In this document: piece after piece, positions 1 through 64,000 of the stretch
Numbering within the stretch: position 1 is the first letter of the stretch
How the letters are laid out: every line of letters begins with the position of its first letter
DNA from: Phycisphaerae bacterium
GTDB taxonomy: Bacteria; Planctomycetota; Phycisphaerae; UBA1845
NCBI GenBank assembly: GCA_029260075.1
Contig: JAJDDY010000033.1
Coordinates: 1-64,000 of the forward strand
DNA length: 64,000 nt
Direction: 5' to 3'
Notes under the pieces: model-generated
The model's input: the letters and a program-made list of their open reading frames with translations, nothing else
Databases searched by the model: none
What the model was told of the DNA's origin: nothing
Program-made: the position numbers and the translations under genes

Positions 1-1
1 C

Positions 2-178
2 GAAGCGACCAGCGAACAAGCTCAGACGGCCGGCGAGGTGAGCGTAGCCATCGAAAACGTGGCTTCGATTACCGAGAACAATGCGTCCGCCGCCGAGGAA
101 ATGTCCGGCTCGGCCGAGGAACTCTCCGGTCAGGCCGCACAATTGAAGGAACTCGTCTCAGCCTTCAAGGTAAGCTGA
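2..178 (+). CDS. Methyl-accepting chemotaxis protein, C-terminal fragment
   Basis: The window opens inside this gene and only the last 58 codons are visible. They form an Ala/Glu/Ser-rich helix containing ITENNASAAEEMSGSAEEL, followed by LKELVSAFKVS and a TGA stop. This is the usual end of the cytoplasmic signalling domain of methyl-accepting chemotaxis proteins: the returning coiled-coil arm with methylatable Glu residues. Such receptors pass ligand signals to CheA and CheW at the inner membrane or in the cytoplasm. The sensor part lies outside the window, so neither ligand nor topology can be judged. A hairpin terminator follows about 95 bases after the stop. Confidence 0.85.
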   Translation, partial: EATSEQAQTAGEVSVAIENVASITENNASAAEEMSGSAEELSGQAAQLKELVSAFKVS

Positions 179-272
179 TCTAGGTGCATCGCCTCACGAC
201 CTCGGCGCCGGTGATAGGGGTCGACGAAGTGGTAACAGAATCCTTGGTTCTTTGGGTTGGTCCCCAAAGAAA

Positions 273-310
273 CGTCGGTGTCGGTTCGGCGACCGGCACC
301 GACGTATTTT
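273..310 (+). terminator. Rho-independent terminator after the chemoreceptor gene
   Basis: CGTCGGTG (273-280) pairs with CACCGACG (297-304). Inside that, CGGT (282-285) pairs with ACCG (292-295), with a T-G wobble between the two blocks and a 6-base loop. TATTTT follows directly at 305-310. A weaker 9-bp hairpin, TTCTTTGGG with CCCAAAGAA (248-271), lies just upstream without a T run. Confidence 0.7.
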
Positions 311-1184
311 CTCGCTCCCGGATCGAGCCGAACTCAGACGCGTTCGGCACGGGGCGAAAGCCAGGTTCGATAGCTCAGGATGCTTGATGCACGCCCTCCC
401 CGGCGTCCGCTACGCTATTGCTGATTCACGCAGTGTTGCAATAGTATTTCAATTGCCGCTTGTCTGTGGCGGGGGACCCTTCGCGGTCTACCACGGCAAT
501 ATTTGTTTGAGTCACTACATCCCGACAGCGTTTCAGCATGCGACGTCGCGGTGCCACCCCATCATCATCCTGATGAAGTTTTTCAGAAGTTTCTTTCATC
601 GCCGCGCGCAAGGAGGCGGTCCGGTTTCATGGGCGAAAACCGCCGCCTTGCGGTTGCGGCTCGGTTCGAGGCACGCCTTCCCGGACACCCCCTAACATTC
701 CACCTTGCAGGCTACGCGGGCGAAGCCATGACGTCTGGCAAGCGCGACCCCATCGTAACGCGGATTGGCAGGCCTAGTTGGTCCAACGCATCCACTCCGA
801 TAATGCTGGACATGCGTGCGTCGATTTGGTAGAAACGGGGTAGTAGTTTTCGTACGGCAGACCTGCTGAGATCGGGGTGCGCTTTTTCTGGCGTGGTCGA
901 ACACGGAGATTGGGATGCTTGGCGGGGCTACGGGGCGTCCCTGATTCCGATCTTTGAGCACACGCGCATGGTCAGGGCTTAGCGCGCGATCGACGGGGCG
1001 AAGCATTGAGAGTTCCGAATACATGCTGTGCTTCGGTCTTGGTGTTTCACTGTCGTCAACGAATCGGTTCATGGGGTGGACCGGTCCATCGAATTCAATG
1101 CCACACAACCCTTAACGCGGCGTGGACCCATGCTTGCGGGTCTGCCTCGCACGAATTAACGAACATCAGGAGAGGGCAAAGATC
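311..1184. other. Long intergenic region without a convincing gene
   Basis: Several open frames overlap here on both strands, the longest on the minus strand at 692-1108. None has a recognisable domain, a ribosome-binding site or a composition like its neighbours. The stretch must carry the promoter of the large gene that starts at 1185, but no clear -35/-10 pair was found. Confidence 0.5.
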
Positions 1185-4100
1185 ATGCGTCTCACGCCAA
1201 AAGTAGTCTTCACGGCATGTGTGGTTTCCGTTTCGTTCGTCGCGTCTGCTGCAGCCGTAGAAATTGCGCTAGTTCCGGTTCGCGCCAGCGGCTCGCACAC
1301 GCTCAACGGCGATGAGATCGTGCTCAATGGTGCCGGTCAACGCGTCTTCCTCGACCTATTTATTTCCGATTGGGATCCGACCCAGAGTGGATCGCCATTG
1401 CTTCGGGCCTTTCAGGCTTCGATCAATGCGAACGGTTTTACCAGTGGGTTGGCCGGTGCGCTCATTCCGGCGTCTCAGGCATGTACGGCCGATGTCGATT
1501 GCCGGGTGGCATACGGCGGAGTCTGCGGCTTTACGGGCACAGCTTGTACCCTCGACAGCGATTGCGCGTTTGCCCCGATCGAGAAATGTGGTGGGGCCAC
1601 CTGTGGTTTTCCACTTGGTATCGGTGGGTTCTGTGATCCCGGTTTTATCACCACGGGGCGCGCCGACTATGTATTCATTTCGACGGACGATCTTGCGGCC
1701 GTAGACCTGAGCGCGCCGGATTTTCGATTCGCCAGTGCGACGCAGGGAGTTAGCGTTGCGGACCCGGGCACTCCGCAATACTGCGGTTCGCTGGTCTTGG
1801 ACGTGCCGGCGGGTTCATTGGGTACGTTTCAAATCGACTTGATCCCTAGTCCCGCCTCGCTCTTGCAGGATGCGTTCAGCAACCTCATCACGCCGCTCAT
1901 ATTGACGTCGGCGCGCATCACCGTGGCCTGTGCCGTCAATGCGGACTGCAACGACGGCGACGCTTGCACGGACGATGTGTGTAACCCCGACGGTACGTGC
2001 GGCATCACGCCGAATTTCGACAGCGCGACGTTTTGTTGCAATCCCACTGATCGTACGCTTACGCCGCTTGACGATGGCGTTGAGTGTACGGTTGGCGTAT
2101 GCGATGCCGCCACCGGTTCTGTGACGCAGGGCCCACGACCGATCGGGACGATATGCGGTAACGCGCCAACCGGAGCGTGCGACGCGCAGGATACTTGCGA
2201 TGGAAGTGGTGTTTGTGTGGATCGGCTTGCCAACGCGGGAACAGCCTGCGGCGATGGGACTGTTAGCGCGTGTAACAATGCAGACTCGTGCGACGGCGCC
2301 GGCGTCTGCTTGAGCAATCTCTCGTCCGCTGGTACGGCGTGTGGCGATCCCACCAATGCGGATTGCAACGGCCCGGATACGTGTGACGGCGCCGGCGCAT
2401 GCGTGGACAATATTCGACCCACCGGAACGCTCTGCGGTAGCCCGAGCAATACGGACTGTGATAACCCCGACACCTGCGACGGCGCTGGCGTTTGTCTTTC
2501 CAATCTGGAAGTGGCCGGTTTACCCTGCGGCAGTCTGGTTGGTGATCAATGCGACAATCCCGACACGTGTGACGGCGCTGGTGTGTGCGAGCCCAACTTT
2601 GTTGTGGCGGCCACGCCCTGTGGCAATCCTGGGGTGACGGAATGCGACAACGCGGATACGTGCGACGGATCGGGTGCATGTCAGGCCAACAACCTTTCGG
2701 ACGGCACGGTGTGTGCCGACGACGGTAATGAATGTCGCGACGACGTTTGTCTGGGTGGGCTCTGCTCGCATCCGTTGACGCCAACCGGCGTCTCGTGTGG
2801 CAATCCAGCGACTTCCGAGTGTGATGCGGCCGACAGTTGTGATGGCAACGGTTCCTGCGCATCCAATCTTGTCGTCGCCGGTGGTGCGTGCGGTGACCCG
2901 ACAACTACGGATTGCGATCGGGCTGATACATGCGACGGTAGCGGAGCTTGTCAAACGAATATCGAGGTCGCGGGCGTGGTTTGCGGTGACCCAAGCAGTT
3001 CAGATTGCGACGCCCCCGACACCTGTGATGGGCTCGGGATGTGTCTGGGCAACGTGTCGCCAGCTGGATTGCCCTGCGGCAATCAGGTGGGCAATCAGTG
3101 CGACAATCCTGATACGTGCGACGGCGCTGGAACATGCGACACGAATTTCGTGGCTTCGGCCACGCCGTGTGGCAATCCTTCAATTTCCGAGTGCGACAAT
3201 CGCGACACGTGCGATGGACAGGGTCTTTGCGATGCGAATCACCTTGTCGATGGCACCGTGTGTACGGACGACGGCAACGAGTGTCGCGACGATGTATGCC
3301 TGACCGGCGTGTGCGCCCACCCCTTGTCTCCGTTCGACACACCGTGCGGCGACCCAACGGCCACGGATTGCGACTTGGCCGACCGGTGCGACGGTTCCGG
3401 CACGTGTACGCCGGTGCTCTTACTGTCCGGAACGCTGTGCGGCGATCCCTTGGTCACAGGTTGCACTGCGGCTGACACGTGCGACGGGTTCGGTCTTTGC
3501 TTGCCCAACGACGTGGCGAATGGCACCTTCTGTGACGACGGTTCGGCCTGTACGCAGGGGACGAGCTGTTCGTTTGGCCTTTGCAGCGGTGGATCAGCCG
3601 TGGATTGTAACGATGGGTTGACCTGCACCGTCGATTCGTGCGACGAACTCACCGGCGGCTGCAGTAACACGTTGATCGTCGGCAATTGTTTGATCGCCGG
3701 CGCCTGCTACACCGACGGTCAGATCAACCCGCAAAACGGTTGCGAGACTTGCGACACGTTTGTTTCCGATACGGCATGGACCCTGTTGCCGGTCGGCACG
3801 CTTTGCGACGACGGCGATGCCTGTACGGGAACCGGTGACGTGGGTATTGGTGTGGATACGTGCGACGCATTCGGCGTCTGCGCTGGTACGGTCGATCCGG
3901 GGTGTAACGACGACTGCATCAACGCCGTCGAAGTGTTTGACGGTCGCAACATCGGCAACAACGCGAATCGTGGTCCCGACGACGATGAAGCGTCGTGTCA
4001 GTTCGATTCGGACAACGACGTTTGGTTCTTCTACGTCGCGTCCTGCCCGGGGCGCGTGATGATGGACACGATTGGCAGCCAGTTCGTTCCGTCGAATGAC

Positions 4101-6734
4101 ACGGTGTTGACAGTCTACGACGCATGCGGCGGCGCCGAGGTGGCCTGCGATGACGACAGCGGCCCGGGCCTCTTGTCGCTCGTGGAGTTCAACGCGGTCG
4201 CGGGTACGACGTACCTGGTTCGCATCGCCGGGTTTATGGGAAACGCGGGCGATCTCGTCTTGAACATCACTACGCTCGATGCGTGTGTGATCGGCGGCAT
4301 TTGCGTAACGCCCGGAACGACGAACCCGGCCAGCGAATGTCAATCCTGCCGGCCTGCGCTTTCGAGTATCGATTGGTCGTCCAAGGCGGCCGGCTCAACA
4401 TGTGGTGATCCCGGAAATAACGAGTGCGACAGCCCGGACACGTGTGACGGTGCTGGAGTGTGCGAATCGAACAACAAGCCCGACGGTACGACGTGTATCG
4501 ACGAGGGCAACGACTGCACGAACGACGTGTGCAACGTTGGTGCGTGTACGCATCCGCCTACCTCCGTCGGAACGGTTTGCGGTGACATCAGTGTGGCCCA
4601 GTGCGACAACCCGGACTTCTGCAACGGGGCCGGCGCATGTCTGCCCAACTTCGTACCGGCCGGTAATCCCTGTGGTGACCCCAGTACTTCAGATTGTGAC
4701 AACGCCGATGTGTGTGACGGTTTGGGTAGCTGTGATCCCAACAACCAGGTTGACGGCTTGATCTGTACGGACGACGGCAACGATTGTTCTGACGATGTTT
4801 GCGCCACTGGTGTCTGTGTCCATCCGCCGAAGCTTATCGGTACGGCCTGCGGCGATGCGGGCGACACGGCTTGCGACAACCCGAACAGTTGTGACGGCAC
4901 CGGCGTTTGCCTCGACAATTTCGAATCGAACGGCGTAGCCTGCGGTGATCCTACCAACACGGAATGCGACAACCCAGACACGTGCAACGGATCGGGTTCG
5001 TGCGTGGTCAACTTCGAACCGGTGGCTACCGCGTGCGGTGACGCGACCGACGTGGATTGCAACCGGGCCGACACGTGTGACGGTGCCGGTGTGTGTCAGG
5101 ATAACTTCGACCAAGTCGGATTGCCGTGCGGTGACCCAGCGAGCACACAGTGCGACAATCCGGATACGTGCAATGGTATCGGTTCGTGTCTGTCCAACTT
5201 CGAACCGCCGGGGCTGACATGTGGCGACCCGAACTCGTCCCAGTGCGACAATGCCGACAGTTGCGACGGCAGCGGATTATGCGCTCCGAACCATCAAGCG
5301 GACGGGCTGCTCTGCGACGACGACGGTATTGAATGTACATCCGATGCGTGTGATACCGGGCAATGTGCGCACCCGCCCAGACCGCTCGGAACAGCCTGCG
5401 GCGACCTTCGAAACACGGAATGCGACGACCCCGACACGTGCGACGGTACGGGTCTGTGTCAAGACAACTTTGTCTCGGTGGGCGCGGTGTGTGGAAATCC
5501 AGGCGATACGGACTGCGACAACCCCGACACGTGCGACGGCGGCGGTGCTTGCGCCGACAACTTCGAGCCTGTCGGCTTCGCCTGCGGTAGTGTGGCCAAC
5601 ACCGATTGCAACAACCCGGACACGTGTGACGGTGGCGGTGTGTGCCTCGACAATTTTGAAATCACCGGGTTCCCATGCGGTGATCCGAGCAATACTCAGT
5701 GCGACAGTCCCGATACTTGCGATGCGGTGGGCATCTGCCTCGACAACTTCGTAGCGGCTGGTAACCCCTGCGGCGATCCGTCTGACACCGAGTGCGACAA
5801 CGCGGACACCTGTACCGGTGGTGGGGCGTGTCAAATAAACAACGAGCCCGCAGGAACGGTGTGCAGCGATGACGGCAACGATTGCAGCGACGACGTCTGC
5901 GCCCTTGGAGCTTGTACGCATCCCCTCAAAGCGGCGGGAACGGCGTGCGGAAGCGTGTCCAACACCGAATGCGATAACCCGGACGATTGCGATGCGTTCG
6001 GCGTTTGCCAGTCCAATTTCGAGCCGAGCGGGTTGGCGTGTGGCGACTTCACTGACGACCAATGCGATCATCCGGACATGTGCGACGGTGTGGGGCTGTG
6101 CGACAGTAACTTCGAGCCTGACGGAAATCCGTGCGACGATGGCGATGTGTGTACGGGCGTCGACCAGTGCTTGGCTGGTACTTGTCAAGCAGATGCGATT
6201 CCCGTGGCGCCCATCGTTGGTTCACTTGGCCCGCGGCACATCCGTGTAACGCCGCAGCCCGCAGGCGCGCCTTCTCCAGTGTCGCTGCGTGTCACGGCGC
6301 CGGCGTGGCCATGCCTCTCGAAGTTTGTTTCCCCCAGCGGAGCGCTGGTCGATGTGCCCGTGTTCCAAACATCGGACACGTGGGGTTCGATCAATGTTCG
6401 CGGTCAGGACATCGTGCCCGATACTTTGTATCACGTGGAGGCTTCGTGCGGTACGTTCACATCGCCCGTGGGTGCGGCACGTACGTCCGTTTGGGGTGAC
6501 GTCGTGGGCCTGTTTGATAACGGCGCGTGGACACCGCCGAACGGCGTTGTCGATGTGTTCGATACGGTGGCCATGATCGAAGCGTTCGAAAACCAGCCGA
6601 CGGCTCCGGCGCTCGATCAGACGGACGTGTGGCCATGTACGCCGGATGGGATCGTCGACATTCTCGATATTCTTCAGGTGCTCGATGCGTTCCAGGGTAT
6701 GCCGTATCCATGCCCGGTTCCGTGTAGCCCGTAG
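1185..6734 (+). CDS. Giant secreted Cys-rich repeat protein with dockerin-like C-terminus
   Basis: 1849 residues. The ATG at 1185 was chosen because AGGAGAGGG lies about 8 bases upstream and a signal peptide follows directly (MRLTPKVV, a hydrophobic stretch, then ASAAA near residue 24). An earlier in-frame start at 1122 would hide the signal. Residues 25-245 form a secreted N-terminal domain. Two Cys-rich blocks (about 248-905 and 1040-1673) hold about 28 copies of a 31-residue unit of the type CGDP..CDNPDTCDGxGxC, with shorter DDGNEC..DDVC inserts. A domain resembling bacterial pre-peptidase (PPC) folds separates the blocks (about 907-1035, with SDNDVWFFYVA and TYLVRIAGF). The end (about 1768-1842) has two dockerin-like Asp-rich motifs, NGVVDVFDTVAMIEAF and DGIVDILDILQVLDAF. 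Location is probably extracellular or cell surface with many disulfides and Ca2+ sites. Function is unknown. Confidence 0.85.
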   Translation: MRLTPKVVFTACVVSVSFVASAAAVEIALVPVRASGSHTLNGDEIVLNGAGQRVFLDLFISDWDPTQSGSPLLRAFQASINANGFTSGLAGALIPASQACTADVDCRVAYGGVCGFTGTACTLDSDCAFAPIEKCGGATCGFPLGIGGFCDPGFITTGRADYVFISTDDLAAVDLSAPDFRFASATQGVSVADPGTPQYCGSLVLDVPAGSLGTFQIDLIPSPASLLQDAFSNLITPLILTSARITVACAVNADCNDGDACTDDVCNPDGTCGITPNFDSATFCCNPTDRTLTPLDDGVECTVGVCDAATGSVTQGPRPIGTICGNAPTGACDAQDTCDGSGVCVDRLANAGTACGDGTVSACNNADSCDGAGVCLSNLSSAGTACGDPTNADCNGPDTCDGAGACVDNIRPTGTLCGSPSNTDCDNPDTCDGAGVCLSNLEVAGLPCGSLVGDQCDNPDTCDGAGVCEPNFVVAATPCGNPGVTECDNADTCDGSGACQANNLSDGTVCADDGNECRDDVCLGGLCSHPLTPTGVSCGNPATSECDAADSCDGNGSCASNLVVAGGACGDPTTTDCDRADTCDGSGACQTNIEVAGVVCGDPSSSDCDAPDTCDGLGMCLGNVSPAGLPCGNQVGNQCDNPDTCDGAGTCDTNFVASATPCGNPSISECDNRDTCDGQGLCDANHLVDGTVCTDDGNECRDDVCLTGVCAHPLSPFDTPCGDPTATDCDLADRCDGSGTCTPVLLLSGTLCGDPLVTGCTAADTCDGFGLCLPNDVANGTFCDDGSACTQGTSCSFGLCSGGSAVDCNDGLTCTVDSCDELTGGCSNTLIVGNCLIAGACYTDGQINPQNGCETCDTFVSDTAWTLLPVGTLCDDGDACTGTGDVGIGVDTCDAFGVCAGTVDPGCNDDCINAVEVFDGRNIGNNANRGPDDDEASCQFDSDNDVWFFYVASCPGRVMMDTIGSQFVPSNDTVLTVYDACGGAEVACDDDSGPGLLSLVEFNAVAGTTYLVRIAGFMGNAGDLVLNITTLDACVIGGICVTPGTTNPASECQSCRPALSSIDWSSKAAGSTCGDPGNNECDSPDTCDGAGVCESNNKPDGTTCIDEGNDCTNDVCNVGACTHPPTSVGTVCGDISVAQCDNPDFCNGAGACLPNFVPAGNPCGDPSTSDCDNADVCDGLGSCDPNNQVDGLICTDDGNDCSDDVCATGVCVHPPKLIGTACGDAGDTACDNPNSCDGTGVCLDNFESNGVACGDPTNTECDNPDTCNGSGSCVVNFEPVATACGDATDVDCNRADTCDGAGVCQDNFDQVGLPCGDPASTQCDNPDTCNGIGSCLSNFEPPGLTCGDPNSSQCDNADSCDGSGLCAPNHQADGLLCDDDGIECTSDACDTGQCAHPPRPLGTACGDLRNTECDDPDTCDGTGLCQDNFVSVGAVCGNPGDTDCDNPDTCDGGGACADNFEPVGFACGSVANTDCNNPDTCDGGGVCLDNFEITGFPCGDPSNTQCDSPDTCDAVGICLDNFVAAGNPCGDPSDTECDNADTCTGGGACQINNEPAGTVCSDDGNDCSDDVCALGACTHPLKAAGTACGSVSNTECDNPDDCDAFGVCQSNFEPSGLACGDFTDDQCDHPDMCDGVGLCDSNFEPDGNPCDDGDVCTGVDQCLAGTCQADAIPVAPIVGSLGPRHIRVTPQPAGAPSPVSLRVTAPAWPCLSKFVSPSGALVDVPVFQTSDTWGSINVRGQDIVPDTLYHVEASCGTFTSPVGAARTSVWGDVVGLFDNGAWTPPNGVVDVFDTVAMIEAFENQPTAPALDQTDVWPCTPDGIVDILDILQVLDAFQGMPYPCPVPCSP

Positions 6735-6872
6735 TGGGCGTGCGCCATTGGTTTCAGGAAGGCGTTGACCAGACATAACGCGAGAAGGGCGTTTCGCGCG
6801 AGCGGAGCGTGCCGAGAGAAGCTGGAGCGTAGGTAGTTGCTCGCTCTCCAATTCGTCTTCGCGCATATTCTC

Positions 6873-6900
6873 CGCGAGGCGCACGGCCGTGCGCCTCGCG
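6873..6900. repeat. 28-bp perfect palindrome
   Basis: CGCGAGGCGCAC and its exact reverse complement GTGCGCCTCGCG flank a central GGCC, so all 28 bases are self-complementary. It lies 139 bases after the stop of the giant gene and has no T run, so a classical intrinsic terminator is not shown. Options are a transcript 3'-end hairpin or a repeat remnant. The rest of the gap before 6989 holds nothing recognisable beyond a half copy of repeat R4 at about 6745-6765. Confidence 0.7.
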
Positions 6901-6988
6901 AGAGTCTCCCCGCCCATCTTTTCCGATTTTGCGTACTCACGCCCTGCGTGTAATCTGACCGTTGTTCGGGACGCTGAGCAACCGCCTA

Positions 6989-7123
6989 GCAGGGTGTTGA
7001 ACAATGCAGGTATTCAATCGCGCACCGCGAACCCGCACGCGAAAACGGGACTTGCTCCGTCAAGAGGCGGAAATCGCTAATCGATCACCGGCTGGAAGCC
7101 GGTGCCACACTTTTCAACAGGCC
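6989..7123 (+). mobile_element. R1 element, full copy, MITE-like
   Basis: The ends are imperfect inverted repeats: GCAGGGTGTTGAA on the left and TTCAACAGGCCGC on the right. Inside, CAAGAGGCGGAAATCGCTAA (7060-7080 area) leads into the palindrome CACCGGCTGGAAGCCGGTG and then CCACAC (core 7083-7110). The same order of blocks recurs at 23560-23697 and, shortened, at 41075-41199, 48579-48655 and 56313-56386. No transposase gene is present, so this fits a non-autonomous miniature element. It ends about 20 bases before the chosen start of the next gene. Confidence 0.75.
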
Positions 7124-7144
7124 GCTTACGCGAAAGGGCTGCAT

Positions 7145-8152
7145 GTGGATGTTGTGATTGCGAACCAGGGTGAAGTCGCCCGACTTCTTGACATGAGCGA
7201 GTGCATGGCCGCGATGCGCGACGTGCTTGCGGGCTTGACGCGTGGTGAGTGTCAGCTTCCGCTACGGCAAATTCTTTGGCTTCCCGATCGCGTGGGTGCT
7301 CTGGGTATGATGCCGTCTTGTTGGTCCAAGGTCGATCTCATCGGTCTCAAGGCCGTATCCTTTTTTCCGGGAAATGAAGGCACGGAACTCGACACGCATC
7401 AAGGCGTGGTGTTGCTCTACGATGCGAAGCGGGGCCGATTGGTGGCGATCATCGACGGTACGGCCATTACGGCGATACGCACTGCGGCTGTTTCCGGTGT
7501 GGCCACCGAGTTGCTCGCACGCGAAGATGCGCACACGCTCGCGTTAATCGGATCGGGCGTTCAGGCCCACCAGCATTTGAAAGCCATGTTGATTGCGCGA
7601 CCCATCCAATCCGTCCGCGTGGCCAGCAAGAGCATGGCCCGCGCGCAAGCGTTCGTGAAGAAGGAGTCGACCCGTCATTCGCTAGACTTCATCGCCGTCG
7701 CAACCGTGCGTGAAGCCGTAGATGGCGCCGACATTGTCTGCACGGTAACGTCATCATCGCAACCGGTCTTAAGCGGCGATTGGATCAGTCCCGGTACGCA
7801 CATCAACGCCGTCGGTTCGAGCGTAAGCGTGGCTCGTGAGCTGGACGCGGAGGCCGTGCGCCGATCCCGTCTGTTCGTCGACCGAATGGAGTCCGCCCTC
7901 AACGAAGCCGGCGATTTCCTTCTGGCTAAAGAGGAAGGTGTAGTTGGCGATGACCACATTCTTGGCGAGCTTGGCGCGTTGATTGCGGGCAATGTGGTGG
8001 GGCGGCGGGCCGACGACGACATCACGCTGTTCAAATCCGTGGGCCTAGCCGTTGAGGATCTCGCCGCCGCTCGCGTCGTGTACACGAAGGCGAAAGAGAC
8101 CGGTTCGTGTCTTCAAATGCCGCTAGGGGGAAAGCGCGATGCAACCGATTGA
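7145..8152 (+). CDS. Ornithine cyclodeaminase / mu-crystallin family protein
   Basis: 335 residues from a GTG at 7145, with AAAGGG about 6 bases upstream. The open frame runs back to 7004, but that part is only translated repeat R1, so it was left out. The length fits the family (about 315-340). Visible motifs are IDGTAITAIRTAAVSGVA (substrate and NAD site region) and LALIGSGVQAHQHLKAM, the GxGxQA dinucleotide-binding loop of a Rossmann domain. Members use NAD(P) on amino or imino acids: ornithine cyclodeaminase, alanine dehydrogenase, ketimine reductase. The exact substrate cannot be read from sequence. The stop overlaps the start of the next gene by 14 bases, so the two are very likely co-translated. 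Confidence 0.85.
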   Translation: MDVVIANQGEVARLLDMSECMAAMRDVLAGLTRGECQLPLRQILWLPDRVGALGMMPSCWSKVDLIGLKAVSFFPGNEGTELDTHQGVVLLYDAKRGRLVAIIDGTAITAIRTAAVSGVATELLAREDAHTLALIGSGVQAHQHLKAMLIARPIQSVRVASKSMARAQAFVKKESTRHSLDFIAVATVREAVDGADIVCTVTSSSQPVLSGDWISPGTHINAVGSSVSVARELDAEAVRRSRLFVDRMESALNEAGDFLLAKEEGVVGDDHILGELGALIAGNVVGRRADDDITLFKSVGLAVEDLAAARVVYTKAKETGSCLQMPLGGKRDATD

Positions 8153-9101
8153 GCCGGTTTCGATTGAGGAAATCCGTGCGGCTGCGATGCGACTGTCCGG
8201 GATGATCGTGCGCACGCCGCTTGTGCGTCTCCCCATAGACGACGCCCCCGGTGAGATTTACCTCAAGCTCGAAAACCTTCAACCCATAGGTTCGTTCAAG
8301 CTGCGCGGGGCGGGTAATGCCATGGCGTTGGCATCATCGGACGACCTGAAACGCGGCGTCTACACCGCCAGCGCCGGCAACATGGCCCAGGGCGTAGCCT
8401 TCGCCGCTCGAGCTCGAAACATTCCGTGTAGCGTTGTGGTTCCCGACAACGCACCGGAAACCAAACTCGCCGCGATTACGCGGCTTGGTGGTCGCGTCAT
8501 CAAGGAAACGTACGAAACCTGGTGGAACATCATGCTCGAACATCACTACGATGGCTGCGAAGGCATGTTCATCCACCCGGTGAGCAATCCACACGTCATC
8601 GCCGGTAACGGCACGATCGGTCTGGAGATTCTCGAAGACCTGCCCGATGTCGATTCGGTCGTCGTTCCCTACGGTGGCGGCGGATTGAGCAGTGGCATCG
8701 GTTGTGCGATACGCGCGATCAAACCGGACACGCGGATTCTCGCTTGCGAGGTCGAGCACGCGGCGCCCCTCGCGCCCTCACTCGCCGCCGGTAGCCCGCA
8801 GCGCATTGAACACACCAAGACGTTCGTCGACGGCATCGGTGGGCCGAGCTTGATGCCGGAAATGTGGCCGCTCGCGAAGCGGCTCATCAACGAATCGCTC
8901 GTCGTGCCGCTACGTGAAGTTGCTCAAGCGGTCAAACTGCTGATGGAGCGACAGCGCGTCGTGGCTGAGGGCGCGGGAGCGACGTCGGTGGCGGCTGCTC
9001 TTTCTGGTAAGGCGGGCGGCGGGAAGATTGTTTGCATAGTCTCCGGCGGCAACATCGACACATCGAAACTCAAGGCGATTCTCGACGATAGAATTCCGTG
9101 A
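8139..9101 (+). CDS. PLP-dependent serine/threonine dehydratase-like enzyme
   Basis: 320 residues, fold type II PLP enzyme. GSFKLRGAGNAM carries the Lys that binds pyridoxal phosphate, TASAGNMAQGVA is the substrate loop (usually SAGNHAQG, with Met here in place of His), and PYGGGGLSSGIG is the glycine loop that holds the cofactor phosphate. The C-terminal ACT domain of biosynthetic threonine deaminases is absent, so it matches short catabolic or specialised dehydratases. Paired OCD-like and dehydratase-like genes occur in EutC/EutB of ectoine breakdown and in SbnB/SbnA of diaminopropionate synthesis. No other gene of either pathway is seen here, so the substrate is open. Confidence 0.85.
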   Translation: MQPIEPVSIEEIRAAAMRLSGMIVRTPLVRLPIDDAPGEIYLKLENLQPIGSFKLRGAGNAMALASSDDLKRGVYTASAGNMAQGVAFAARARNIPCSVVVPDNAPETKLAAITRLGGRVIKETYETWWNIMLEHHYDGCEGMFIHPVSNPHVIAGNGTIGLEILEDLPDVDSVVVPYGGGGLSSGIGCAIRAIKPDTRILACEVEHAAPLAPSLAAGSPQRIEHTKTFVDGIGGPSLMPEMWPLAKRLINESLVVPLREVAQAVKLLMERQRVVAEGAGATSVAAALSGKAGGGKIVCIVSGGNIDTSKLKAILDDRIP

Positions 9102-9422
9102 CGATGCGGGAGGGGATTTCCGCATGGGCATGCTGTGCCGTGAATATGCTGTGTCGTGAATCCTTTCTCGACACATAGATGGAGAAGCTGTGTCGTGAAT
9201 CCTTTCTCGACACATGGATGGAGGTGCGAGAAGGGATTCACGCACCAGCTGACGCACCAGCAGCAAACGATGCACGCACCAGCTGACGCACCAGCAGCAA
9301 GTGGTTCACGCACCGGCATTGCTTGGCCGGGCGAAGGATGCATAGCCGCGTATGCCCACACCCACGCCTCTTTTGAATCCGGTCTTCGATTTTGTTATAG
9401 TGAAACCGAAAGCGAAAGTGTC
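9102..9422. repeat. R2 hairpin cluster and tandem repeats
   Basis: Three R2 hairpins lie at 9150-9175, 9189-9214 and 9223-9246. Each has a 12-nt loop (TGAATCCTTTCT, or its complement AGAAGGGATTCA in the third) between short complementary arms: TGTGTCG/CGACACA twice and GGTGCG/CGCACC once. From 9240 to about 9310 follow near-direct repeats of CGCACCAGCTGACGCACCAG. No gene is seen. A promoter for 9423 should lie at 9311-9422 but was not identified. Confidence 0.75.
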
Positions 9423-10464
9423 ATGCATCGATGGGTTGTCATCACGATCCTGCTTGGTCTGGTCGTCGCAACGGCGTACGGCGACGAAACCCTGCACCGC
9501 TATGAGGGCGATGTCCTTCCCGACGATCCCTCGGCCGGTTGGATCGCCAACAACCCCTGCGATTCACCCTGCACGGAGGGCGTTGCGAACGGGCGATTCT
9601 TCTTTTTCTGGGCCGTGGCGGGCGATTCGGCCAGCTATCGGTTCGACATATCGCGCGACCCCGGTGAACCGGCTCCGCCACTAATCTGGGTCGAATGGCG
9701 CTTTCGCTCCAACCACCCCGCAGGCCCCAACGCGTTCATCTGTGACGCCAGCATCCAAGTTGTTGACGCAAGCGTTGATCAATTGGTGGACATCTACGGT
9801 GACGCGGTCTTCGCGAGCAACGGAATCATTCGCGATCTGGAACTCAATGGGTTCCATACCTATCGCATCGAGAGCCTGCCGAACCTGCAGATCCGCATCT
9901 CGGTGGATGGGCTGATCTTCGCCGACGGTCTTGGAGGGGGGGGGTGGGAATCCCGCCTACGGATTGTTCGGCAGAGGCGGCTGCATCGGCGATCAGATTC
10001 CCAACCAGAGACACGAATGGGATTTCGTGCGTTACGGCACGGTGGCGACCGGCGAAACGATCGTAACCACCGACCCGCCCGTGGGATTCGTCAATCCCGC
10101 TGACTACCCCGGCATCGACCGCTTCACGGTAACGTTCGACGCAGACAATTACGTCTACATCGACGAGATCATCGTCGATACCGACGGCGCCACACCACCC
10201 GTCGTCATCAAGACCCGCCGCCTCGACAACGGCGAGCCCGACACCGTCGAGATCGTCCTCGACCGACCAATGCCCATCGGCAAGACAACCACGTTTACTT
10301 TCAACGACGGCACAACCGAGAACGTGGTCGTCTACACCCTCCGGTCCGGACCTGTCCCCACAGTCTCCCACTGGGGTCTGGTCGTCCTGAGCCTCCTGCT
10401 ACTAACCGCCGCAAGCGTCATCCTGCGTAGATTCCAGGTAGTGAGAAGGCAAGCTGCGCCGTGA
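9423..10464 (+). CDS. IPTL-CTERM surface protein, frameshifted at a G9 tract
   Basis: The first frame starts at ATG 9423 with a signal peptide (MHRWVVITILLGLVVATAYG). It holds a beta-rich secreted domain up to FADGLGGGG, then runs on in a foreign-looking Arg-rich frame to about 10103. The natural continuation (NPAYGLFGRGGCIGDQIPNQ) is in the next frame, from about 9946 to 10464. The switch point is nine consecutive G at 9936-9944; eight G would give one continuous protein of 346 residues. The C-terminus, VPTVSHWGLVVL followed by a hydrophobic helix and Arg-rich tail, is a typical IPTL-CTERM sorting signal, thought to be processed by exosortase-like enzymes. Alternatives are a sequencing error, phase variation at the G tract, or true decay. 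Ligand and function are unknown. Confidence 0.75.
9936..9944 (+). repeat. G9 homopolymer at the frameshift point
   Basis: Nine G in a row, preceded by GGA and followed by TGGG. This is exactly where the reading frame of the IPTL-CTERM protein changes. Confidence 0.9.
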
Positions 10465-10476
10465 ACCATTTCAAGC

Positions 10477-10603
10477 TGTGCCGTGAATCCTTTCTCGGCA
10501 CATGGATGGAGGTGCGAGAAAGGATTCACGCACCAGCATATTCACGCACCAGCATATTCACACACCAGCGTATTCACACACCAGCATATTCACACACCAG
10601 CAT
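10477..10603. repeat. Two R2 hairpins plus a 16-bp tandem repeat
   Basis: Hairpin 10477-10502 has arms TGTGCCG/CGGCACA, and hairpin 10511-10534 has arms GGTGCG/CGCACC with the loop in the opposite orientation. They are separated by TGGATGGA, the same arrangement as at 9189-9246. From 10524 to 10603, ATTCACGCACCAGCAT is repeated five times head to tail; units 3 to 5 carry CACACACC and unit 3 also ends GCGT. The array starts inside the second hairpin, so it seems to have grown from its right arm. Confidence 0.85.
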
Positions 10604-10625
10604 GGCGGGACGGTTTGCGGAAAAC

Positions 10626-11663
10626 CTACGCCGTCGTTGGCGTCAACAGATATTGCAACTCAGCCGGTTCGGCGTCGGCGTTCGCAAGGTTGAACTTCGG
10701 GTCGCAGATTGGGCGGAGCAGGTCGAAGAATAGATCAACCCACTCGCGTTTGATGTCGGCGCGGGATTCCGGCGTGAGTGCATCGGTCATGCGAACGAGC
10801 AGCGGCGCGATGGGGCGCAAACCGATGTCCCAGATGTGCGCGTGATCCTTGGTGACGAACGGCGTGACGTCTTCGATCGTCAGATGGGCTTTGTTGAAAC
10901 GCGATTCCCATTCATTTCGCCCGGCCAATGACGGCCACGTGGCCATCCGTCCTCGGCCGATGATGTCGAGGAAGCGATCGCCGAGTGTGTCGCGATGGCT
11001 TGCAAGCGTATAGCCGCGCATACTGTCGAGCTTGACGTGCAGAACGATCGCGCCGCCCGGCCGCGTGATGCGCGCCAGCTCGGCGAGAAACCCGTCGATG
11101 TCTTTGATCCAATACGCCGCGTTGCAATAGACCGTGTCGAACTCATTGTCGTTGAGCGGTAGGGGCGTGTTGTTGTCGTGTTGTAGCAGTCGACCATACG
11201 TCGAAAGTCGGCCGGCTTTTTCGAGTTGTGAAGCTTTGATATCCGTACCGACGTCGAAGCGGGTTTCCGGCGGCGCTTTGATGGGCGGGCGATACGAGTC
11301 AGCCGCACAGTCGAACATATCCACATGCTCATCGCGCACGCGGTCGAGATGACCCACCGAGGCGAACACGTCGAAGCTCGGGTCGAACGCGCCGCCGCCG
11401 TGTAGGAAGGCGAAGATGCCGTCGCCGCAGGAAAGATCGACGGACGGACTCGTGATCGTGCATTGCGAAAGCGCGGCGCTGCGGAGCGTCATCCAGAATG
11501 CGTTCTCCGGCCGAAGCCAATAGGCCTGTAGAAAACGCCGCAATCGATCTTCCAAAGCGTCCACCGCGTGCATCGTTTCTGATGCCGGGGTGCGGTTCTT
11601 ATCTCGTTCCAAGCGCGGTGGCGTGGGTACGGTTTCGATGATCCCCTGTCGAGCCAAGATCAT
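10626..11663 (-). CDS. Class I SAM-dependent methyltransferase
   Basis: 345 residues. VDLSCGDGIFAFLH is the SAM-binding motif I, and TVYCNAAYWIKDIDGFLAEL followed by ITRPGGAIVLHVKL gives the motif IV and post-motif region typical of Methyltransf_11 enzymes. An N-terminal stretch of about 70 residues and a C-terminal helical part are not assignable. The start overlaps the stop of the deacetylase gene (ATGA, 11660-11663). AGGAGG lies only one base before this ATG, so initiation at the in-frame TTG two codons later is possible. Pairing with a polysaccharide deacetylase suggests modification of a surface glycan or its precursor; the acceptor is unknown. Confidence 0.8.
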   Translation of the reverse strand: MILARQGIIETVPTPPRLERDKNRTPASETMHAVDALEDRLRRFLQAYWLRPENAFWMTLRSAALSQCTITSPSVDLSCGDGIFAFLHGGGAFDPSFDVFASVGHLDRVRDEHVDMFDCAADSYRPPIKAPPETRFDVGTDIKASQLEKAGRLSTYGRLLQHDNNTPLPLNDNEFDTVYCNAAYWIKDIDGFLAELARITRPGGAIVLHVKLDSMRGYTLASHRDTLGDRFLDIIGRGRMATWPSLAGRNEWESRFNKAHLTIEDVTPFVTKDHAHIWDIGLRPIAPLLVRMTDALTPESRADIKREWVDLFFDLLRPICDPKFNLANADAEPAELQYLLTPTTA

Positions 11664-12724
11664 ACCTCCTGTATCGTGGCGTTGACATCAATCGTGTCGA
11701 CGCGGGGTAGGCTCATCGGATCGCACTGTTGCGTGACCAAGTGTCGTTGCGTGGTGAACGCCTGTACGAAACCGGCCTCTTGCGCCGCTATGATCGTGTC
11801 ATCGTCATGGCACCCGAACGGATAGGAAATCGGTCGGCGGTCCGGGCCGAGGCCCGCGTCGAGGATGGCGTGTACTCGGCGCAGGTCACTTTGGCGCTGA
11901 GCGCTTGTCATTCCGGTGTAGGGTTCATGCGTGAACCCGTGGGCACCGATGGTGTGCCCGGTGGACTGCATGGATGAGAGATCGTCCCAACCCAGGTACC
12001 ACCGCTTGGCCCAGCGTGATGGTGACCCGACCTCCGTTTCAAACACCGTATCGACGGCCACGCGGCGAAGGTCAACGGGGAGAACGGCGTTGAGGAGATA
12101 TTTCAAGCGTGCGCGTGTGGGGGGTTCGTAGTGATACATGGCCGTCGCAGCCGCGCCGTCCAACTTGCTGGGCCAGTCGGTGTCAGACTTGTCGCGTTGG
12201 GCGATGGCTTCGATGATCTTGCGTTCCAACGTTGCGTCGTCCATGCGATCGAGCAACAGGTGGATGGCATGGGCGCTGATGAGATGGTGCGACTGGAGCA
12301 CGACGCCGGGAACGAAGAACAGCCCGTGAATGCCTCGTCGGTCGAGGAGCGGAACCACATATTCACCGTGATCAGCCAGTCCGTCGTCGAAGGTGAGGAG
12401 AAAGCTTCGGTCGGGAATGGCCTGCCTCCCGTTCATCCATCCAAACAGTGCGGGCCAATCGATCGGCTCCATGACCTTGCACAACTCGTCCACCTGGTTG
12501 GCGAACGCGTCGACGCTTAAGGCGTGAATTCCTCGGTCGCGTTTCGACCGTTCGTGTATGGTCGCGGAGTGTTGCGGGCGCACGTAGTGATACATGACCA
12601 CAAGGCACTGCGGCCCGCCGCGGTCGGTCGGAAGAGGGTCGACGTTGACGGTAGACGGGTCCAAGCCCATCGTCCCGCCCTCCAAGTCGACACTGCCCGA
12701 ATCTACATTGCCTTTGGTGCCCAT
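11660..12724 (-). CDS. Polysaccharide deacetylase (NodB/CE4 family)
   Basis: 354 residues. The CE4 motifs appear in order: LTFDDGLADHG (motif 1, with catalytic and metal Asp), IGAHGFTHEPYT (motif 2, metal His pair in H..TH form) and ISYPFGCHDDD (motif 3). These enzymes remove N-acetyl groups from GlcNAc-containing polymers using a divalent metal. No clear signal peptide is seen, and the long insert between motifs 1 and 2 (about residues 150-260) is typical of capsule or exopolysaccharide deacetylases rather than chitin deacetylases. The start at 12724 has a weak AAGGG three bases upstream; Met codons further in (for example at 12670) are possible. It is divergent from the hexosaminidase gene at 12945. 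Confidence 0.85.
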   Translation of the reverse strand: MGTKGNVDSGSVDLEGGTMGLDPSTVNVDPLPTDRGGPQCLVVMYHYVRPQHSATIHERSKRDRGIHALSVDAFANQVDELCKVMEPIDWPALFGWMNGRQAIPDRSFLLTFDDGLADHGEYVVPLLDRRGIHGLFFVPGVVLQSHHLISAHAIHLLLDRMDDATLERKIIEAIAQRDKSDTDWPSKLDGAAATAMYHYEPPTRARLKYLLNAVLPVDLRRVAVDTVFETEVGSPSRWAKRWYLGWDDLSSMQSTGHTIGAHGFTHEPYTGMTSAQRQSDLRRVHAILDAGLGPDRRPISYPFGCHDDDTIIAAQEAGFVQAFTTQRHLVTQQCDPMSLPRVDTIDVNATIQEV

Positions 12725-12894
12725 ACGCCCTTATTATCGACTGACGCCTCGCATCACTCGAACCTATCGACGTCGCGGGTCATTTGACGCGGTTCGGTCG
12801 AGGGGAATGATACTGTGGCCGTCGGTTGTCGGCCCGCAAGACGTGCGTGTGTTTGCGGGCTTCCAGGTTCTACGGTGGCGGGTAGGAGTAATGG

Positions 12895-12922
12895 GATCAC
12901 CGGCTGGAAGCCGGTGCCACAC
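12895..12922 (+). repeat. R1 palindrome just before the hexosaminidase start
   Basis: CACCGGCTGGAAGCCGGTG flanked by GAT and CCACAC, followed by TATTCAACGGGCTGC, which resembles the right end of the R1 element. The ATG of the next gene begins 23 bases later, so the palindrome lies in or next to its leader. Confidence 0.85.
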
Positions 12923-12944
12923 GTATTCAACGGGCTGCAAATCA

Positions 12945-14846
12945 ATGGCGCAACAGTTGACCGATGGCATTCAATTACTCCCGCGTCCGAAGCGGGTCGA
13001 GATTGCATCGGACGCGACTCGTTTCCCCGCCGCACCTAGGGTTTGCGTGGACAGCCCGGACTCTCGCGTGCAACGTGCGATTGAGCGATGGCTCGCCTCA
13101 GTTTCGACAAAATCGCCCGCACCGAACGCCTCCCACGACGCGGCGCCTCGGTCGCCTAGCCAGATTGAATCCGTCGTCGTCCGTGAGGATCGTTCCGGCT
13201 GCGAGCATGTCGGCGAATATCGTCTGCGCGTGACGCCAACGGCCATCGAACTCGTCGGCGCATCAGCCGCCGCATGTTTCCACGGGATCCAAACACTTGG
13301 CCAACTCGTCGTCCGGTCTGCACCGTCTATTCGCTGCTGTGCGATCGTCGATTGGCCGGATTTCCCGACGCGCGCGGTTCTCCACGACGTGACCCGAGGC
13401 AAAGTCCCGACCATCGAAACGCTCAAGCTGCTGGCCGATCGGCTGGCTGGACTGAAGATCAATCAGCTACACCTGAACATCGAGCACGCCTATGTCTTCG
13501 GTTTCGATTCGGACATCTGTTTACCCGGCGACGGGTTGACGCCGGACGAGGCCTGCGAGCTGAGTGCGTTTTGCCGTGAACGGTTTATCGACTTGGTTCC
13601 GGCGCTGGCGACGTTCGGGCACATGGGTCGTGTTCTGTCGATGCCGGCGTACCGTCACCTCGCGGAAATCGAAGCTACGAACGAGTGGGCGGACATGAAC
13701 TGGCCGCAGCGTTTGCGCGGGTTTACGCTCGATTGTCGAAACCCCGAGGGTCGCCGCCTCGTTGAGCACATGTGGTCGGATGTCTTGGACGGATTCGACG
13801 GTGCGGTTGTTAACATTTGTGGCGATGAACCGCACGATCTCGGTATGGGCAAGAACCGGGCGGCGTTCGCTGAATGTGGGACGGGTGAAGCTTACGTCGA
13901 GCATATTCTTCGAGCGTACGAGTTCTGCACCGCGCGTGGTCGTCGCGTTCAGGTGTGGGCCGACATTCTCCGCAACCATCCCGAGCTGTTGACGCGGCTG
14001 CCGAGTGATTTGACGCTTCTTCACTGGGGCTATGACGATCCTGACTACGAAGCCACGGCCGGTCTTGTGGACTCCGGTTTGGCGACGATTGTCTGTCCCG
14101 GTACTTCGGGTTGGAAGCGGATCGTCAACGCCATGAACCAAGCCGAGCACAACATCGTTCAGTTCGCGGAGACGGGTCGGCGGTGCGGCGCCGGCGGTCT
14201 GCTCAACACGGACTGGGGCGATCACGGACACTTCAACCTGTTGGGCTGTTCTTGGCATGGCCTTGCCCTCGGTGCGGCGCTGGCGTGGCACGCGTCGCAC
14301 GAAGTGGGTGCGGACTTCGATCGGCGGTTCTCGCGTTGGCTTGTTGGCACGGAAGACACCGCCGGGGTGGCTGCGCTCCGTTGTGCGTCCGCGATGGGCG
14401 GTCGTGCGGAAACGTGGTGCATGATGGGTACGCCGCTCGAACGGATGTGTGACGACTTGAACCTACCATCCATCGAGACCGCTGAGGAGTCGATCGCATC
14501 CGCGAGCGCGTTCCTGGATTGGGTCGACACTATGGGCTTCGGTAGCGCGAGACCGTCCATCGTGGACATGGTTCACTCACATGGCGGAGCGTCTTCGGAT
14601 TGCCGCGACCTTGATGATCTCGCGGTGGCTTGTTGCTTCACGAAGCTCTTCTCGGAAAAGGTCTTACTGGCGCGCGGTGCTAGGCGGATCGACAAAGCCA
14701 ACTGGGTCGACGCGTTGCTCGCCGCGTCGGAACGATACGTGACTTGCTGGAACGCCAGAAACAAACCCTCCGACCTGGACCGTATTATGGTTGTGATTAA
14801 CAACATTGCGGATGACGTGCGGCAGGTTCCTGATGGCGGTGCGTGA
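12945..14846 (+). CDS. Beta-N-acetylhexosaminidase-like protein (GH20)
   Basis: 633 residues from ATG 12945 (MAQQLTDGIQLLPRPKRVE). The frame is open back to 12594, but that part is repeat and antisense of the deacetylase. The N-terminal domain (to about residue 140) has the GH20b pattern: GEYRLRVTPTAIELVGA, then ACFHGIQTLGQLV. The catalytic barrel follows, with RAVLHDVTRGKVPTIETL, HLNIEHAYVFGF, ATFGHMGRVLSMPAY and VVNICGDEPHDLG. The Asp-Glu of GDE is where GH20 enzymes hold the residue that polarises the substrate acetamido group and the general acid. There is no signal peptide, so action may be cytoplasmic. It would release GlcNAc or GalNAc from glycans. The divergent deacetylase also acts on N-acetyl sugars. 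Confidence 0.82.
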   Translation: MAQQLTDGIQLLPRPKRVEIASDATRFPAAPRVCVDSPDSRVQRAIERWLASVSTKSPAPNASHDAAPRSPSQIESVVVREDRSGCEHVGEYRLRVTPTAIELVGASAAACFHGIQTLGQLVVRSAPSIRCCAIVDWPDFPTRAVLHDVTRGKVPTIETLKLLADRLAGLKINQLHLNIEHAYVFGFDSDICLPGDGLTPDEACELSAFCRERFIDLVPALATFGHMGRVLSMPAYRHLAEIEATNEWADMNWPQRLRGFTLDCRNPEGRRLVEHMWSDVLDGFDGAVVNICGDEPHDLGMGKNRAAFAECGTGEAYVEHILRAYEFCTARGRRVQVWADILRNHPELLTRLPSDLTLLHWGYDDPDYEATAGLVDSGLATIVCPGTSGWKRIVNAMNQAEHNIVQFAETGRRCGAGGLLNTDWGDHGHFNLLGCSWHGLALGAALAWHASHEVGADFDRRFSRWLVGTEDTAGVAALRCASAMGGRAETWCMMGTPLERMCDDLNLPSIETAEESIASASAFLDWVDTMGFGSARPSIVDMVHSHGGASSDCRDLDDLAVACCFTKLFSEKVLLARGARRIDKANWVDALLAASERYVTCWNARNKPSDLDRIMVVINNIADDVRQVPDGGA

Positions 14847-15106
14847 ATCTTGGCGCAAGTTCTGTGTCACACCTAGATATTCGGGTTGGCGATGTCCGCT
14901 CCCTCACGGTCGCGGCTCTGATTAGACAAACGCAACCCTACTACTTAGCTGTGACACAGCATTAGTGCTCCGTCACAGGTAGAGCTACGGGTTGGCGAGG
15001 GTATCAGAGCCGTGGGCGCCAGCCCGCGGACCGGTCCCACCGCTAGCGCGGAGGGCTCTGACCGGCGCGACTGGTTCCGGTGGTGCGAGCGGCGACAACC
15101 CGAACA
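14847..15106. repeat. Partial R3 copies between convergent genes
   Basis: CTGTGTCACA (14862-14871) and TGTGACACAG (14950-14959) form a perfect 10-bp inverted repeat around a partial R3 core (CTCCCTCACGGTCGCGGCTC). An R3-type end flanked by TA, GTGCTCCGTCACAG, begins at 14965. The segment from about 14985 to 15060 (GCCAGCCCGCGGACCGG and neighbours) is another GC-rich repeat-like stretch. No gene is seen. Confidence 0.6.
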
Positions 15107-15598
15107 TTAAGGTGTGACGCTGCGCTGGTCTTCGAATGCGACTGGATCGTGCCGTGTTTTGTCGAACCGCAAGTGCGGCGCGAGACGGGCCACGGTCTTG
15201 GGGCCGATGCCGCGGACTTTCGCGAGGTCGGCGGCGGAGCGAAAGACCGAGCCGTGCTCCGCGTCGCCGTTCTTCGATCCCACGGCATCGCGGTATCGAG
15301 TGATTTCGTTGGCCAGTGTCGGCCCGATTTCCGGAAGGGCGACGAGTTCCCACCATTGGGCCGTGTTGGGGTTCACGCCGCTTCGAAGCGCACCGGGATT
15401 CGATCCGGCGTTTGGCAGGATAAGCTCCGCACCGGCGATGGCTGTTAGGGCGAGTCCGAGCATGACCACGAGCGGAATCGCGCGGTCATTGTGGTGGTGA
15501 CTGAGTCGGCGGGGTGGTGCGGGCGATTCGCGTTGTGTCGGCTGTGTTGCTTGCTTCGATATGTCGGTGGGGGCTTGGAATCCAGCCGCGCCGGCCAT
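15107..15598 (-). CDS. ComEA-like helix-hairpin-helix protein with membrane anchor
   Basis: 163 residues. After a polar N-terminus comes one membrane segment (about residues 42-60, IPLVVMLGLALTAIAGAEL). A ComEA-type DNA-binding module follows, made of two helix-hairpin-helix motifs: VNPNTAQWWELVALPEIGPT and FRSAADLAKVRGIGPKTVAR. ComEA proteins bind incoming double-stranded DNA at the outer face of the inner membrane during natural transformation; similar short proteins of unknown role are common. The start codon overlaps the stop of the upstream GH10-like gene (TGATG), so it is translationally coupled to a protein of unrelated type. No other competence gene is in the window. Confidence 0.8.
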   Translation of the reverse strand: MAGAAGFQAPTDISKQATQPTQRESPAPPRRLSHHHNDRAIPLVVMLGLALTAIAGAELILPNAGSNPGALRSGVNPNTAQWWELVALPEIGPTLANEITRYRDAVGSKNGDAEHGSVFRSAADLAKVRGIGPKTVARLAPHLRFDKTRHDPVAFEDQRSVTP

Positions 15599-17115
15599 CA
15601 GGCCGAGGGGCCGCGCGACGCCGTTCGCGCAGCGCCGAGAACGTCTTGGCGGATACGGGCGAACTCGTCGAAGGCGGGCTTGGGGGTAAGGTCGGCGCGA
15701 AGCAGACCGCCGCTGGGAACGACCTGCGTCTCATGGTCAGCCAAGCTTGGCCAGGATACCGATTCGATGAACGGTTTGCTCAACGCCACCTCGACGAATC
15801 GTTTCAGCCACTCGGACTGTAGGGGTTCACTCCACGGCTTTCGCCAGACGCCGCCGCCGAGCGCCGCGTCGTTGGTGTCGCCGCCGTTCGGCGTTGGCGA
15901 CGAGGGCACCTGTACGGCCGTAATGTGTAGCGGCTTGCCCAGCTTGGCGAACTGATCGAGCAGCGAAGAAATCTGGAACATGTCGCGGACGTACATGCCG
16001 TCGAGCGCAGGGCCGAAGTGAAACTGCAGACCGAAGGCGTCGAAGCTGACGCCGCTTTGCACGGTCATGTCGGCGTAGAGCATGGGCGGAATCGTGCGCT
16101 GGTTTCGGGCGTAGTATTCTCCCCAGGGCGCGACCATGTCGACGATGGCGGTGCTTTGGGGGGCGGCTTGCTTCGTCAACGCCGCGGTCATTCGCGTGAG
16201 CTCCATGAGTTGTTCAAAGTTGAACGTGAAGCAATTGTTGGCGTGGATGCCGCTGATGACGTCCCAGGTCTGTATGTGTTGACCATAGCGATTGATGACG
16301 CGGCGAACGTGCTCGAACGCCAGATCGCGAATGGTGTCGAAATCGTGCTCCCAGATGTATAGCCAATCGGGAACGGTCTGCTCGTGGAATGAGAGCAGCG
16401 ACGATCCCTTTAGTGGAACGCCACGCTTGCTGAGCAACTCGACCCAGCGATCCAGATAGGTCCAGTCGAAGTTTTGCTCGCTGGATTCGATGTCACGCCA
16501 AACGATCGGTAGCGTGACGAAATCGAACGCAGACGCGAGACGCTCGCGCAGCGCTTCAGTCGGTTGTTCGGCGGGGACTGCACAGCCGAACACGTGTGGC
16601 CCCCATGCGCCGATAAGCTTTCGTCGTGCGAGCAGGGCCTCTGAATGGAAATGGCTGATTCGGTCGCTCACCTCGACCGCTTGAGCCAAGGAGCGATCTC
16701 CAAGTGCAGCCGCCTCGGCAGGCGTTTCGGCTTGGAGGGCGGAAATCAGTGTTTCCTGCGCTTCGCGAAACATCGTCGCCACGTCCTCGATACCGGTAAA
16801 ATCGAGCAGTCCCCAGTCTTCCAGCTTGTGGTGGATGCGCATCAGGCGAGCGCGGGCGAGTTCGACTTGCAGTAGATAAGGATTCTCACGTTCGGGAACC
16901 CGGACGGTCTCGATCAGCAAAGTGCCGGCGCCTTCGATAGCCCACGGGATGGCGAGGCCGGCGGGTCCCGCTGCGCGTTTCTTGCATTGGATGATCCCGT
17001 CTTGGAACGTGATTTCCGCGCGCAGCGGCACGTCGTCGGAACCGACGATGTAGGCACCGGACAGGTCGACCCTTGGAGCCGGTTGACCGTTCTCATAGAC
17101 TGCATAGGAAAGCAT
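15598..17115 (-). CDS. GH10-like protein lacking both catalytic glutamates
   Basis: 505 residues from ATG 17115, preceded by AGGG at 6 bases. Residues 1-160 form a beta-rich N-terminal domain (LSGAYIVGSDDVPLRAEITF). The rest resembles a family 10 xylanase barrel: FDFVTLPIVWRDIE, LKGSSLLSFHEQTVPDWL, then TWDVISGIHANNCF and KPLHITAVQVP. In GH10 enzymes the acid/base sits in DVVNE and the nucleophile in ITELD. Here those places read DVISG and ITAVQ, so both Glu are missing. The protein may bind glycan without cutting it or use other chemistry. There is no signal peptide. Similar catalytically altered GH10-like proteins are, to my knowledge, common in planctomycetes. Confidence 0.75.
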   Translation of the reverse strand: MLSYAVYENGQPAPRVDLSGAYIVGSDDVPLRAEITFQDGIIQCKKRAAGPAGLAIPWAIEGAGTLLIETVRVPERENPYLLQVELARARLMRIHHKLEDWGLLDFTGIEDVATMFREAQETLISALQAETPAEAAALGDRSLAQAVEVSDRISHFHSEALLARRKLIGAWGPHVFGCAVPAEQPTEALRERLASAFDFVTLPIVWRDIESSEQNFDWTYLDRWVELLSKRGVPLKGSSLLSFHEQTVPDWLYIWEHDFDTIRDLAFEHVRRVINRYGQHIQTWDVISGIHANNCFTFNFEQLMELTRMTAALTKQAAPQSTAIVDMVAPWGEYYARNQRTIPPMLYADMTVQSGVSFDAFGLQFHFGPALDGMYVRDMFQISSLLDQFAKLGKPLHITAVQVPSSPTPNGGDTNDAALGGGVWRKPWSEPLQSEWLKRFVEVALSKPFIESVSWPSLADHETQVVPSGGLLRADLTPKPAFDEFARIRQDVLGAARTASRGPSA

Positions 17116-17543
17116 GCGAGGCCCTTGGATGACCGCACGATTCATCAACCCGTCGCCGGCGACTGCCGGGCAGGCCTCAATCAACCGCTCCCCGCACTCC
17201 TCAGCCGGGTGCTCGCCACATTATGGCGAATTGTTCCGGTGACGTCGAGGCTGTGGCGGTCTCTTTTTCCGACCGGTCGATATTGGGCGAGTGGCGCCCT
17301 GCGGAACCGGTCGACGCACCTGTCGGAATTGATGTAGATCGGGTATAAAGTCGGCCGTTCTGTGCTAGGAACACGACGTGACTGTTCGCACTGGATTCAG
17401 GGACGGCGCGAGGTTTTCCTGGGCGTGCGGGCTGGTTCGAGACCGTTGCCCGCTCGTGAGACTCGGATTAACCCCGATCATTGGATCGTTGTTTCCAGAT
17501 CGGATCGCTACGGTGACGAGATCAAGCACAAGGAGTTTGGCTT
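17116..17543. other. Divergent intergenic region upstream of purC
   Basis: 428 bases between two divergent genes. No open frame with recognisable content, no repeat family member and no clear promoter pair were found. Confidence 0.4.
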
Positions 17544-18446
17544 ATGGTGGTGGGCAAAGAAGCCGTTGTGGTTCGAACGGAACTCCCCGACCTGCCCGTT
17601 CGACGCGGCAAGGTTCGCGACATTTACGACCTGGGCGACGAGATTCTTCTGGTCGCCACCGACCGCATCAGCGCCTATGACGTCGTACTGCCCACTGCGA
17701 TTCCGGGCAAGGGGGCGATGCTGACGAAAGTTTCCGCTTTCTGGTTCGACCTCTTCGGCGACGACGTAGCCCATCATCTGATCGAGGTGGTGGCTGATGA
17801 GGCGCCCGCCGGTCTGGCGGATCACCTCGCCGAGCTGCGCGATCGAACGATGCGATGTCGCAAGACCAAAGTCGTACCGATCGAGTTTGTGGTTCGAGGA
17901 TACATCACTGGTTCTGGCTGGAAAGACTATCAGCGGACGGGTGCGGTTTGCGGTATCGAATTGCCGAAGGGTATTCGCCAATGCGAGCAACTTCCCGAAC
18001 CGATCTTTACGCCGTCGACCAAAGCGGACGAAGGGCACGATGAGAATATTTCATTTGCCGAGGCGTGCGAGCGGGTCGGTACGGAATGCATGACCGAGCT
18101 TCGCGATCGAAGTATTGACCTGTATAACCGGGCCGCAGATCACGCTCGGCAGCGCGGGTTAATCATTGCCGATACGAAGTTTGAATGGGGTGAGCGAGAC
18201 GGCGAGTACATTTTGATCGACGAAGTGCTCACCCCCGATTCCTCGCGGTTCTGGCCCGCCGACGACTACGAGCCGGGTCGAGATCAAGACAGTTTCGACA
18301 AGCAGTACGTGCGGAATTACCTTACGACGCTGGTGGACAAGGGTAAATGGGACAAGACCCCGCCCGGTCCCGAGCTTCCGCCGGACATCGTCGTCAATAC
18401 GGCCGCCAAGTATCGGGAAGTCATCGATCGGTTGTCGACTCCGTAG
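17544..18446 (+). CDS. purC: Phosphoribosylaminoimidazole-succinocarboxamide synthase
   Basis: 300 residues. AAGGAG lies 8 bases before ATG 17544. It joins CAIR and aspartate with ATP to form SAICAR, the eighth step of IMP synthesis, in the cytoplasm. Family signatures are all present: RRGKVRDIYDLGDEILLVAT, DRISAYDVVLP, FVVRGYITGSGWKDYQRTG, FTPSTKADEGHDENISF, IIADTKFEWG and DEVLTPDSSRFWP. The length matches the long bacterial/yeast-like form (about 300) rather than the short E. coli form (237). It stands alone here: no other purine gene is adjacent, and the next gene is 186 bases away across R1 repeats. Confidence 0.97.
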   Translation: MVVGKEAVVVRTELPDLPVRRGKVRDIYDLGDEILLVATDRISAYDVVLPTAIPGKGAMLTKVSAFWFDLFGDDVAHHLIEVVADEAPAGLADHLAELRDRTMRCRKTKVVPIEFVVRGYITGSGWKDYQRTGAVCGIELPKGIRQCEQLPEPIFTPSTKADEGHDENISFAEACERVGTECMTELRDRSIDLYNRAADHARQRGLIIADTKFEWGERDGEYILIDEVLTPDSSRFWPADDYEPGRDQDSFDKQYVRNYLTTLVDKGKWDKTPPGPELPPDIVVNTAAKYREVIDRLSTP

Positions 18447-18501
18447 AGCGCCCGCTGCAAGACTTTGCGGGATCGGGGTTCTAGACGGTCAAGTGCTGAT
18501 G

Positions 18502-18589
18502 GATCACCGGCTGGAAGCCGGTGCCACACTGGCTGGTGCCACACCGACTTCTGCTACACATGGATCACCGGTTTGAAGCGGTGCCACGG
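18502..18589 (+). repeat. Two R1 palindromes in tandem
   Basis: A perfect core at 18502-18529 and a decayed one at 18563-18589 (CACCGGTTTGAAGCGGTG), both in the same direction, fill the purC-asnB gap. The second ends about 43 bases before the asparagine synthetase start. Confidence 0.85.
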
Positions 18590-18632
18590 TTTGTGCCGCG
18601 AGTTGTCGACTTCGAGAAGAGATTAGTCATCC

Positions 18633-20627
18633 ATGTGCGGAATCGCCGGCGCCATCGACCTCAACGGGAGACGGTCGTTTTCGACCCGGCGTCTCTTGGC
18701 TATGACCGCCTCGCTCGAACATCGCGGTCCCGACGATGAGCACGTTCACATTGAGCAAGGCGTGGCACTCGGGGCGCGGCGCCTAGCGATCGTCGATCTA
18801 CCGGCCGGTCGTCAGCCAATCGCCAACGAGTCGGGTGACGTCTGGGTCGCGTTCAATGGTGAGTTGTTCGACTATCCCTTGATCCGAAGAGACTTGCTGG
18901 CGAGCGGGCACAAGTTGAAAACGCGCTGCGATACCGAGGCGTGGGTTCATCTCTACGAATCGTACGGCGTGGACATGCTGTCGCGCGTGAACGGCCAGTT
19001 CGCCTTCTCGCTTTGGGATCGAACCAACCGCACGCTCATTCTTGGTCGCGATCGCGTGGGCATCTGCCCGTTGTTCTACGCGGAGGCCGACGGCTGGTTG
19101 CTCTGGGCGTCGGAAATCAAAGCGCTTCTCGCATCACGTCTGATTACGGCGCGGCCGGATGTCCGGGGCATTGACCATTTGTTTACGTTTTTTGCCGGAG
19201 GCACCGAGCGCACATGCTTCGCTGGCATCAAGCAGATCCCGCCGGGTCACTACCTAAGCGTTCGTGATGGTCGCATAGAACGTCGGCAATATTGGGATCT
19301 AGACTTCCCTGACGCCGGTGACGAACGCCGGTGCGACGATCCGACGGAGCTCCGCGATGAGCTTGAGGATTGTTTACGCCAAGCGGTCAAGCGGCGCCTG
19401 CGCTGCGACGTACCCGTCGTCACCTACCTCAGCGGCGGGTTGGATTCCACCGTCGTCTTGGGGTTGAGCTCGCAAGAACGTAACGAGCCCATTCGCTCAT
19501 TCACGATCGGACTCAATCGGGCCGGTCCCGACGAACGTGCTCAGGCGGACGAATCAGCCAGACTTCTGGCGTCACCGCTGACGACGATCGCGATGGGCGT
19601 CGGAGAAATTGCCGACTCGTATCCCGACCTGATTCGCGCGGCCGAGGCGCCGGTGATGGATACGTCGTGCGGTTGCATGATGCGTCTTGCGGAGTCGGTC
19701 CACGAGCAGGGGTTCAAGGTGGCGTTAACCGGTGAGGGCGCCGACGAGGCGCTGGCCGGTTATGTCTGGTTCAAATCACAAATGATTGGAAGGCGTATCG
19801 CTCGCTACACGGGTCAGTGGTTGCCTTCGCTCATGCATCGTGCAACGTTGGCGTGGGTTGGTGGGGGGGCAGCGCATCGACCCTCACCGACGGCCATGGG
19901 CGGGGTCCGACCGGTGCAAGCGGAGGTGGCTGAGGTATTCGCTCAGGCCCGCGAGCTTTACTATACGCCTGACATGTGGGCCCGGCTTGACGGTCACTCG
20001 GCGTTCGACGACTTGAGTTTCACGAACGATCGCATCAGCCGGTGGCATCCGTTGAACCAATCGATCTACGCCGGCTACAAGATTATGCTGCCCGGACTCT
20101 TGCTTCAAGCCAAGGGCGACCGTGTCGCCATGAATTCGTCCGTGGAAACCCGTTACCCGTTCTTGGATGAACACCTCATCACGCTCTGTGCGGGGATTGC
20201 ACCGAAGTACAAAGTGCGCGGGCTGACCGACAAGTGGCTACTTCGCCGCGTGGCTGAGAAAGTGTTACCGCCAGCCATCGCCAAGCGACCCAAGACGATG
20301 TTTCGAGCGTCGCAATCGCCCGTGTTCCTTGGTCCCGCCCGTCCGCCGTGGGTCGATCAATTGCTCAGCCGCGAAGCACTTCGCGCGACGGGCTATTTCG
20401 AACCGGCGATGATCGAGCGGATTCGATCGGTCCACGAAAAGGGGCGATGCATCACGCCGCGCCGCGCGGTGACGACCATCGGCATCACCGGTATCATCGC
20501 GACGCAGCTTTGGCACCACACGTTCTGCGGCGGCGGACTTTGCGATCTGCCGCAGTGGACTCCGCCGGATACAGGGTTATCGAATCAGGAAGTCGAACGG
20601 GCTGCGGGTGAGGTGGCGGTTTCCTGA
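18633..20627 (+). CDS. asnB: Asparagine synthetase (glutamine-hydrolysing)
   Basis: 664 residues. MCGIAG places the catalytic Cys right after the initiator Met, as needed for the N-terminal amidotransferase nucleophile; SLEHRGPDD, VAFNGELFDYP and GRDRVGICPLFY complete the class II glutaminase domain (about 1-210). The synthetase domain (about 235-640) has the ATP pyrophosphatase loop YLSGGLDSTVVL, ALTGEGADEALAGY and RYPFLDEHLI. It would make asparagine from aspartate, glutamine and ATP, or amidate a sugar-linked acid as some surface-polysaccharide AsnB relatives do. The length is about 100 residues above E. coli AsnB, with an extended C-terminus. The neighbouring glycan genes favour a polysaccharide role but do not prove it. 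Confidence 0.92.
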   Translation: MCGIAGAIDLNGRRSFSTRRLLAMTASLEHRGPDDEHVHIEQGVALGARRLAIVDLPAGRQPIANESGDVWVAFNGELFDYPLIRRDLLASGHKLKTRCDTEAWVHLYESYGVDMLSRVNGQFAFSLWDRTNRTLILGRDRVGICPLFYAEADGWLLWASEIKALLASRLITARPDVRGIDHLFTFFAGGTERTCFAGIKQIPPGHYLSVRDGRIERRQYWDLDFPDAGDERRCDDPTELRDELEDCLRQAVKRRLRCDVPVVTYLSGGLDSTVVLGLSSQERNEPIRSFTIGLNRAGPDERAQADESARLLASPLTTIAMGVGEIADSYPDLIRAAEAPVMDTSCGCMMRLAESVHEQGFKVALTGEGADEALAGYVWFKSQMIGRRIARYTGQWLPSLMHRATLAWVGGGAAHRPSPTAMGGVRPVQAEVAEVFAQARELYYTPDMWARLDGHSAFDDLSFTNDRISRWHPLNQSIYAGYKIMLPGLLLQAKGDRVAMNSSVETRYPFLDEHLITLCAGIAPKYKVRGLTDKWLLRRVAEKVLPPAIAKRPKTMFRASQSPVFLGPARPPWVDQLLSREALRATGYFEPAMIERIRSVHEKGRCITPRRAVTTIGITGIIATQLWHHTFCGGGLCDLPQWTPPDTGLSNQEVERAAGEVAVS

Positions 20628-20870
20628 GGCGTGCGGTGCCATGAACTGGCACCAATACGAACTTGGCGCCCTCGTCACTAGCGAGTGTCATAACTTGGCA
20701 CTGACGTACACGAGGCGTTGCGGACATGCGATCGATCCGGCACGGTGCGTAGTGCGGGTCATCGACCCGGCATCGATTCGACTCCCTCACGGCTGAAGCC
20801 ATGGGCCACCCTGCCGTAATAGCGTTGCCGGGTCGATAACCCGGCCTACGGATTTTTCTCAAGACTGCTT
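20628..20870. repeat. R4 and R5 repeats between asnB and R3
   Basis: R4 lies at 20774-20813: GATTCGACTCCCTCACGGCT followed by GAAGCCATGGGCCACCC. R5 appears as GGGTCATCGACCCGGC (20755-20770) and CCGGGTCGATAACCCGGCC (20828-20846), small palindromes built on GGGTCGAT. The rest of the stretch holds no credible gene. Both families look like dispersed non-coding repeats. Confidence 0.65.
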
Positions 20871-20872
20871 TA

Positions 20873-21021
20873 GTGCTCTTTCACGCCCTAGGCGACGGGT
20901 TCGTCCGAACCGAGCCGCGACCGTGAGGGAGCGTTTTCGAGTTGTCATCACCGGATTTCAGACGTCCGCTTCCTTACGGGCGCGGCTCGGTATGCAGTTC
21001 ATTCGATGTGTGACAGAACAC
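20873..21021. mobile_element. R3 element, 149 bp, TA-flanked MITE-like
   Basis: The ends are inverted repeats: GTGCTCTTTCAC on the left and GTGACAGAACAC on the right, each bordered by TA (20871-20872 and 21022-21023). The interior is a large imperfect hairpin pairing ACCGAGCCGCGACCGTGAGG with CTTACGGGCGCGGCTCGGT. The right-hand TA plus the first element base form the TAG stop codon of the adjoining minus-strand glycosyltransferase gene. The length equals that of the copy at 36786-36934. TA flanks suggest mobilisation by an IS630/mariner-type transposase, which is not in the window. Confidence 0.8.
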
Positions 21022-22112
21022 TAGGAACCGTCGGCGAGTAGTGAGCGGTAGGCTTCAACGTAGCCTTCGGCCATCGTGTGATCGCTGAATCTCTGTTCGG
21101 CGTTGTTGCGGCAGGCTTGGGGCGAGATGCCGCTGAGTCGTTCCGTGTCGTCGACCGCTTCTGCGATTGAGTCGACCACGAACCCGGTTTTCCCATCGAC
21201 GATGATTTCGGGTAGGGCGCCGAAGCGTGTGGCGATAATTGGCGTGCCGCTCGCTTGGGCTTCCACCGCGACGAGGCCGAATGGCTCACACCAGCTGATA
21301 GGAAAGAGCACGCCGGCGGCTTTGCGGTATAGCGTCGCTAAGTCGTTTTGCGAGAGGAGGCCTACGTATTCGACCTGTTTGCCGTCCACGTGGGGGCGGA
21401 CACGCTCGTGGAAGAAGCTTTGATACTGATCTTCGATCAAGCCAGCCATGAGCAAGCGTCGACCGCTGCGTCGGGCGATCTCGATGGCCTTGTCCGGGCC
21501 TTTCTCGGGCGAGAGGCGACCGGCGAAGAGCAAGTAGTCGTCCTTGTCACGCTCGAAGGGAAAGTTTTCAAGGCGAATGCCGTTGTGGACGGTACGGACG
21601 TAATTCAGCTCGGGCAGCATCGTGCGTTCGGCGTCGGAAATCGAAACGAACGCTTGCTCGCGGTAGGCGAGCAGCAGCGGATGTGAAGCACGTACCCATG
21701 CAGAACCGTGCAGCGTTGTAACCAGCGGGCAGCCGATCAACCTTGAGAATCCGAGTGCGTGGACGTGCAAGTGAGAATGGACCACGTCGAAGTTACCGGC
21801 TGCGGCTTGCTCCATGCACATAGCAATGTGGTGCTGCTCAAGCACGCGGGCGTCGGGCGGGCCTTCAAGAAGACCGGTGTTCGCGTCGAACCTGCGTGGG
21901 CGGTTGCGCTCCGCCTCAGGCCAAGTCGACAGGGCGTGCGGGGTCGTGGTGATCAACGTAGCGCTGGTTTTCGTACCACCGGCGGCGAAGAGGGTCACGT
22001 CGTGACCGAGCCTAACGAGCTGCTCCGTGAGCGTGTGGGCTACCAACTCCCAGGGACCGTATCCGCTGGGCGGTAGCGGCCAACTGATTGGGGCGAGCAT
22101 TGCGATACGCAT
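21021..22112 (-). CDS. Glycosyltransferase family 4
   Basis: 363 residues from ATG 22112, preceded by GGAG at 6 bases; the frame is open to 22157. The GT-B fold shows the N-terminal domain MRIAMLAPISWPLPPSGYGP with VVHSHLHVH, and the C-terminal domain LLFAGRLSPEKGPDKAIEIA, VLFPISWCEPFGLVAVEAQA and GTPIIATRFGALPEII. The E.FGLV..EA motif is where GT4 enzymes bind the sugar nucleotide. It is a retaining transferase of unknown donor, cytoplasmic. It lies downstream of a GH130 gene and a GT4-toroid gene on the same strand, which suggests a shared glycan pathway. Its stop codon coincides with the edge of an R3 element. Confidence 0.9.
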   Translation of the reverse strand: MRIAMLAPISWPLPPSGYGPWELVAHTLTEQLVRLGHDVTLFAAGGTKTSATLITTTPHALSTWPEAERNRPRRFDANTGLLEGPPDARVLEQHHIAMCMEQAAAGNFDVVHSHLHVHALGFSRLIGCPLVTTLHGSAWVRASHPLLLAYREQAFVSISDAERTMLPELNYVRTVHNGIRLENFPFERDKDDYLLFAGRLSPEKGPDKAIEIARRSGRRLLMAGLIEDQYQSFFHERVRPHVDGKQVEYVGLLSQNDLATLYRKAAGVLFPISWCEPFGLVAVEAQASGTPIIATRFGALPEIIVDGKTGFVVDSIAEAVDDTERLSGISPQACRNNAEQRFSDHTMAEGYVEAYRSLLADGS

Positions 22113-22189
22113 GAAGTGCTCCACGTCGCTTTCTTGCTGTTGGTCCGGGTGGTCCACTTCCTTAGAACGTGCTTAAGAACTCTCTTTCA

Positions 22190-22468
22190 GAGCCGCGATG
22201 GAGAGGTCCGGTTTCTAGTGCGAAAATCGCTCCCTGACAGTCGCGGCTCGGTTCGGAGCACTCCCGTCTTGGACACCCTCTTTGAGGAGGGTGGCGAACC
22301 CAATGTCGATTCGACTCCCCCACGTCTGACGCCATGGGCCAACCAGTCTTACCGAGCCGCGCCCGTAAGGAAGCGGACGTTTGAAAGCCGGCCGTGACGG
22401 CTCGAATGCGCTCCCTCACGGTCGCGGCTCGGATCGGACGAACCCGTCACTTGAGTCGTCGCCTCTCG
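22190..22468. repeat. Two R3 cores and one R4 in the operon gap
   Basis: An R3 core lies at about 22190-22251, then R4 at 22303-22340 (GATTCGACTCCCCCACGTCT, then CATGGGCCAAC). A second R3 copy follows from about 22351, pairing ACCGAGCCGCGCCCGTAAGG with CTCACGGTCGCGGCTCGG (22415-22432 area), and continues to the GH130 stop codon. When aligned to the 36786-36934 copy, the stop codon TGA (22469-22471) falls exactly where the flanking TA plus G would be. Confidence 0.65.
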
Positions 22469-23449
22469 TCAATCGTCGCCTTGATCGCCCGCGGTGCTGT
22501 TCTCGCTTAGCCAATCGAGCATGCTGCGAATGCTCCCGGTGGCTAGCGCTATGGAGGTGTCCGCGGCGCCGTAGTACAGGTTGAGCGTGTCGCCGTCGTC
22601 CGCGATGGTCTGTCCGCAGGGGAAAACCACGTCGCCGACGTCGCCGGTGCGTTCATAGTCTGTTTGCGGCCCCATGATCCATTTCGTGCAGCGACGTATG
22701 CAGCAGGTCGGATCTTCCAGCTCGAACAGGGCGAGGCCCAAACGATAGATACAGCCCCCCGGCGTCATCTTGACGCCGTGGTACATCATCAACCATCCTT
22801 CGTCGGTTTCGATAAGCGGCCCGGCGAGGCCGATTTTGTTGGCGTCCCACCACGCCCCGCGGCGCGCCTTGAGCACGACCTTGTGGTCGCCCCAATGCTT
22901 CAAGTCCGGCGAGAACGACATCCATATATGGGCGCTTCCCGTCGCGGGCACCGGTCGGTGGATCATTACCCAGCGTCCGTCGATGCGCCGCGGAAGCAAC
23001 GCGGCGTCCTTGTCCTCGGGCGGAAAAATCATTCCGATCCGGTCGAACTCTCGAAAGTTTTTGGTCAACGCCATGGACACACCGGGGCCGCGCGCCGAGT
23101 AGCACGTGAAGACAACGGCGAACGCATCAAGCTCGTCGACCCAGATGACGCGCGGGTCTTCAATGCCCCAGAGTTCTTCGGGATGGTTCTGCAAGTCGGC
23201 TACGAGCGTTGGGTGGGCATCGACTTTCCAATCGGTCACTCCGTCTGCTGACCGGGCGACGCACAAATGCGACAGGCCGGAGCAATCTTCTACGCGCGCC
23301 AGCAAGATCGTCTCACCGGAGGCGAGTCGGGTAGCGCCGGGGTTGAACACGGTGTTGACGAAGTATGGCCATTGATACGCGGTGAGTATCGGGTTTGCGG
23401 GGTGACGTTTGAGAAGACGACGGCGTGGGTCGTCCTGGAAGTTGTTCAT
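22469..23449 (-). CDS. GH130 family glycoside phosphorylase / beta-mannosidase-like
   Basis: 326 residues, five-bladed propeller family. Signatures: FNPGATRLASGETILLARVE, WGIEDPRVIWVD (in GH130 the Asp here is the likely proton donor), KDAALLPRRIDGRWVMIHRP and ANKIGLAGPLIETDEGWLMM, with VVFPCGQTI near the end. GH130 enzymes cleave beta-mannosides by phosphorolysis (releasing mannose 1-phosphate) or hydrolysis. Which of the two applies cannot be decided without aligning the phosphate-binding Arg and His residues. It sits between two GT4 genes on the same strand, so it may recycle or trim the glycan they build. There is no signal peptide, so it is probably cytoplasmic. Confidence 0.88.
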   Translation of the reverse strand: MNNFQDDPRRRLLKRHPANPILTAYQWPYFVNTVFNPGATRLASGETILLARVEDCSGLSHLCVARSADGVTDWKVDAHPTLVADLQNHPEELWGIEDPRVIWVDELDAFAVVFTCYSARGPGVSMALTKNFREFDRIGMIFPPEDKDAALLPRRIDGRWVMIHRPVPATGSAHIWMSFSPDLKHWGDHKVVLKARRGAWWDANKIGLAGPLIETDEGWLMMYHGVKMTPGGCIYRLGLALFELEDPTCCIRRCTKWIMGPQTDYERTGDVGDVVFPCGQTIADDGDTLNLYYGAADTSIALATGSIRSMLDWLSENSTAGDQGDD

Positions 23450-23559
23450 CGTTCGACTGGCTCCTGTGCAACAAGAAAGCAGATCGCCTGGGCGCAGGCT
23501 ACTCCGGTCACATCATTATCGGCTTTGCGCGTGTGATCCTACAAGGGATCGCCGGTTGG

Positions 23560-23697
23560 CAGCTGGTTGAAGGCAGGTGGTCTTCAATCGTGTCGCAGCG
23601 ATCCCGCCCGCAACGATGAGGCCCGTCCCCATTAACCGGGAACAATCGCCAATGGATCACCGGCTGGAAGCCGATGCCACACTTTTTCAATAAGCTG
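23560..23697 (+). mobile_element. R1 element, full copy, abutting a stop codon
   Basis: The left end CAGCTGGTTGAA and right end TTCAATAAGCTG are inverted repeats. In between, CTTCAATCGTGTCGCAGCGA, a GGGAACAATCGCCAATGG block and the palindrome (one mismatch, CCGATG, core 23655-23682) follow the same order as the copies at 6989 and 41075. The next base, 23698, is the last base of the TGA stop of the minus-strand GT4-toroid gene. Confidence 0.75.
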
Positions 23698-26013
23698 TCA
23701 GGCGAGGTCGGGTGCGTCTCCCGTTTGCATTTCATGCATGATGAGGAGCGATAGCAACCAGGACAGAAGGGACTCGGCACCCTGGTTCTCGTTCACGCCG
23801 CCCGCCTCGAGGCCGTCGTAGCAACCACGCGATTTGAAGTCGATCATCGTGACGCCGAGGTCGTTGCGGCCGACGAACCACTCGAAACACCGCCTCATCT
23901 CGACGAGCCAGCGTTCGTCGCCAGAAGTTCGATGTGCGGCTTTGAACGCGCCGATCAACGCGGCCGCTTCGAGCGGTTGTTGGTCGAACTTGGCGGTCGT
24001 CCCCTCTCGCCCCATCCAGCCGTCATTTCCAATCACTGACAAGTGACCTTCGGGTGCGGTCTGGGCTGTCACCAGCCATCGCAAAACGCTGAGCCCTCGA
24101 TCACGCAGCGCGGGGCGCTCAAGCACGTGTCCGGCGATGATCAACGCTTGGGGAATTCGACCGTTGTCGTACGTGACCACGTCTTCGAACCAAGGCCATT
24201 CGTCAGACTCGTGGCCTGCAAAAACAGCTTCGAGATGATCCGCCAACGTCGACAAAGTACGGTGGGCGATGTCGTCGTCGGGGTTCACTCGGAGGTAGTA
24301 GTGGATGCCCAGCATACTCAGTGCCCACGATCGGGGGAACTCCAGGGATTCGACGGCGCCAAGCCCTCGTCGAAAGAGGGCGGTCGCGAGATTCGCCGTC
24401 GACTCGGTGGGGGCGTGCGAAAGCACATAGCCCAACGCCCAGATCGCGCGTCCTTGACTGTCGTCGCTTCCGTCTTCCTCCATCCACTTTCGGTCATACG
24501 ACATGAAGTTTCGAAAGCGGCCGGTCTGACCATCCTGAGCGTAGTGGATGAACGATAGATAATTCTGTAGGTACGGCAGCACTTCTTTGCATTGAAACAG
24601 TGACCAGGCCATCGATGCGACGATCAGCGCTCGCGCGTTGTCGTCGGTACAGTATCCGTGGCGACGATCGGGCATGGCGAATGCGGCATGTTGTAAGATT
24701 CCCGTGTCGTCGGACATCGTGTAGAGGTGGTCAAGTCGCGGTTCTGGTAACGACATGCGCATGAGCACCTTGCGATCGGTGAACAAGACCGGCGCCGCCT
24801 GAGCGAAGTGTTGTCGAGCCTGATCGCATGCCGAAACGAACTGTTCGCCCACACGCGACCAGACCATGCTCCGCCCGAAGTTGTGCGCGGCCTGTTGCAT
24901 CGTGGTTCGCGCGTTTTCATCGGTAAGCAGCTCGCGAAGCGCACCGGCGAAACCGTCGACGTCACCGAACTCCACGAGCCGACCGCGACCGTTGATGAGC
25001 AACTCTTGAGCGTGCCAATACGGCGTAGAGACGATGGCCTTGCCACAGGCCAAAGCATACGCCAGGGTGCCCGAGGTGATCTGCTCTTTCGAGGGGTAGG
25101 GCGTGGCATACACGTCCGCCGCTTGAAGGTAGGACTTGAGGTCGTCGTCGGAAACATACCGATTGTGGAATAGCACGTTTTTCTGAATACCAAGTTCCAC
25201 CGCACGCAGTTCCAGAGAGATGCGGTAGAGCTCGCCGGAATCGCGCACCACGCCGGGGTGGGTCACACCGAGCACGACGTAGGCCACATCCGGAATATTG
25301 GGAACGATCTTTCCCAGGGCGTCGAGCATGACTTCGATTCCCTTTCCCGGACCGAGAAGACCGAAGGTCAGGATCATAGGACGACCCGCGAGCCCGAAAC
25401 GCTCTTTGAACGGTTCCGTATCCCCGAGCGGCACGTCGGGCACGCCGTGTGGGATGAGGCGGATGCGCTCGCTCGGCACGTTGTAGACATCGGTGAGCAA
25501 GTGCCGCGCACGATCGGCCATAACCACGACCACATCGCTTCGCGCGCAAACGCGCGAGAGTACGTCGAGCTGTTCCTTAGATGGATCTTGAAGCACTGAG
25601 TGAAGGGTGGTCACCAGGGGTCTGTGAAGATTATCAAGCAGATCCAGCAGATAGCTGCCACATTCCCCGCCGAACAGGCCGAACTCGTGTTGAAGCAAGA
25701 CGACATCCGCACCGCTCGTATTGAGCACCTCGGCCGCGTTGCGATATTCCTGCCGTTGGTGTTGTCTTATTTGCAGTGTCACTTCTTCGTCGTAGGCGTA
25801 TCCGTCCTCAGAGTCGTTGATCGCGACAATCTGAACGTGCTGCGACAGGGGAGAACCGTTTGTGGCAATCGCTCCGTCTACGGCCTTGGCCACATCGTGC
25901 GTGAAGGTGGCGATCCCACAACGGCGGGGAACGTATGACCCGATCATGGCGACCTGAAGGTCGGTGGACTTGGGCATCTCTTGGATTCCGGGGGCTTGTT
26001 TCGTTGTATCCAT
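23698..26013 (-). CDS. GT4 glycosyltransferase fused to an alpha/alpha-toroid domain
   Basis: 771 residues. The N-terminal half (about 20-400) is a GT4 enzyme: MIGSYVPRRCGIATFTHDV, VVLLQHEFGLFGG, RLIPHGVPD, LTFGLLGPGKGIEVMLDALG, then TPYPSKEQITSGTLAYALA. The C-terminal half (about 430-765) is an all-helical domain with YCTDDNARALIVASMAWSL, EDGSDDSQGRAIWALGYV and GGVNENQGAESLLSWLLSL, reminiscent of six-hairpin glycosidases. Such fusions recur in bacteria beside GH130 genes. The toroid may hydrolyse, bind or measure the product, but its activity is unknown. It is the first gene of a minus-strand set with GH130 and a second GT4. The start at 26013 is the only strong Met near the domain edge; no good Shine-Dalgarno was seen. 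Confidence 0.85.
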   Translation of the reverse strand: MDTTKQAPGIQEMPKSTDLQVAMIGSYVPRRCGIATFTHDVAKAVDGAIATNGSPLSQHVQIVAINDSEDGYAYDEEVTLQIRQHQRQEYRNAAEVLNTSGADVVLLQHEFGLFGGECGSYLLDLLDNLHRPLVTTLHSVLQDPSKEQLDVLSRVCARSDVVVVMADRARHLLTDVYNVPSERIRLIPHGVPDVPLGDTEPFKERFGLAGRPMILTFGLLGPGKGIEVMLDALGKIVPNIPDVAYVVLGVTHPGVVRDSGELYRISLELRAVELGIQKNVLFHNRYVSDDDLKSYLQAADVYATPYPSKEQITSGTLAYALACGKAIVSTPYWHAQELLINGRGRLVEFGDVDGFAGALRELLTDENARTTMQQAAHNFGRSMVWSRVGEQFVSACDQARQHFAQAAPVLFTDRKVLMRMSLPEPRLDHLYTMSDDTGILQHAAFAMPDRRHGYCTDDNARALIVASMAWSLFQCKEVLPYLQNYLSFIHYAQDGQTGRFRNFMSYDRKWMEEDGSDDSQGRAIWALGYVLSHAPTESTANLATALFRRGLGAVESLEFPRSWALSMLGIHYYLRVNPDDDIAHRTLSTLADHLEAVFAGHESDEWPWFEDVVTYDNGRIPQALIIAGHVLERPALRDRGLSVLRWLVTAQTAPEGHLSVIGNDGWMGREGTTAKFDQQPLEAAALIGAFKAAHRTSGDERWLVEMRRCFEWFVGRNDLGVTMIDFKSRGCYDGLEAGGVNENQGAESLLSWLLSLLIMHEMQTGDAPDLA

Positions 26014-26321
26014 GGTACGGCGGATCTTCTTGTTCGGTTCGATTTTCGAAGCTGCAAGCGGCGTTCCAATAGAAACGCCGCGGTCACGGCAATGCTACCT
26101 TGTCGTAACTCCATCGCGAACGGTCTGCGTCCGATAGAACAGTTGACACCGTGGGCGCAATCCCCACTTGGGAGTCTAGATGAAAGAGCGTCGCAGCGGA
26201 ACACCGCCTGTGTTTTCTTCGGCCGGAAGTCGGTTCCGCTCGCGCCAGTCAGCGATCGACAATGCTCTATGTAGCGTCCGCGGATGCCTGTGCGAGCCAC
26301 TCTAGCAAGCGAATCGGAAGA
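26014..26321. other. Divergent promoter region of two operons
   Basis: 308 bases separate the minus-strand GT4-toroid gene from the plus-strand VKOR gene, so both operons must start here. Short open frames on both strands (for example 25981-26274 plus) overlap the glycosyltransferase gene and show no family features. No short peptide with a convincing leader/core layout for the PqqD-like partner was found. Confidence 0.4.
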
Positions 26322-27689
26322 ATGAGCGATACCTCGCCAGCGGAAATGGTCCCCACCTCGCCAAGTCGATCGGGCGGTGCGTGGCTGATCGTTCTTGTGG
26401 CACTGAGCGGGGCGTGGGCATCCGGTTCGCTGCTGGTTCAGCAGGGCGGTGATTGGCGTATCGACGACACGTCGCCGAGCTATCTTCTCAGAAGTTGCTC
26501 GGGCGGTTCGGTGTCGATTGTCGATTGCGCGGGCATTGCCGATAGCCGGTGGGGGTCGTTCGATTTCTACGTCGGCTCGCGACGAATTCTGATACCGACG
26601 TCGCTCTTGGGGCTGATGTATTTTTCGGCCATCGCTGCTTGGTTTGCGATGGTGGGCCTGCCGCCTGCTGGAGCGCGCCGTCTCTGGGCGGCGATTGTTG
26701 TGGTGTCGAGTCTGGGATTGGCCGGGTCGCTATGGTTTCTTGGCCTGATGCTGTTCGTGCTGAACTCGTGGTGCCCGCTGTGTTGTATGGCCCACTTATC
26801 CAGCGCGGTCACGTTCGCGTTGGTGCTCAGGCAGCGTCATCTCGCTGCGGCACGATCCGATGTGTCGGAATTTTTGAATCGAACCGGCGCAGACGTGGTA
26901 ATCAGCCTGCGACATCTATGGTCTGCGACGGCGGCATGTAGCTTCGTCGCGGCGGTTTGCTGGCTTCACTTCGATACGTCGATGGCGCTGAGGGAGCGTT
27001 GGCGCAAACTCGCGGAAGTGAGCGCCGTGATTGAGACGATGCGCGGTGATGCGGACATGATGCGGCGAGAGTTTGAAGCTGAGCGAATTCGTCCATTGGC
27101 GATATCATCGGCTCGCGGCGCGGCGGGAATCGGTCCATCGCGATTGCTCGTTTTTTCGAATTTCGATCAATCGGCCAGCGAATGCTTCGAGAAGGGTCCG
27201 CTTGCGACGATTACAGAAGTGTACGGCGACGACATAACTGTAGAGTTCCGTAGCTTGCCCGCATCGGTCCGCGCTTCGAGTCAAGCGATCGACGGTAACG
27301 ATCCCCCGACAGAGCGTGATTGGCTGGCCGGCTATGCGGCTGAGGCCGCGCGGCGGCAAGGTGGTCGGAATGCGTTTCAACACATGCGCGAGCTTCTTTT
27401 TGCGACGCATGGCCACAGTACCGGTCGTTCCTACCGGGTCTTGGCGGAGCAGGCTGGGCTCGATGTCGATCGGTTTGCGAAGGATATGACTGATCCGCTC
27501 GTGCGTGGGCTTGTTCGTGAAGACGTTACGTTGGCGCATGAGCTGGGCGTTCGATCGGCGCCGGCGGTCTTTCTGGACGGTCGACGTGTTCCGGATCTTT
27601 GCATGACGAGCGACGTGTTTTGGTATGAAGTCGCGGCGGACTACATCAACAACTCGGGGCCGGTCGCGTCCGGAGGTGATGCCGGATGA
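26322..27689 (+). CDS. VKOR-domain membrane protein fused to a thioredoxin-fold domain
   Basis: 455 residues from ATG 26322 (CGGAAG directly upstream). The first half (about 20-220) holds four to five membrane helices and the VKOR pattern: LLRSCSGG with VDCAGIADSRWGSF in the first loop, and NSWCPLCCMAHL carrying the CPLC redox pair. Such enzymes reoxidise thiol oxidases with quinone and drive disulfide formation outside the inner membrane. The C-terminal half (about 280-445) is DsbA-like, with VFSNFDQSASECF and GVRSAPAVFLDGRRV (cis-Pro loop). The CxxC expected after VFSNF is absent (QSAS), so this domain is probably not redox-active in the usual way. Its stop overlaps the PqqD-like gene (ATGA). 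Confidence 0.85.
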   Translation: MSDTSPAEMVPTSPSRSGGAWLIVLVALSGAWASGSLLVQQGGDWRIDDTSPSYLLRSCSGGSVSIVDCAGIADSRWGSFDFYVGSRRILIPTSLLGLMYFSAIAAWFAMVGLPPAGARRLWAAIVVVSSLGLAGSLWFLGLMLFVLNSWCPLCCMAHLSSAVTFALVLRQRHLAAARSDVSEFLNRTGADVVISLRHLWSATAACSFVAAVCWLHFDTSMALRERWRKLAEVSAVIETMRGDADMMRREFEAERIRPLAISSARGAAGIGPSRLLVFSNFDQSASECFEKGPLATITEVYGDDITVEFRSLPASVRASSQAIDGNDPPTERDWLAGYAAEAARRQGGRNAFQHMRELLFATHGHSTGRSYRVLAEQAGLDVDRFAKDMTDPLVRGLVREDVTLAHELGVRSAPAVFLDGRRVPDLCMTSDVFWYEVAADYINNSGPVASGGDAG

Positions 27690-28039
27690 TGCCTTTCGAG
27701 AATGGACTGCAGATGGCCACCATGCGTGGCGCCCCTGAACGTGTCGCCAGCGAATCGTCGGTGCGGCGTCGCGCTGACGTGCGCGTACACCGGTTGGACG
27801 ACGAGGGGTTGGTCTACGATCCGCGCTCGTCGGACACCCACCACCTCAACGCCACAGCTATGTTCATTTGGTCGCGGTGCGACGGCTTGCACACATGTCA
27901 CGCGATGGCAGATGCGTTAGCGGGGCAATTCGACGTTTCCGAACGCGCGGCGTTCGAGCATGTGGACCGCACGATAGAAGAATTCCACAAGCGACGATTG
28001 TTGAGTGAAGACGTCGTCACAACGGAGGCGACGGGCTGA
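27686..28039 (+). CDS. PqqD-like peptide-binding protein
   Basis: 117 residues. From about residue 25 it follows the PqqD winged-helix pattern: RADVRVHRLDDEGLVYDPRS, HHLNATAMFIWSRCDGLHT and FHKRRLLSEDV. PqqD domains (RiPP recognition elements) bind leader peptides and hand them to modifying enzymes. Small PqqD-like proteins beside HprK-type kinases are known as the HPr-rel-A arrangement. It overlaps the VKOR gene by four bases and the kinase gene by one (TGATG), so the three are translationally coupled. The partner peptide is not seen nearby. Confidence 0.82.
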   Translation: MMPFENGLQMATMRGAPERVASESSVRRRADVRVHRLDDEGLVYDPRSSDTHHLNATAMFIWSRCDGLHTCHAMADALAGQFDVSERAAFEHVDRTIEEFHKRRLLSEDVVTTEATG

Positions 28040-28929
28040 TGGCAAGGGACCGGACACAACATTTCAAGATCGGCGTGGTATCGACGGGTTTGGAGACGCC
28101 GCTACGCGGTTTGTCACGCCGGTATCGCGCGCTCTATGCAGATTTTGAACAACCGGGTCCGGGCGATCGTGAAATCCTAGTTCGTGTGGCGCCGTCGCGA
28201 ACCGGACTGTTCAAGCGGACGCGGTACGAGGTTTCGGTGAATGGTCGCGTGCGTTTCGAGCCGTGTTACCGGGACGAAATCGTTCCTTACGTCGAGTGGG
28301 CGATCAACTGGGAAGTCCCGCGCGTGATGCCTGAGTACTTGCAGTTGCATGCGTCGTCGATGGAGGTCGACGGTGTGGGTGTCATTTTCCCCGGATATTC
28401 GGGAGCCGGAAAGTCGACGCTGACAGCCGGGCTGCTCGCAAGCGGTTGGCGGTATCTGTGCGACGAGTTCGCGTTGATTCACGCCGACACGCTCGTTCTG
28501 CATCCATACCCCCGCGCCATTTGTGTCAAGAAACCATCTCACTCGGTCGTCGAGTCTCTGGGGTTGAAACTTTGCGGTTCGAAGCGATACCTCAAGGGTG
28601 GGAAGGGGTTCGTTGGTTTTCTTAGGCCGACGGATGTACGCGCGAACGCGATAGGTCGGTCGTGTCCGATAGGTCATGTCATCTTTCCGAGCTACGTTGC
28701 GGGCGCGACGCCGGAGCTGATTCCGGTGAGTCGTGGTGAGGCGGCGTTCTCCTTGCACAAAGTGTGCTTCAACCTAATGAACTGCGATCGACTCGGCGTG
28801 GATGTACTGGCGGCGATGATCCGTGGGGCGACGTGTTATCGATTGATCAGCGGAGAAATCGGCGCTACGTGCCGGGTCGTTCGTGAATTGGTTGCGCAGG
28901 GTCGGCAGCGCCAGGCGCGGTGTGCATGA
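28039..28929 (+). CDS. HprK-related P-loop kinase
   Basis: 296 residues. The P-loop is FPGYSGAGKSTLTAGLLA (Walker A GxxGxGKST), preceded by LQLHASSMEVDGVGVIF and followed by YLCDEFALI, matching the HprK/PEPCK-like kinase fold in which the Asp is catalytic or binds metal. Classical HPr kinases carry an N-terminal sensor domain and phosphorylate HPr at Ser46; here the N-terminal 100 residues are different (ALYADFEQPGPGDREILVRV). Relatives in lasso-peptide clusters phosphorylate a peptide Ser. With the PqqD-like partner upstream and a nucleotidyltransferase downstream (ATGA overlap), a peptide or protein substrate is likelier than HPr. This is inference. Confidence 0.82.
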   Translation: MARDRTQHFKIGVVSTGLETPLRGLSRRYRALYADFEQPGPGDREILVRVAPSRTGLFKRTRYEVSVNGRVRFEPCYRDEIVPYVEWAINWEVPRVMPEYLQLHASSMEVDGVGVIFPGYSGAGKSTLTAGLLASGWRYLCDEFALIHADTLVLHPYPRAICVKKPSHSVVESLGLKLCGSKRYLKGGKGFVGFLRPTDVRANAIGRSCPIGHVIFPSYVAGATPELIPVSRGEAAFSLHKVCFNLMNCDRLGVDVLAAMIRGATCYRLISGEIGATCRVVRELVAQGRQRQARCA

Positions 28930-30113
28930 TGGACTTACTACGAGCCTGGTTGAACGCTCGAAGTCCTGGCGACCTTCCCCAAGTTCGTATGGGAACGGCT
29001 CGCGCATTGTTCGGCGACGATTTTGTTCGTGCTGCGCAGGTGACCGGGCTGGCTGGACTGATTCTCGATCACGCGAGCAAGTACGACCTGCCGCTTCCCG
29101 ATGCGACGCGGGCGACACTTCGACGTGATGCGCTTTCCGTTGCGGCGGACAACGTCTACATGGAAGGCGAGATGGAACGCATTATCCGTGCGTTCAATGA
29201 GGCTGACATTCCGGTCATGGTGCTCAAGGGCTTGGCCTTGAATCACACACTGTACGAGCGACTCGACATGCGCCCGATGAGCGATGCCGATTTGCTGGTA
29301 CATCCGAACGATGTCGATGCGGCGACCCGTGCGTTGGAACGGGCAGGGTGTCAGCGCGGTTTCAGCCTATTGCGAGATGACTTCTTTCCGCGGTATTACT
29401 ACGAGACGGAGTGGTTGACTGCTTCAGCGAAGCCCGTGCGGATTGATCTTCACGCCCGACCATTTCGGCCGCTGCGCGTGACCCGCACGATGCCCGACGT
29501 CGGGCTGTGGGCTGGGGCAAAGGAAATTCGTATTGGCGCAAGTGTGGCGTTTGTGCCGCGACCGGAGTTGATGCTTTTGCACCTCGCGGCGCATGCAGCC
29601 TTCCACGGATGCGACCGCTTGATCTGGCTGTACGACATTAAGCGATGGGTTGACGCGTATGGTACGGGAATGGATTGGACCATACTCACGGACCGAGCGC
29701 GGGCGTGGAAGCTCTCGCTGCCCGTTCGGCGTGCGGCGGAGCGAACTGCGGCGTTGTTTGGCCCGGTGTTTCCGGCAAGCGTGATGAACGAACTTCGTGC
29801 GCACGGCGCGGGCTGGCGCGATCGACTGGCGTTGAATCATGCACCGCGTGATGCGTCGTCCGCCATCGCGCATGTTGGGGTCAATCTTCTCTGTACGCCG
29901 GGTTTGCGGTTTCGATTGGGTTATGTGCTGGCGCTATTACGGCCAAACAGTGATCACTTGGGTGACATCTATGCCGGGCGTCACTGGGGTTGGCCTGCCG
30001 TAGCCCATGCCTACCGAATCGTTCGGGCTCTCGGATCCATAGTCGGGTTGCCTTTGCGATGGACGGTCGCGATGGCACGGCGAGGTTCGGTTCGACACGT
30101 TCCGACGGGATAG
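28926..30113 (+). CDS. Nucleotidyltransferase family protein (NTP_transf_5-like)
   Basis: 395 residues from ATG 28926, overlapping the kinase stop as ATGA; a GTG at 28920 is an alternative. The key block is VMVLKGLALNHTLYERLDM followed by RPMSDADLLVHPNDVDAATR, where the paired Asp of SDADLLV fit the metal-binding centre of this nucleotidyltransferase family. DLHARPFRPL and LHLAAHAAFHGCDRLIWLYD follow, as in other members. It should transfer a nucleotide to a protein, peptide or small molecule. Members accompany HprK-related kinases and PqqD-like proteins in several bacteria. It is the last of the four coupled genes; glycosyltransferases follow after 143 bases. Confidence 0.82.
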   Translation: MMDLLRAWLNARSPGDLPQVRMGTARALFGDDFVRAAQVTGLAGLILDHASKYDLPLPDATRATLRRDALSVAADNVYMEGEMERIIRAFNEADIPVMVLKGLALNHTLYERLDMRPMSDADLLVHPNDVDAATRALERAGCQRGFSLLRDDFFPRYYYETEWLTASAKPVRIDLHARPFRPLRVTRTMPDVGLWAGAKEIRIGASVAFVPRPELMLLHLAAHAAFHGCDRLIWLYDIKRWVDAYGTGMDWTILTDRARAWKLSLPVRRAAERTAALFGPVFPASVMNELRAHGAGWRDRLALNHAPRDASSAIAHVGVNLLCTPGLRFRLGYVLALLRPNSDHLGDIYAGRHWGWPAVAHAYRIVRALGSIVGLPLRWTVAMARRGSVRHVPTG

Positions 30114-30150
30114 GCGTCGCGGTAGCCGATCGGACGCGACTGATGTTCTT

Positions 30151-30178
30151 GTGTGGTACCGGCTTCCAGCCGGCGACC
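30151..30178 (-). repeat. R1 palindrome, inverted, decayed
   Basis: GTGTGGTACCGGCTTCCAGC followed by CGGCGACC is R1 in the opposite direction with two changes. It lies in the 143-base gap between the nucleotidyltransferase and the GT2 gene. The only open frame there is an 18-codon one made of the repeat. Confidence 0.8.
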
Positions 30179-30256
30179 AAGATAGTTGGACGCGCGTAGC
30201 GTATCGCGGACCGACGGATGCGTTGAGTGATAGCGATTAGTAAGTGTGAGCACTGA

Positions 30257-31252
30257 ATGAGTCGAACCGTTTCTGTAATCATGACCATCAAGAACGATGG
30301 GTCCGGGTGCGCCGCGACATTGGACTCGCTGTTGAAGCAAACGCTCGCTGCTGATGAGATCATCGTCGTCGACGGCGGCTCGACCGACGACACGCTGTCC
30401 GTGGTTCGTGAGCGCATGGATCGCTGCGGGCGAATCCGGTTGATCGACGCGCCGGGTAGCAATATCGCGCAAGGCCGTAATATCGGCGTTCGCGCTGCGA
30501 CCACCGAACTGATCGCAACGACGGACGCGGGCTGTCGGGCGGAATCGGCGTGGTTGGCCCGACTTGTGGCCCCGTTCGACGAGGACGATGCCGTTGAGTT
30601 TGTCGCGGGCTTCTATCACGTCGAGGCGCACACGCTCCTGGAGACTGTCGTGGGTTTGGCGACTATGCGTGGGCAGCTCGATCCGGTGTGCAGTGAGACG
30701 TTCAACCCGTCGGCGAGGTCGATGGCCTGCACGAAGTCGCTGTGGTCTCGGGCCGGCGGCTGGCCGGAGTGGCTCTGTTTCTCCGAGGACACACTCTTCG
30801 ATCACAAAGTGCGTCGCCTCGATGCTCATTGGCGATTCGCCGGCGATGCCGTTGTCCACTGGCGACCGCGCCGTACGCTGCGCGCGGTGGCTCGACAGTT
30901 CTACAACTATGGCACGGGGCGCGGCCACACCCGGATTGGCCTGGATGATTTCGTGTACGGGCTGCGCAACATATTGATCATGCTCGTGGCAGGCGTTGGA
31001 TGTTTCGTGAGCCTCTGGTCACTCGTTCCTCTGATGGCGAGCGTCGCCTATTTTCTCGTTTGGACGTTTCACGCGAAAGCGGTCCGGATCGCGCGGCGCA
31101 CGGGTCGACGTTCTGCGTACGCGCTGTGCATGGTGTTGATGTGGGTCGTCATGGGGTCGAACCATCTTGGTTTTGTCGTTGGTTCGTGGCAGCGTTGGCG
31201 CGATCGCGCGAGGTACCACGACCAGTTGGAAGCGTACTTGGCCGGATCGTGA
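30257..31252 (+). CDS. Glycosyltransferase family 2, membrane-anchored
   Basis: 331 residues. GT-A fold: VSVIMTIKNDGSGCAATLDS, EIIVVDGGSTDDTLSVV, RNIGVRAATTELIATTDAGC (the DxG variant of the DxD metal site) and LCFSEDTLFDHKVRRL (acceptor/base region). Two hydrophobic stretches at the C-terminus (about 240-275 and 290-312) suggest membrane attachment. It would add a sugar from a nucleotide donor to a lipid-linked or surface glycan on the cytoplasmic side. It follows the nucleotidyltransferase gene and precedes another glycosyltransferase by 26 bases. Donor and acceptor are unknown. Confidence 0.88.
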   Translation: MSRTVSVIMTIKNDGSGCAATLDSLLKQTLAADEIIVVDGGSTDDTLSVVRERMDRCGRIRLIDAPGSNIAQGRNIGVRAATTELIATTDAGCRAESAWLARLVAPFDEDDAVEFVAGFYHVEAHTLLETVVGLATMRGQLDPVCSETFNPSARSMACTKSLWSRAGGWPEWLCFSEDTLFDHKVRRLDAHWRFAGDAVVHWRPRRTLRAVARQFYNYGTGRGHTRIGLDDFVYGLRNILIMLVAGVGCFVSLWSLVPLMASVAYFLVWTFHAKAVRIARRTGRRSAYALCMVLMWVVMGSNHLGFVVGSWQRWRDRARYHDQLEAYLAGS

Positions 31253-31278
31253 GTTAGTGTTTGGAAGAGGCGTTCGGT

Positions 31279-33093
31279 ATGGCCGGCATGGGATCGATGC
31301 ATCAGCAAGGGCGACGCCATTGGCTTTGCATTGCGTACGCCTTTCCGCCGATCAATCGCAGCGGGACACATCGCACGCTCGCGTTCGTCGAGCATATGGA
31401 TCGATTTGGTTGGGACGCCACGGTGCTGACGGCTACGCCGCGCGGTGAACTGCTTGATGCGGAACTGCTTCAGCGCGTGCCACCGTCGACCGATGTGATT
31501 CGAACGCCTTGGACTAATTACATTGAGCGAATTAAGGAATTGATATCGGGTTTTGCTCTCCGCGGGGGCGGTGGTGGTGCCGAGAAAGGATTCGCGGCAC
31601 AGCGGGTGACTGAGGATAAGGAGACGTTGTTGATGGGATCACCGGCTGGAAGCCGGTGCCACACAGGAATGGGATCACCGGCTGGAGGGCGGTGCCACAC
31701 GGGAGAGGGATCAACGGCTGGAGGGCGGTGCCACACAGGAGGGGGATCAACGGCTGGAGGTCGGTACTACACAGCAGCAAAATCTCAGTGTGGAAGTCGT
31801 TGCCACATCGGAGGGGGATCGCAGGGCGGAGGCTTGTCTCACACGATTCGCAGCGGCGTTAGAGAATGGGGCTCGCGATTGTTGATGACGCCGGATTCGC
31901 GTATTGGCTGGATCATTCCAGCGGTTCGCGCCGGGCTCGAAGCGATCCGTCGTCGCCGGCCGGACGTAATCTACACGTCGTCGCCATACGCGAGCGCGCA
32001 TCTGATCGGGCTGATTCTCAGTCGGCGGATGCGCATACCGTGGGTGGCTGACTTTCGCGATCCGTGGCGCGGCAACCCGTTTCACTCGACCACAAGCCCA
32101 TCGCTCGATCGCTGGGACGCTTGGCTGGAACGTCAGGTTGTTCGTCGAGCCGATCAACTGATTTGCGTCACACCTACCATGACCGAGCAATTGGTTCGGC
32201 GCTATCCGTTCGTTACGTCGAAGTGTTCGACGATTCTCAACGGATTCGACATCAAGCGGCTCACCCACATAGAGCCGCGTCGGGATGCGCCGAAGGATCA
32301 CTTCGTGCTGACGCACGCCGGTCAGTTCTACGGATCACGCGCCCCCGGTGTTTGGTTTGACGCCATCCGCCAGCTTATTGATCGGCGTGAAGACCTTGCG
32401 GGGCGGATTTGTCTGCAACTTATCGGAGCGGAATCTTTCGGCGGGCGGAGTCTGGCGTCGCTCGCAAAACGCGCCGGCGTGGCGCGGTGTGTGCGCGTCA
32501 TGGGGACACTCGATCATCGTTCGACGCTCGACTGTCTTGCGGGTAGCGATGCCTTGGTTCTGGCGGGAACGTCGGGGGTTGGTAGCGACTTGCAAGTCCC
32601 GAACAAAGTGTTCGAGTATTTGGCGATGCGGAAACCGATTGTGGCCACGTGTTCACCGCGCAATCCTGTTGTGGGGATACTTCAGCAGGCCAAGGCACAC
32701 GCCGTGGTGTTCAGCCCGTCGGATGTGTCCGCGCTGGCGAACGCGATCCATGCGCTTGCGACAGGTGAGCATCAGGCTGGCGTCGATGCGTGGTCCGGCG
32801 TCGACTTGTTCGATCGTGCAGAACGTGCGGCCGAGTTGGCGGAAGTATTCGAACGAGCCGCGAGGTCTGGAAGGACGGAAGCGCGAGATCGAAACTCAGC
32901 GATCCGAGACGGAAAGTCGAAAGCGAACGGTCGAGCGCCGATCGTCGCAAGAGGAAGAGAAGACGTCGGAAACTCAACGTCGACGGATCAAGGTCCAGAT
33001 CCGGAAGTCAACGGTTTCCCATTGAGAGTCGCGCCGCGAGTGGCGTCGCAAGTCAATGAGCAGCCTTCGATGAGCACCGTCGACGCTTCGTAA
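31279..33093 (+). CDS. GT4-like glycosyltransferase carrying two inserted repeats
   Basis: 604 residues from ATG 31279, with GGAAGAGG upstream. The GT-B body is clear: WLCIAYAFPPINRSGTHRTL, SRIGWIIPAVRAGLEAIRRR, RIPWVADFRDPWRGNPF, HAGQFYGSRAPGVWFDAI and VPNKVFEYLAMRKPIVATCS. Residues about 98-190 are foreign to the family. They consist of one R2 hairpin read as AEKGFAAQ, then six 12-residue repeats of the type GSPAGSRCHTG, encoded by amplified R1. The insert lies in a loop between the first Rossmann strands and SRIGW, so the enzyme could still fold. A polar tail of about 75 residues (from about 530) without family support precedes the stop. The 3' end overlaps the next gene on the opposite strand by 41 bases. 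Confidence 0.85.
   Translation: MAGMGSMHQQGRRHWLCIAYAFPPINRSGTHRTLAFVEHMDRFGWDATVLTATPRGELLDAELLQRVPPSTDVIRTPWTNYIERIKELISGFALRGGGGGAEKGFAAQRVTEDKETLLMGSPAGSRCHTGMGSPAGGRCHTGEGSTAGGRCHTGGGSTAGGRYYTAAKSQCGSRCHIGGGSQGGGLSHTIRSGVREWGSRLLMTPDSRIGWIIPAVRAGLEAIRRRRPDVIYTSSPYASAHLIGLILSRRMRIPWVADFRDPWRGNPFHSTTSPSLDRWDAWLERQVVRRADQLICVTPTMTEQLVRRYPFVTSKCSTILNGFDIKRLTHIEPRRDAPKDHFVLTHAGQFYGSRAPGVWFDAIRQLIDRREDLAGRICLQLIGAESFGGRSLASLAKRAGVARCVRVMGTLDHRSTLDCLAGSDALVLAGTSGVGSDLQVPNKVFEYLAMRKPIVATCSPRNPVVGILQQAKAHAVVFSPSDVSALANAIHALATGEHQAGVDAWSGVDLFDRAERAAELAEVFERAARSGRTEARDRNSAIRDGKSKANGRAPIVARGREDVGNSTSTDQGPDPEVNGFPLRVAPRVASQVNEQPSMSTVDAS
31577..31600. repeat. R2 hairpin inside a glycosyltransferase gene
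   Basis: GTGCCG and CGGCAC enclose the loop AGAAAGGATTCG. It is read in frame as part of the insert. It is the only R2 copy found inside a functional-looking coding region. Confidence 0.85.
31633..31848 (+). repeat. Six 36-bp tandem units derived from R1, in frame
   Basis: Units start at 31633, 31669, 31705, 31741, 31777 and 31813, each exactly 36 bases (12 codons). The first is a perfect R1 palindrome. The palindrome decays step by step: GGAGGGCGG in units 2 and 3, GGAGGTCGG in unit 4, and strongly changed units 5 and 6. Peptides run from MGSPAGSRCHTG to GGSQGGGLSHTI, all without a stop. Confidence 0.95.
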
Positions 33094-33799
33094 TCCAAAG
33101 CATGAAGCACGTGCGAAGAATCCAATAGGTGGCTAGGAAAACGCCGCGCACGGTGCCACTGATCTTGCTGTCACCTTTCAGTCGTCGCCGATGGGGGACA
33201 GGAATTTCGCGGATTCGCAGCCCGAGTTCCACGGCACGGACCTGCATCTCGATGGTCCACCCGAAGGCGCGGTCTTGCATATCGATCGCGTCGAGTGCGT
33301 CGCGGCGGATGGCGCGAAACGGACCCATGTCCAGATATTGATAGTTCCAGCAGCATCGAATGAGTTTGGGAACGAGCCAGTTCCCGATCCGCTGTGGTGC
33401 GCTGGTTGACCCGGCTTCGCGCAAGCTGGCGACGCGCGCGCCGAGGACGAAGTCAGATTCGTCCTGCGCGATCGGCGTGACGAGCTCGGGAAGTCGCCGT
33501 GGGTCGTCGCTCAAGTCCGCGTCGATGAAGACCACGATAGTGATCGAATCGGTTAGCGCGTCGATGCCTGCGTAGCATGCAGACCCATAGCCTCGAACCG
33601 GTTCGTGAATCCAGAGGGCGTTGTTCTCACGCACGACTTGTGGTGTGGCGTCGGTGGAACCGTTGTCGCAGACGATAATCTGCGCGAGGTTGAGCGACGA
33701 GAGTATCGGCAAGAGTTCGGCCAAGTTGTCGGCTTCGTTCAGCGCGGGAATGATCACCGCGATGTGGGACGGATCAAAGCCCGTGGCGGCAATGGTCAC
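33053..33799 (-). CDS. Polyprenyl-phosphate mannosyltransferase-like GT2
   Basis: 248 residues. VIIPALNEADNLAELLPIL, IIVCDNGSTDATPQVV, VVFIDADLSDDPRRLPEL (DxD metal site) and LDMGPFRAIRRDALDAIDM match dolichyl- or undecaprenyl-phosphate hexose synthases such as DPM1. These load a sugar onto a lipid carrier at the inner face of the membrane. No terminal membrane helices beyond one weak hydrophobic stretch (GVFLATYWILRTCFMLWI) near the end. The start overlaps the stop of the metallo-hydrolase gene (ATGA, 33796-33799), so the two are coupled. The 3' end overlaps the facing glycosyltransferase gene by 41 bases. Confidence 0.9.
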   Translation of the reverse strand: MTIAATGFDPSHIAVIIPALNEADNLAELLPILSSLNLAQIIVCDNGSTDATPQVVRENNALWIHEPVRGYGSACYAGIDALTDSITIVVFIDADLSDDPRRLPELVTPIAQDESDFVLGARVASLREAGSTSAPQRIGNWLVPKLIRCCWNYQYLDMGPFRAIRRDALDAIDMQDRAFGWTIEMQVRAVELGLRIREIPVPHRRRLKGDSKISGTVRGVFLATYWILRTCFMLWITKRRRCSSKAAH

Positions 33800-34455
33800 A
33801 GTCCGTGCAGGATAAAGGGGTTGGTGGTTCGTTCATGGCCGATCGTCGTTTCGGGTCCGTGCCCGGAGAGCACGCGCGTTTCGTCGGGCAGGGTCATGAG
33901 TTGTTCGTGGATGTTTCGCATGAGTTGCGATCCGCTGCTGTGGTGGAAATCTACGCGGCCTATGCTTCCGGCGAAGAGGGCGTCTCCGACGATGGCGATG
34001 CCGAGCTTTTCGCAATAGAGCGTTCGTCCGCCGGGAGAATGACCGGACGTATCACGTACGGACCACGACGTACCGTCTAGTTCCAGCGTGTCGCCGGGGC
34101 GAAGGTCGAGAGGGTCGGTGACGTTCGTGACGAACCCGTTCGATTGCATCATGCCGGAAAGGTTTTCCATCGGGTCGGTCAGTGCTGCCCATTCTTCCTT
34201 GGCCAGATAGACGGGCATCATTCCCAACTGTTCGCGCACTTCGTCGATGCCCGCGATGTGATCGGCGTGGGCGTGGGTGAGCAGGATGGCGGCCGGTGCT
34301 AGCGAGTGCTCGCGGGCGTACGACACAATCTGCTCGGCCTGCGGCGGAAGACCGGGGTCGATGATCCAGCAGGGTCCGCCGTCGGTGACGTGAATGGTCA
34401 GTCCGTTTTCCATGTACGCCGGATCGTTCGTGGTGTGAATCTGTAGGGACCCCAT
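33796..34455 (-). CDS. Metallo-beta-lactamase fold hydrolase (glyoxalase II-like)
   Basis: 219 residues. The metal-binding set is complete: LLTHAHADHIAGIDEVRE (HxHxDH), DTSGHSPGGRTLYC, AIVGDALFAGSIGR and RVLSGHGPETTIGHE. The spacing and GDALF.GSIGR place it with the small YcbL/GloB-like hydrolases that cleave thioesters, although many relatives have unknown substrates. It is cytoplasmic. It is the first gene of a two-gene unit with a lipid-sugar synthase, with a four-base overlap, and is divergent from the YyaL-like gene at 34615. Confidence 0.88.
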   Translation of the reverse strand: MGSLQIHTTNDPAYMENGLTIHVTDGGPCWIIDPGLPPQAEQIVSYAREHSLAPAAILLTHAHADHIAGIDEVREQLGMMPVYLAKEEWAALTDPMENLSGMMQSNGFVTNVTDPLDLRPGDTLELDGTSWSVRDTSGHSPGGRTLYCEKLGIAIVGDALFAGSIGRVDFHHSSGSQLMRNIHEQLMTLPDETRVLSGHGPETTIGHERTTNPFILHGL

Positions 34456-34614
34456 GGTTCAGTTTCTCTCGTTGATCACTCGTTCAATCACAACAGCCAC
34501 ATCGTAACGCAAGAGGTCGAGTTGATCCATTGTCGCCGTGGCGCCGGCAGGTGAGCCTCGACATCGTGGTGCACGCGCGTGGACCGTTTTTCGTCGATCG
34601 CATATTATGCGCCC

Positions 34615-36786
34615 ATGAATCTTCAACGGAACCAGGAAACCTGTCGCGCCATTTGGGCTTGTGTCGTCATCCTTGCACTTGCCAGCGTCGGTTACGCTGA
34701 GCCCTCGTCACCATCGAACCACGAGCATACGAACCGCCTCGCGCAGTCCGCCAGTCCATACCTTCTTCAACACGCCCACAACCCGGTCAACTGGTATCCA
34801 TGGGGCGACGAGGCGTTCGAGCGTGCGCGTGCCGAGGACAAACCCGTTTTTCTCAGCATCGGATACGCCGCGTGCCATTGGTGTCATGTTATGGAACGCG
34901 AGAGCTTCGAAAATGAAGAACTCGCCGCGGTGATGAACGAACATTTCATTGCCATCAAGGTGGACCGCGAGGAACGGCCTGACATCGATGAAATCTACAT
35001 GGCTGCCACCATCGCCGCCACCGGTCGCGGCGGGTGGCCTATGTCGGTCTTCATGACACCCGATCGTCGACCCTTCCTTTGTGGCACGTACTTCCCTCGA
35101 CGGGACCGGGGTGGGCGGCGCGGTTTGCAGGACTTGTGCGTGGACATCGCCGCACAGTGGAAAGCCGATCGACCGCGTTTGTTGAGTCAAGCCAAGGAGC
35201 TTGTGCAGCAGGTTCGCAATCGGAAGCGCGTGGCGGGTGGTGGCACGATTCCCACAAGGCAAACGGTAGCCCGTAGCGTCGACCGGATCGCTCGTGGGTT
35301 CGATCCCAAGCTCGGCGGTCGACGTAGTCGAAGCAATAAGTTTCCACCGACGATGGCGATGGAATTGATGCTGCGCGAGTTTGCGACGCAGCGGGTGGTG
35401 TCCAAACCGGAGTTGATCGAAACGGTGGAGACAACGCTGACGCGGATGGCGGACGGCGGTATCTACGACCACATCGGCGGTGGCATCTGTCGCTACAGCA
35501 CAGACCCGCGCTGGTTTGCTCCACACTTCGAGAAAATGCTGTACGACCAGGCCACCGTGAGCGGTGTGTTCCTCAGCGCCTATCAATTCACCGGGAAGGC
35601 TCGATACGCCCGGGTGGCGCGAAGCATCTTGGATTATTGCGTGGCTGATCTTCAGGACTCGCGCGGTGGATTCTATGCGTCGCGCGACGCGGACAGCGAG
35701 GGTGAGGAAGGTGAGTTTTATGTCTGGCGCCGAAGCCAGATCGAAGCGCTGCTGTCGCCGGATGACGCCGACCTGTTCTGTTCGTACTACAATGTTCGTC
35801 CTCAGGGTAATTGGCATCGCGGGAAGAATATTCTTTTCGTCTCGACCGAAGATGCGGCGTTTGCGGATGCGCACGGCATGACTGTCGACGTCTGGCGCGA
35901 ACGATTGGAACGTATGCGTCGGATTATCTTTGACGCACGGGCGAAGCGTGAGGCGCCTCGTCTTGATGACAAGGTCTTGGTTGAGTGGAATGGGCTGCTC
36001 ATTACCAGTCTTGCCCGAGCGTACCGTATCTTGGACGAACCGAAGTATCGAGTGGCTGCTGAGCGTGCGGCTACGTTCATTCTGAGCGAAATGGTTCGCG
36101 ACGGTCAACTCTTTCGCGCCCACCGTCGCGGCAAGACGCACATATCCGCGTACGCCAGCGACTACGCGAACTTGATCGAGGGGCTGATCACGCTTTACGA
36201 AACGACGTTCGACCGAAAGTGGTTGACGGCCGCGACGGAGCTCAACGAGCGATTGATCAAAGATTTTCAAGACGTTAAGCGCGGTGGGTTTTTCTATACG
36301 GCCACCGATGCGGAGCCGCTATTAACGCGAAGTAAGAACGCCCGCGATAGCGTCGTGCCCTCCGGAACGTCGACGGCCGTGCTGAACTTGCTCAAACTGT
36401 CGATCCTTCTTCACCGTCCGGACCTTAAGGAAACAGCGGAACGCGCCCTGGCGGCGATGCAAACCATGGTGGCGCGTGGTCAACTGGAGCGCTTGCAATG
36501 GGCGGTTCTTTTTTACCACGATAAACCCAAGGAGATCGCCATCATCGGTGACTCCAACGCCGCTGCGACGAAAGCGCTAATCGACGAGGTGTACAGTCGT
36601 TATCTTCCCAACAAGGTCGTGGCTTCTTGCCCACCGGCCGAGGCGCTCACGCCGACCGCACTACCCTTGCTCGAACGTAAGACGCTGCGGCAAGGCAAGC
36701 CCGCAGCCTACGTTTGTCGCGATTACCTATGCGGTCGACCGGTGACGGCGCCGGCGGATCTCGCGAAACAACTCGAAGCCGACTAA
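34615..36786 (+). CDS. YyaL/SSP411-type thioredoxin-domain protein
   Basis: 723 residues from ATG 34615; a GTG at 34579 is less likely because a signal-like hydrophobic stretch begins after the ATG ([19 protein letters not shown]). Residues about 40-200 are the thioredoxin-like DUF255 domain: [36 protein letters not shown] (with the conserved CHWCH) and [13 protein letters not shown]. The rest is an (alpha/alpha)6 barrel, with [20 protein letters not shown] and [16 protein letters not shown]. Function of the family is not settled; the barrel resembles sugar epimerases and unsaturated glucuronyl hydrolases. Export is suggested here. The TAA stop coincides with the TA flank of an R3 element. 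Confidence 0.9.
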
Positions 36787-36934
36787 CGCTCTGTCGCACG
36801 TCGAAGGGTGGATCTACCGAGCCGCCACCGTAAGGAAGCGGACGTTTGAAATCCCGTCGTGACAGCTTGCAACCGCTTCCTCACGGTCATGGCTAGGATC
36901 GGACGAGCCCGTGACTGGAGTCGTCACAAAGCGC
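36786..36934. mobile_element. R3 element, 149 bp, overlapping a stop codon
   Basis: Left end ACGCTCTGTCGCAC and right end GTCACAAAGCGC are inverted repeats; TA borders both sides (36784-36785 and 36935-36936). The interior pairs CCGCCACCGTAAGGAAGCG with CGCTTCCTCACGGTCATGGC. The TAA stop of the YyaL-like gene is the left TA plus the first element base. Same length and layout as the copy at 20873-21021. The remaining gap to 37085 holds nothing recognisable. Confidence 0.82.
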
Positions 36935-37084
36935 TAGATCAAGGCCGCTGCTCCTGCGCTTTCGGCTCGGATCGTTTCGAATCTTGCCAGCGGCGCGTCC
37001 GTGCCGATAATCGAGTGCGTCCGCTGTCCTTCTTGGAACGGCGACAATCCGATTGCGCTGACCAACGCAACCGAGAGGGCAGTG

Positions 37085-38728
37085 ATGAGCACATTTCATA
37101 TCTTGGCAGCGGCGACGTACTGGCTGCTGATCGTTCTGTGGACGTTCATCTTTACGTTCTACCTGATTCGTCTCCGGCGTCAGCGTCTGAAGAATGCGTT
37201 GTTCGTGACGCTCATCGTCGTTTTGGCGATCGATGCGTTTCGGAGCCTGTTCGAGAGCTTGTACTTTGGTGTTTGGTACACCGCTCTGGCCGGAATGCTT
37301 CCGGAATCTATTCAGACCTTCTTGGAATATCCCGGGGCCGTGCTGATTCCCAAGCTACTCAACGTCGTAACGGCGTCGATAATTATTCTCATTCTGCTGC
37401 GTCGGTGGATACCGGAGGAGGAGGCGGAGCTACGAGCCTACAGAAATCGAGAGCGGGACTTGCAAAATGAAGTGGCCGCCCGCACCGGCGCATTGAAGGA
37501 GACGAATGAACGACTTCGCCAGGAGATCGACGAACACTCGCGAGTCAAGGACGCACTAAGGCATGCACAGAAGATGGAGGCTGTGGGCCGGCTTGCGGGT
37601 GGTGTCTCCCACGATTTCAATAACCGACTGATGACGATCCTGGGCAACGCCGAGCTGGTGTTGAAGACGCTGGACCAACCGACTGCCGAGATTGATCGAG
37701 AGCGGATCAGGTCGTGCGTGGAAGATATGAAGCTCGCCGGCGAGCGCGGGGCGGAACTCGTACGACAACTGCTTACCTTCAGTCGAAAGCAATTGGTCAA
37801 GTCAGAAACTCTGGATACATGTCGCATACTCGCGCAAACCAAGGAAATGTTGACGTGTTTGATGCCGGAAAACATCAAGTTGGAGACGCTGGTCGCGGCC
37901 GACGTTTCCTCGATCTTCGGCGTGGCCAGTCAAGTCGAACAAATCATCATGAACTTGGTTCTCAATGCGAGGGACTCGATCGCGAGCAACGGCCACGTTT
38001 CTGTGGCGTGTATGAACGCAAGTGTTTCTAACGAGGAGTCTGCCGTTCATCCGGGATCTCGACCCGGTCCACACGTGATGATTTCTGTTAAGGACGATGG
38101 GATCGGCATGACGTCGGAGTTGGTTCTGAACATTTTCGAACCGTTCTTCACAACCAAGCCCATCGGAAAAGGCACCGGTCTGGGCCTGGCCAGTGTTGAC
38201 GGTCTCGTGAGTCAGATGAACGGATTCGTGACCGTTGAAAGCGAGCAAGGCATTGGGACGATCTTCAAAGTGTTCCTACCGGCGGCTGCCGGGACCCTGC
38301 TGGAGCCATCGAAACCCGAAAGAGAACGTTGTGCGGGTGACGGCGAAACTGTGTTGGTTTGCGAGGACGAACCGGCCGTCCGAAAGGTGACGTCGCAAAT
38401 CTTGAGGGAGGGCGGGTATCGTGTCGTGGAAGCCGAGAACGGAGAGGCGGCGCTCGACATCTTGCGGAGCGGTCGCAACGCGGTTGACGTGCTCGTTACC
38501 GATCTCGTCATGCCGGGATTGACCGGGCAGGAGTTGTCTCAACAGGCCGGTCTGGAATGTCCGAAGCTGCGCACGATTTTTGTCTCGGGTTATGCGTCGA
38601 CCGCCGCGAACAGCGATCTCACAACGACGCAAAAGCAAGCGTTTCTGAACAAACCCTTTGAGATTGCCGAGCTGCTGGGGATGGTGCGGGCCGCCCTCGA
38701 CGCGCGCAACGTCGACAAAGAAGCATGA
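37085..38728 (+). CDS. Hybrid sensor histidine kinase with receiver domain
   Basis: 547 residues from ATG 37085, with GAGAGGG five bases upstream. Three hydrophobic segments (about 3-27, 38-65 and 83-103) form a membrane sensor without a recognisable ligand domain. A short coiled coil leads to the HisKA domain, with phospho-acceptor His in [17 protein letters not shown]. The ATPase domain shows [10 protein letters not shown] (N box), KDDGIGMT (G1) and [14 protein letters not shown] (G2). The C-terminal receiver domain has [13 protein letters not shown], phospho-acceptor Asp in [14 protein letters not shown], and LNKPFEI. No separate response regulator is adjacent. The gene ends 88 bases before the molybdopterin oxidoreductase gene, which may be co-transcribed. 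Confidence 0.92.
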
Positions 38729-38816
38729 TCGACGTCGCTTCGCGTGGCCTGTGGTGCCTCTTCAGACAACATCTCGCTTGGCGGCGATTATCTTCGTCTC
38801 CTTGGGAGCGTACACG

Positions 38817-40997
38817 ATGAATAATCTCACTAGTGGCGGAGGTTGGCCGGCCATCCGCTACACGTTGAACGTGGCCCGCAAGGTTGGTTGGTTTCGCTTG
38901 TGGCGGACGTTGCGCAGCAAGAACGCCTGCAAGACGTGCGCGCTGGGTATGGGCGGGCAGCTTGGCGGCATGCACAACGAACTCGGTCGCTGGCCTGAAG
39001 TGTGCAAGAAATCTCTTCAAGCCATCGCCGCCGACGCCCAAGACGGCATCGATCCGGAGTTCTTCCGCACACATGGCTTTGACGAACTGCGCAAGCTCTC
39101 GCCGCGCGAACTGGAGGCCTGCGGTCGCCTCGTACAACCGCTCTACGCCGGTCCGCACGACGACGGATACAGCGTCGTTTCGTGGGATCAGGCGCTCGCT
39201 CATGTGGTGAACGGCATGAAGTCCTGCGAACCGGAGCAGGCGTTCTTCTACGTCAGCGGGCGATCGTCGAACGAAGCCGCGTTTCTTCTCCAACTCTTTG
39301 CACGGATGTATGGCACGAACCACGTCAACAATTGCTCTTACTATTGTCATCAGGCAAGCGGCGTGGGGCTCACCGAGTCGCTTGGCAGTGGGACGGCTAC
39401 TGTCGTGCTCGACGACGTCGAACATGCCGACCTCCTGTTCCTAATCGGGGGCAATCCGGCGTCGAACCATCCGCGCCTGATGCGTACGCTCGTGAACATC
39501 CGCCGACGCGGCGGACACGTGGTTGTGATCAATCCCGTTGTCGAGACGGGGCTTGTGAACTTTCGTGTGCCGTCCGATGTGCGAAGTTTGCTGTTCGGCA
39601 GCGAGATCGCCAGCGACTACGTGCAGCCTCACATTGGCGGCGACATCGCGGTGTTCACCGGCATGGCCAAGGCTTTGCTCTCGCGCGGTGCGATCGACCA
39701 GGAGTTTATCCGCAAAGCTACGCTGGGTTGGGATGCGTATCGAGCGCAAGTCGACGGCACCTCGTGGGATCAAATCGAACGATGCGGCGGCGTCGATCGG
39801 GCGACGATCAAGCGCCTTGCGAATCGTTACATCGCAGCCAGAAACGTGGTTTTCGCTTGGACCATGGGCATCACGCACCATACGCACGGGGCCGCGAATG
39901 TGCAGTCGATCGTCAACCTGGCGCTGATGCGCGGGATGGTGGGTCGACGCCACGCGGGCTTGCTTCCCATTCGTGGGCACAGCAACGTGCAGGGCATTGG
40001 TTCCGTGGGCGTGACGCCGAAGCTCAAGGAAGCCATATTCGCGAGACTCAAGAGTGAGTACCGCGTGAACGTTTCCACTCATGCCGGGTACGACACGATG
40101 GGCTGTATGGAGGCTGCCGACCGGGGTGACATGGGCTTGGCGTTTTGTCTCGGTGGCAACTTGTACGGCGCGAATCCGGACGCATCGTTCGCAGAGCGTG
40201 CCCTGTCGAAGATTGATACGACGGTGTACCTGAGTACCACTTTGAACACGGGTCACGCCTACGGACGCGGGCGCGAAACGATCATTCTGCCGGTGTTGGC
40301 CCGCGATGAGGAGCCCCAGAAGACTACGCAGGAGTCGATGTTCAGCTACGTCCGGCTCAGTGATGGCGGGCAGGCTGGTTGCGAGGGGCCTCGGAGTGAG
40401 GTGTCTATTATTGCTTCGGTGGCGCGGTCGCTCTTAGGTGACGATGTGGCGGTTGATTGGGCGGAGATGGAAAAACACCAGACGATCCGCCGGATGATTG
40501 CCAAGGTCGTTCCCGGATACGAAAAACTCGATGACATCGATCGGACGAAGGAAGAATTTCAGATCGACGGTCGCACGTTTCACACGCCGAGCTTTCCGAC
40601 GCCCTCGGGTAAAGCCACGTTTTCGCCACATCCCATTCCCGAACTCCGCGGCGGTTCGGACGAGCTTCGACTTATGACCGTGCGGTCCGAGGGTCAGTTC
40701 AACACCGTAGTGTACGAGGAAGAGGACATTTATCGCGGGCAAGAGCGCCGCGACATCATCATGTTGAATCATGCCGACATTGTGCGCCTCGGCCTAACCG
40801 TGGATCAGCGCGTGGTCGTGCGAAGTGAGGTAGGCGAGATGCGCGGCGTGCTTGTTCGGGAATATGACATACGCGAGGGTAACGCCATGATGTACTTCCC
40901 TGAGGCCAACGTGCTCGTGCCGCGCACCGTGGATCCAAGAACGAAGACGCCGGCGTTCAAGTCTGTGCTTGTACGAATCGGCGCGGAGCATTTGTGA
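38817..40997 (+). CDS. Molybdopterin oxidoreductase, formate-dehydrogenase-alpha-like (YdeP type)
   Basis: 726 residues from ATG 38817, with GGGAG eight bases upstream; the open frame back to 38658 lies over the kinase gene. Near the N-terminus is CKTCALGMGG, a CxxC in place of the full four-Cys cluster site of formate dehydrogenases. The molybdopterin domains follow, with NHVNNCSYYCHQASGVGLTE (Cys at the metal-ligand position), LFLIGGNPASNHPRLMRTL, RGHSNVQGIGSVGVTP and GRGRETIILPVLARDEEPQ; the C-terminal cap binds bis-MGD cofactor (GLTVDQRVVVRSEVGEM). Length and layout match FdhF-like/YdeP proteins of unclear substrate. No electron-transfer or chaperone partner genes are next to it. Confidence 0.88.
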   Translation: MNNLTSGGGWPAIRYTLNVARKVGWFRLWRTLRSKNACKTCALGMGGQLGGMHNELGRWPEVCKKSLQAIAADAQDGIDPEFFRTHGFDELRKLSPRELEACGRLVQPLYAGPHDDGYSVVSWDQALAHVVNGMKSCEPEQAFFYVSGRSSNEAAFLLQLFARMYGTNHVNNCSYYCHQASGVGLTESLGSGTATVVLDDVEHADLLFLIGGNPASNHPRLMRTLVNIRRRGGHVVVINPVVETGLVNFRVPSDVRSLLFGSEIASDYVQPHIGGDIAVFTGMAKALLSRGAIDQEFIRKATLGWDAYRAQVDGTSWDQIERCGGVDRATIKRLANRYIAARNVVFAWTMGITHHTHGAANVQSIVNLALMRGMVGRRHAGLLPIRGHSNVQGIGSVGVTPKLKEAIFARLKSEYRVNVSTHAGYDTMGCMEAADRGDMGLAFCLGGNLYGANPDASFAERALSKIDTTVYLSTTLNTGHAYGRGRETIILPVLARDEEPQKTTQESMFSYVRLSDGGQAGCEGPRSEVSIIASVARSLLGDDVAVDWAEMEKHQTIRRMIAKVVPGYEKLDDIDRTKEEFQIDGRTFHTPSFPTPSGKATFSPHPIPELRGGSDELRLMTVRSEGQFNTVVYEEEDIYRGQERRDIIMLNHADIVRLGLTVDQRVVVRSEVGEMRGVLVREYDIREGNAMMYFPEANVLVPRTVDPRTKTPAFKSVLVRIGAEHL

Positions 40998-41015
40998 AGT
41001 CGCGGCGTTGCTGCT

Positions 41016-41352
41016 GGTGCGTGAATCCTTTCGCGCACCCGCGTTCGTGCGCAATCCTATCCGTGCGTCGCTGTAGCAGCCTGTTGAACAAGACGGGTAT
41101 TCAATCACGTCGCCGCGAATCCGCCTGTGACAACGGGACTTGTCCCCGTCAAGAGGCGGAAATCGCTAATGGATCACCGGCTGGAAGCCGGTGCCACACC
41201 GGAGTGCTGGTGCGTGAATCCCTTCTCGCACCTATCCGAAAGGCCGCTGGTGCGTGAATCCCTTCTCGCACCTTTCCGCACGCCTGCGTCCGCACCGTGT
41301 ACAGCGGATGGGAATCCGCCGAAGATTGTGCCGAGATAGGAATCACGGCACA
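41016..41352. repeat. Nested R1 and R2 repeats
   Basis: R2 hairpins lie at 41016-41039, 41209-41232 and 41249-41272 (arms GGTGCG/CGCACC) and at 41327-41352 (arms TGTGCCG/CGGCACA). Between them, at 41075-41199, is an R1 element starting CAGCCTGTTGAACAAGACGG and ending at its palindrome plus CCACAC. The usual right end (TTTTCAACAGG) is missing and an R2 hairpin begins 10 bases later. The rest of the gap up to 41485 holds no gene. Confidence 0.85.
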
Positions 41353-41485
41353 GCGATTCTCGCTCCGCTCCAAATATCCCCAACCGCCGATATGTCCCAA
41401 CACCGCATGATGACAACCGCTTAGCTTCAGTGCATCATTGACAAGACCGATAACCAAGGCATAGCGACTCTATGGAGCATTCGGT

Positions 41486-42880
41486 ATGCGTTTCGCGGCC
41501 ATCATCGCCAAGACCACAATCACACTCTTGCTCATCGCGGGGGGCGTGTACCTCTGTTTGGGTCTGTGGCTGACATCGAGCGAATGGAACCCGACGGTAT
41601 TCGGTCGTTACAGCTCTAAGTGGTTCATCGTGGCAATGGGCGTGAGTGCGACGGTTGTCGCGTGCGTCGTTGTCGCCATACGCGCTGTGTGGGAGTCAGC
41701 CGTGCTGTCGAGGGACGCCACGTGCCTGTCGCTTCGAAAGAGGATGGCCTTCTGCGCGATCATTACGGGAGTTGGTTTGATCGGGAGCGAAGTTCTGCTA
41801 CGGGTTGTCTCGCGGGAGCACCGGGTCGAGCTCGCTGGCAACGATTTGGCGTCCGCGCGTTCTTTTCATTCTTCTCTTCAATGGGCTCATCGCGTTGAGC
41901 AAGACGGCCAACTTGTTCGGGCGTTTCGTGGACGCGTCTTTGACACGAAGAAACATGCGACGTGGCGGATCGCCTGCTTGGGTGGTTCCACGACGAACGG
42001 ATTCATGCTTCCTGAGGAAGAGACGTGGCCGGCGATTTTGGAAGAGTTGTTGCGCGATCGCGGTTTGGATGTTGAAGTGATCAACGCCGGTCGGGCGTGG
42101 TATACGACGGCCCAGTCGCTGGTCAGTTACACACTCGACGTTCGCTTCTTCGACCCCGACCTCGTGATTGTGATGCACGCATACAACGATCTTGGCCGAA
42201 GCTTTCCGCTTCCTGGCGAAGCTCCGTTCGAGCGAGATTACGGATCCTATCAAGGCCCGATGCGCCGTCTGCTCGAACCGACGCGACGTAGTGAAGACAC
42301 ATCTTCGTGGTCGTATGTACTTGGCGCATCCGCACTCTATCGTTCACTGTGTAGGGTCACCGCCATCGACCGAATGTTCTACAAATCGCTGAGCGCATCA
42401 CGGCAACGACCGGCGGTAGCTGCGACCGTGGACGTCGGCCTCTCGGGGTTCCCAGCTATTCAGTCGCACCGGGACAATCTGGAATACCTCGTCAAACTTT
42501 GTCATGCCGACGGACGTGGCGTGATTCTACTTACGCAGGGGCACCTTTTTCGCCATGAGCGCTACGCCGACCGTCCGTCCAACTGGTTCACTCAGAGCGG
42601 GTCAGCCGTATCGGCGAACAGCGTGGCCGACGCCATGGACGAGTGCTCGCGAAGCATTCAAGCGGTCGGCGGCGATCTTGACGCGCCGGTCGTAGATGCG
42701 GCCAGTGCTCTGGGAAGCAACCCCGACCATTTTCTCGACCACCTGCACCTCGCGTTGGCTGGCGACCGCGTGATCGCGAAACTGGTTGCACCGGTTGCAG
42801 CGGCATTGCTGACTCAACGCGATTCCGAAAGTCGTCAAGCCGACAACCGACCGGCCACACCGGCCGACTGGCGTCCCTAA
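41486..42880 (+). CDS. Membrane-anchored SGNH/GDSL hydrolase-like protein
   Basis: 464 residues, GGAG about eight bases before ATG 41486. Three hydrophobic segments at the N-terminus (about 8-30, 48-70 and 90-110) are followed by an SGNH esterase fold: IACLGGSTTNGFMLPEEETW (block I, with Ser in GGST), VEVINAGRAWYTTAQSL (block II), IVMHAYNDLGRS (block III, ND) and SNPDHFLDHLHLALAGD (block V, DxxH with catalytic Asp and His). All four catalytic elements are thus present. Such membrane-linked hydrolases often add or remove acyl groups on surface polysaccharides. The likely side of action is extracytoplasmic. No operon partner is close. Confidence 0.82.
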   Translation: MRFAAIIAKTTITLLLIAGGVYLCLGLWLTSSEWNPTVFGRYSSKWFIVAMGVSATVVACVVVAIRAVWESAVLSRDATCLSLRKRMAFCAIITGVGLIGSEVLLRVVSREHRVELAGNDLASARSFHSSLQWAHRVEQDGQLVRAFRGRVFDTKKHATWRIACLGGSTTNGFMLPEEETWPAILEELLRDRGLDVEVINAGRAWYTTAQSLVSYTLDVRFFDPDLVIVMHAYNDLGRSFPLPGEAPFERDYGSYQGPMRRLLEPTRRSEDTSSWSYVLGASALYRSLCRVTAIDRMFYKSLSASRQRPAVAATVDVGLSGFPAIQSHRDNLEYLVKLCHADGRGVILLTQGHLFRHERYADRPSNWFTQSGSAVSANSVADAMDECSRSIQAVGGDLDAPVVDAASALGSNPDHFLDHLHLALAGDRVIAKLVAPVAAALLTQRDSESRQADNRPATPADWRP

Positions 42881-43417
42881 GCGCGAAAGCAATTCCTGTC
42901 CGCCGCTGCTGCCCTCGCGTATCGCGGCGACGCGGCGGCCGTCACATCGGCTGTGGGCAGTTCCGACGCGATCCCCCTGGTAGATTCTGTCCCAGTCCCG
43001 AGTGCCCCATACAAATGAACAAGTATCAGACCGGAAATGCGGCAAGATAGACCAGGATTCGGGGTGAAGGTCATTCGTAAGCCAACTCTACAGGCTTGCG
43101 GAACCAGTTCTGAGAGATTTGCAATTGGCCTCTGGCACCCAACATGCCGGCTGATCACGCTGTGCCCGCCAAGCGTGTTCGTTGCGAACCTGGGCGCTGA
43201 GTGGCCGAAGTCCGTGCCGATGAGCCGATGATGATCCCAAGACCTTGCAGAACTACGACGACGGGGCCAGTCGCGTTAAGTCGCGCCTATTGAAAACTTC
43301 GACGGCGCATGATAGGACCGGGCGAAAGGACAGATCAGACGCTTGAGACGGATCAGTTGCATGAGTCTGAATCGTTCAACGTGGGCAGGCGCTCAGAGGA
43401 TCCTTGCGCTGAGTTCG
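42881..43417. other. Intergenic region without a recognised gene
   Basis: About 540 bases. Short open frames (for example 42877-43158 minus and 43037-43231 plus) show no domain, no ribosome-binding site and no neighbour-like composition. No RNA gene or known riboswitch was recognised by eye. Only weak local hairpins were noted. Confidence 0.4.
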
Positions 43418-43556
43418 TGCGCGTGTGGTAAGACGTATCAGAGGGTTCGCGACAAACCGAACCGCGCCCGTGAGGAAGCGGTTTTCATTCGCTAGCCCGG
43501 TCACTTCCTCACGCGTGCGGCGCAGTAAACCCGTCACTGCATGTGTGCCAGAGCAC
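43418..43556. mobile_element. R3 element with one decayed end, overlapping a stop codon
   Basis: The right end GTGTGCCAGAGCAC (43543-43556) is followed by TA (43557-43558). On the minus strand, TA plus the first element base make the TAG stop of the coiled-coil gene. The core pairs CCGCGCCCGTGAGGAAGCG with CACTTCCTCACGCGTGCGG. The left end is decayed and its boundary is approximate. Confidence 0.65.
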
Positions 43557-44314
43557 TACTCGTCGCCAAGCAGGCCTCCGTTCTCTATTCCGTTTTCAAG
43601 AATGACCTGCACCATGTGCTTCGATGCTTCGGACGTTCTACCCATTTCCGCATAGATGTCCTTGAGTGCGAAGCGAATGGCGGTGCGCGCGCCGACGTTC
43701 TTCGACTTTTCGAGCAGTTGCTCAAGTTGTGCGCCCGCAGCTTCTGGATGGCCGGCGGCGAGGTGTAGCTCGACGAGTGATTGCGTGGCCATCAGGATGG
43801 CCTGCGGCGGATCGAAAGCGAGTTCACGCCAACTCGCGACGTACTCAAGTCGGTCGGTCATGGTCATCAGGTCACGTCGCTCCGCGTCACGCTCCTGGGC
43901 CACCATCGCGCGTTCCAGTTCGATTTGGGCTCGCTGCATCTGCGCTTGAACTTCCACAAGCTCGCGACGCAGTCCGTGGGCCGCGTCCTCGTTCCCGTCG
44001 ATTTCCATACGCTCCAACACCGAGCGAAGGTCGACTTCCTGGAGACGAACTCGCTGGAGCTCGTGCGTCATCTCACGGACGCGAGCCTCTTGATCTTGCT
44101 CACTTGCCTCGCGGTGCTGTTCGACCTGCCGAATTGCTTCGGCGATGGTTCGAACCTGCTTTGCGTATTCCCTTTTGCTCTTCTCTTCGTCCGACCGGCC
44201 ATCTGTGATTTCATCCCCACCGCGCGCGGGGCCAACCGCGCGGACCGATTCGAGCGTCATCAGAATCGTCAGAAGTGTTGTGCCAACTACGAGGGTCTTC
44301 CAATGGGACAACAT
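43556..44314 (-). CDS. Secreted coiled-coil protein with C-terminal TPR-like helices
   Basis: 252 residues. AAAAGGAG eight bases before ATG 44314 is the clearest ribosome-binding site in this area. A signal peptide (LVVGTTLLTILMTLESVRA) is followed by a long, charged coiled coil (about 40-165, Glu/Gln/Arg-rich with EVQAQMQRAQIELERAMVAQ) and then helices with TPR-like spacing (LVELHLAAGHPEAAGAQLEQ, AIRFALKDIYAEMGRTSEAS). Location is probably periplasmic. No enzyme motif is seen. Position behind an ECF sigma factor and an anti-sigma factor suggests it belongs to the same regulon, perhaps as a scaffold. No specific function can be named. Confidence 0.75.
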   Translation of the reverse strand: MLSHWKTLVVGTTLLTILMTLESVRAVGPARGGDEITDGRSDEEKSKREYAKQVRTIAEAIRQVEQHREASEQDQEARVREMTHELQRVRLQEVDLRSVLERMEIDGNEDAAHGLRRELVEVQAQMQRAQIELERAMVAQERDAERRDLMTMTDRLEYVASWRELAFDPPQAILMATQSLVELHLAAGHPEAAGAQLEQLLEKSKNVGARTAIRFALKDIYAEMGRTSEASKHMVQVILENGIENGGLLGDE

Positions 44315-44885
44315 GGTAGTTTCTCCTTTTCTTAGTAATCAGACTGGGGGGTTTCAAGCGTATGCCGCCAGCGCGTCCGCGCGGTCGGTGCGTCACTGTC
44401 GCGAATCGCGGTAGCTGGTGGCGGCGTGATGCACTGGTTCGGGTCGGATTGTCCGGCACGACCAGCCGGGCTGTTCGGTAGATGCGATTCAGTCGGTGGG
44501 ATGCGTGGTTCAGAGTGACGTCGGTTGCGGTCGTCGGGGAGTCAGAAGGCGTGTCGTTCCACCACGGCGATGAACCCACGAGCAGCGTCAACGCGGCTGC
44601 GGCTGCGAGCGCGCCGCGCCGCCACCACCGCCGGTGTGTTTGTGTCGACGTTCGATCACCATCGACGTGAGGAAGGATCAGCGGGCAGTCGGGTTGCGCA
44701 TGGGCATACGCGCCGCGGAGTTGCGCAAAGTCTGCACGTAGCCGATCGTAATCGTCGGCGATGGACGCGCACGAAGCGCACAATCTGAGGTGCGTCTCGA
44801 GCGTGGCAAGATTGGCTGGCGACAGGTCATCGGCCAGCCGATCGGCCAACATCGAGTCACAGGCTGTGCAGGTTATTTCGTTCAT
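44211..44885 (-). CDS. Zinc-finger anti-sigma factor, possibly frameshifted near its end
   Basis: 224 residues as read. The N-terminal part has the anti-sigma zinc finger: CTACDSMLADRL, then LETHLRLCASCASIADDYD with HxxxCxxC. One membrane segment (about 91-108, GALAAAAALTLLVGSS) separates it from a polar outer part. It would hold the ECF sigma factor inactive at the membrane until a signal arrives. It overlaps the sigma gene by 29 bases. It also overlaps the next gene by 104 bases, reading through that gene's ribosome-binding site. One extra C in the C6 run on the coding strand (G6 at 44346-44351 area) would end it at a TAA just before that site, so the last 40 or so residues may be an artefact. 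Confidence 0.75.
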   Translation of the reverse strand: MNEITCTACDSMLADRLADDLSPANLATLETHLRLCASCASIADDYDRLRADFAQLRGAYAHAQPDCPLILPHVDGDRTSTQTHRRWWRRGALAAAAALTLLVGSSPWWNDTPSDSPTTATDVTLNHASHRLNRIYRTARLVVPDNPTRTSASRRHQLPRFATVTHRPRGRAGGIRLKPPSLITKKRRNYHVVPLEDPRSWHNTSDDSDDARIGPRGWPRARWG

Positions 44886-45375
44886 CGTTTGTCGCCATCC
44901 GCGATCGAAGACTTCGGATCGCCAGGTTCAAATTGCTCTTGATCGTACCCTCGGGACAGCCCAACGTTTCCGCTGCTTCGCGTGTCGATTGCCCGACGAT
45001 CATGCGAAGCAGGAGCACGTCGCGCTGCCTGGGTGGCAATGCGTCGATGGCCTGTCTTGTCGACTCGGGCCAAGTCGCATCCATCGGCGCACCGGCGATT
45101 GTGGCGTTGGCTTCGTCGATGGCGTCGAGCGTCGCGAAGCCGTGGGTCGCAGTCCGCCTGCGTTCGCGACAAATTCGCACCGCGAAACCCGCCGTCCATG
45201 ACCACCACGACACACCGGATTTTCGGCGCTCACGCCGCGCCCACGCACGCATGAGGGACTCTTGCGCGGCGTCTCGGGCGTGGTTGGCGCCTCCGGTCAG
45301 GGCGAGGCATAGGCGATAGATACGATTCGCCAGCTCTGCGAAGTCGGGCTCGCCGGGTTGCTTGTCGTTAGTCAC
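44857..45375 (-). CDS. RNA polymerase sigma factor, ECF subfamily
   Basis: 172 residues from GTG 45375. Region 2 is visible in IYRLCLALTGGANHARDAAQ and ESLMRAWARRE (core and -10 binding), and region 4 in LPPRQRDVLLLRMIVGQS followed by AAETLGCPEGTIKSNLNLAI (helix-turn-helix for -35 recognition). Regions 1 and 3 are absent, as usual for ECF factors. The next gene encodes a zinc-finger anti-sigma factor, overlapping by 29 bases, and then a secreted coiled-coil protein, forming a three-gene unit that probably senses envelope stress. No typical ECF promoter was recognised in the 260 bases upstream. Confidence 0.9.
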   Translation of the reverse strand: MTNDKQPGEPDFAELANRIYRLCLALTGGANHARDAAQESLMRAWARRERRKSGVSWWSWTAGFAVRICRERRRTATHGFATLDAIDEANATIAGAPMDATWPESTRQAIDALPPRQRDVLLLRMIVGQSTREAAETLGCPEGTIKSNLNLAIRSLRSRMATNDERNNLHSL

Positions 45376-45635
45376 ATCGTCGCATCGCGTTTGAGGTTAA
45401 TGCGGGCTGGGCTCTTATGGTTCAGTGGAATATGCGAAAAATGATCTTCCGGAAAGATGTGGACGTGAGAAATGTACCGGGGGCCTTGTAACGGCGGGTG
45501 CAATCCGGGTGACATCCGTGTATCGTTGTGGGCGTGTGCATGGGCGTTCGGAACGACGGTTCATGTCCTTCGGAATGCGCCGTTCGCCATGTTGCGGGTT
45601 GCGCTCCATGAGTCGCCGCGGTCGATTGGTGCAAC

Positions 45636-47180
45636 ATGTTTAGACTCAGCGTCTTGTTCGTAGGCCTCGGCGCCGTTGTACCGTTGATCCTGCTTACATG
45701 TCGAGCGGTCGGTCTGTCGTCCTCGCTATGCGTTGTCGTGATTGTAGCGGTCTGTTCGGCCGGGCTTCCTCTCGCATACCGCCGCCTTCCTGAGACTTCG
45801 GGCGGGCGTCGCCGCGATCGCCTGCTGTTCGGCTTCTGGTTCGTGCTGAGCGTGTTCGTCTGCTACCGCGTCGCAGGTCTTGCCGTGTTTATGGGCGATG
45901 TCGATCAATCGAAATACGCCATCGCTCCGCACATGCGCGAGCTATCCAATGAAGTGATGGCCAAACCATTTTTCGTGAAGCACAACTGCTTCACATGCTA
46001 CATTTTGGCCGCACACCTCGCAGACAACGGAATCCAGAATATCTACGACTCCTCGCATTATCGCGGTGCGAAAGAAAAGACGGTGATCCACCGGACGATC
46101 GGTGACAAACTCAACATCGACCGTTATCAATACCCTCCACCGTTTCTGTTACTGCCCAAGGCGCTATGGACTATTTCGCGGGATTTTTTCGAAGCCCGTA
46201 CCTACGGGTTCGTGTTGAGTTTGGTGTTGTTCGGTTTGACAGCGGTCGTGCTGGCTACGTGGTTGGGCGGGCGTGGGTTCGGTGCGCATTGGTTGATCTG
46301 GCCGGTTGTGCTCGCCGCCCCGATCGCACTGTCGTCGTTGCAGATTGGCAACGTACACTTCCTCATTCTCTGTATTTCGATTCTCGCGTTGCCGGCGTTT
46401 GAGACGAACCGCGATGCTCTTGGCGCCACGCTCCTCGGTTTCGCGATCGTGTCCAAGATTTTTCCCGGCGTGTTGCTCTTGTTTCTTCTCGCGCAGCGAC
46501 GATACCGCGCGGTGGTCACTACGGGCGTCGCTATGGTGGTCTACTGTCTGGCTGCGGCGATGATCTGGGGGGTCGAGCCGTATCGGGCGTTTGTCGAATA
46601 TCAGGTGCCGCGTTTGCTTAGCGGCGAAGCGTTTTCGTTCGCGTGGGAACACCTTCGGGCATTGACGGTCAATTCGTCTCTGGTCGGCGCATTGTTCAAG
46701 CTCGACAAGCTTGGTTGGCTTGGCGGCGTGAATCCGCGGAGCGTCGCCGGAATCGTCACGTGGGGTTACACGGCGGTGCTGGTGGTTGCGACGGTGGTCG
46801 CTGGTTGGCGTGTCGGTCGGAGATCCGGTGATGCATCGTCACCGGCGATCGAAGTGAACGCACGGGTTGTCCTCGCGCAACTTTGGGTTGCAATTCTTAT
46901 TCTGGGTCAACTCCGTAGCCCCTTTTTACCGTGGGGTTACGGCAACGTGGCCATCGTCTGGTTGCTCGCGTTGCTGCTGCCCGTGTCGGGGCGGAAATGG
47001 TGGATGGTCCTATTGATCGCGATCGGTTGGGCTGTGGCGACTGTACACATACCCCTTCCTGTTGGTCCGACGAGCGTGTCGCTCGATCTGGTCTACGGTT
47101 TGGTCACGCTGCTTGGGGTGCTGACCGTTTGTCTGACGATCGTTCTTCGGCGTCCTCGTGCTACCCCGCAAGCGGAATGA
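45636..47180 (+). CDS. GT87-like polyprenol-dependent membrane glycosyltransferase
   Basis: 514 residues with about ten to twelve hydrophobic segments. After the first helices comes an outer loop with NIYDSSHYRGAKEK, then DRYQYPPPFLLLPKALW, the YxYPP motif seen in the GT87 (DUF2029) family, in which an Asp in the first outer loop (here probably MGDVD) is catalytic. GT87 members add mannose from polyprenyl-phosphate mannose to lipid-linked glycans outside the membrane. This fits the lipid-sugar synthase at 33053-33799. The start at 45636 lacks a clear Shine-Dalgarno. A single gene, between an ECF unit and tatC. Confidence 0.78.
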   Translation: MFRLSVLFVGLGAVVPLILLTCRAVGLSSSLCVVVIVAVCSAGLPLAYRRLPETSGGRRRDRLLFGFWFVLSVFVCYRVAGLAVFMGDVDQSKYAIAPHMRELSNEVMAKPFFVKHNCFTCYILAAHLADNGIQNIYDSSHYRGAKEKTVIHRTIGDKLNIDRYQYPPPFLLLPKALWTISRDFFEARTYGFVLSLVLFGLTAVVLATWLGGRGFGAHWLIWPVVLAAPIALSSLQIGNVHFLILCISILALPAFETNRDALGATLLGFAIVSKIFPGVLLLFLLAQRRYRAVVTTGVAMVVYCLAAAMIWGVEPYRAFVEYQVPRLLSGEAFSFAWEHLRALTVNSSLVGALFKLDKLGWLGGVNPRSVAGIVTWGYTAVLVVATVVAGWRVGRRSGDASSPAIEVNARVVLAQLWVAILILGQLRSPFLPWGYGNVAIVWLLALLLPVSGRKWWMVLLIAIGWAVATVHIPLPVGPTSVSLDLVYGLVTLLGVLTVCLTIVLRRPRATPQAE

Positions 47181-47251
47181 CACGGCGTCGTTGCGCGGCC
47201 GACTCATTCGGTCAGTGAATACCTTGCCCTAGGTCGGCGGTCCATCGAGGG

Positions 47252-47380
47252 GTTGGGTGGCCCATGGCTTCAGCGCGTAGGGTGTGTCCCGGACGCGCCA
47301 TTCTCGTTTCATGACGGAATTGCTGGCTCTGTGTACAGCGCCATACGCCTCGCGGAAGGTGCGTCCGGGACACATCCTAC
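47252..47380. repeat. R4 half copy and R6 inverted repeat
   Basis: GGGTTGGGTGGCCCATGGCT (47250-47269 area) followed by TCAG is half of R4. Then a 23-base left arm at 47277-47299 (GTAGGGTGTGTCCCGGACGC plus GCC) matches the complement of the right arm at 47358-47380 in 21 of 23 positions. The 58 bases between carry no gene. The whole is 104 bp, the size of a small MITE or IS remnant. Confidence 0.75.
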
Positions 47381-47518
47381 CAATTAGCTTCGTTGGTCCG
47401 TACATGGGCGTGTGTTGGTTTCCGCACGCACAGATCAGCCTCGCTCTTGGGGATACACGCATCGTGTGGTTCCGCGCGAGCTTGTACAACACTGCACCTG
47501 TCCATAGAATTCGCGCCG

Positions 47519-48556
47519 ATGGCCACCGACACCGCACGTTCCATTCCGCAGCACACGCCAGGCGAGAACCCTGACGGCTTTGCCGAGTCGAAGACGATGT
47601 CTTTCGGCGATCACCTCGACGAGCTACGGACATGTATGATTCGGGCTCTCATTGGCACTGCGCTGGCCACGTTCGTTGCATTGTTCTTTGGCCAAGACAT
47701 CTTGAACATTGTGTGCCGGCCGCTGTTTGAGGTTCAGCAGGCCAACGGTCTTGCGCCGAGTCTTCAAATTCTCTCGCCGTCAGCAGGGTTTATCGAGTAC
47801 CTCAAAATCGGCTTCCTATCTGGGTTGCTCGTATCCACGCCGTGGGTGTTCTATCAAGCTTGGCGATTCGTGGCGTCGGGTTTGTACGAGAAGGAGCAGC
47901 GGTTCGTACGGATGCTACTGCCGTCGTCGGCTGTGCTGTTCGTCGGGGGCGTGCTGTTCCTTTATTTCGTCGTGCTGCCGATCGTGTTAGCGTTCTTCAT
48001 TCGGTTCAATCAGAGTTTCGGCACGTTCGTTCCGCAGGCGATTGTTGCAAAGGCCGATCAGCTGTCGCCGACGTCTGACGCATCGACCCGCCCGATTGGG
48101 ATGCACGGATTAAACGTTGATCTGCTTGTTCAAGATCCCAAGAGTCCCGCGCCGGGAACGGTGTGGTACAACACGACCACGCACCGATTGATGGTACAGA
48201 CCGACGAGGAGGTTTGGTCGACGTCGCTGGAGCGCGGGGCCGCGTCGCGGACGATGCAAAGTCAATTCGCCATCGACTTCTACGTTTCGTTTGTACTGTT
48301 GTTGGCGTTGGCGTTTGGCATCGCGTTTGAAACGCCGATTGTTGTGGTCTTCCTTTCGTGGAGCGGGATCGTTCCGGCTGCGACCATGATGCGAGGGCGG
48401 CGCTACATCCTGTTGGGTTCGGTGGTGTTGGCGGCTGTGCTTACGCCGCCCGACGTGGTCAGTCAGCTCTTGCTCGCCGCTCCGATGTACTTGCTGTTCG
48501 AGGTCGGCATTTTGGCGGCGCGAGTGCTCGAACGCGGGCGAGCGGTGGAGGCGTGA
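47519..48556 (+). CDS. tatC: Twin-arginine translocase subunit TatC
   Basis: 345 residues from ATG 47519; the open frame back to 47393 has no family support. TatC signatures: MSFGDHLDELRTCMIRAL (first cytoplasmic segment and helix 1), SAGFIEYLKIGFLSGLLVST, PWVFYQAWRFVASGLYEKEQ, FFIRFNQSFG and FGIAFETPIVVVFLSWSGIV. Six helices are expected. Between helices 4 and 5 there is an extra segment of about 70 residues (about 170-240, with PKSPAPGTVWYN and TDEEVWSTSLERG) that E. coli TatC lacks; a similar extension is, to my knowledge, seen in planctomycetes. TatC binds twin-arginine signal peptides in the inner membrane. No tatA or tatB lies next to it. Confidence 0.93.
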   Translation: MATDTARSIPQHTPGENPDGFAESKTMSFGDHLDELRTCMIRALIGTALATFVALFFGQDILNIVCRPLFEVQQANGLAPSLQILSPSAGFIEYLKIGFLSGLLVSTPWVFYQAWRFVASGLYEKEQRFVRMLLPSSAVLFVGGVLFLYFVVLPIVLAFFIRFNQSFGTFVPQAIVAKADQLSPTSDASTRPIGMHGLNVDLLVQDPKSPAPGTVWYNTTTHRLMVQTDEEVWSTSLERGAASRTMQSQFAIDFYVSFVLLLALAFGIAFETPIVVVFLSWSGIVPAATMMRGRRYILLGSVVLAAVLTPPDVVSQLLLAAPMYLLFEVGILAARVLERGRAVEA

Positions 48557-48578
48557 TGCGTAGCTGCCGGTAGAACGA

Positions 48579-48655
48579 GTGTGGCACCGGCTTCCAGCCG
48601 GTGATCCATTGGCGATTTCCTCCTTGATGACGAGCATTGCTCGACAGGCTGGCAG
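48579..48655 (-). mobile_element. R1 element, shortened, inverted
   Basis: The palindrome (48579-48606) is followed by CCATTGGCGATTTCCTCCTT and ends in CGACAGGCTGG. Read on the minus strand, this is the R1 order with the middle block shortened. It lies in the tatC-amidohydrolase gap, 53 bases before the amidohydrolase stop. Confidence 0.75.
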
Positions 48656-48707
48656 GGACGTTGATGGGTGCTAGGGCTGATCATGTGCTGTGCGCGAGTT
48701 GCGTGAT

Positions 48708-50405
48708 CTACGGGCTACGGTAGAGGATCGATCCGCCGACGATGGTGTAGTCTATCTTAGTGTCGGGGATTTCCGCTTCGGGGCAGGTGAGGATGTCGTT
48801 GGAGAGCACGACGATGTCAGCCAGTTTGCCGGGCGTTAGCGAGCCCTTGATGTGTTCCTCGAACGCACTGTAGGCCCCGTTGATCGTGTAGAGTTCGAGG
48901 GCTTCCATTCGGTTCACACGCTGCTTTGGGAAGAAGACCGACCCGTCCTTCGTGCGTCGCGACACGCTTGCATAATATGAAGCGATGGGGCTGACATCTT
49001 CGACGGGGGTGTCGGTGCCATTCGTGACGACGGCGCCAGACTGCATGAACTTCTGCCAAACGTACGCCCCTTCTTCTGCTCGGTCTTGACCCAATCTTGC
49101 GATGACGTACGGCGCGTCGGACGTGCAGTGAATGGCCTGCATCGAGGCGATGACGTCGAGCTGTGCGAAGCGGGGGATGTCGTCACGATGGACGTGTTGC
49201 GCGTGCTCGATTCGCCAGCGTAGATCTTGGAGCTTCGGGTGGTCGGCGAACGCCTGTTCGAAGATGTCGAGCACTTCGCGGTTGGCCCGGTCGCCGATGG
49301 CGTGAACGCACAGTTGGAAGTCGTGATTGATCGCGAGCCTCGCCGTCTCCGTTACGCTTTCAACACTCGCGGTGTTGAGCCCGCTACTGCTCGGAAGATC
49401 GGTGTAGGGTTCTAGCAGCCACGCTCCGCGCGAGCCGAGTGCGCCGTCGATCGAGCGTTTGATCGCCCGGACCGTCAGGTGGTTGTGGCCGACGCCGATC
49501 ATTTTGTAGCTGTGAAGATCGGCCGCTAGGGCTTCATTGCTGTCGCGGATCATCACCCAAAGTCGTGTACCAATGGCCCCTTCCTCGACCAGCTCTTTGA
49601 GGCCGTCGATGGTCTCGAATGACGATCCGGCGTCCTGAAAACTCGTAATGCCTTTCAAAAGGCACTCCTGGTCAGCCAACTCGACGATGCGGCGCAATCT
49701 CATCCGGCGCCGGGTCGGATCATTGTCAGCCTGAGCGGCGTGAACACGTCGAACCAAGTTGGCTGCGCGTTCTCGAAAGACGCCGGTCGGTTGCCCGTTT
49801 GCGTCTCGCAGGATCTCGCCGCCGTCCGGGTCTTCGGTGTTCTCGTCGACTTTGGCGAGTGCCATAGCCTTGGCGTTGAAGAAACAGGCGTGTCCGCTGG
49901 CGTGCGTGAGGCAGACTGGGTTATCGGGAGAAATCGCGCTGAGTGCGGCGTGCGTAGGGAACCCCTCGACGGAACCGGGCGGCGTATTGTCCCACTTTTC
50001 CTGATGCCACCCGCGTCCAAGAATCCATTCGCCGGGCTTCGCTTTCGCCACGGCCGTTTCGACCATGGCGATTACCTCGTCCCAGTTCTTCACGTTGTTC
50101 AGGCTTAGGTTGAGCTTGGATGATCCGAGGCTGGTGAAGTGGCCATGCCCTTCGATGAACCCGGGAATGGCCCGTCTTCCCGCGAGGTCGATCACGTTCG
50201 TTTGCGAGCCGATGTACCGATCGATTTCAGCGTCCGTGCCGACCGCGAGAATCCGATCGCCACGAACCGCCAACGCCTGCACTTCACCATAACGCTCGTC
50301 GACCGTGGCGATGTTTCCGTTACGCAGCACAAGGTCGGCCCGCATACACCCGCTCATGGTACACAGCAGGATGGTAAGGGCGCCAAGCAATCGTCGTGTG
50401 TTCAT
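48708..50405 (-). CDS. YtcJ-like amidohydrolase, predicted lipoprotein
   Basis: 565 residues from ATG 50405, with AAGGGAAC upstream. The N-terminus is a lipoprotein signal (RRLLGALTILLCTMSGC), with Cys at residue 20. Then ADLVLRNGNIATVDERYGEV and AIPGFIEGHGHFTSLGSSKL (metal-binding HxH), LCVHAIGDRANREVLDIFEQ, RWRIEHAQHVHRDDIPRF and VTNGTDTPVEDVSPIASYYA (catalytic Asp) identify an amidohydrolase of the YtcJ/amidohydrolase_3 type. These cleave amide or similar bonds in small molecules; substrates are mostly unknown. Anchoring on the periplasmic side is predicted. It stands alone, divergent from the YjdF-like gene. Confidence 0.9.
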   Translation of the reverse strand: MNTRRLLGALTILLCTMSGCMRADLVLRNGNIATVDERYGEVQALAVRGDRILAVGTDAEIDRYIGSQTNVIDLAGRRAIPGFIEGHGHFTSLGSSKLNLSLNNVKNWDEVIAMVETAVAKAKPGEWILGRGWHQEKWDNTPPGSVEGFPTHAALSAISPDNPVCLTHASGHACFFNAKAMALAKVDENTEDPDGGEILRDANGQPTGVFRERAANLVRRVHAAQADNDPTRRRMRLRRIVELADQECLLKGITSFQDAGSSFETIDGLKELVEEGAIGTRLWVMIRDSNEALAADLHSYKMIGVGHNHLTVRAIKRSIDGALGSRGAWLLEPYTDLPSSSGLNTASVESVTETARLAINHDFQLCVHAIGDRANREVLDIFEQAFADHPKLQDLRWRIEHAQHVHRDDIPRFAQLDVIASMQAIHCTSDAPYVIARLGQDRAEEGAYVWQKFMQSGAVVTNGTDTPVEDVSPIASYYASVSRRTKDGSVFFPKQRVNRMEALELYTINGAYSAFEEHIKGSLTPGKLADIVVLSNDILTCPEAEIPDTKIDYTIVGGSILYRSP

Positions 50406-50560
50406 CGAGAGTCGTTCCCTTCGTGCATTGGGCAGTCCAAGGATTCTGGTTATGCTGGAGGGGGAGCGTACACGGTTCGTTGCACTGCGGCAACGCATGG
50501 ATTCGATTCGGCGTAGTGCCCGCGGTTGTCACGTTGGCGATTCTGGGTCACAATCCAACC

Positions 50561-51181
50561 ATGCTGATCACTCGGCGCGAGCGCGTCGTACTTATCGTCA
50601 ACATTCTCTATGTCCTGGGCTTCGGCGTGGTCATGGTGCGCGAGTTGAACATCGAGTTCATGCTCTACACCGGTGTCATCGTCGCCATGGGGGCGTTGAT
50701 CGTATGGAAGCAGCGGACCGTTCGGCTGGAGCAGCCGGTGCTGTGGGGTTTGACGATTTGGGGCATGATGCATCTGGCTGGCGGCAACGTCCAAGTCGGC
50801 GATGGCGTGCTCTACAATGTCGAGTTGATCCGACTGATTCCGAAATACAATGTGCTTCGTTACGACCAAGTCGTTCATGCGTTCGGTTTCGGGTTGGCGA
50901 CGCTGGTTTTCCATCACCTGCTCCGACCGTACCTCCGGACCGACATCGCGCGCTCGCGCACGCTGCTGATTCTCGTCGTGCTCATGGGCTCGGGCATCGG
51001 AGCCATCAACGAAATCGTTGAGTTCATCGCGACGGAGACGGTACCGAAGACCAACGTCGGCGGGTACACGAACACCATGCTGGATTTGGTGTTCAATCTT
51101 CTTGGCGGAGTAGGTGCGGCGTGTCTCATAAGCGTTCGGCAGCGTCGCGAGTCGTCTACGACTTGCACACCTCGCGCGTAA
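50561..51181 (+). CDS. YjdF/DUF2238-like membrane protein
   Basis: 206 residues from ATG 50561; the open frame upstream to 50396 overlaps the amidohydrolase gene start on the other strand. About six hydrophobic helices. The conserved polar residues of the family are present in HLAGGNVQVGDGVLYN, YDQVVHAFGFGLATLVFHHL, GIGAINEIVEFIATE and GYTNTMLDLVFNLLGG. The biochemical role is unknown; conserved His, Glu and Asp in the membrane suggest a metal or proton function. The 3' end overlaps the facing truD gene by 26 bases. Confidence 0.8.
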   Translation: MLITRRERVVLIVNILYVLGFGVVMVRELNIEFMLYTGVIVAMGALIVWKQRTVRLEQPVLWGLTIWGMMHLAGGNVQVGDGVLYNVELIRLIPKYNVLRYDQVVHAFGFGLATLVFHHLLRPYLRTDIARSRTLLILVVLMGSGIGAINEIVEFIATETVPKTNVGGYTNTMLDLVFNLLGGVGAACLISVRQRRESSTTCTPRA

Positions 51182-52388
51182 CGCTCGTGGCGTATGAACC
51201 CGGCGGTAGGGTGAAGTCGATCTGAAGAAACGGACCGCGATCGTCGGTGCCGTCCGTGATGGCGAGTTCCGTAAGCGGTACGCGAAGCGGTCGACGGGCG
51301 CCGTCGAGTTTGACGCCGGTCGTCTTCTTGAGTCGATCGCGGTCTACCCCTACGGATGCGAGCGTTTCGGTTTCGATGAGACCCGGATCGCCCTGTGTTT
51401 CCTTCATTTTCCGCCCGAATAGGGGCCCGCTCGGCGATATTTCAAACGCAGCCGACCGTGGCTGCTCCTTGGTTTCATCCTCTACGAGGAAGCACGCCCC
51501 GTTGCGGTGGATCCAAGCCACGTCGCCTCGCCGCACGCGGTCGAGTTCGTTGATTCTACGTTTCAACACCAGGTTGAACATTTCGCTTTGGGTGGCTGAG
51601 AGATACAAGCGGCGCATCGATCGATCGACGGCGCGCCAGGCTTTGTGCGCGTCGCCATTGTGTTCAACAAGTTCACGACACACACGTGCGGGGTTGTTCA
51701 TTCCTCGTGGCCAAGCGCGGGCGGCGGACTCAAGGTCGCCCTTGTCGAATAGTTCGCGCGCTCGACGGACGGGGCCATGGTCGACCGCTTCGGGACGACC
51801 GAGCATAAGCGCCAGCGCGAGATCGAAATCCTCGGCCAGCACGGCGCGGCCGATGCGTGCGTTGTCGCCACGGACGCCGAACCGCTGCGGTCCGAAGTAG
51901 TTGGGCACGCCGCCGGATTGGAGCACGTTAAGAATTGCCTGTGCCCGCGAAATTGGCGAGGCGATGGCGTCGCGCAGCTTAATGGCGAAGCGGTTGCCCG
52001 CGAGATGGCCGAGCTTGATCTTGTTCCCATGGCGGGTGACCGACGTGATGGGTAGGCGCGGCACGTCTAGTGCTTCCACGCGCTCGGCGGGTTCGTGCTC
52101 GATGCTGAGTCGCTGGCGTGTGACGCCGTGGGCGTCCTTGAGGCCGGCGTAGCCGATGTCATTGGGGTTGCGGGTGAGGGCGCGGGCGATCTGGCGAATG
52201 GCGTCCGGAGTGGTCAGGCCCCGTTTTTCGATCGTGAAGTAAATGTGCGTACCCTCGCCGCTGGCTTCGTATCGTGGAATTTCTTCGACCACGAAATCTT
52301 CGTCGTAGCGTTTGATGGCCCCGCCGACACCGGGAAGGTCCGGCGTGCGGTAGGGAAGCTCTGTTTGGGATTCTGCGGTTGCTGACAT
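51156..52388 (-). CDS. truD: tRNA pseudouridine synthase D
   Basis: 410 residues. Motifs: GAIKRYDEDFVVEEIPRYEA, IGYAGLKDAHGVTRQRLSIE with the catalytic Asp at residue 85, GNRFAIKLRDA, GVPNYFGPQRFGVRGDNARI and YLSATQSEMFNLVLKRRI, then PGLIETETLASVG. TruD converts U13 of tRNA-Glu to pseudouridine in E. coli. Compared with E. coli TruD (349 residues), there is an extended C-terminal part. The gene faces and slightly overlaps the YjdF-like gene, and R2 hairpins lie in its upstream region. Confidence 0.95.
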   Translation of the reverse strand: MSATAESQTELPYRTPDLPGVGGAIKRYDEDFVVEEIPRYEASGEGTHIYFTIEKRGLTTPDAIRQIARALTRNPNDIGYAGLKDAHGVTRQRLSIEHEPAERVEALDVPRLPITSVTRHGNKIKLGHLAGNRFAIKLRDAIASPISRAQAILNVLQSGGVPNYFGPQRFGVRGDNARIGRAVLAEDFDLALALMLGRPEAVDHGPVRRARELFDKGDLESAARAWPRGMNNPARVCRELVEHNGDAHKAWRAVDRSMRRLYLSATQSEMFNLVLKRRINELDRVRRGDVAWIHRNGACFLVEDETKEQPRSAAFEISPSGPLFGRKMKETQGDPGLIETETLASVGVDRDRLKKTTGVKLDGARRPLRVPLTELAITDGTDDRGPFLQIDFTLPPGSYATSVTREVCKS

Positions 52389-52442
52389 GGTGGGTAGTCT
52401 AATGCAATCGCGGTTCGTTTGTAGTCGCGTTGGGCGAGGATG

Positions 52443-52504
52443 GGTGCGAGAAAGGATTCACGCACCAGCGGTCACCTGCTGGGACGAGAATCCTTTCTCG
52501 TCCC
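52443..52504. repeat. Two R2 hairpins with different stems
   Basis: 52443-52466 has arms GGTGCG/CGCACC with loop AGAAAGGATTCA. 52481-52504 has arms GGGACG/CGTCCC with the loop in the other direction, AGAATCCTTTCT. The second stem version occurs nowhere else in the window. They lie between the divergent truD and Kdo transferase genes. Confidence 0.9.
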
Positions 52505-52559
52505 TCGATCGCCACGCCGTGTTGCTGTGTCGACACTCCAAATGTACGATTCGCGGCCG

Positions 52560-53969
52560 ATGCACTGGCTCGCAAACATTGCCTACGCTGTTGCAGCGGT
52601 TCTCTACCTGCCGCTCCTTCTCTACCAGATGATTGTGCAGGGAAAGAACCGGCGCGGGTGGCGACAGCGGTTCGGTTTTGTGCCTACCTTCGATAAGACG
52701 CGCCCGCGAATCTGGTTGCATGCGGTTTCACTTGGCGAAGTCAACGCGACGCCGAGGCTCATCGACGAGATTAGGGCACGACGCCCCGAAGTCGACATCG
52801 TCGTCTCCACGACCACCGACACCGGGTTCGCGCGTGCGGTTCAACTCTACGGCATCGACCACGTGTTTCGGTTTCCACTCGACCTGAGTTCGATGGTTGG
52901 CCGCGTGTTGGCCCGCGTCAACCCGTCGCTGATTCTGCTGGTCGAACTCGAGGTGTGGTACAACCTGATACGCATGGCGAAGGCCCGCGGCGTGCCCGTT
53001 GCGGTGGTTAACGGCCGCTTGACACAGCGCAGCGCCCGTCGGTTCGGCCGTGTCGGCGGTCTCATCAAGCCGATGTTTGCCAACCTCGCCTGGGTCGGAG
53101 CACAAAACGAAACCATCGCCAGCCGGTTCCGCGGTTTGGGCACGCCGGCGGAACGTGTCGAGGTGACGTCTTCCTTGAAATGGGATTCGGCCCATGTGGC
53201 TGATGCAGTCGACGGGTCGGAAGCGTTGGCCAAGGCCATGGGTATTGATCGATCGCGACCGGTTTGGGTTTGCGGAAGCACCGGGCCGGGTGAAGAGCGG
53301 ATGATACTAAACGCATTGGAGTCGCTTCTTCGCGATCGACCGGCTGGAGAGACCGGTGTAGGTTGCGAATCTGCAACCGATGTTCGGAGTCCGGCGCCCG
53401 TCATGGTGCTCGTTCCACGAAAACCGGAACGTTTCGACGAGGTGGCCCGGTTGATTACTCAAGCGGGTTTCCAATGCGTTCGTCGAAGCGAGTGCGGCGA
53501 TGGGGTGCGGATCGATCCGCACGGCGGTCGAACGGTGCTCCTTGGCGATACGATGGGCGAGCTGCGAAAGTTCTACGCTCTGGCCGACGTCGTATTTGTT
53601 GGCCGAACGCTTGTTCCGCTTGGCGGTTCCGATCCGATGGAGGTGGCTGCACTCGGCAAGCCGATCATCGTCGGTCCATTCAGTGACAACTTCCGCGACC
53701 CGGTGGAGGCGCTGAAGCGAGCGGACGCTGTGCGCGTGGTCGAAGATGCGGATGCGCTTGCGGCGGCGGTGGCTGCGCTACTCGATGATCCAGAGGGAAG
53801 CACACGATGCGGATCGCGGGGTCGGCAGGTCGTGATCGATCACCAGGGGGCCACCGCCCGTACGGTCGATGCGGTGCTTCGCGTTTTCGATGAGGGTCGG
53901 GTCGGCGCCGATCCGCAGACGACGGGTCCGTGTGTTCAACCCGCGCTCCGGCGCGGGCGGTCTTCTTGA
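52560..53969 (+). CDS. waaA: 3-deoxy-D-manno-octulosonic acid transferase
   Basis: 469 residues from ATG 52560 (MHWLANIAY); ATG 52542 is also possible, and neither has a good Shine-Dalgarno. One N-terminal membrane anchor (about 2-23) precedes RIWLHAVSLGEVNA, which holds the catalytic Glu of the family, then VVSTTTDTGFARAV and LVELEVWYNLIRMAKARGVP. The C-terminal domain has VWVCGSTGPGEE and GGSDPMEVAALGKPIIVGP followed by SDNFRDP, the CMP-Kdo site (usually GGHNPLE; His and Asn are replaced here). It attaches Kdo to lipid A precursor at the inner membrane, so an LPS-type outer membrane is implied. Length is about 40 above E. coli WaaA. Confidence 0.92.
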   Translation: MHWLANIAYAVAAVLYLPLLLYQMIVQGKNRRGWRQRFGFVPTFDKTRPRIWLHAVSLGEVNATPRLIDEIRARRPEVDIVVSTTTDTGFARAVQLYGIDHVFRFPLDLSSMVGRVLARVNPSLILLVELEVWYNLIRMAKARGVPVAVVNGRLTQRSARRFGRVGGLIKPMFANLAWVGAQNETIASRFRGLGTPAERVEVTSSLKWDSAHVADAVDGSEALAKAMGIDRSRPVWVCGSTGPGEERMILNALESLLRDRPAGETGVGCESATDVRSPAPVMVLVPRKPERFDEVARLITQAGFQCVRRSECGDGVRIDPHGGRTVLLGDTMGELRKFYALADVVFVGRTLVPLGGSDPMEVAALGKPIIVGPFSDNFRDPVEALKRADAVRVVEDADALAAAVAALLDDPEGSTRCGSRGRQVVIDHQGATARTVDAVLRVFDEGRVGADPQTTGPCVQPALRRGRSS

Positions 53970-54149
53970 CAATACGAATCAACAGTACGACCCTTGATCG
54001 TGCAACTGCGTCACGCCGATGAGTCGCGAACCGAGCGTGGTCGCATGTGAAAAAAAACGCGGCAGGGATTTCCAATCCAACCCCATACGCCGAACGCCTT
54101 CGCCGCACGCAAGTGTCGGCCACTGCGTTACGCTGAGGAGTCTCGAATC

Positions 54150-56132
54150 ATGACCGACACATCCAACCATTCGTCAGGTGCTTCCGCCGCTGAGTCGTTC
54201 GCACCTGCGGCGAAGTTTTCGCAGAAAGCCCATGTCGGTTCCATGTCGCAATACCGCGAGATGTACGACCGATCGATCAGCGACCCGGAAGGGTTTTGGG
54301 GCGAAATGGCTGAGACGTTTTATTGGAAAGAAAAATGGTCCAAGGTACGGGCATTCGATTTTTCGAACGATGTTTCGATCCGTTTCTACGAGGGGGCCAA
54401 GACCAACATCTGCTACAACGCGATCGATCGACACCTCGAAACGCGCGGCGATCAGACAGCCATCATCTGGGAGGGTAATGAGCCGGGCGAGGACTCGCGC
54501 CTGACGTATCGCGAGTTGCACGTGGAGGTATGCAAGTTCGCCAACGTGCTCAAGTCGTTCGGCGTAGAAAAGGGTGATCGCGTATCCATATACATGCCAA
54601 TGGTTCCGGAACTTGCGGTGGCGATGCTCGCTTGTGCGCGGGTCGGCGCGATCCACTCGATCATTTTCGGCGGGTTCAGTCCGGACTCGCTGGCCGATCG
54701 CATTGTCGATTGCACCAGCGATTTTCTGGTCACGACCGACGGCGTCTTTCGTGGGGCGAAGTTGATCGACCTGAAGGAGAACGCCGATCAAGCCATGGCG
54801 ATCGCCGCGAAGCGGGGGGTGACGGTCAAGGCGTGCGTGGTTACGCAGCGCGTCGGCGTCGACCGGTTGCCGATCGATATGCAGACCGGGCGCGACCATT
54901 GGTGGCACGACGTCATGAACGACGCGTCCCCCGAATGCACGCCGGAGTGGATGGACGCCGAGGATCCGCTGTTCATTCTTTACACTTCCGGTTCGACGGG
55001 AAAACCAAAGGGCGTATTGCACACCACCGGCGGATACATGGTCTACGCCGCGACGACATTTAAGTATGTGTTCGACTACCACGATGGAGACGTCTATTGG
55101 TGTACGGCCGACATCGGGTGGGTCACCGGTCATTCCTACATCGTCTATGGCCCGCTCTGCACCGGCGCCACCACCATCATGTTCGAGGGCATTCCGACCT
55201 ATCCCGACGCCGGACGGTTTTGGGATGTGGTGGATAAGTACAAGGTCAACCAGTTCTACACGGCCCCGACGGCCATTCGGGCGATTATGCGCGAGGGCGA
55301 CGACCCGGTGACCAAGCGCGATCTGTCGAGCTTGCGATTGCTTGGAACCGTGGGCGAACCGATCAATCCGGAAGCTTGGATGTGGTACCACCGGGTTGTC
55401 GGCAAGGAGCGTTGCCCCATTGTGGACACGTGGTGGCAAACCGAGACCGGTGGTATTTTGATCACTCCGCTCCCCGGCGCCATCGCCGCGAAACCGGGCT
55501 CGGCCACGCTGCCGTTCTTCGGCGTCAAGCCGGTGATTCTCGACGACCAGAACAAGCATCTGGACGGTGCGTGTCGCGGTGCGTTGTTCATCGAAGAGCC
55601 GTGGCCTGGCATCATGCGGACATTGTATGGGCAGCACGATCGATTCAAGGAAATCTATTTTTCGCGCTGCGGCGGACTGTACTTCACTGGTGACGGATGT
55701 CGGCGCGACGAGGATGGGTACTATTGGATCACCGGGCGGATCGACGACGTGATCAACGTTTCGGGCCATCGGATGGGAACGGCTGAGGTGGAAAGTGCGC
55801 TCGTCTCACACCGTGCGGTCACCGAGGCGGCGGTGGTGGGGTTCCCCCATGAGATTAAGGGGCAGGGCATCTACGCGTACGTCACCTTGAAGACCGGCGC
55901 GACGTACGATGACGATCTCAAGAAGGAATTGAGAGGGCATGTTCGGAAGGAGATTGGTGCGATTGCCGCGCCCGATGTTATCCACTGGGCGCCGTCGCTG
56001 CCGAAGACACGTTCGGGAAAAATCATGCGGCGCATTCTCAGAAAGATCGCGGCCGGCGAAACGTCCGACCTCGGCGACACAAGCACCTTGGCCGATCCGA
56101 GCGTAGTCGAAAGTCTAGTAGGGTCGCGATAG
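54150..56132 (+). CDS. acs: Acetyl-CoA synthetase
   Basis: 660 residues, GAGGAG upstream of ATG 54150. It activates acetate with ATP to acetyl-AMP and then acetyl-CoA in the cytoplasm. Visible features: [20 protein letters not shown] (P-loop-like A3 motif), [49 protein letters not shown] (hinge region) and [13 protein letters not shown] near residue 620, with the catalytic Lys that is commonly controlled by acetylation. Length matches bacterial Acs (about 650). It stands alone; no acetate transporter or deacetylase is next to it. Confidence 0.97.
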
Positions 56133-56231
56133 CGTTTGTCGAAGTGTCAGATGTTCTCATGGCGCTGTTTGTTCAGCCGGTTGCGACCGGGTCACCAACG
56201 ATCAATGTTTGGTTGGGGGAGTGAATCGGCC

Positions 56232-56386
56232 GGGTGGCCCATCTCTTCAGAGGTCGGGGAGCCGAATCTGGCGCCGATTCGACTGCCCCACGGCTGAAAC
56301 CATTGGCCACCCAGCCGATCAAGAAGCGGAAATCCCTAATGGATCACCGGCTGGAAGCCGGTGCCACACTTTTTCAACAGCCTGCG
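56232..56386 (+). repeat. R4 joined to a shortened R1 element
   Basis: R4 here has both arms: GGGTGGCCCATCTCTTCAG (56232-56250) and CTGAAACCATTGGCCACCC (56294-56312). Directly after CCACCC begins the R1 block AGCCGATCAAGAAGCGGAAA, then the palindrome (56342-56369) and the usual right end TTTTTCAACAGCCTG. The left end of R1 is missing, as if R4 inserted or recombined into it. The stop of the next gene lies 10 bases beyond. Confidence 0.8.
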
Positions 56387-56395
56387 TAGAGCAAG

Positions 56396-57307
56396 CTACG
56401 AAGAGACGCTTGGTTGTGCCTTGTTGGGGATCAAGAATACGGTCTGGCACTGTTCGCATTCGTGCTTTGTTCCTCGACGTGATTCCGGGAGGATGGTCAC
56501 TTTCATGCATGTCGGACAGTGGGCGCCGACGCGTGGACCGTCGTGTTGCAATGGGCCAAGTCGTTTCTTTGCGGTCGGGGCTGCGTCCGTCTTGGGTTTG
56601 GCCGAGGGGACGGGTTTGGTCGGGCGTTTGGTTGGGCGTTTCGCGGGCGCCCGTTTGATCGGTCGCGCTGAATCTGACTGCGGGGCCTCGAATGCGTCAA
56701 TCGATTCACCTATCGCGCCTTCGTAGCATCGAACAAACAGCAGTTCAAATTCGCGGCGTTGCAACGAACGAACAATGAGCTCAACGGGGTGGTTCAGTTT
56801 GCCAAGCCGTGCTTGTTCAAAGAGGTCCGCGTAGGCATGCGCTTCCCACATCTCACCTAATTTGACGATGTTCTTGAATCGGTCCAACGACCGATCCGAA
56901 TTGGATCCAATCGTTTGAATCGCATAGCCTGCAAGCGGTTCAAAGACCGGGTGCATCCCCATTTCACTGAACAGTTCTTTCGATACGTCGATGTCGCCGG
57001 CTTGCCGTGTTCGGATGGCTTCGATGTATACGCGCTCGGGGTCGTGGGCGGCTTGGGCATACATGCTCGCTTCTGCAGGCCAACCGATCCACAAGTACAG
57101 CAACGCTCGCACGGCTGCACTATGCGATTCGTCCGCAACGGATTCGCAAACGAGAAGGTCCGTGTCGGATTCGTTGCGTTCGAGTATTTCCTTGCCCGAC
57201 TTATTCGGTCGCGAACTCCAAGTCAGCGGAACCGGACCGGATCCAGCCAGCATAAGAATGTTCGCGATGTCGGAACTGAACGATGTAGCATTGAGCGTAG
57301 TCATCAT
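56396..57307 (-). CDS. Hypothetical protein with C-terminal zinc ribbon
   Basis: 303 residues; start MMTTLNATSF at 57307, second Met possible. Residues 1-205 are helical and rich in small repeats (AAVRALLYLWIGWPAEASMY, NIVKLGEMWEAHAYADLFEQ), possibly TPR-like. A Lys/Pro-rich linker (about 218-250, RAPAKRPTKRPTKPVPSAK) leads to a four-Cys zinc ribbon: CPTCMKVTILP, then CEQCQTVFLI. Such ribbons bind one zinc and often mediate protein or nucleic-acid contacts. No enzyme motif and no signal peptide; probably cytoplasmic. Family not recognised. Confidence 0.7.
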   Translation of the reverse strand: MMTTLNATSFSSDIANILMLAGSGPVPLTWSSRPNKSGKEILERNESDTDLLVCESVADESHSAAVRALLYLWIGWPAEASMYAQAAHDPERVYIEAIRTRQAGDIDVSKELFSEMGMHPVFEPLAGYAIQTIGSNSDRSLDRFKNIVKLGEMWEAHAYADLFEQARLGKLNHPVELIVRSLQRREFELLFVRCYEGAIGESIDAFEAPQSDSARPIKRAPAKRPTKRPTKPVPSAKPKTDAAPTAKKRLGPLQHDGPRVGAHCPTCMKVTILPESRRGTKHECEQCQTVFLIPNKAQPSVSS

Positions 57308-57531
57308 TTTTCCCGATTGAAATTCCGGACAATACTTGGACCGGAGAGTGGACAGCCCTGCTATCGGTGTATCGACGCGTTGCGAATCGACCTTGGGCCT
57401 GCCGTTGCGGATGCACGGTCCGATTACTTCGGAGCGGTCGTTGAATGGTTCGATAACGCTGATCGAGAGCGATTGGGCCGTACGGCGTGTGTTGACAACT
57501 CGCGGACCGAAATCGAGTTGTATGTGGACAG

Positions 57532-58137
57532 TCAGGCGAGTGAGTCGTGTTGATCGATGGCGTCTTCGATGGCCCGGCGAATCTTGGCGTGAACGTCCTC
57601 AGGATTGGGGATAGACCGCCATACCTGCATCGGCTGATCGTCGAGCTTGGACACCAACGTCAGGGTGCCGATTCCGGTGAGATGTTCCGTGATGGCGGTG
57701 TGCAAGTACGTATTGCGAATGTCGTTGAGAAGCATCGAAGATATTCGGGGTCTGCGTACGCCGCGTACAAATAACACGCGGCGATTGGTGAGCACGTACC
57801 ACGCCGGTACCCAATGCAGCAGTGCGATCGCAAGGCGAGCTAGTGCGAAGATAACGATCGCTTCCATGGCTGTTCCGGGGGCAATACCCCAAAGCGGAAT
57901 GCTGAGACGCGACACGCCGGCAAGTAGTACGATGCAGGTCAGGAGCCACGGCAGCGAGTCGAACAGCGGACGCCATATCGACGGCTTCACTGCGAGAAGG
58001 ACCAGCTCTCCTCCGTCGAGCATATCGCGAGGCAGGGACGTCCACGCAGTGCCCACCGTCGATTCCGCTGGGGCGGTCTGCGATGCGGCGGACCATCCGG
58101 GCGTGAAGACACGGGGTATGGTAGAGGTGATGGTCAT
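57532..58137 (-). CDS. PH-domain (bPH2/DUF304-type) membrane protein
   Basis: 201 residues from ATG 58137; the much longer open frame to 58791 is antisense to nadA and was rejected. Residues about 65-125 contain two membrane helices (LPWLLTCIVLLAGVSRL and AMEAIVIFALARLAIALLHW). They are followed by the bacterial PH signature WYVLTNRRVLFVRGVRRP and TLTLVSKLDDQPMQVWRSI, which is the YdbS-like bPH2 pattern. Function of these proteins is largely unknown; they are thought to help membrane assembly or stress responses. It lies downstream of nadA on the same strand, 197 bases away. Confidence 0.8.
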   Translation of the reverse strand: MTITSTIPRVFTPGWSAASQTAPAESTVGTAWTSLPRDMLDGGELVLLAVKPSIWRPLFDSLPWLLTCIVLLAGVSRLSIPLWGIAPGTAMEAIVIFALARLAIALLHWVPAWYVLTNRRVLFVRGVRRPRISSMLLNDIRNTYLHTAITEHLTGIGTLTLVSKLDDQPMQVWRSIPNPEDVHAKIRRAIEDAIDQHDSLA

Positions 58138-58334
58138 GGCTTGTTCGATCGACGCATGCCCAGCAATCGCACTGGGGCATGCTGCGCCGCATAGTATTCC
58201 AAATCGGCGTCGGCCACAATTACGCCGTGGACCGACCCGGATGTAGTTATCGGCATCGAACACACCCAGCACGCGGAAAAAGGGTGTATCGGACGTATGG
58301 GGACATCTGCGACCGTACAAAGCAGCGAGGCGGA

Positions 58335-59447
58335 CTATTTGATGGCAATCGGGGGGGGAGCCACGTGGTCTAGCATGCGCTCCAGGGCGATCGTCGCCAA
58401 ACGGCTGGTCTCGGCGTCGACGGTAATCTGGTTTACGACGTGTCCGGCTACGAGTTCGTCGAGTGTCCACAGCAGATGGCGCATGTCGATGCGGTACATC
58501 GTCGTGCAAAGGCACTGCATGTTGGCGAGCAGTCGGATCGATCGATCGGTGTAGGTATTGGCCAGGCGGTTGACGAGATGCACTTCGGTTCCGATGGCCC
58601 ACTTCGTGCCCGGTTGGGCGTCGCGGATGACTGAGATGATGAACTCGGTACTGCCGGTCAGGTCCGCCTTCTGCACGACGTCCCAGGTGCATTCGGGGTG
58701 TACGATGATCTTGCACTCTGGATCGTCGCGGCGAATTTCGTCGCATTGGGCGGCGGTGAACAGTTCGTGTACGCTGCAATGACCCTTCCACAACAACACC
58801 GAGGCTTCGCGGGCTTGGCTCGTGGTCAATCCACCGTTGGCCTTATGCGGATCGTAGATGACCATGCTTTCTAGTGCCACGTTCATGGCATAAGCGGTGT
58901 TCCGCCCAAGGTGTTGATCGGGTAGGAACAACACCTTGTCGCCTTGCGAGAAAGCCCACTTGAGGATTTCGCGGGCGTTGCTGCTCGTGCAGCAGGCGCC
59001 GCCGTGTTCGCCACAGAAGGCTTTAATGGACGCTGTCGAGTTGACGTAGGTAATAGGGATGACGTTGATGTGGCACTCGTTGGTGAACCAGTCCCATGCA
59101 TCTTCGAGTTGGTCGATGTCGGCCATGTCCGCCATGGTGCACCCGGCGCCCAGGTCCGGCAGGACGACACGCACGCGGTCTGTCGTCAAGATGTCCGCCG
59201 ACTCGGCCATGAAATGTACGCCGCAGAAAACGATGAACTCCGCCGCTTGTTGTTCCGCGCCGACCTTCGCGAGCTTGAGGCTGTCGCCCGTAAAGTCGGC
59301 GAACTGAATGACGTCGTCGCGCTGGTAGTGATGGCCGAGGATGACAAGTCGCGATCCGAGCGCGGCTTTGCGCTGCGTGATAGCGTCGACCAGTTCCGAT
59401 TCGGTCAATGCGGAATACTTGGACGGTAGCGGGGGTTGATACAGCAT
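58335..59447 (-). CDS. nadA: Quinolinate synthase
   Basis: 370 residues from ATG 59447 (MLYQPPLPSKYSAL); an upstream start at 59489 is possible. It condenses iminoaspartate with dihydroxyacetone phosphate to quinolinate, the NAD precursor, using an oxygen-sensitive 4Fe-4S cluster. Signatures: ILGHHYQRDDVIQFADFTGD, FIVFCGVHFMAESADIL (first cluster Cys), VVLPDLGAGCTMADMADI, CCTSSNAREIL, IVHPECTWDVV (second Cys) and NMQCLCTTMYRIDM (third Cys). The usual partners nadB and nadC are not in the window. Length is typical for the long type (about 370). Confidence 0.96.
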   Translation of the reverse strand: MLYQPPLPSKYSALTESELVDAITQRKAALGSRLVILGHHYQRDDVIQFADFTGDSLKLAKVGAEQQAAEFIVFCGVHFMAESADILTTDRVRVVLPDLGAGCTMADMADIDQLEDAWDWFTNECHINVIPITYVNSTASIKAFCGEHGGACCTSSNAREILKWAFSQGDKVLFLPDQHLGRNTAYAMNVALESMVIYDPHKANGGLTTSQAREASVLLWKGHCSVHELFTAAQCDEIRRDDPECKIIVHPECTWDVVQKADLTGSTEFIISVIRDAQPGTKWAIGTEVHLVNRLANTYTDRSIRLLANMQCLCTTMYRIDMRHLLWTLDELVAGHVVNQITVDAETSRLATIALERMLDHVAPPPIAIK

Positions 59448-59694
59448 TGGGTTGTTCTCATACTCAATCCGCGGGATACCCCGGCTCAACTGAGTGTGCC
59501 GGAGTGGGGCATCTACTCACTAGCCACTACGGTATTCTAGGGGCGAAACGGCCTCGGCGTAAAGTCTCGCGACTGTCAAGAACGTGCCATTTTGCGTGCC
59601 ATCGGCCGGTGCCGGCTGCAACTTTCGAAGATGGGCTCCATTATGTACATCGGTCGCGAAACCGAGTTCAGCGCGCCCGGTGTTCTGCGGGCGG

Positions 59695-60414
59695 TCATTC
59701 AGGAATCACAAAATCGCCGAGCGTCAGGTCGTCTGCTGGGTCGTCCGTTCGTGCATAGAAATCGTTGATTTTCTGCCGGTGGAACTTTCGATAGCCTCGA
59801 TTATTCAAGTATGGCTCGATGGCCGCTCCGGAGTCGCGATCGTTTTCGACCAGTAGGATTCGTGGTTTGAAGCGATCGAGTTCGAAACCATCGAACACAT
59901 CGAGCTCGCAGCCTTCCGTATCGATCGAAACGAGATCGATGCACCAGCCCTTCCTCGCCACCCACGCCCCGTTCGACGACTGCGCGTCCTTTCGCTGCGC
60001 GAGGAGCATTTCGTCCAGTGAAGTAAGCGGCACGTTGATCTGTTGCAGCTGTGCCCCTTCGCGGATGCATCGATTGATGTGTTCCCGGTCTGCCTTTAGG
60101 AATGACAGAACCGGTACGTTGTTGGTCACCGTGAACTCCGCCGTCCCGCTGCTTCCGCGCCGGCTGCACGCGGCGTTGATGACGGTAGAGTTCGGTCGTG
60201 CAGCCGCGGCTTGTTGGGCGAGTTCGGGTATGGGCTCAACGAGCAACCCACGCCAGCCGACTTGCTCGAGGAAGAACGTATTGGAAAGTGAGACACCGTT
60301 GTAGGCCCCGACCTCGATGAAGTAACCACGCGTGCGGCGTTGAAACACTTGCCACAGAATTTGGTCCTCGCCAAACTGCGCGTTGAACAAATGATCGATC
60401 GAGATCGTGGTCAT
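59695..60414 (-). CDS. FkbM family methyltransferase
   Basis: 239 residues from ATG 60414, which overlaps the stop of the upstream glycosyltransferase gene (ATGA). GYFIEVGAYNGVSLSNTFFL is the SAM-binding motif I, WRGLLVEPIPELAQQAAA has the acidic residue that binds the ribose, and LVSIDTEGCELDVFDGFELD matches the FkbM motif (IDxEGxE). These enzymes O-methylate sugars or polyketides. It is the separate counterpart of the FkbM domain fused to the second glycosyltransferase (61720-63603). Coupling to a CgeB-like glycosyltransferase suggests methylation of the sugar that enzyme adds. Confidence 0.88.
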   Translation of the reverse strand: MTTISIDHLFNAQFGEDQILWQVFQRRTRGYFIEVGAYNGVSLSNTFFLEQVGWRGLLVEPIPELAQQAAAARPNSTVINAACSRRGSSGTAEFTVTNNVPVLSFLKADREHINRCIREGAQLQQINVPLTSLDEMLLAQRKDAQSSNGAWVARKGWCIDLVSIDTEGCELDVFDGFELDRFKPRILLVENDRDSGAAIEPYLNNRGYRKFHRQKINDFYARTDDPADDLTLGDFVIPE

Positions 60415-61715
60415 GGTGATACGATCTCGACGGGCGGTTGGACGGTCGGCGACGGGGCGTCTTGATCGGTCGGTGAATCGGCCATGATCGACTTCGGCAA
60501 GACGCCGGCGTTGCAAAGCAATCGCATCAGCTTGAGAAGGCGATGGCTATAGAGGTGTTCGCTGAGCGTACGCCGTTGACCGGCGGCGGCGATCGCTCGT
60601 CGTTCGTCCGGGTTGCTGATGTAGTGGTCGATCTTGTCGAGGAGTTCGGCCTCATCGTGGAACACATCGCACTCTTTGCCGATTTCGAAACAGCTCGATA
60701 GTTCCGGCGTTTGGTACGTCAGCATGAACCCGCCGTTGGCGGTGATTTCGAAGTGTCGCGTGTTGAGCCCGCTCTCCTGGCAGGACTTCATCAGGTTCAG
60801 GCAAATCGGTACGCGGCGCATGCGCCCGTGCAGCTCGCGCATGTCCCAGATTCGCGGCGTGTGCTTGAAGCCGTACACGGTGCCCCAATTATCGCCAATG
60901 AGTTCGAACGCATCGCCCAAGTGTTGGGAAAGAAACCGAATGAATCGGTCGCGCTGTTTGATCGCCAGGTACGCATTGTAGACGAATTTTCGGTTGTAAT
61001 AGATCTGCGTGAGTTCCGCCCGCGTCTTGAGATCGTCGGCGGCTTCCGGGGGACGACCGAAGCGGTGAAGATCGAAATAGATTTTGTGGAACGGAAGGTC
61101 GGGCATGTCCGCGCGGACGGCTGCGGCGGTCATGCCAGCGAATAGGTCGCCGGATACGATCGATTGATTCGATTGAAACCAGGTTGTGGCCGGATGACCC
61201 ATGAACGACGCGACCGGACCGGGGTCCGGCTCGGGCAGCGGTGAGGTGTCGAACACTTCGTCTGCAGCAGCCATGGGCAGCGTGACAATGTTGGGGATTC
61301 CCAATCGGCCGACCTCATCGGCGTGGGCACCCTCCCATATCCACTTAATCCACGACGGGCTTTCGAGCACGTTCAGGTGATCCTGCCACGCGACTTGCGC
61401 CATGGTCGACGTGATCGGGTCGAGATAGCACGCTACGTAGGGAATGCCCAGTGCGGCTGTGGTCAGGTCGAACTCGCCCGCGTTTTGTGGGTGTGGTGAG
61501 AGGGTTAGCGCAGCCGTATTGAAATCGAGTACGAGTTCGATATCGTTTTTTTCGTAGAACGGTTGGAACACCGCGCCATCGGCGAGCCGCTGTTGGAGCG
61601 AACGGTTGAAATCGAGGCTGGGGATTTCGGGCAGGAGATGGACGTCGAACCCCGCCTCGCGGCATGGCACCTCCCATTGCACGGTCGTGGCGATACGTAG
61701 CGGACGTCGGAGCAT
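60411..61715 (-). CDS. CgeB-like glycosyltransferase
   Basis: 434 residues from ATG 61715; AAGGA, overlapping the previous stop, serves as ribosome-binding site. Late motifs are diagnostic: ESGLNTRHFEITANGGFMLT, then ECDVFHDEAELLDKIDHYI and RRTLSEHLYSHRLLKLMRLL, the glycosyltransferase-like CgeB (Glyco_trans_1_2) C-terminal domain. The N-terminal half (LRIATTVQWEVP, DIELVLDFNTAALTLSPHPQ, GIPYVACYLDP) is a GT-B Rossmann domain. It is paralogous to residues about 1-400 of the product of 61720-63603. Such proteins glycosylate spore coats, flagellins or LPS-like glycans; acceptor unknown here. Confidence 0.82.
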   Translation of the reverse strand: MLRRPLRIATTVQWEVPCREAGFDVHLLPEIPSLDFNRSLQQRLADGAVFQPFYEKNDIELVLDFNTAALTLSPHPQNAGEFDLTTAALGIPYVACYLDPITSTMAQVAWQDHLNVLESPSWIKWIWEGAHADEVGRLGIPNIVTLPMAAADEVFDTSPLPEPDPGPVASFMGHPATTWFQSNQSIVSGDLFAGMTAAAVRADMPDLPFHKIYFDLHRFGRPPEAADDLKTRAELTQIYYNRKFVYNAYLAIKQRDRFIRFLSQHLGDAFELIGDNWGTVYGFKHTPRIWDMRELHGRMRRVPICLNLMKSCQESGLNTRHFEITANGGFMLTYQTPELSSCFEIGKECDVFHDEAELLDKIDHYISNPDERRAIAAAGQRRTLSEHLYSHRLLKLMRLLCNAGVLPKSIMADSPTDQDAPSPTVQPPVEIVSP

Positions 61716-61719
61716 CAGG

Positions 61720-63603
61720 TCATCCTTCCAGTTTTTCGGGGCGTCCCTTGAGCTTGATGTAGATCGCGTCACCCCAGTGGTGTGGCTGATCCGAGGGGAA
61801 CACGGCGTGGCGACAGTATCCGCATTCGCTGAGAAACGCCTCGATCTCTTCGAAAAGCGGCGCCCCGGCGTACAGCCGAATGAACGACACCTCCACGTAG
61901 ATCAGCTTCACGGTTTCGAGGAGCTTGCGCGCTCCGTAGAGTGCCTTCATCTCGGCACCCTGAATATCCAGTTTGATCACGTCAACGCGACGCGTGTCGA
62001 TGCCTTGCTCGGCGCACCAACCGTCCAGCGTGCAGACCGCGACGCTTTCGCTGCCAACTTCTTTCGTCCAGCGGGCGCACGGGTTGTCCGGTAGAAAACC
62101 CAGTAGCGAGTGGGCCTCGCCGCCAACGGTCAGGTGCATCGTCGCCGTGCCGGGTTCGTCCGAAACGGCTTGATTGATAGCGTGGGCACCGATTTCCGCG
62201 CACGTGGCTTTAAGTTGCTCAAACACGCTGGAGACCGGCTCGAAACTATAGACTTCAGCCGTGGGGTAGAGATTGCGCAGCGACCTCGCCGTTTGGCCTA
62301 CGTTCGCGCCGCAGTCCAAGACGACGTCGGCGCGGGGAACCACCTGTCGAAAAGTTTCCCACACGTTGCCCGTTGAATACTCGACCGGGATCGGCTGAGG
62401 TTTCGCCTGCCTGAGCAGAGCCCGCACGCGGTGGCTGTATAGGTGTTCGGACAAGGTACGCTGCTGCCCCGCGCGGGCCATGGCGACGCGTTCTTCGGGA
62501 TGGTTGAGGTAGTGGTCGATTTTTTCGATCAGGTCGGCTTCGTTTTCGAACACGGCGCACTCTTGGCCGATCTCGAAGTGGTCTGCCAATTCCGGTTGCT
62601 TGTAGCAGAGCATGAATCCACCGGCGGCGGTTATTTCGAAATGCCGCATGTTGAGTCCGGATTCCGCATTGCCGTTGACGAAGTTCAGGTTAATGGCCGT
62701 CGTTCGAAAATGGTTGAGGTATTCGTCCGTCGTGGCGAAACGGTTGGACACCGGCAGTCCATACGCCCGATCCCAACCCGGACCGATCAAGTGAAACTGA
62801 TCGCCCATTCTCCGCTTGAGAAAAATCGCAAACCGGTCGCGGTTCTTCAGGCAAAGGCTGGCGTTGTAGACGAGCTTCGCGTTGAAGTACGCCACCATCA
62901 TTTGCACACGCTCGGCCGGTGTGTCGCTTGCGGCGGGGGCTGGGGATAACCCGTACAAATTGTGGTAGGCCTCGTAGAAGCTTACCTGCGGAAGATCGGC
63001 GGACAGACCCTGGACCAGCGCCCCGGCCAAGAGCCCACCTGATTGAACATTCGAGTTGGCGTGAAAATAGCTCGTGTTCTGTCCGCCGACGAACGACACG
63101 ATCGGCGCGATGCGTTCTGCGTCGAGCGGCGTCGTGTCATAGGTTCGGTCGGGCGCGGCCATGGGCAGGTGCATGACGCTGGGGATGCCGAACTGCTGGA
63201 GTTCATGGACTTGGGCACGATCCCAGATGGCCTTGATCCATGTCGAGCTTTGGAGACTCTGCCAGACGATGGGCCAATCGAGGCTTGCGAACACCGTGGT
63301 CAATGGATCGATCAGCTGCGAGCATAGCGTCGTGCCGGCGAGTTCGTGGGCCAGTTGCAAGCGCGTCACGTCGGCGCGGTCCGGTACGAAGGCAAGCCCC
63401 ATGCCGCCGTGACCTAGAAGGACATCAACGGGATTGTCCTGAAGACTCTTGCAAAGCGCGACGCCGTGTTCGAGGCGAGCGGGGAGGTCTTGGGCGTAGG
63501 CGCCGCCACCGGCGCTATGCGCGGTAGGAAGCAGACGAGCGTCGTAGCCGACTGAGGTACATGCGCTGTGCCACCAACCGTTGTCAAAGGTTCCAAGTTT
63601 CAT
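61720..63603 (-). CDS. CgeB-like glycosyltransferase fused to an FkbM methyltransferase
   Basis: 627 residues from ATG 63603. The first 410 or so residues are the CgeB-like glycosyltransferase: LGHGGMGLAFVPD, AESGLNMRHFEITAAGGFML, CAVFENEADLIEKIDHYLNH and RRTLSEHLYSHRVRALLR. The rest is FkbM: VVLDCGANVGQTARSLRNLY (SAM motif I), EVYSFEPVSSVFEQLKATC and VDVIKLDIQGAEMKALYGAR (motif DIQGAE). The same two activities are encoded by separate genes immediately downstream, so the locus holds one fused and one split version of the same pair. A single step that adds and methylates a sugar is likely. The stop lies four bases before the next start. Confidence 0.88.
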   Translation of the reverse strand: MKLGTFDNGWWHSACTSVGYDARLLPTAHSAGGGAYAQDLPARLEHGVALCKSLQDNPVDVLLGHGGMGLAFVPDRADVTRLQLAHELAGTTLCSQLIDPLTTVFASLDWPIVWQSLQSSTWIKAIWDRAQVHELQQFGIPSVMHLPMAAPDRTYDTTPLDAERIAPIVSFVGGQNTSYFHANSNVQSGGLLAGALVQGLSADLPQVSFYEAYHNLYGLSPAPAASDTPAERVQMMVAYFNAKLVYNASLCLKNRDRFAIFLKRRMGDQFHLIGPGWDRAYGLPVSNRFATTDEYLNHFRTTAINLNFVNGNAESGLNMRHFEITAAGGFMLCYKQPELADHFEIGQECAVFENEADLIEKIDHYLNHPEERVAMARAGQQRTLSEHLYSHRVRALLRQAKPQPIPVEYSTGNVWETFRQVVPRADVVLDCGANVGQTARSLRNLYPTAEVYSFEPVSSVFEQLKATCAEIGAHAINQAVSDEPGTATMHLTVGGEAHSLLGFLPDNPCARWTKEVGSESVAVCTLDGWCAEQGIDTRRVDVIKLDIQGAEMKALYGARKLLETVKLIYVEVSFIRLYAGAPLFEEIEAFLSECGYCRHAVFPSDQPHHWGDAIYIKLKGRPEKLEG

Positions 63604-63863
63604 GAGCTGTTGGCGGTACGTTCCACGACTCGACCCACCGGGCTGCTTGGTGGTTTGTCCAAGCGCCCGCGTCGTAGGATTCGAACAAAACACGCCGCAC
63701 CCGTCGCGCGGAATCCCCGTCCCCTGCCAATGTAGTTATCGGTCAATTGCTCGAAACGATGCACCGCGAGTGGCGGTGGATTCGTGAATTCCTATGCGTC
63801 GTAGATTGGCGGCAGAACAACGCACTTGCGGCGCGGAAGACGCGGAGCGTGTGTCGTCGACCG
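63604..63863. other. Intergenic region upstream of the glycosyltransferase-methyltransferase operon
   Basis: 260 bases. It should carry the promoter of the minus-strand operon. The open frames here (for example 63743-63988 minus and 63747-63953 plus) are Arg/Cys-rich and look like shadows. Nothing else was recognised. Confidence 0.4.
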
Positions 63864-64000
63864 CTACGTGGACGGCGGTTGTTCGGTCCCCAGCGTTGGT
63901 CCCGTTGGTCCGGGTGCTTCTGCAGGGGCGGGCAAATCCATCGCGGTCGCTGAGGGCATTGCGAGCACGGCGGAGTCCTCCTCGTCAAGGAATATGTCTT
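63864..64000 (-). CDS. Possible C-terminal end of a cut-off gene
   Basis: Reading the minus strand inward from 63998 gives 44 codons: DIFLDEEDSAVLAMPSATAM, then an Ala/Pro/Gly-rich tail ending in TEQPPST and a TAG stop (63864-63866). The acidic start and Pro/Ala tail look like a real, flexible protein end, and the other two frames are poor. No family can be named, and the gene body lies outside the window. Confidence 0.45.
   Translation of the reverse strand, partial: DIFLDEEDSAVLAMPSATAMDLPAPAEAPGPTGPTLGTEQPPST

Follow-up and report, generated by a model that had tools for sequence, protein, structure and literature searches.

A glycosyltransferase gene of a Phycisphaerae bacterium contains, at 31633-31848 of the window (the whole stretch of 64,000 nucleotides that was analysed), six head-to-tail 36-bp units that are read in the frame of the protein. 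It is very probable that REP sequences of two families, R1 and R2, inserted into a linker of this glycosyltransferase (GT), that R1 was amplified there to six units, and that the protein tolerated the result. On this reading the gene offers a view of a non-coding mobile hairpin turning into protein sequence, with intermediates of its decay visible in one gene.

Structure of the array

The array, delimited with TRF and a repeat finder, is 216 bases long and has zero indels (Table 1). The palindrome is perfect in unit 1, CACCGGC-TGGAA-GCCGGTG, with CCAC after it. Mismatches to unit 1 rise from 0 to 15 along the array, and the hairpin pairs retained in the 19-nt core, where nine are possible, number 8, 6, 5, 4, 3 and 4 in units 1 to 6; only units 1 (z -3.75) and 2 (z -2.15) fold above shuffled sequences. 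An earlier note on this DNA had described an in-frame, palindrome-derived array of six 36-bp units in a glycosyltransferase, and the repeat finder, the ORF and the Pfam matches downstream agree with it; its further statement, that the first unit copies a dispersed palindrome without error and that later units lose it step by step, is borne out by the pair counts and fold scores.

The array is open in all three forward frames. The GT ORF crosses it without stop or frameshift, and the array encodes residues 125-196 (72 aa), with in-frame ATG codons opening units 1 and 2. R2, a strong hairpin (z -4.41 against shuffles), is also read in frame upstream of the array, as the earlier note held, but its end lies at 31602 rather than 31600, and 30 bases, not 33, separate it from the array.

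Table 1. Features of the glycosyltransferase gene and dispersed R1 copies, in window coordinates
Feature	Position	Strand	Evidence
Glycosyltransferase ORF, 610 aa from TTG; alternative ATG 31279 / 31288; GT-B, GT4/GT1 type	31261..33093	+	ORF list, Pfam, orthologues in 16 other genera, AF2, Foldseek (MshA 3c4q)
Conserved N-terminal part of GT-B N-domain, residues 17-101, 69% identity to relative G031	31309..31563	+	Orthologue alignment; pLDDT about 90
R2 palindrome, second REP family (likely), residues 106-114 in frame	31577..31602	+	Fold score, 193 core copies, R2 around free-standing RAYT C86:223198
R1 unit 1, perfect palindrome, MGSPAGSRCHTG	31633..31668	+	Repeat finder, copy count, unit comparison, fold score
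R1 unit 2, MGSPAGGRCHTG, 3 differences from unit 1	31669..31704	+	Unit comparison
R1 unit 3, EGSTAGGRCHTG, 5 differences from unit 1	31705..31740	+	Unit comparison
R1 unit 4, GGSTAGGRYYTA, 8 differences from unit 1	31741..31776	+	Unit comparison
R1 unit 5, AKSQCGSRCHIG, 13 differences from unit 1	31777..31812	+	Unit comparison
R1 unit 6, GGSQGGGLSHTI, 15 differences from unit 1	31813..31848	+	Unit comparison
Rest of GT (REWGSRLL..TPDSR..GW onward), conserved with orthologues	31849..32920	+	Orthologue alignments, AF2 model
Dispersed R1 copy	7086..7108	+	Palindrome scan
Other dispersed R1 copies	12898, 18505, 23658, 30153-, 41175, 48581-, 56345		Palindrome scan

Selection on the encoded peptide

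The array might instead be an adaptive protein repeat, a flexible or metal-binding spacer maintained by selection on the peptide, and its six in-frame units without indels, together with a Cys-His pair that recurs in units 1, 2, 3 and 5, would suit such a role. We consider this improbable. Differences between adjacent units fall evenly over the codon positions (14, 17 and 16), with no third-position bias, and random-mutation simulations leave the array free of stops by chance in 22-29% of cases; neither measure gives a sign of protein-level selection on the GT repeats. R1 is stop-free in five of its six frames and is therefore a forgiving insert.

An argument for frame selection from the stop-free length was dropped, the simulation being not significant and all three forward frames being open. 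The period of 36 was likewise rejected as proof of frame selection, given a 36-bp array at C51 and a 30-bp array in genome G028, both outside any evident gene. The former (L085:3735-3867) is R1-like and degenerate, more so than the GT array, and lies beyond the end of a gene named FHA-like by eye, in a stretch that is apparently non-coding. It serves as a natural control, indicating that R1-like arrays arise without coding, and in its light the GT array reads more readily as the outcome of a DNA-level process, tolerated by the protein, than as a protein repeat under selection.

Metal binding by the added Cys and His, which the earlier note had suggested, is unsupported. The Cys-His pairs are what the REP tail GTGCCACAC encodes when read in the GT frame, and they decay in the later units, Cys being lost in units 4 and 6 and His in unit 4. 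Neither a conserved ligand spacing nor a structured site was found, the region being predicted disordered, and the segment is present in no orthologue. The 72 encoded residues most likely form a flexible insert that the protein tolerates and that has no selected function.

The host glycosyltransferase

Pfam matches to GT4 and GT1 domains lie downstream of the array. Sixteen orthologues, drawn from 16 other genera within the same family, can be aligned to either side of the array but not across it, in keeping with the earlier observation that the GT body continues normally after the insert. None of them has the repeat segment. The segment had been proposed to be residues 98-190; its absence from the orthologues stands, and the stretch without counterpart is corrected to residues about 100-193. 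The linker from the anchor to PDS measures 126 aa here against 50-67 aa in the 13 orthologues measured, and 54 aa once the 72-aa array is subtracted.

The AlphaFold2 model has a confident GT-B fold, with a core pLDDT near 90 or above, and its best Foldseek match is MshA (3c4q). Residues 104-192, flanked by helices 87-101 and 193-207, have a pLDDT of about 30 and are predicted disordered. The linker thus appears to be naturally variable, and the insert to be placed where least harm would be expected. A scan of the genome contigs with the GT protein returned distant glycosyltransferases only. Two orthologues, L020 and L023, have other in-frame repeat-like peptides (PPPSPLPKGGPRG and PSPFQGEGWSEG, respectively) at sites other than that of the R1 array.

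It is quite improbable that the gene is decaying, with the array as the sign of a pseudogene or as a break between two separate products. In favour of decay stand the in-frame ATG codons that open units 1 and 2 and a codon-based coding score that is low over the whole GT gene. The codon-only gene model was too weak, however, and missed the GT; the Markov gene model that replaced it calls the ORF. The array has the worst coding score within the gene, as expected of recently non-coding sequence. Decay is further opposed by the conservation of both parts of the protein in a single frame (69% identity to G031 in the N-part, 58% in the C-part), by intact GT motifs such as the VPNK..EYL stretch, and by the absence of stops and frameshifts. 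The gene is not an obvious pseudogene, a possibility that the earlier note had raised against its own reading.

R1 and R2 as dispersed palindromes

The genome that holds the window is a 4.92-Mb draft. It contains 308 copies of R1 at no more than one mismatch (169 + 139; reversed control 0) and 193 copies of the R2 core (control 0). It is barely credible that the array is an assembly artefact, or a tandem repeat that arose by chance and has no relation to mobile palindromes: simple slippage is able to produce 36-bp arrays, but unit 1 is an exact match to the 308-copy family, so that the copy counts refute chance, and misassembly of a single repeat would not give units that differ by as many as 15 bases.

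The location of R1 was surveyed in 590 kb of the genome, a sample selected in part around R1 copies and about 80% called coding by our own ORF calls, in which 101 of 116 copies fall outside the ORFs. Those remaining are mostly at ORF ends, where start codons are uncertain, and only the GT and purH have R1 well inside the gene. R1 is therefore an extragenic palindrome with rare coding exceptions. Its dispersed doublets are mostly irregular in spacing (32-46 bp), which makes the exact 36-bp amplification unusual. As the earlier note proposed, the segment in the GT does seem to be born from two non-coding repeats, both palindromes being dispersed and mainly non-coding and the segment being absent in the 16 orthologues.

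The reverse complement of R1 is GTGG-CACCGGC-TTCCA-GCCGGTG, with a GT(A/G)G head 5' of the palindrome, the layout of REPs (PMC2817692). The strict GTAG tag is absent from R1, and CGTC is absent next to its stem. R1 is a short palindrome with a hairpin that folds better than shuffles and more than 100 copies in the genome, it lies mainly outside genes in the partly R1-centred sample, and it flanks a transposase in inverted orientation at C88. By these sequence-level tests it is best read as the REP of a REP-associated tyrosine transposase (RAYT).

A free-standing RAYT (C86:223198; L100:7856-8750) has R2 copies to its left and right, and R2 is likely a second REP family with its own transposase. 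Since R2 flanks the free RAYT and R1 the RAYT in PurH described below, the GT linker would have received REPs of two different RAYT systems. Elsewhere in the window, short tandem repeat clusters with units of 16, 34 and 39 bp, at 9130-9314 and 10450-10603, overlap R2 at 9149, 9188, 10476 and 10511.

A RAYT inside PurH

R1 lies near only one of the six Y1-transposase domains in the genome. This RAYT is embedded on the same strand and in the same frame in purH. The gene, which codes for an enzyme of purine synthesis, forms a single ORF of 786 aa (C88:20858-23218; L089:1859-4219) and is the only purH found in the assembly. R1 surrounds it as inverted pairs, at C88 21711- and 21746- on one side and 22301+ and 22340+ on the other.

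The domain has the HUH motif (MPDHVHLLL), the catalytic Tyr (YIETNP) and the Y1 fold expected of a RAYT. Pfam Y1_Tnp scores 22.2 bits in the whole PurH protein (cut-off 23) and 25.7 bits in the genome search. Compared by sequence with solved structures, the RAYT segment gave no match; with Foldseek the best non-PurH transposase-type match was 4er8 (E 2.5e-5), a RAYT bound to a REP hairpin. The RAYT is modelled as a separate domain with a pLDDT of about 80, between two disordered linkers, in a model whose whole-chain pTM of 0.44 makes the domain arrangement unreliable.

RAYT modules in host genes of relatives

RAYTs are found in frame in the PurH ORFs of relatives from four families of the order, and among the matches listed no full-length PurH-RAYT comes from outside the order. 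They share one insertion loop, which joins the helix ending ...LCAELTR to the strand CVFIKHTNACG. The REPs that flank them are lineage-specific with stems still paired, and those of R1 type keep the GCCAC tail or a near match to it; the palindrome beside the RAYT of G054 is that genome's own dispersed REP (140 copies). In-frame tandem REP arrays stand beside many of these RAYTs, including DHRRDACATPGEEG repeats in G054 and AHRQDAGATSEET repeats in G007.

Families f8 and f5 have a different RAYT type at the same PurH site, with a YVCEQ motif. The identities of host PurH and RAYT are uncorrelated (r -0.10, Mantel p 0.63, some sequences being partial), and together with the different types at one site this points to repeated insertion. 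A single ancestral insertion in PurH is unsupported by the same partly incomplete comparison. Each of the seven family genomes whose PurH contains a RAYT has at least 30 R1-type palindromes, and most of those whose PurH lacks one have few or none; G021 and G030 are rich in such palindromes although their PurH has no RAYT, so the link is not exclusive.

PurH is not the only host. The single-copy alaS of the window's genome (1321 aa, C54:128151-132116, L105:652-4617) contains an in-frame Y1-transposase domain (RAYT) with three 33-bp PSRDRKEA repeats and one PLPYGRGSV repeat at its flanks, and a further repeat copy near the C-terminus. IleS of G048 and G038 (L155:2861-7801 and L157:978-5285) has an in-frame RAYT at a site common to both, following EGYRTVDDPSVFVKF, and that of G048 also has about 13 in-frame 14-aa REP repeats, GSIGVPPV... 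(GSIGVPPVSSAQSP). In-frame RAYT-REP modules occur in relatives also in RarA/MgsA, GcvP and several DNA methylase/MmeI-type genes (L158, L159, L156, L160, L161 and L162). Seen against these, the GT array is a small instance of a habit that runs through the clade.

It is about an even chance that, in this order, whole REP-RAYT-REP modules and the REP arrays derived from them behave in an intein-like manner without splicing: sitting in frame in disordered loops of essential (PurH, AlaS, IleS) and other proteins, they would be translated with their host and shielded from loss while seeding hundreds of REPs, a single one of which gave rise to the GT array. This gives a wider, testable idea, that transposases may persist in frame inside enzymes indispensable to the cell.

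Origin of the array

In the insertion model, one R1 and one R2 copy would have entered the variable, disordered linker of the GT-B enzyme between two helices of the N-domain, R1 probably moved by the RAYT embedded in PurH. The R1 copy would then have multiplied into six head-to-tail units, an expansion that is common among REPs of the clade, with replication slippage or recombination as the presumed source of tandem copies. With a 36-bp unit, and R1 stop-free in five of six frames, the reading frame would be kept through amplification and the gene would stay open at each step. Later units would have drifted and lost the hairpin, while the GT was presumably translated through the array.

Comparison with known systems

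REPs and REPtrons are known as GTGG-head palindromes in hundreds of copies, mainly intergenic, inverted around an HUH/Y1 RAYT, and occurring in clusters and doublets (Nunvar 2010, PMC2817692; Di Nocera 2013, PMC3733652). R1 is like them in head, copy number, location and inverted flanking of a RAYT, and it too forms clusters and doublets. It differs in that the RAYT of REPtrons is a free gene, whereas the R1-linked RAYT lies in frame inside purH, and in that R1 forms a six-unit coding array.

Rickettsia palindromic elements are mobile palindromes found as in-frame inserts in many unrelated genes, as PMC10969869 reports from Ogata 2000 and 2002; CGTC-tagged repeats, which include some of these elements, have no known transposase (PMC3733652). 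Both they and R1 are mobile palindromes tolerated as in-frame inserts, and the earlier note's phrase 'similar in spirit' is a fair likeness. R1, however, is nearly always outside genes and flanks a RAYT. It is not a Rickettsia palindromic element: among the 116 sampled copies only those in the GT and purH lie well inside a gene, so that it does not recur in coding genes, and it is without the CGTC tag of the RPE-4/RPE-6 type.

REPs and clusters of REPs within genes have been described before, in Opitutus terrae, Thauera and R. conorii, with in-frame clusters coding for 43-82 aa (PMC3733652). The GT array is like these in having in-frame REPs inside an ORF, and unlike them in its unit-by-unit palindrome decay, its exact 36-bp period, the adjacent REP of a second family and its place in a glycosyltransferase linker. 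Beyond such clusters, whole RAYT modules embedded in host or essential genes were not found in the open-access literature searched, subscription papers lying outside that search.

The PurH inserts of f8 and f5 and the AlaS insert resemble class 3 TnpA_Y1 proteins (PMC6006769), with NHVH or similar and then Y followed by Q, a resemblance of motif only. Proteins of unexpected length were excluded from that survey, being taken for gene fusions or annotation errors (PMC6006769). Unlike those, the long RAYT-fusion ORFs described here recur at one site in several genera, and long RAYT-containing ORFs of the kind excluded earlier may be real.
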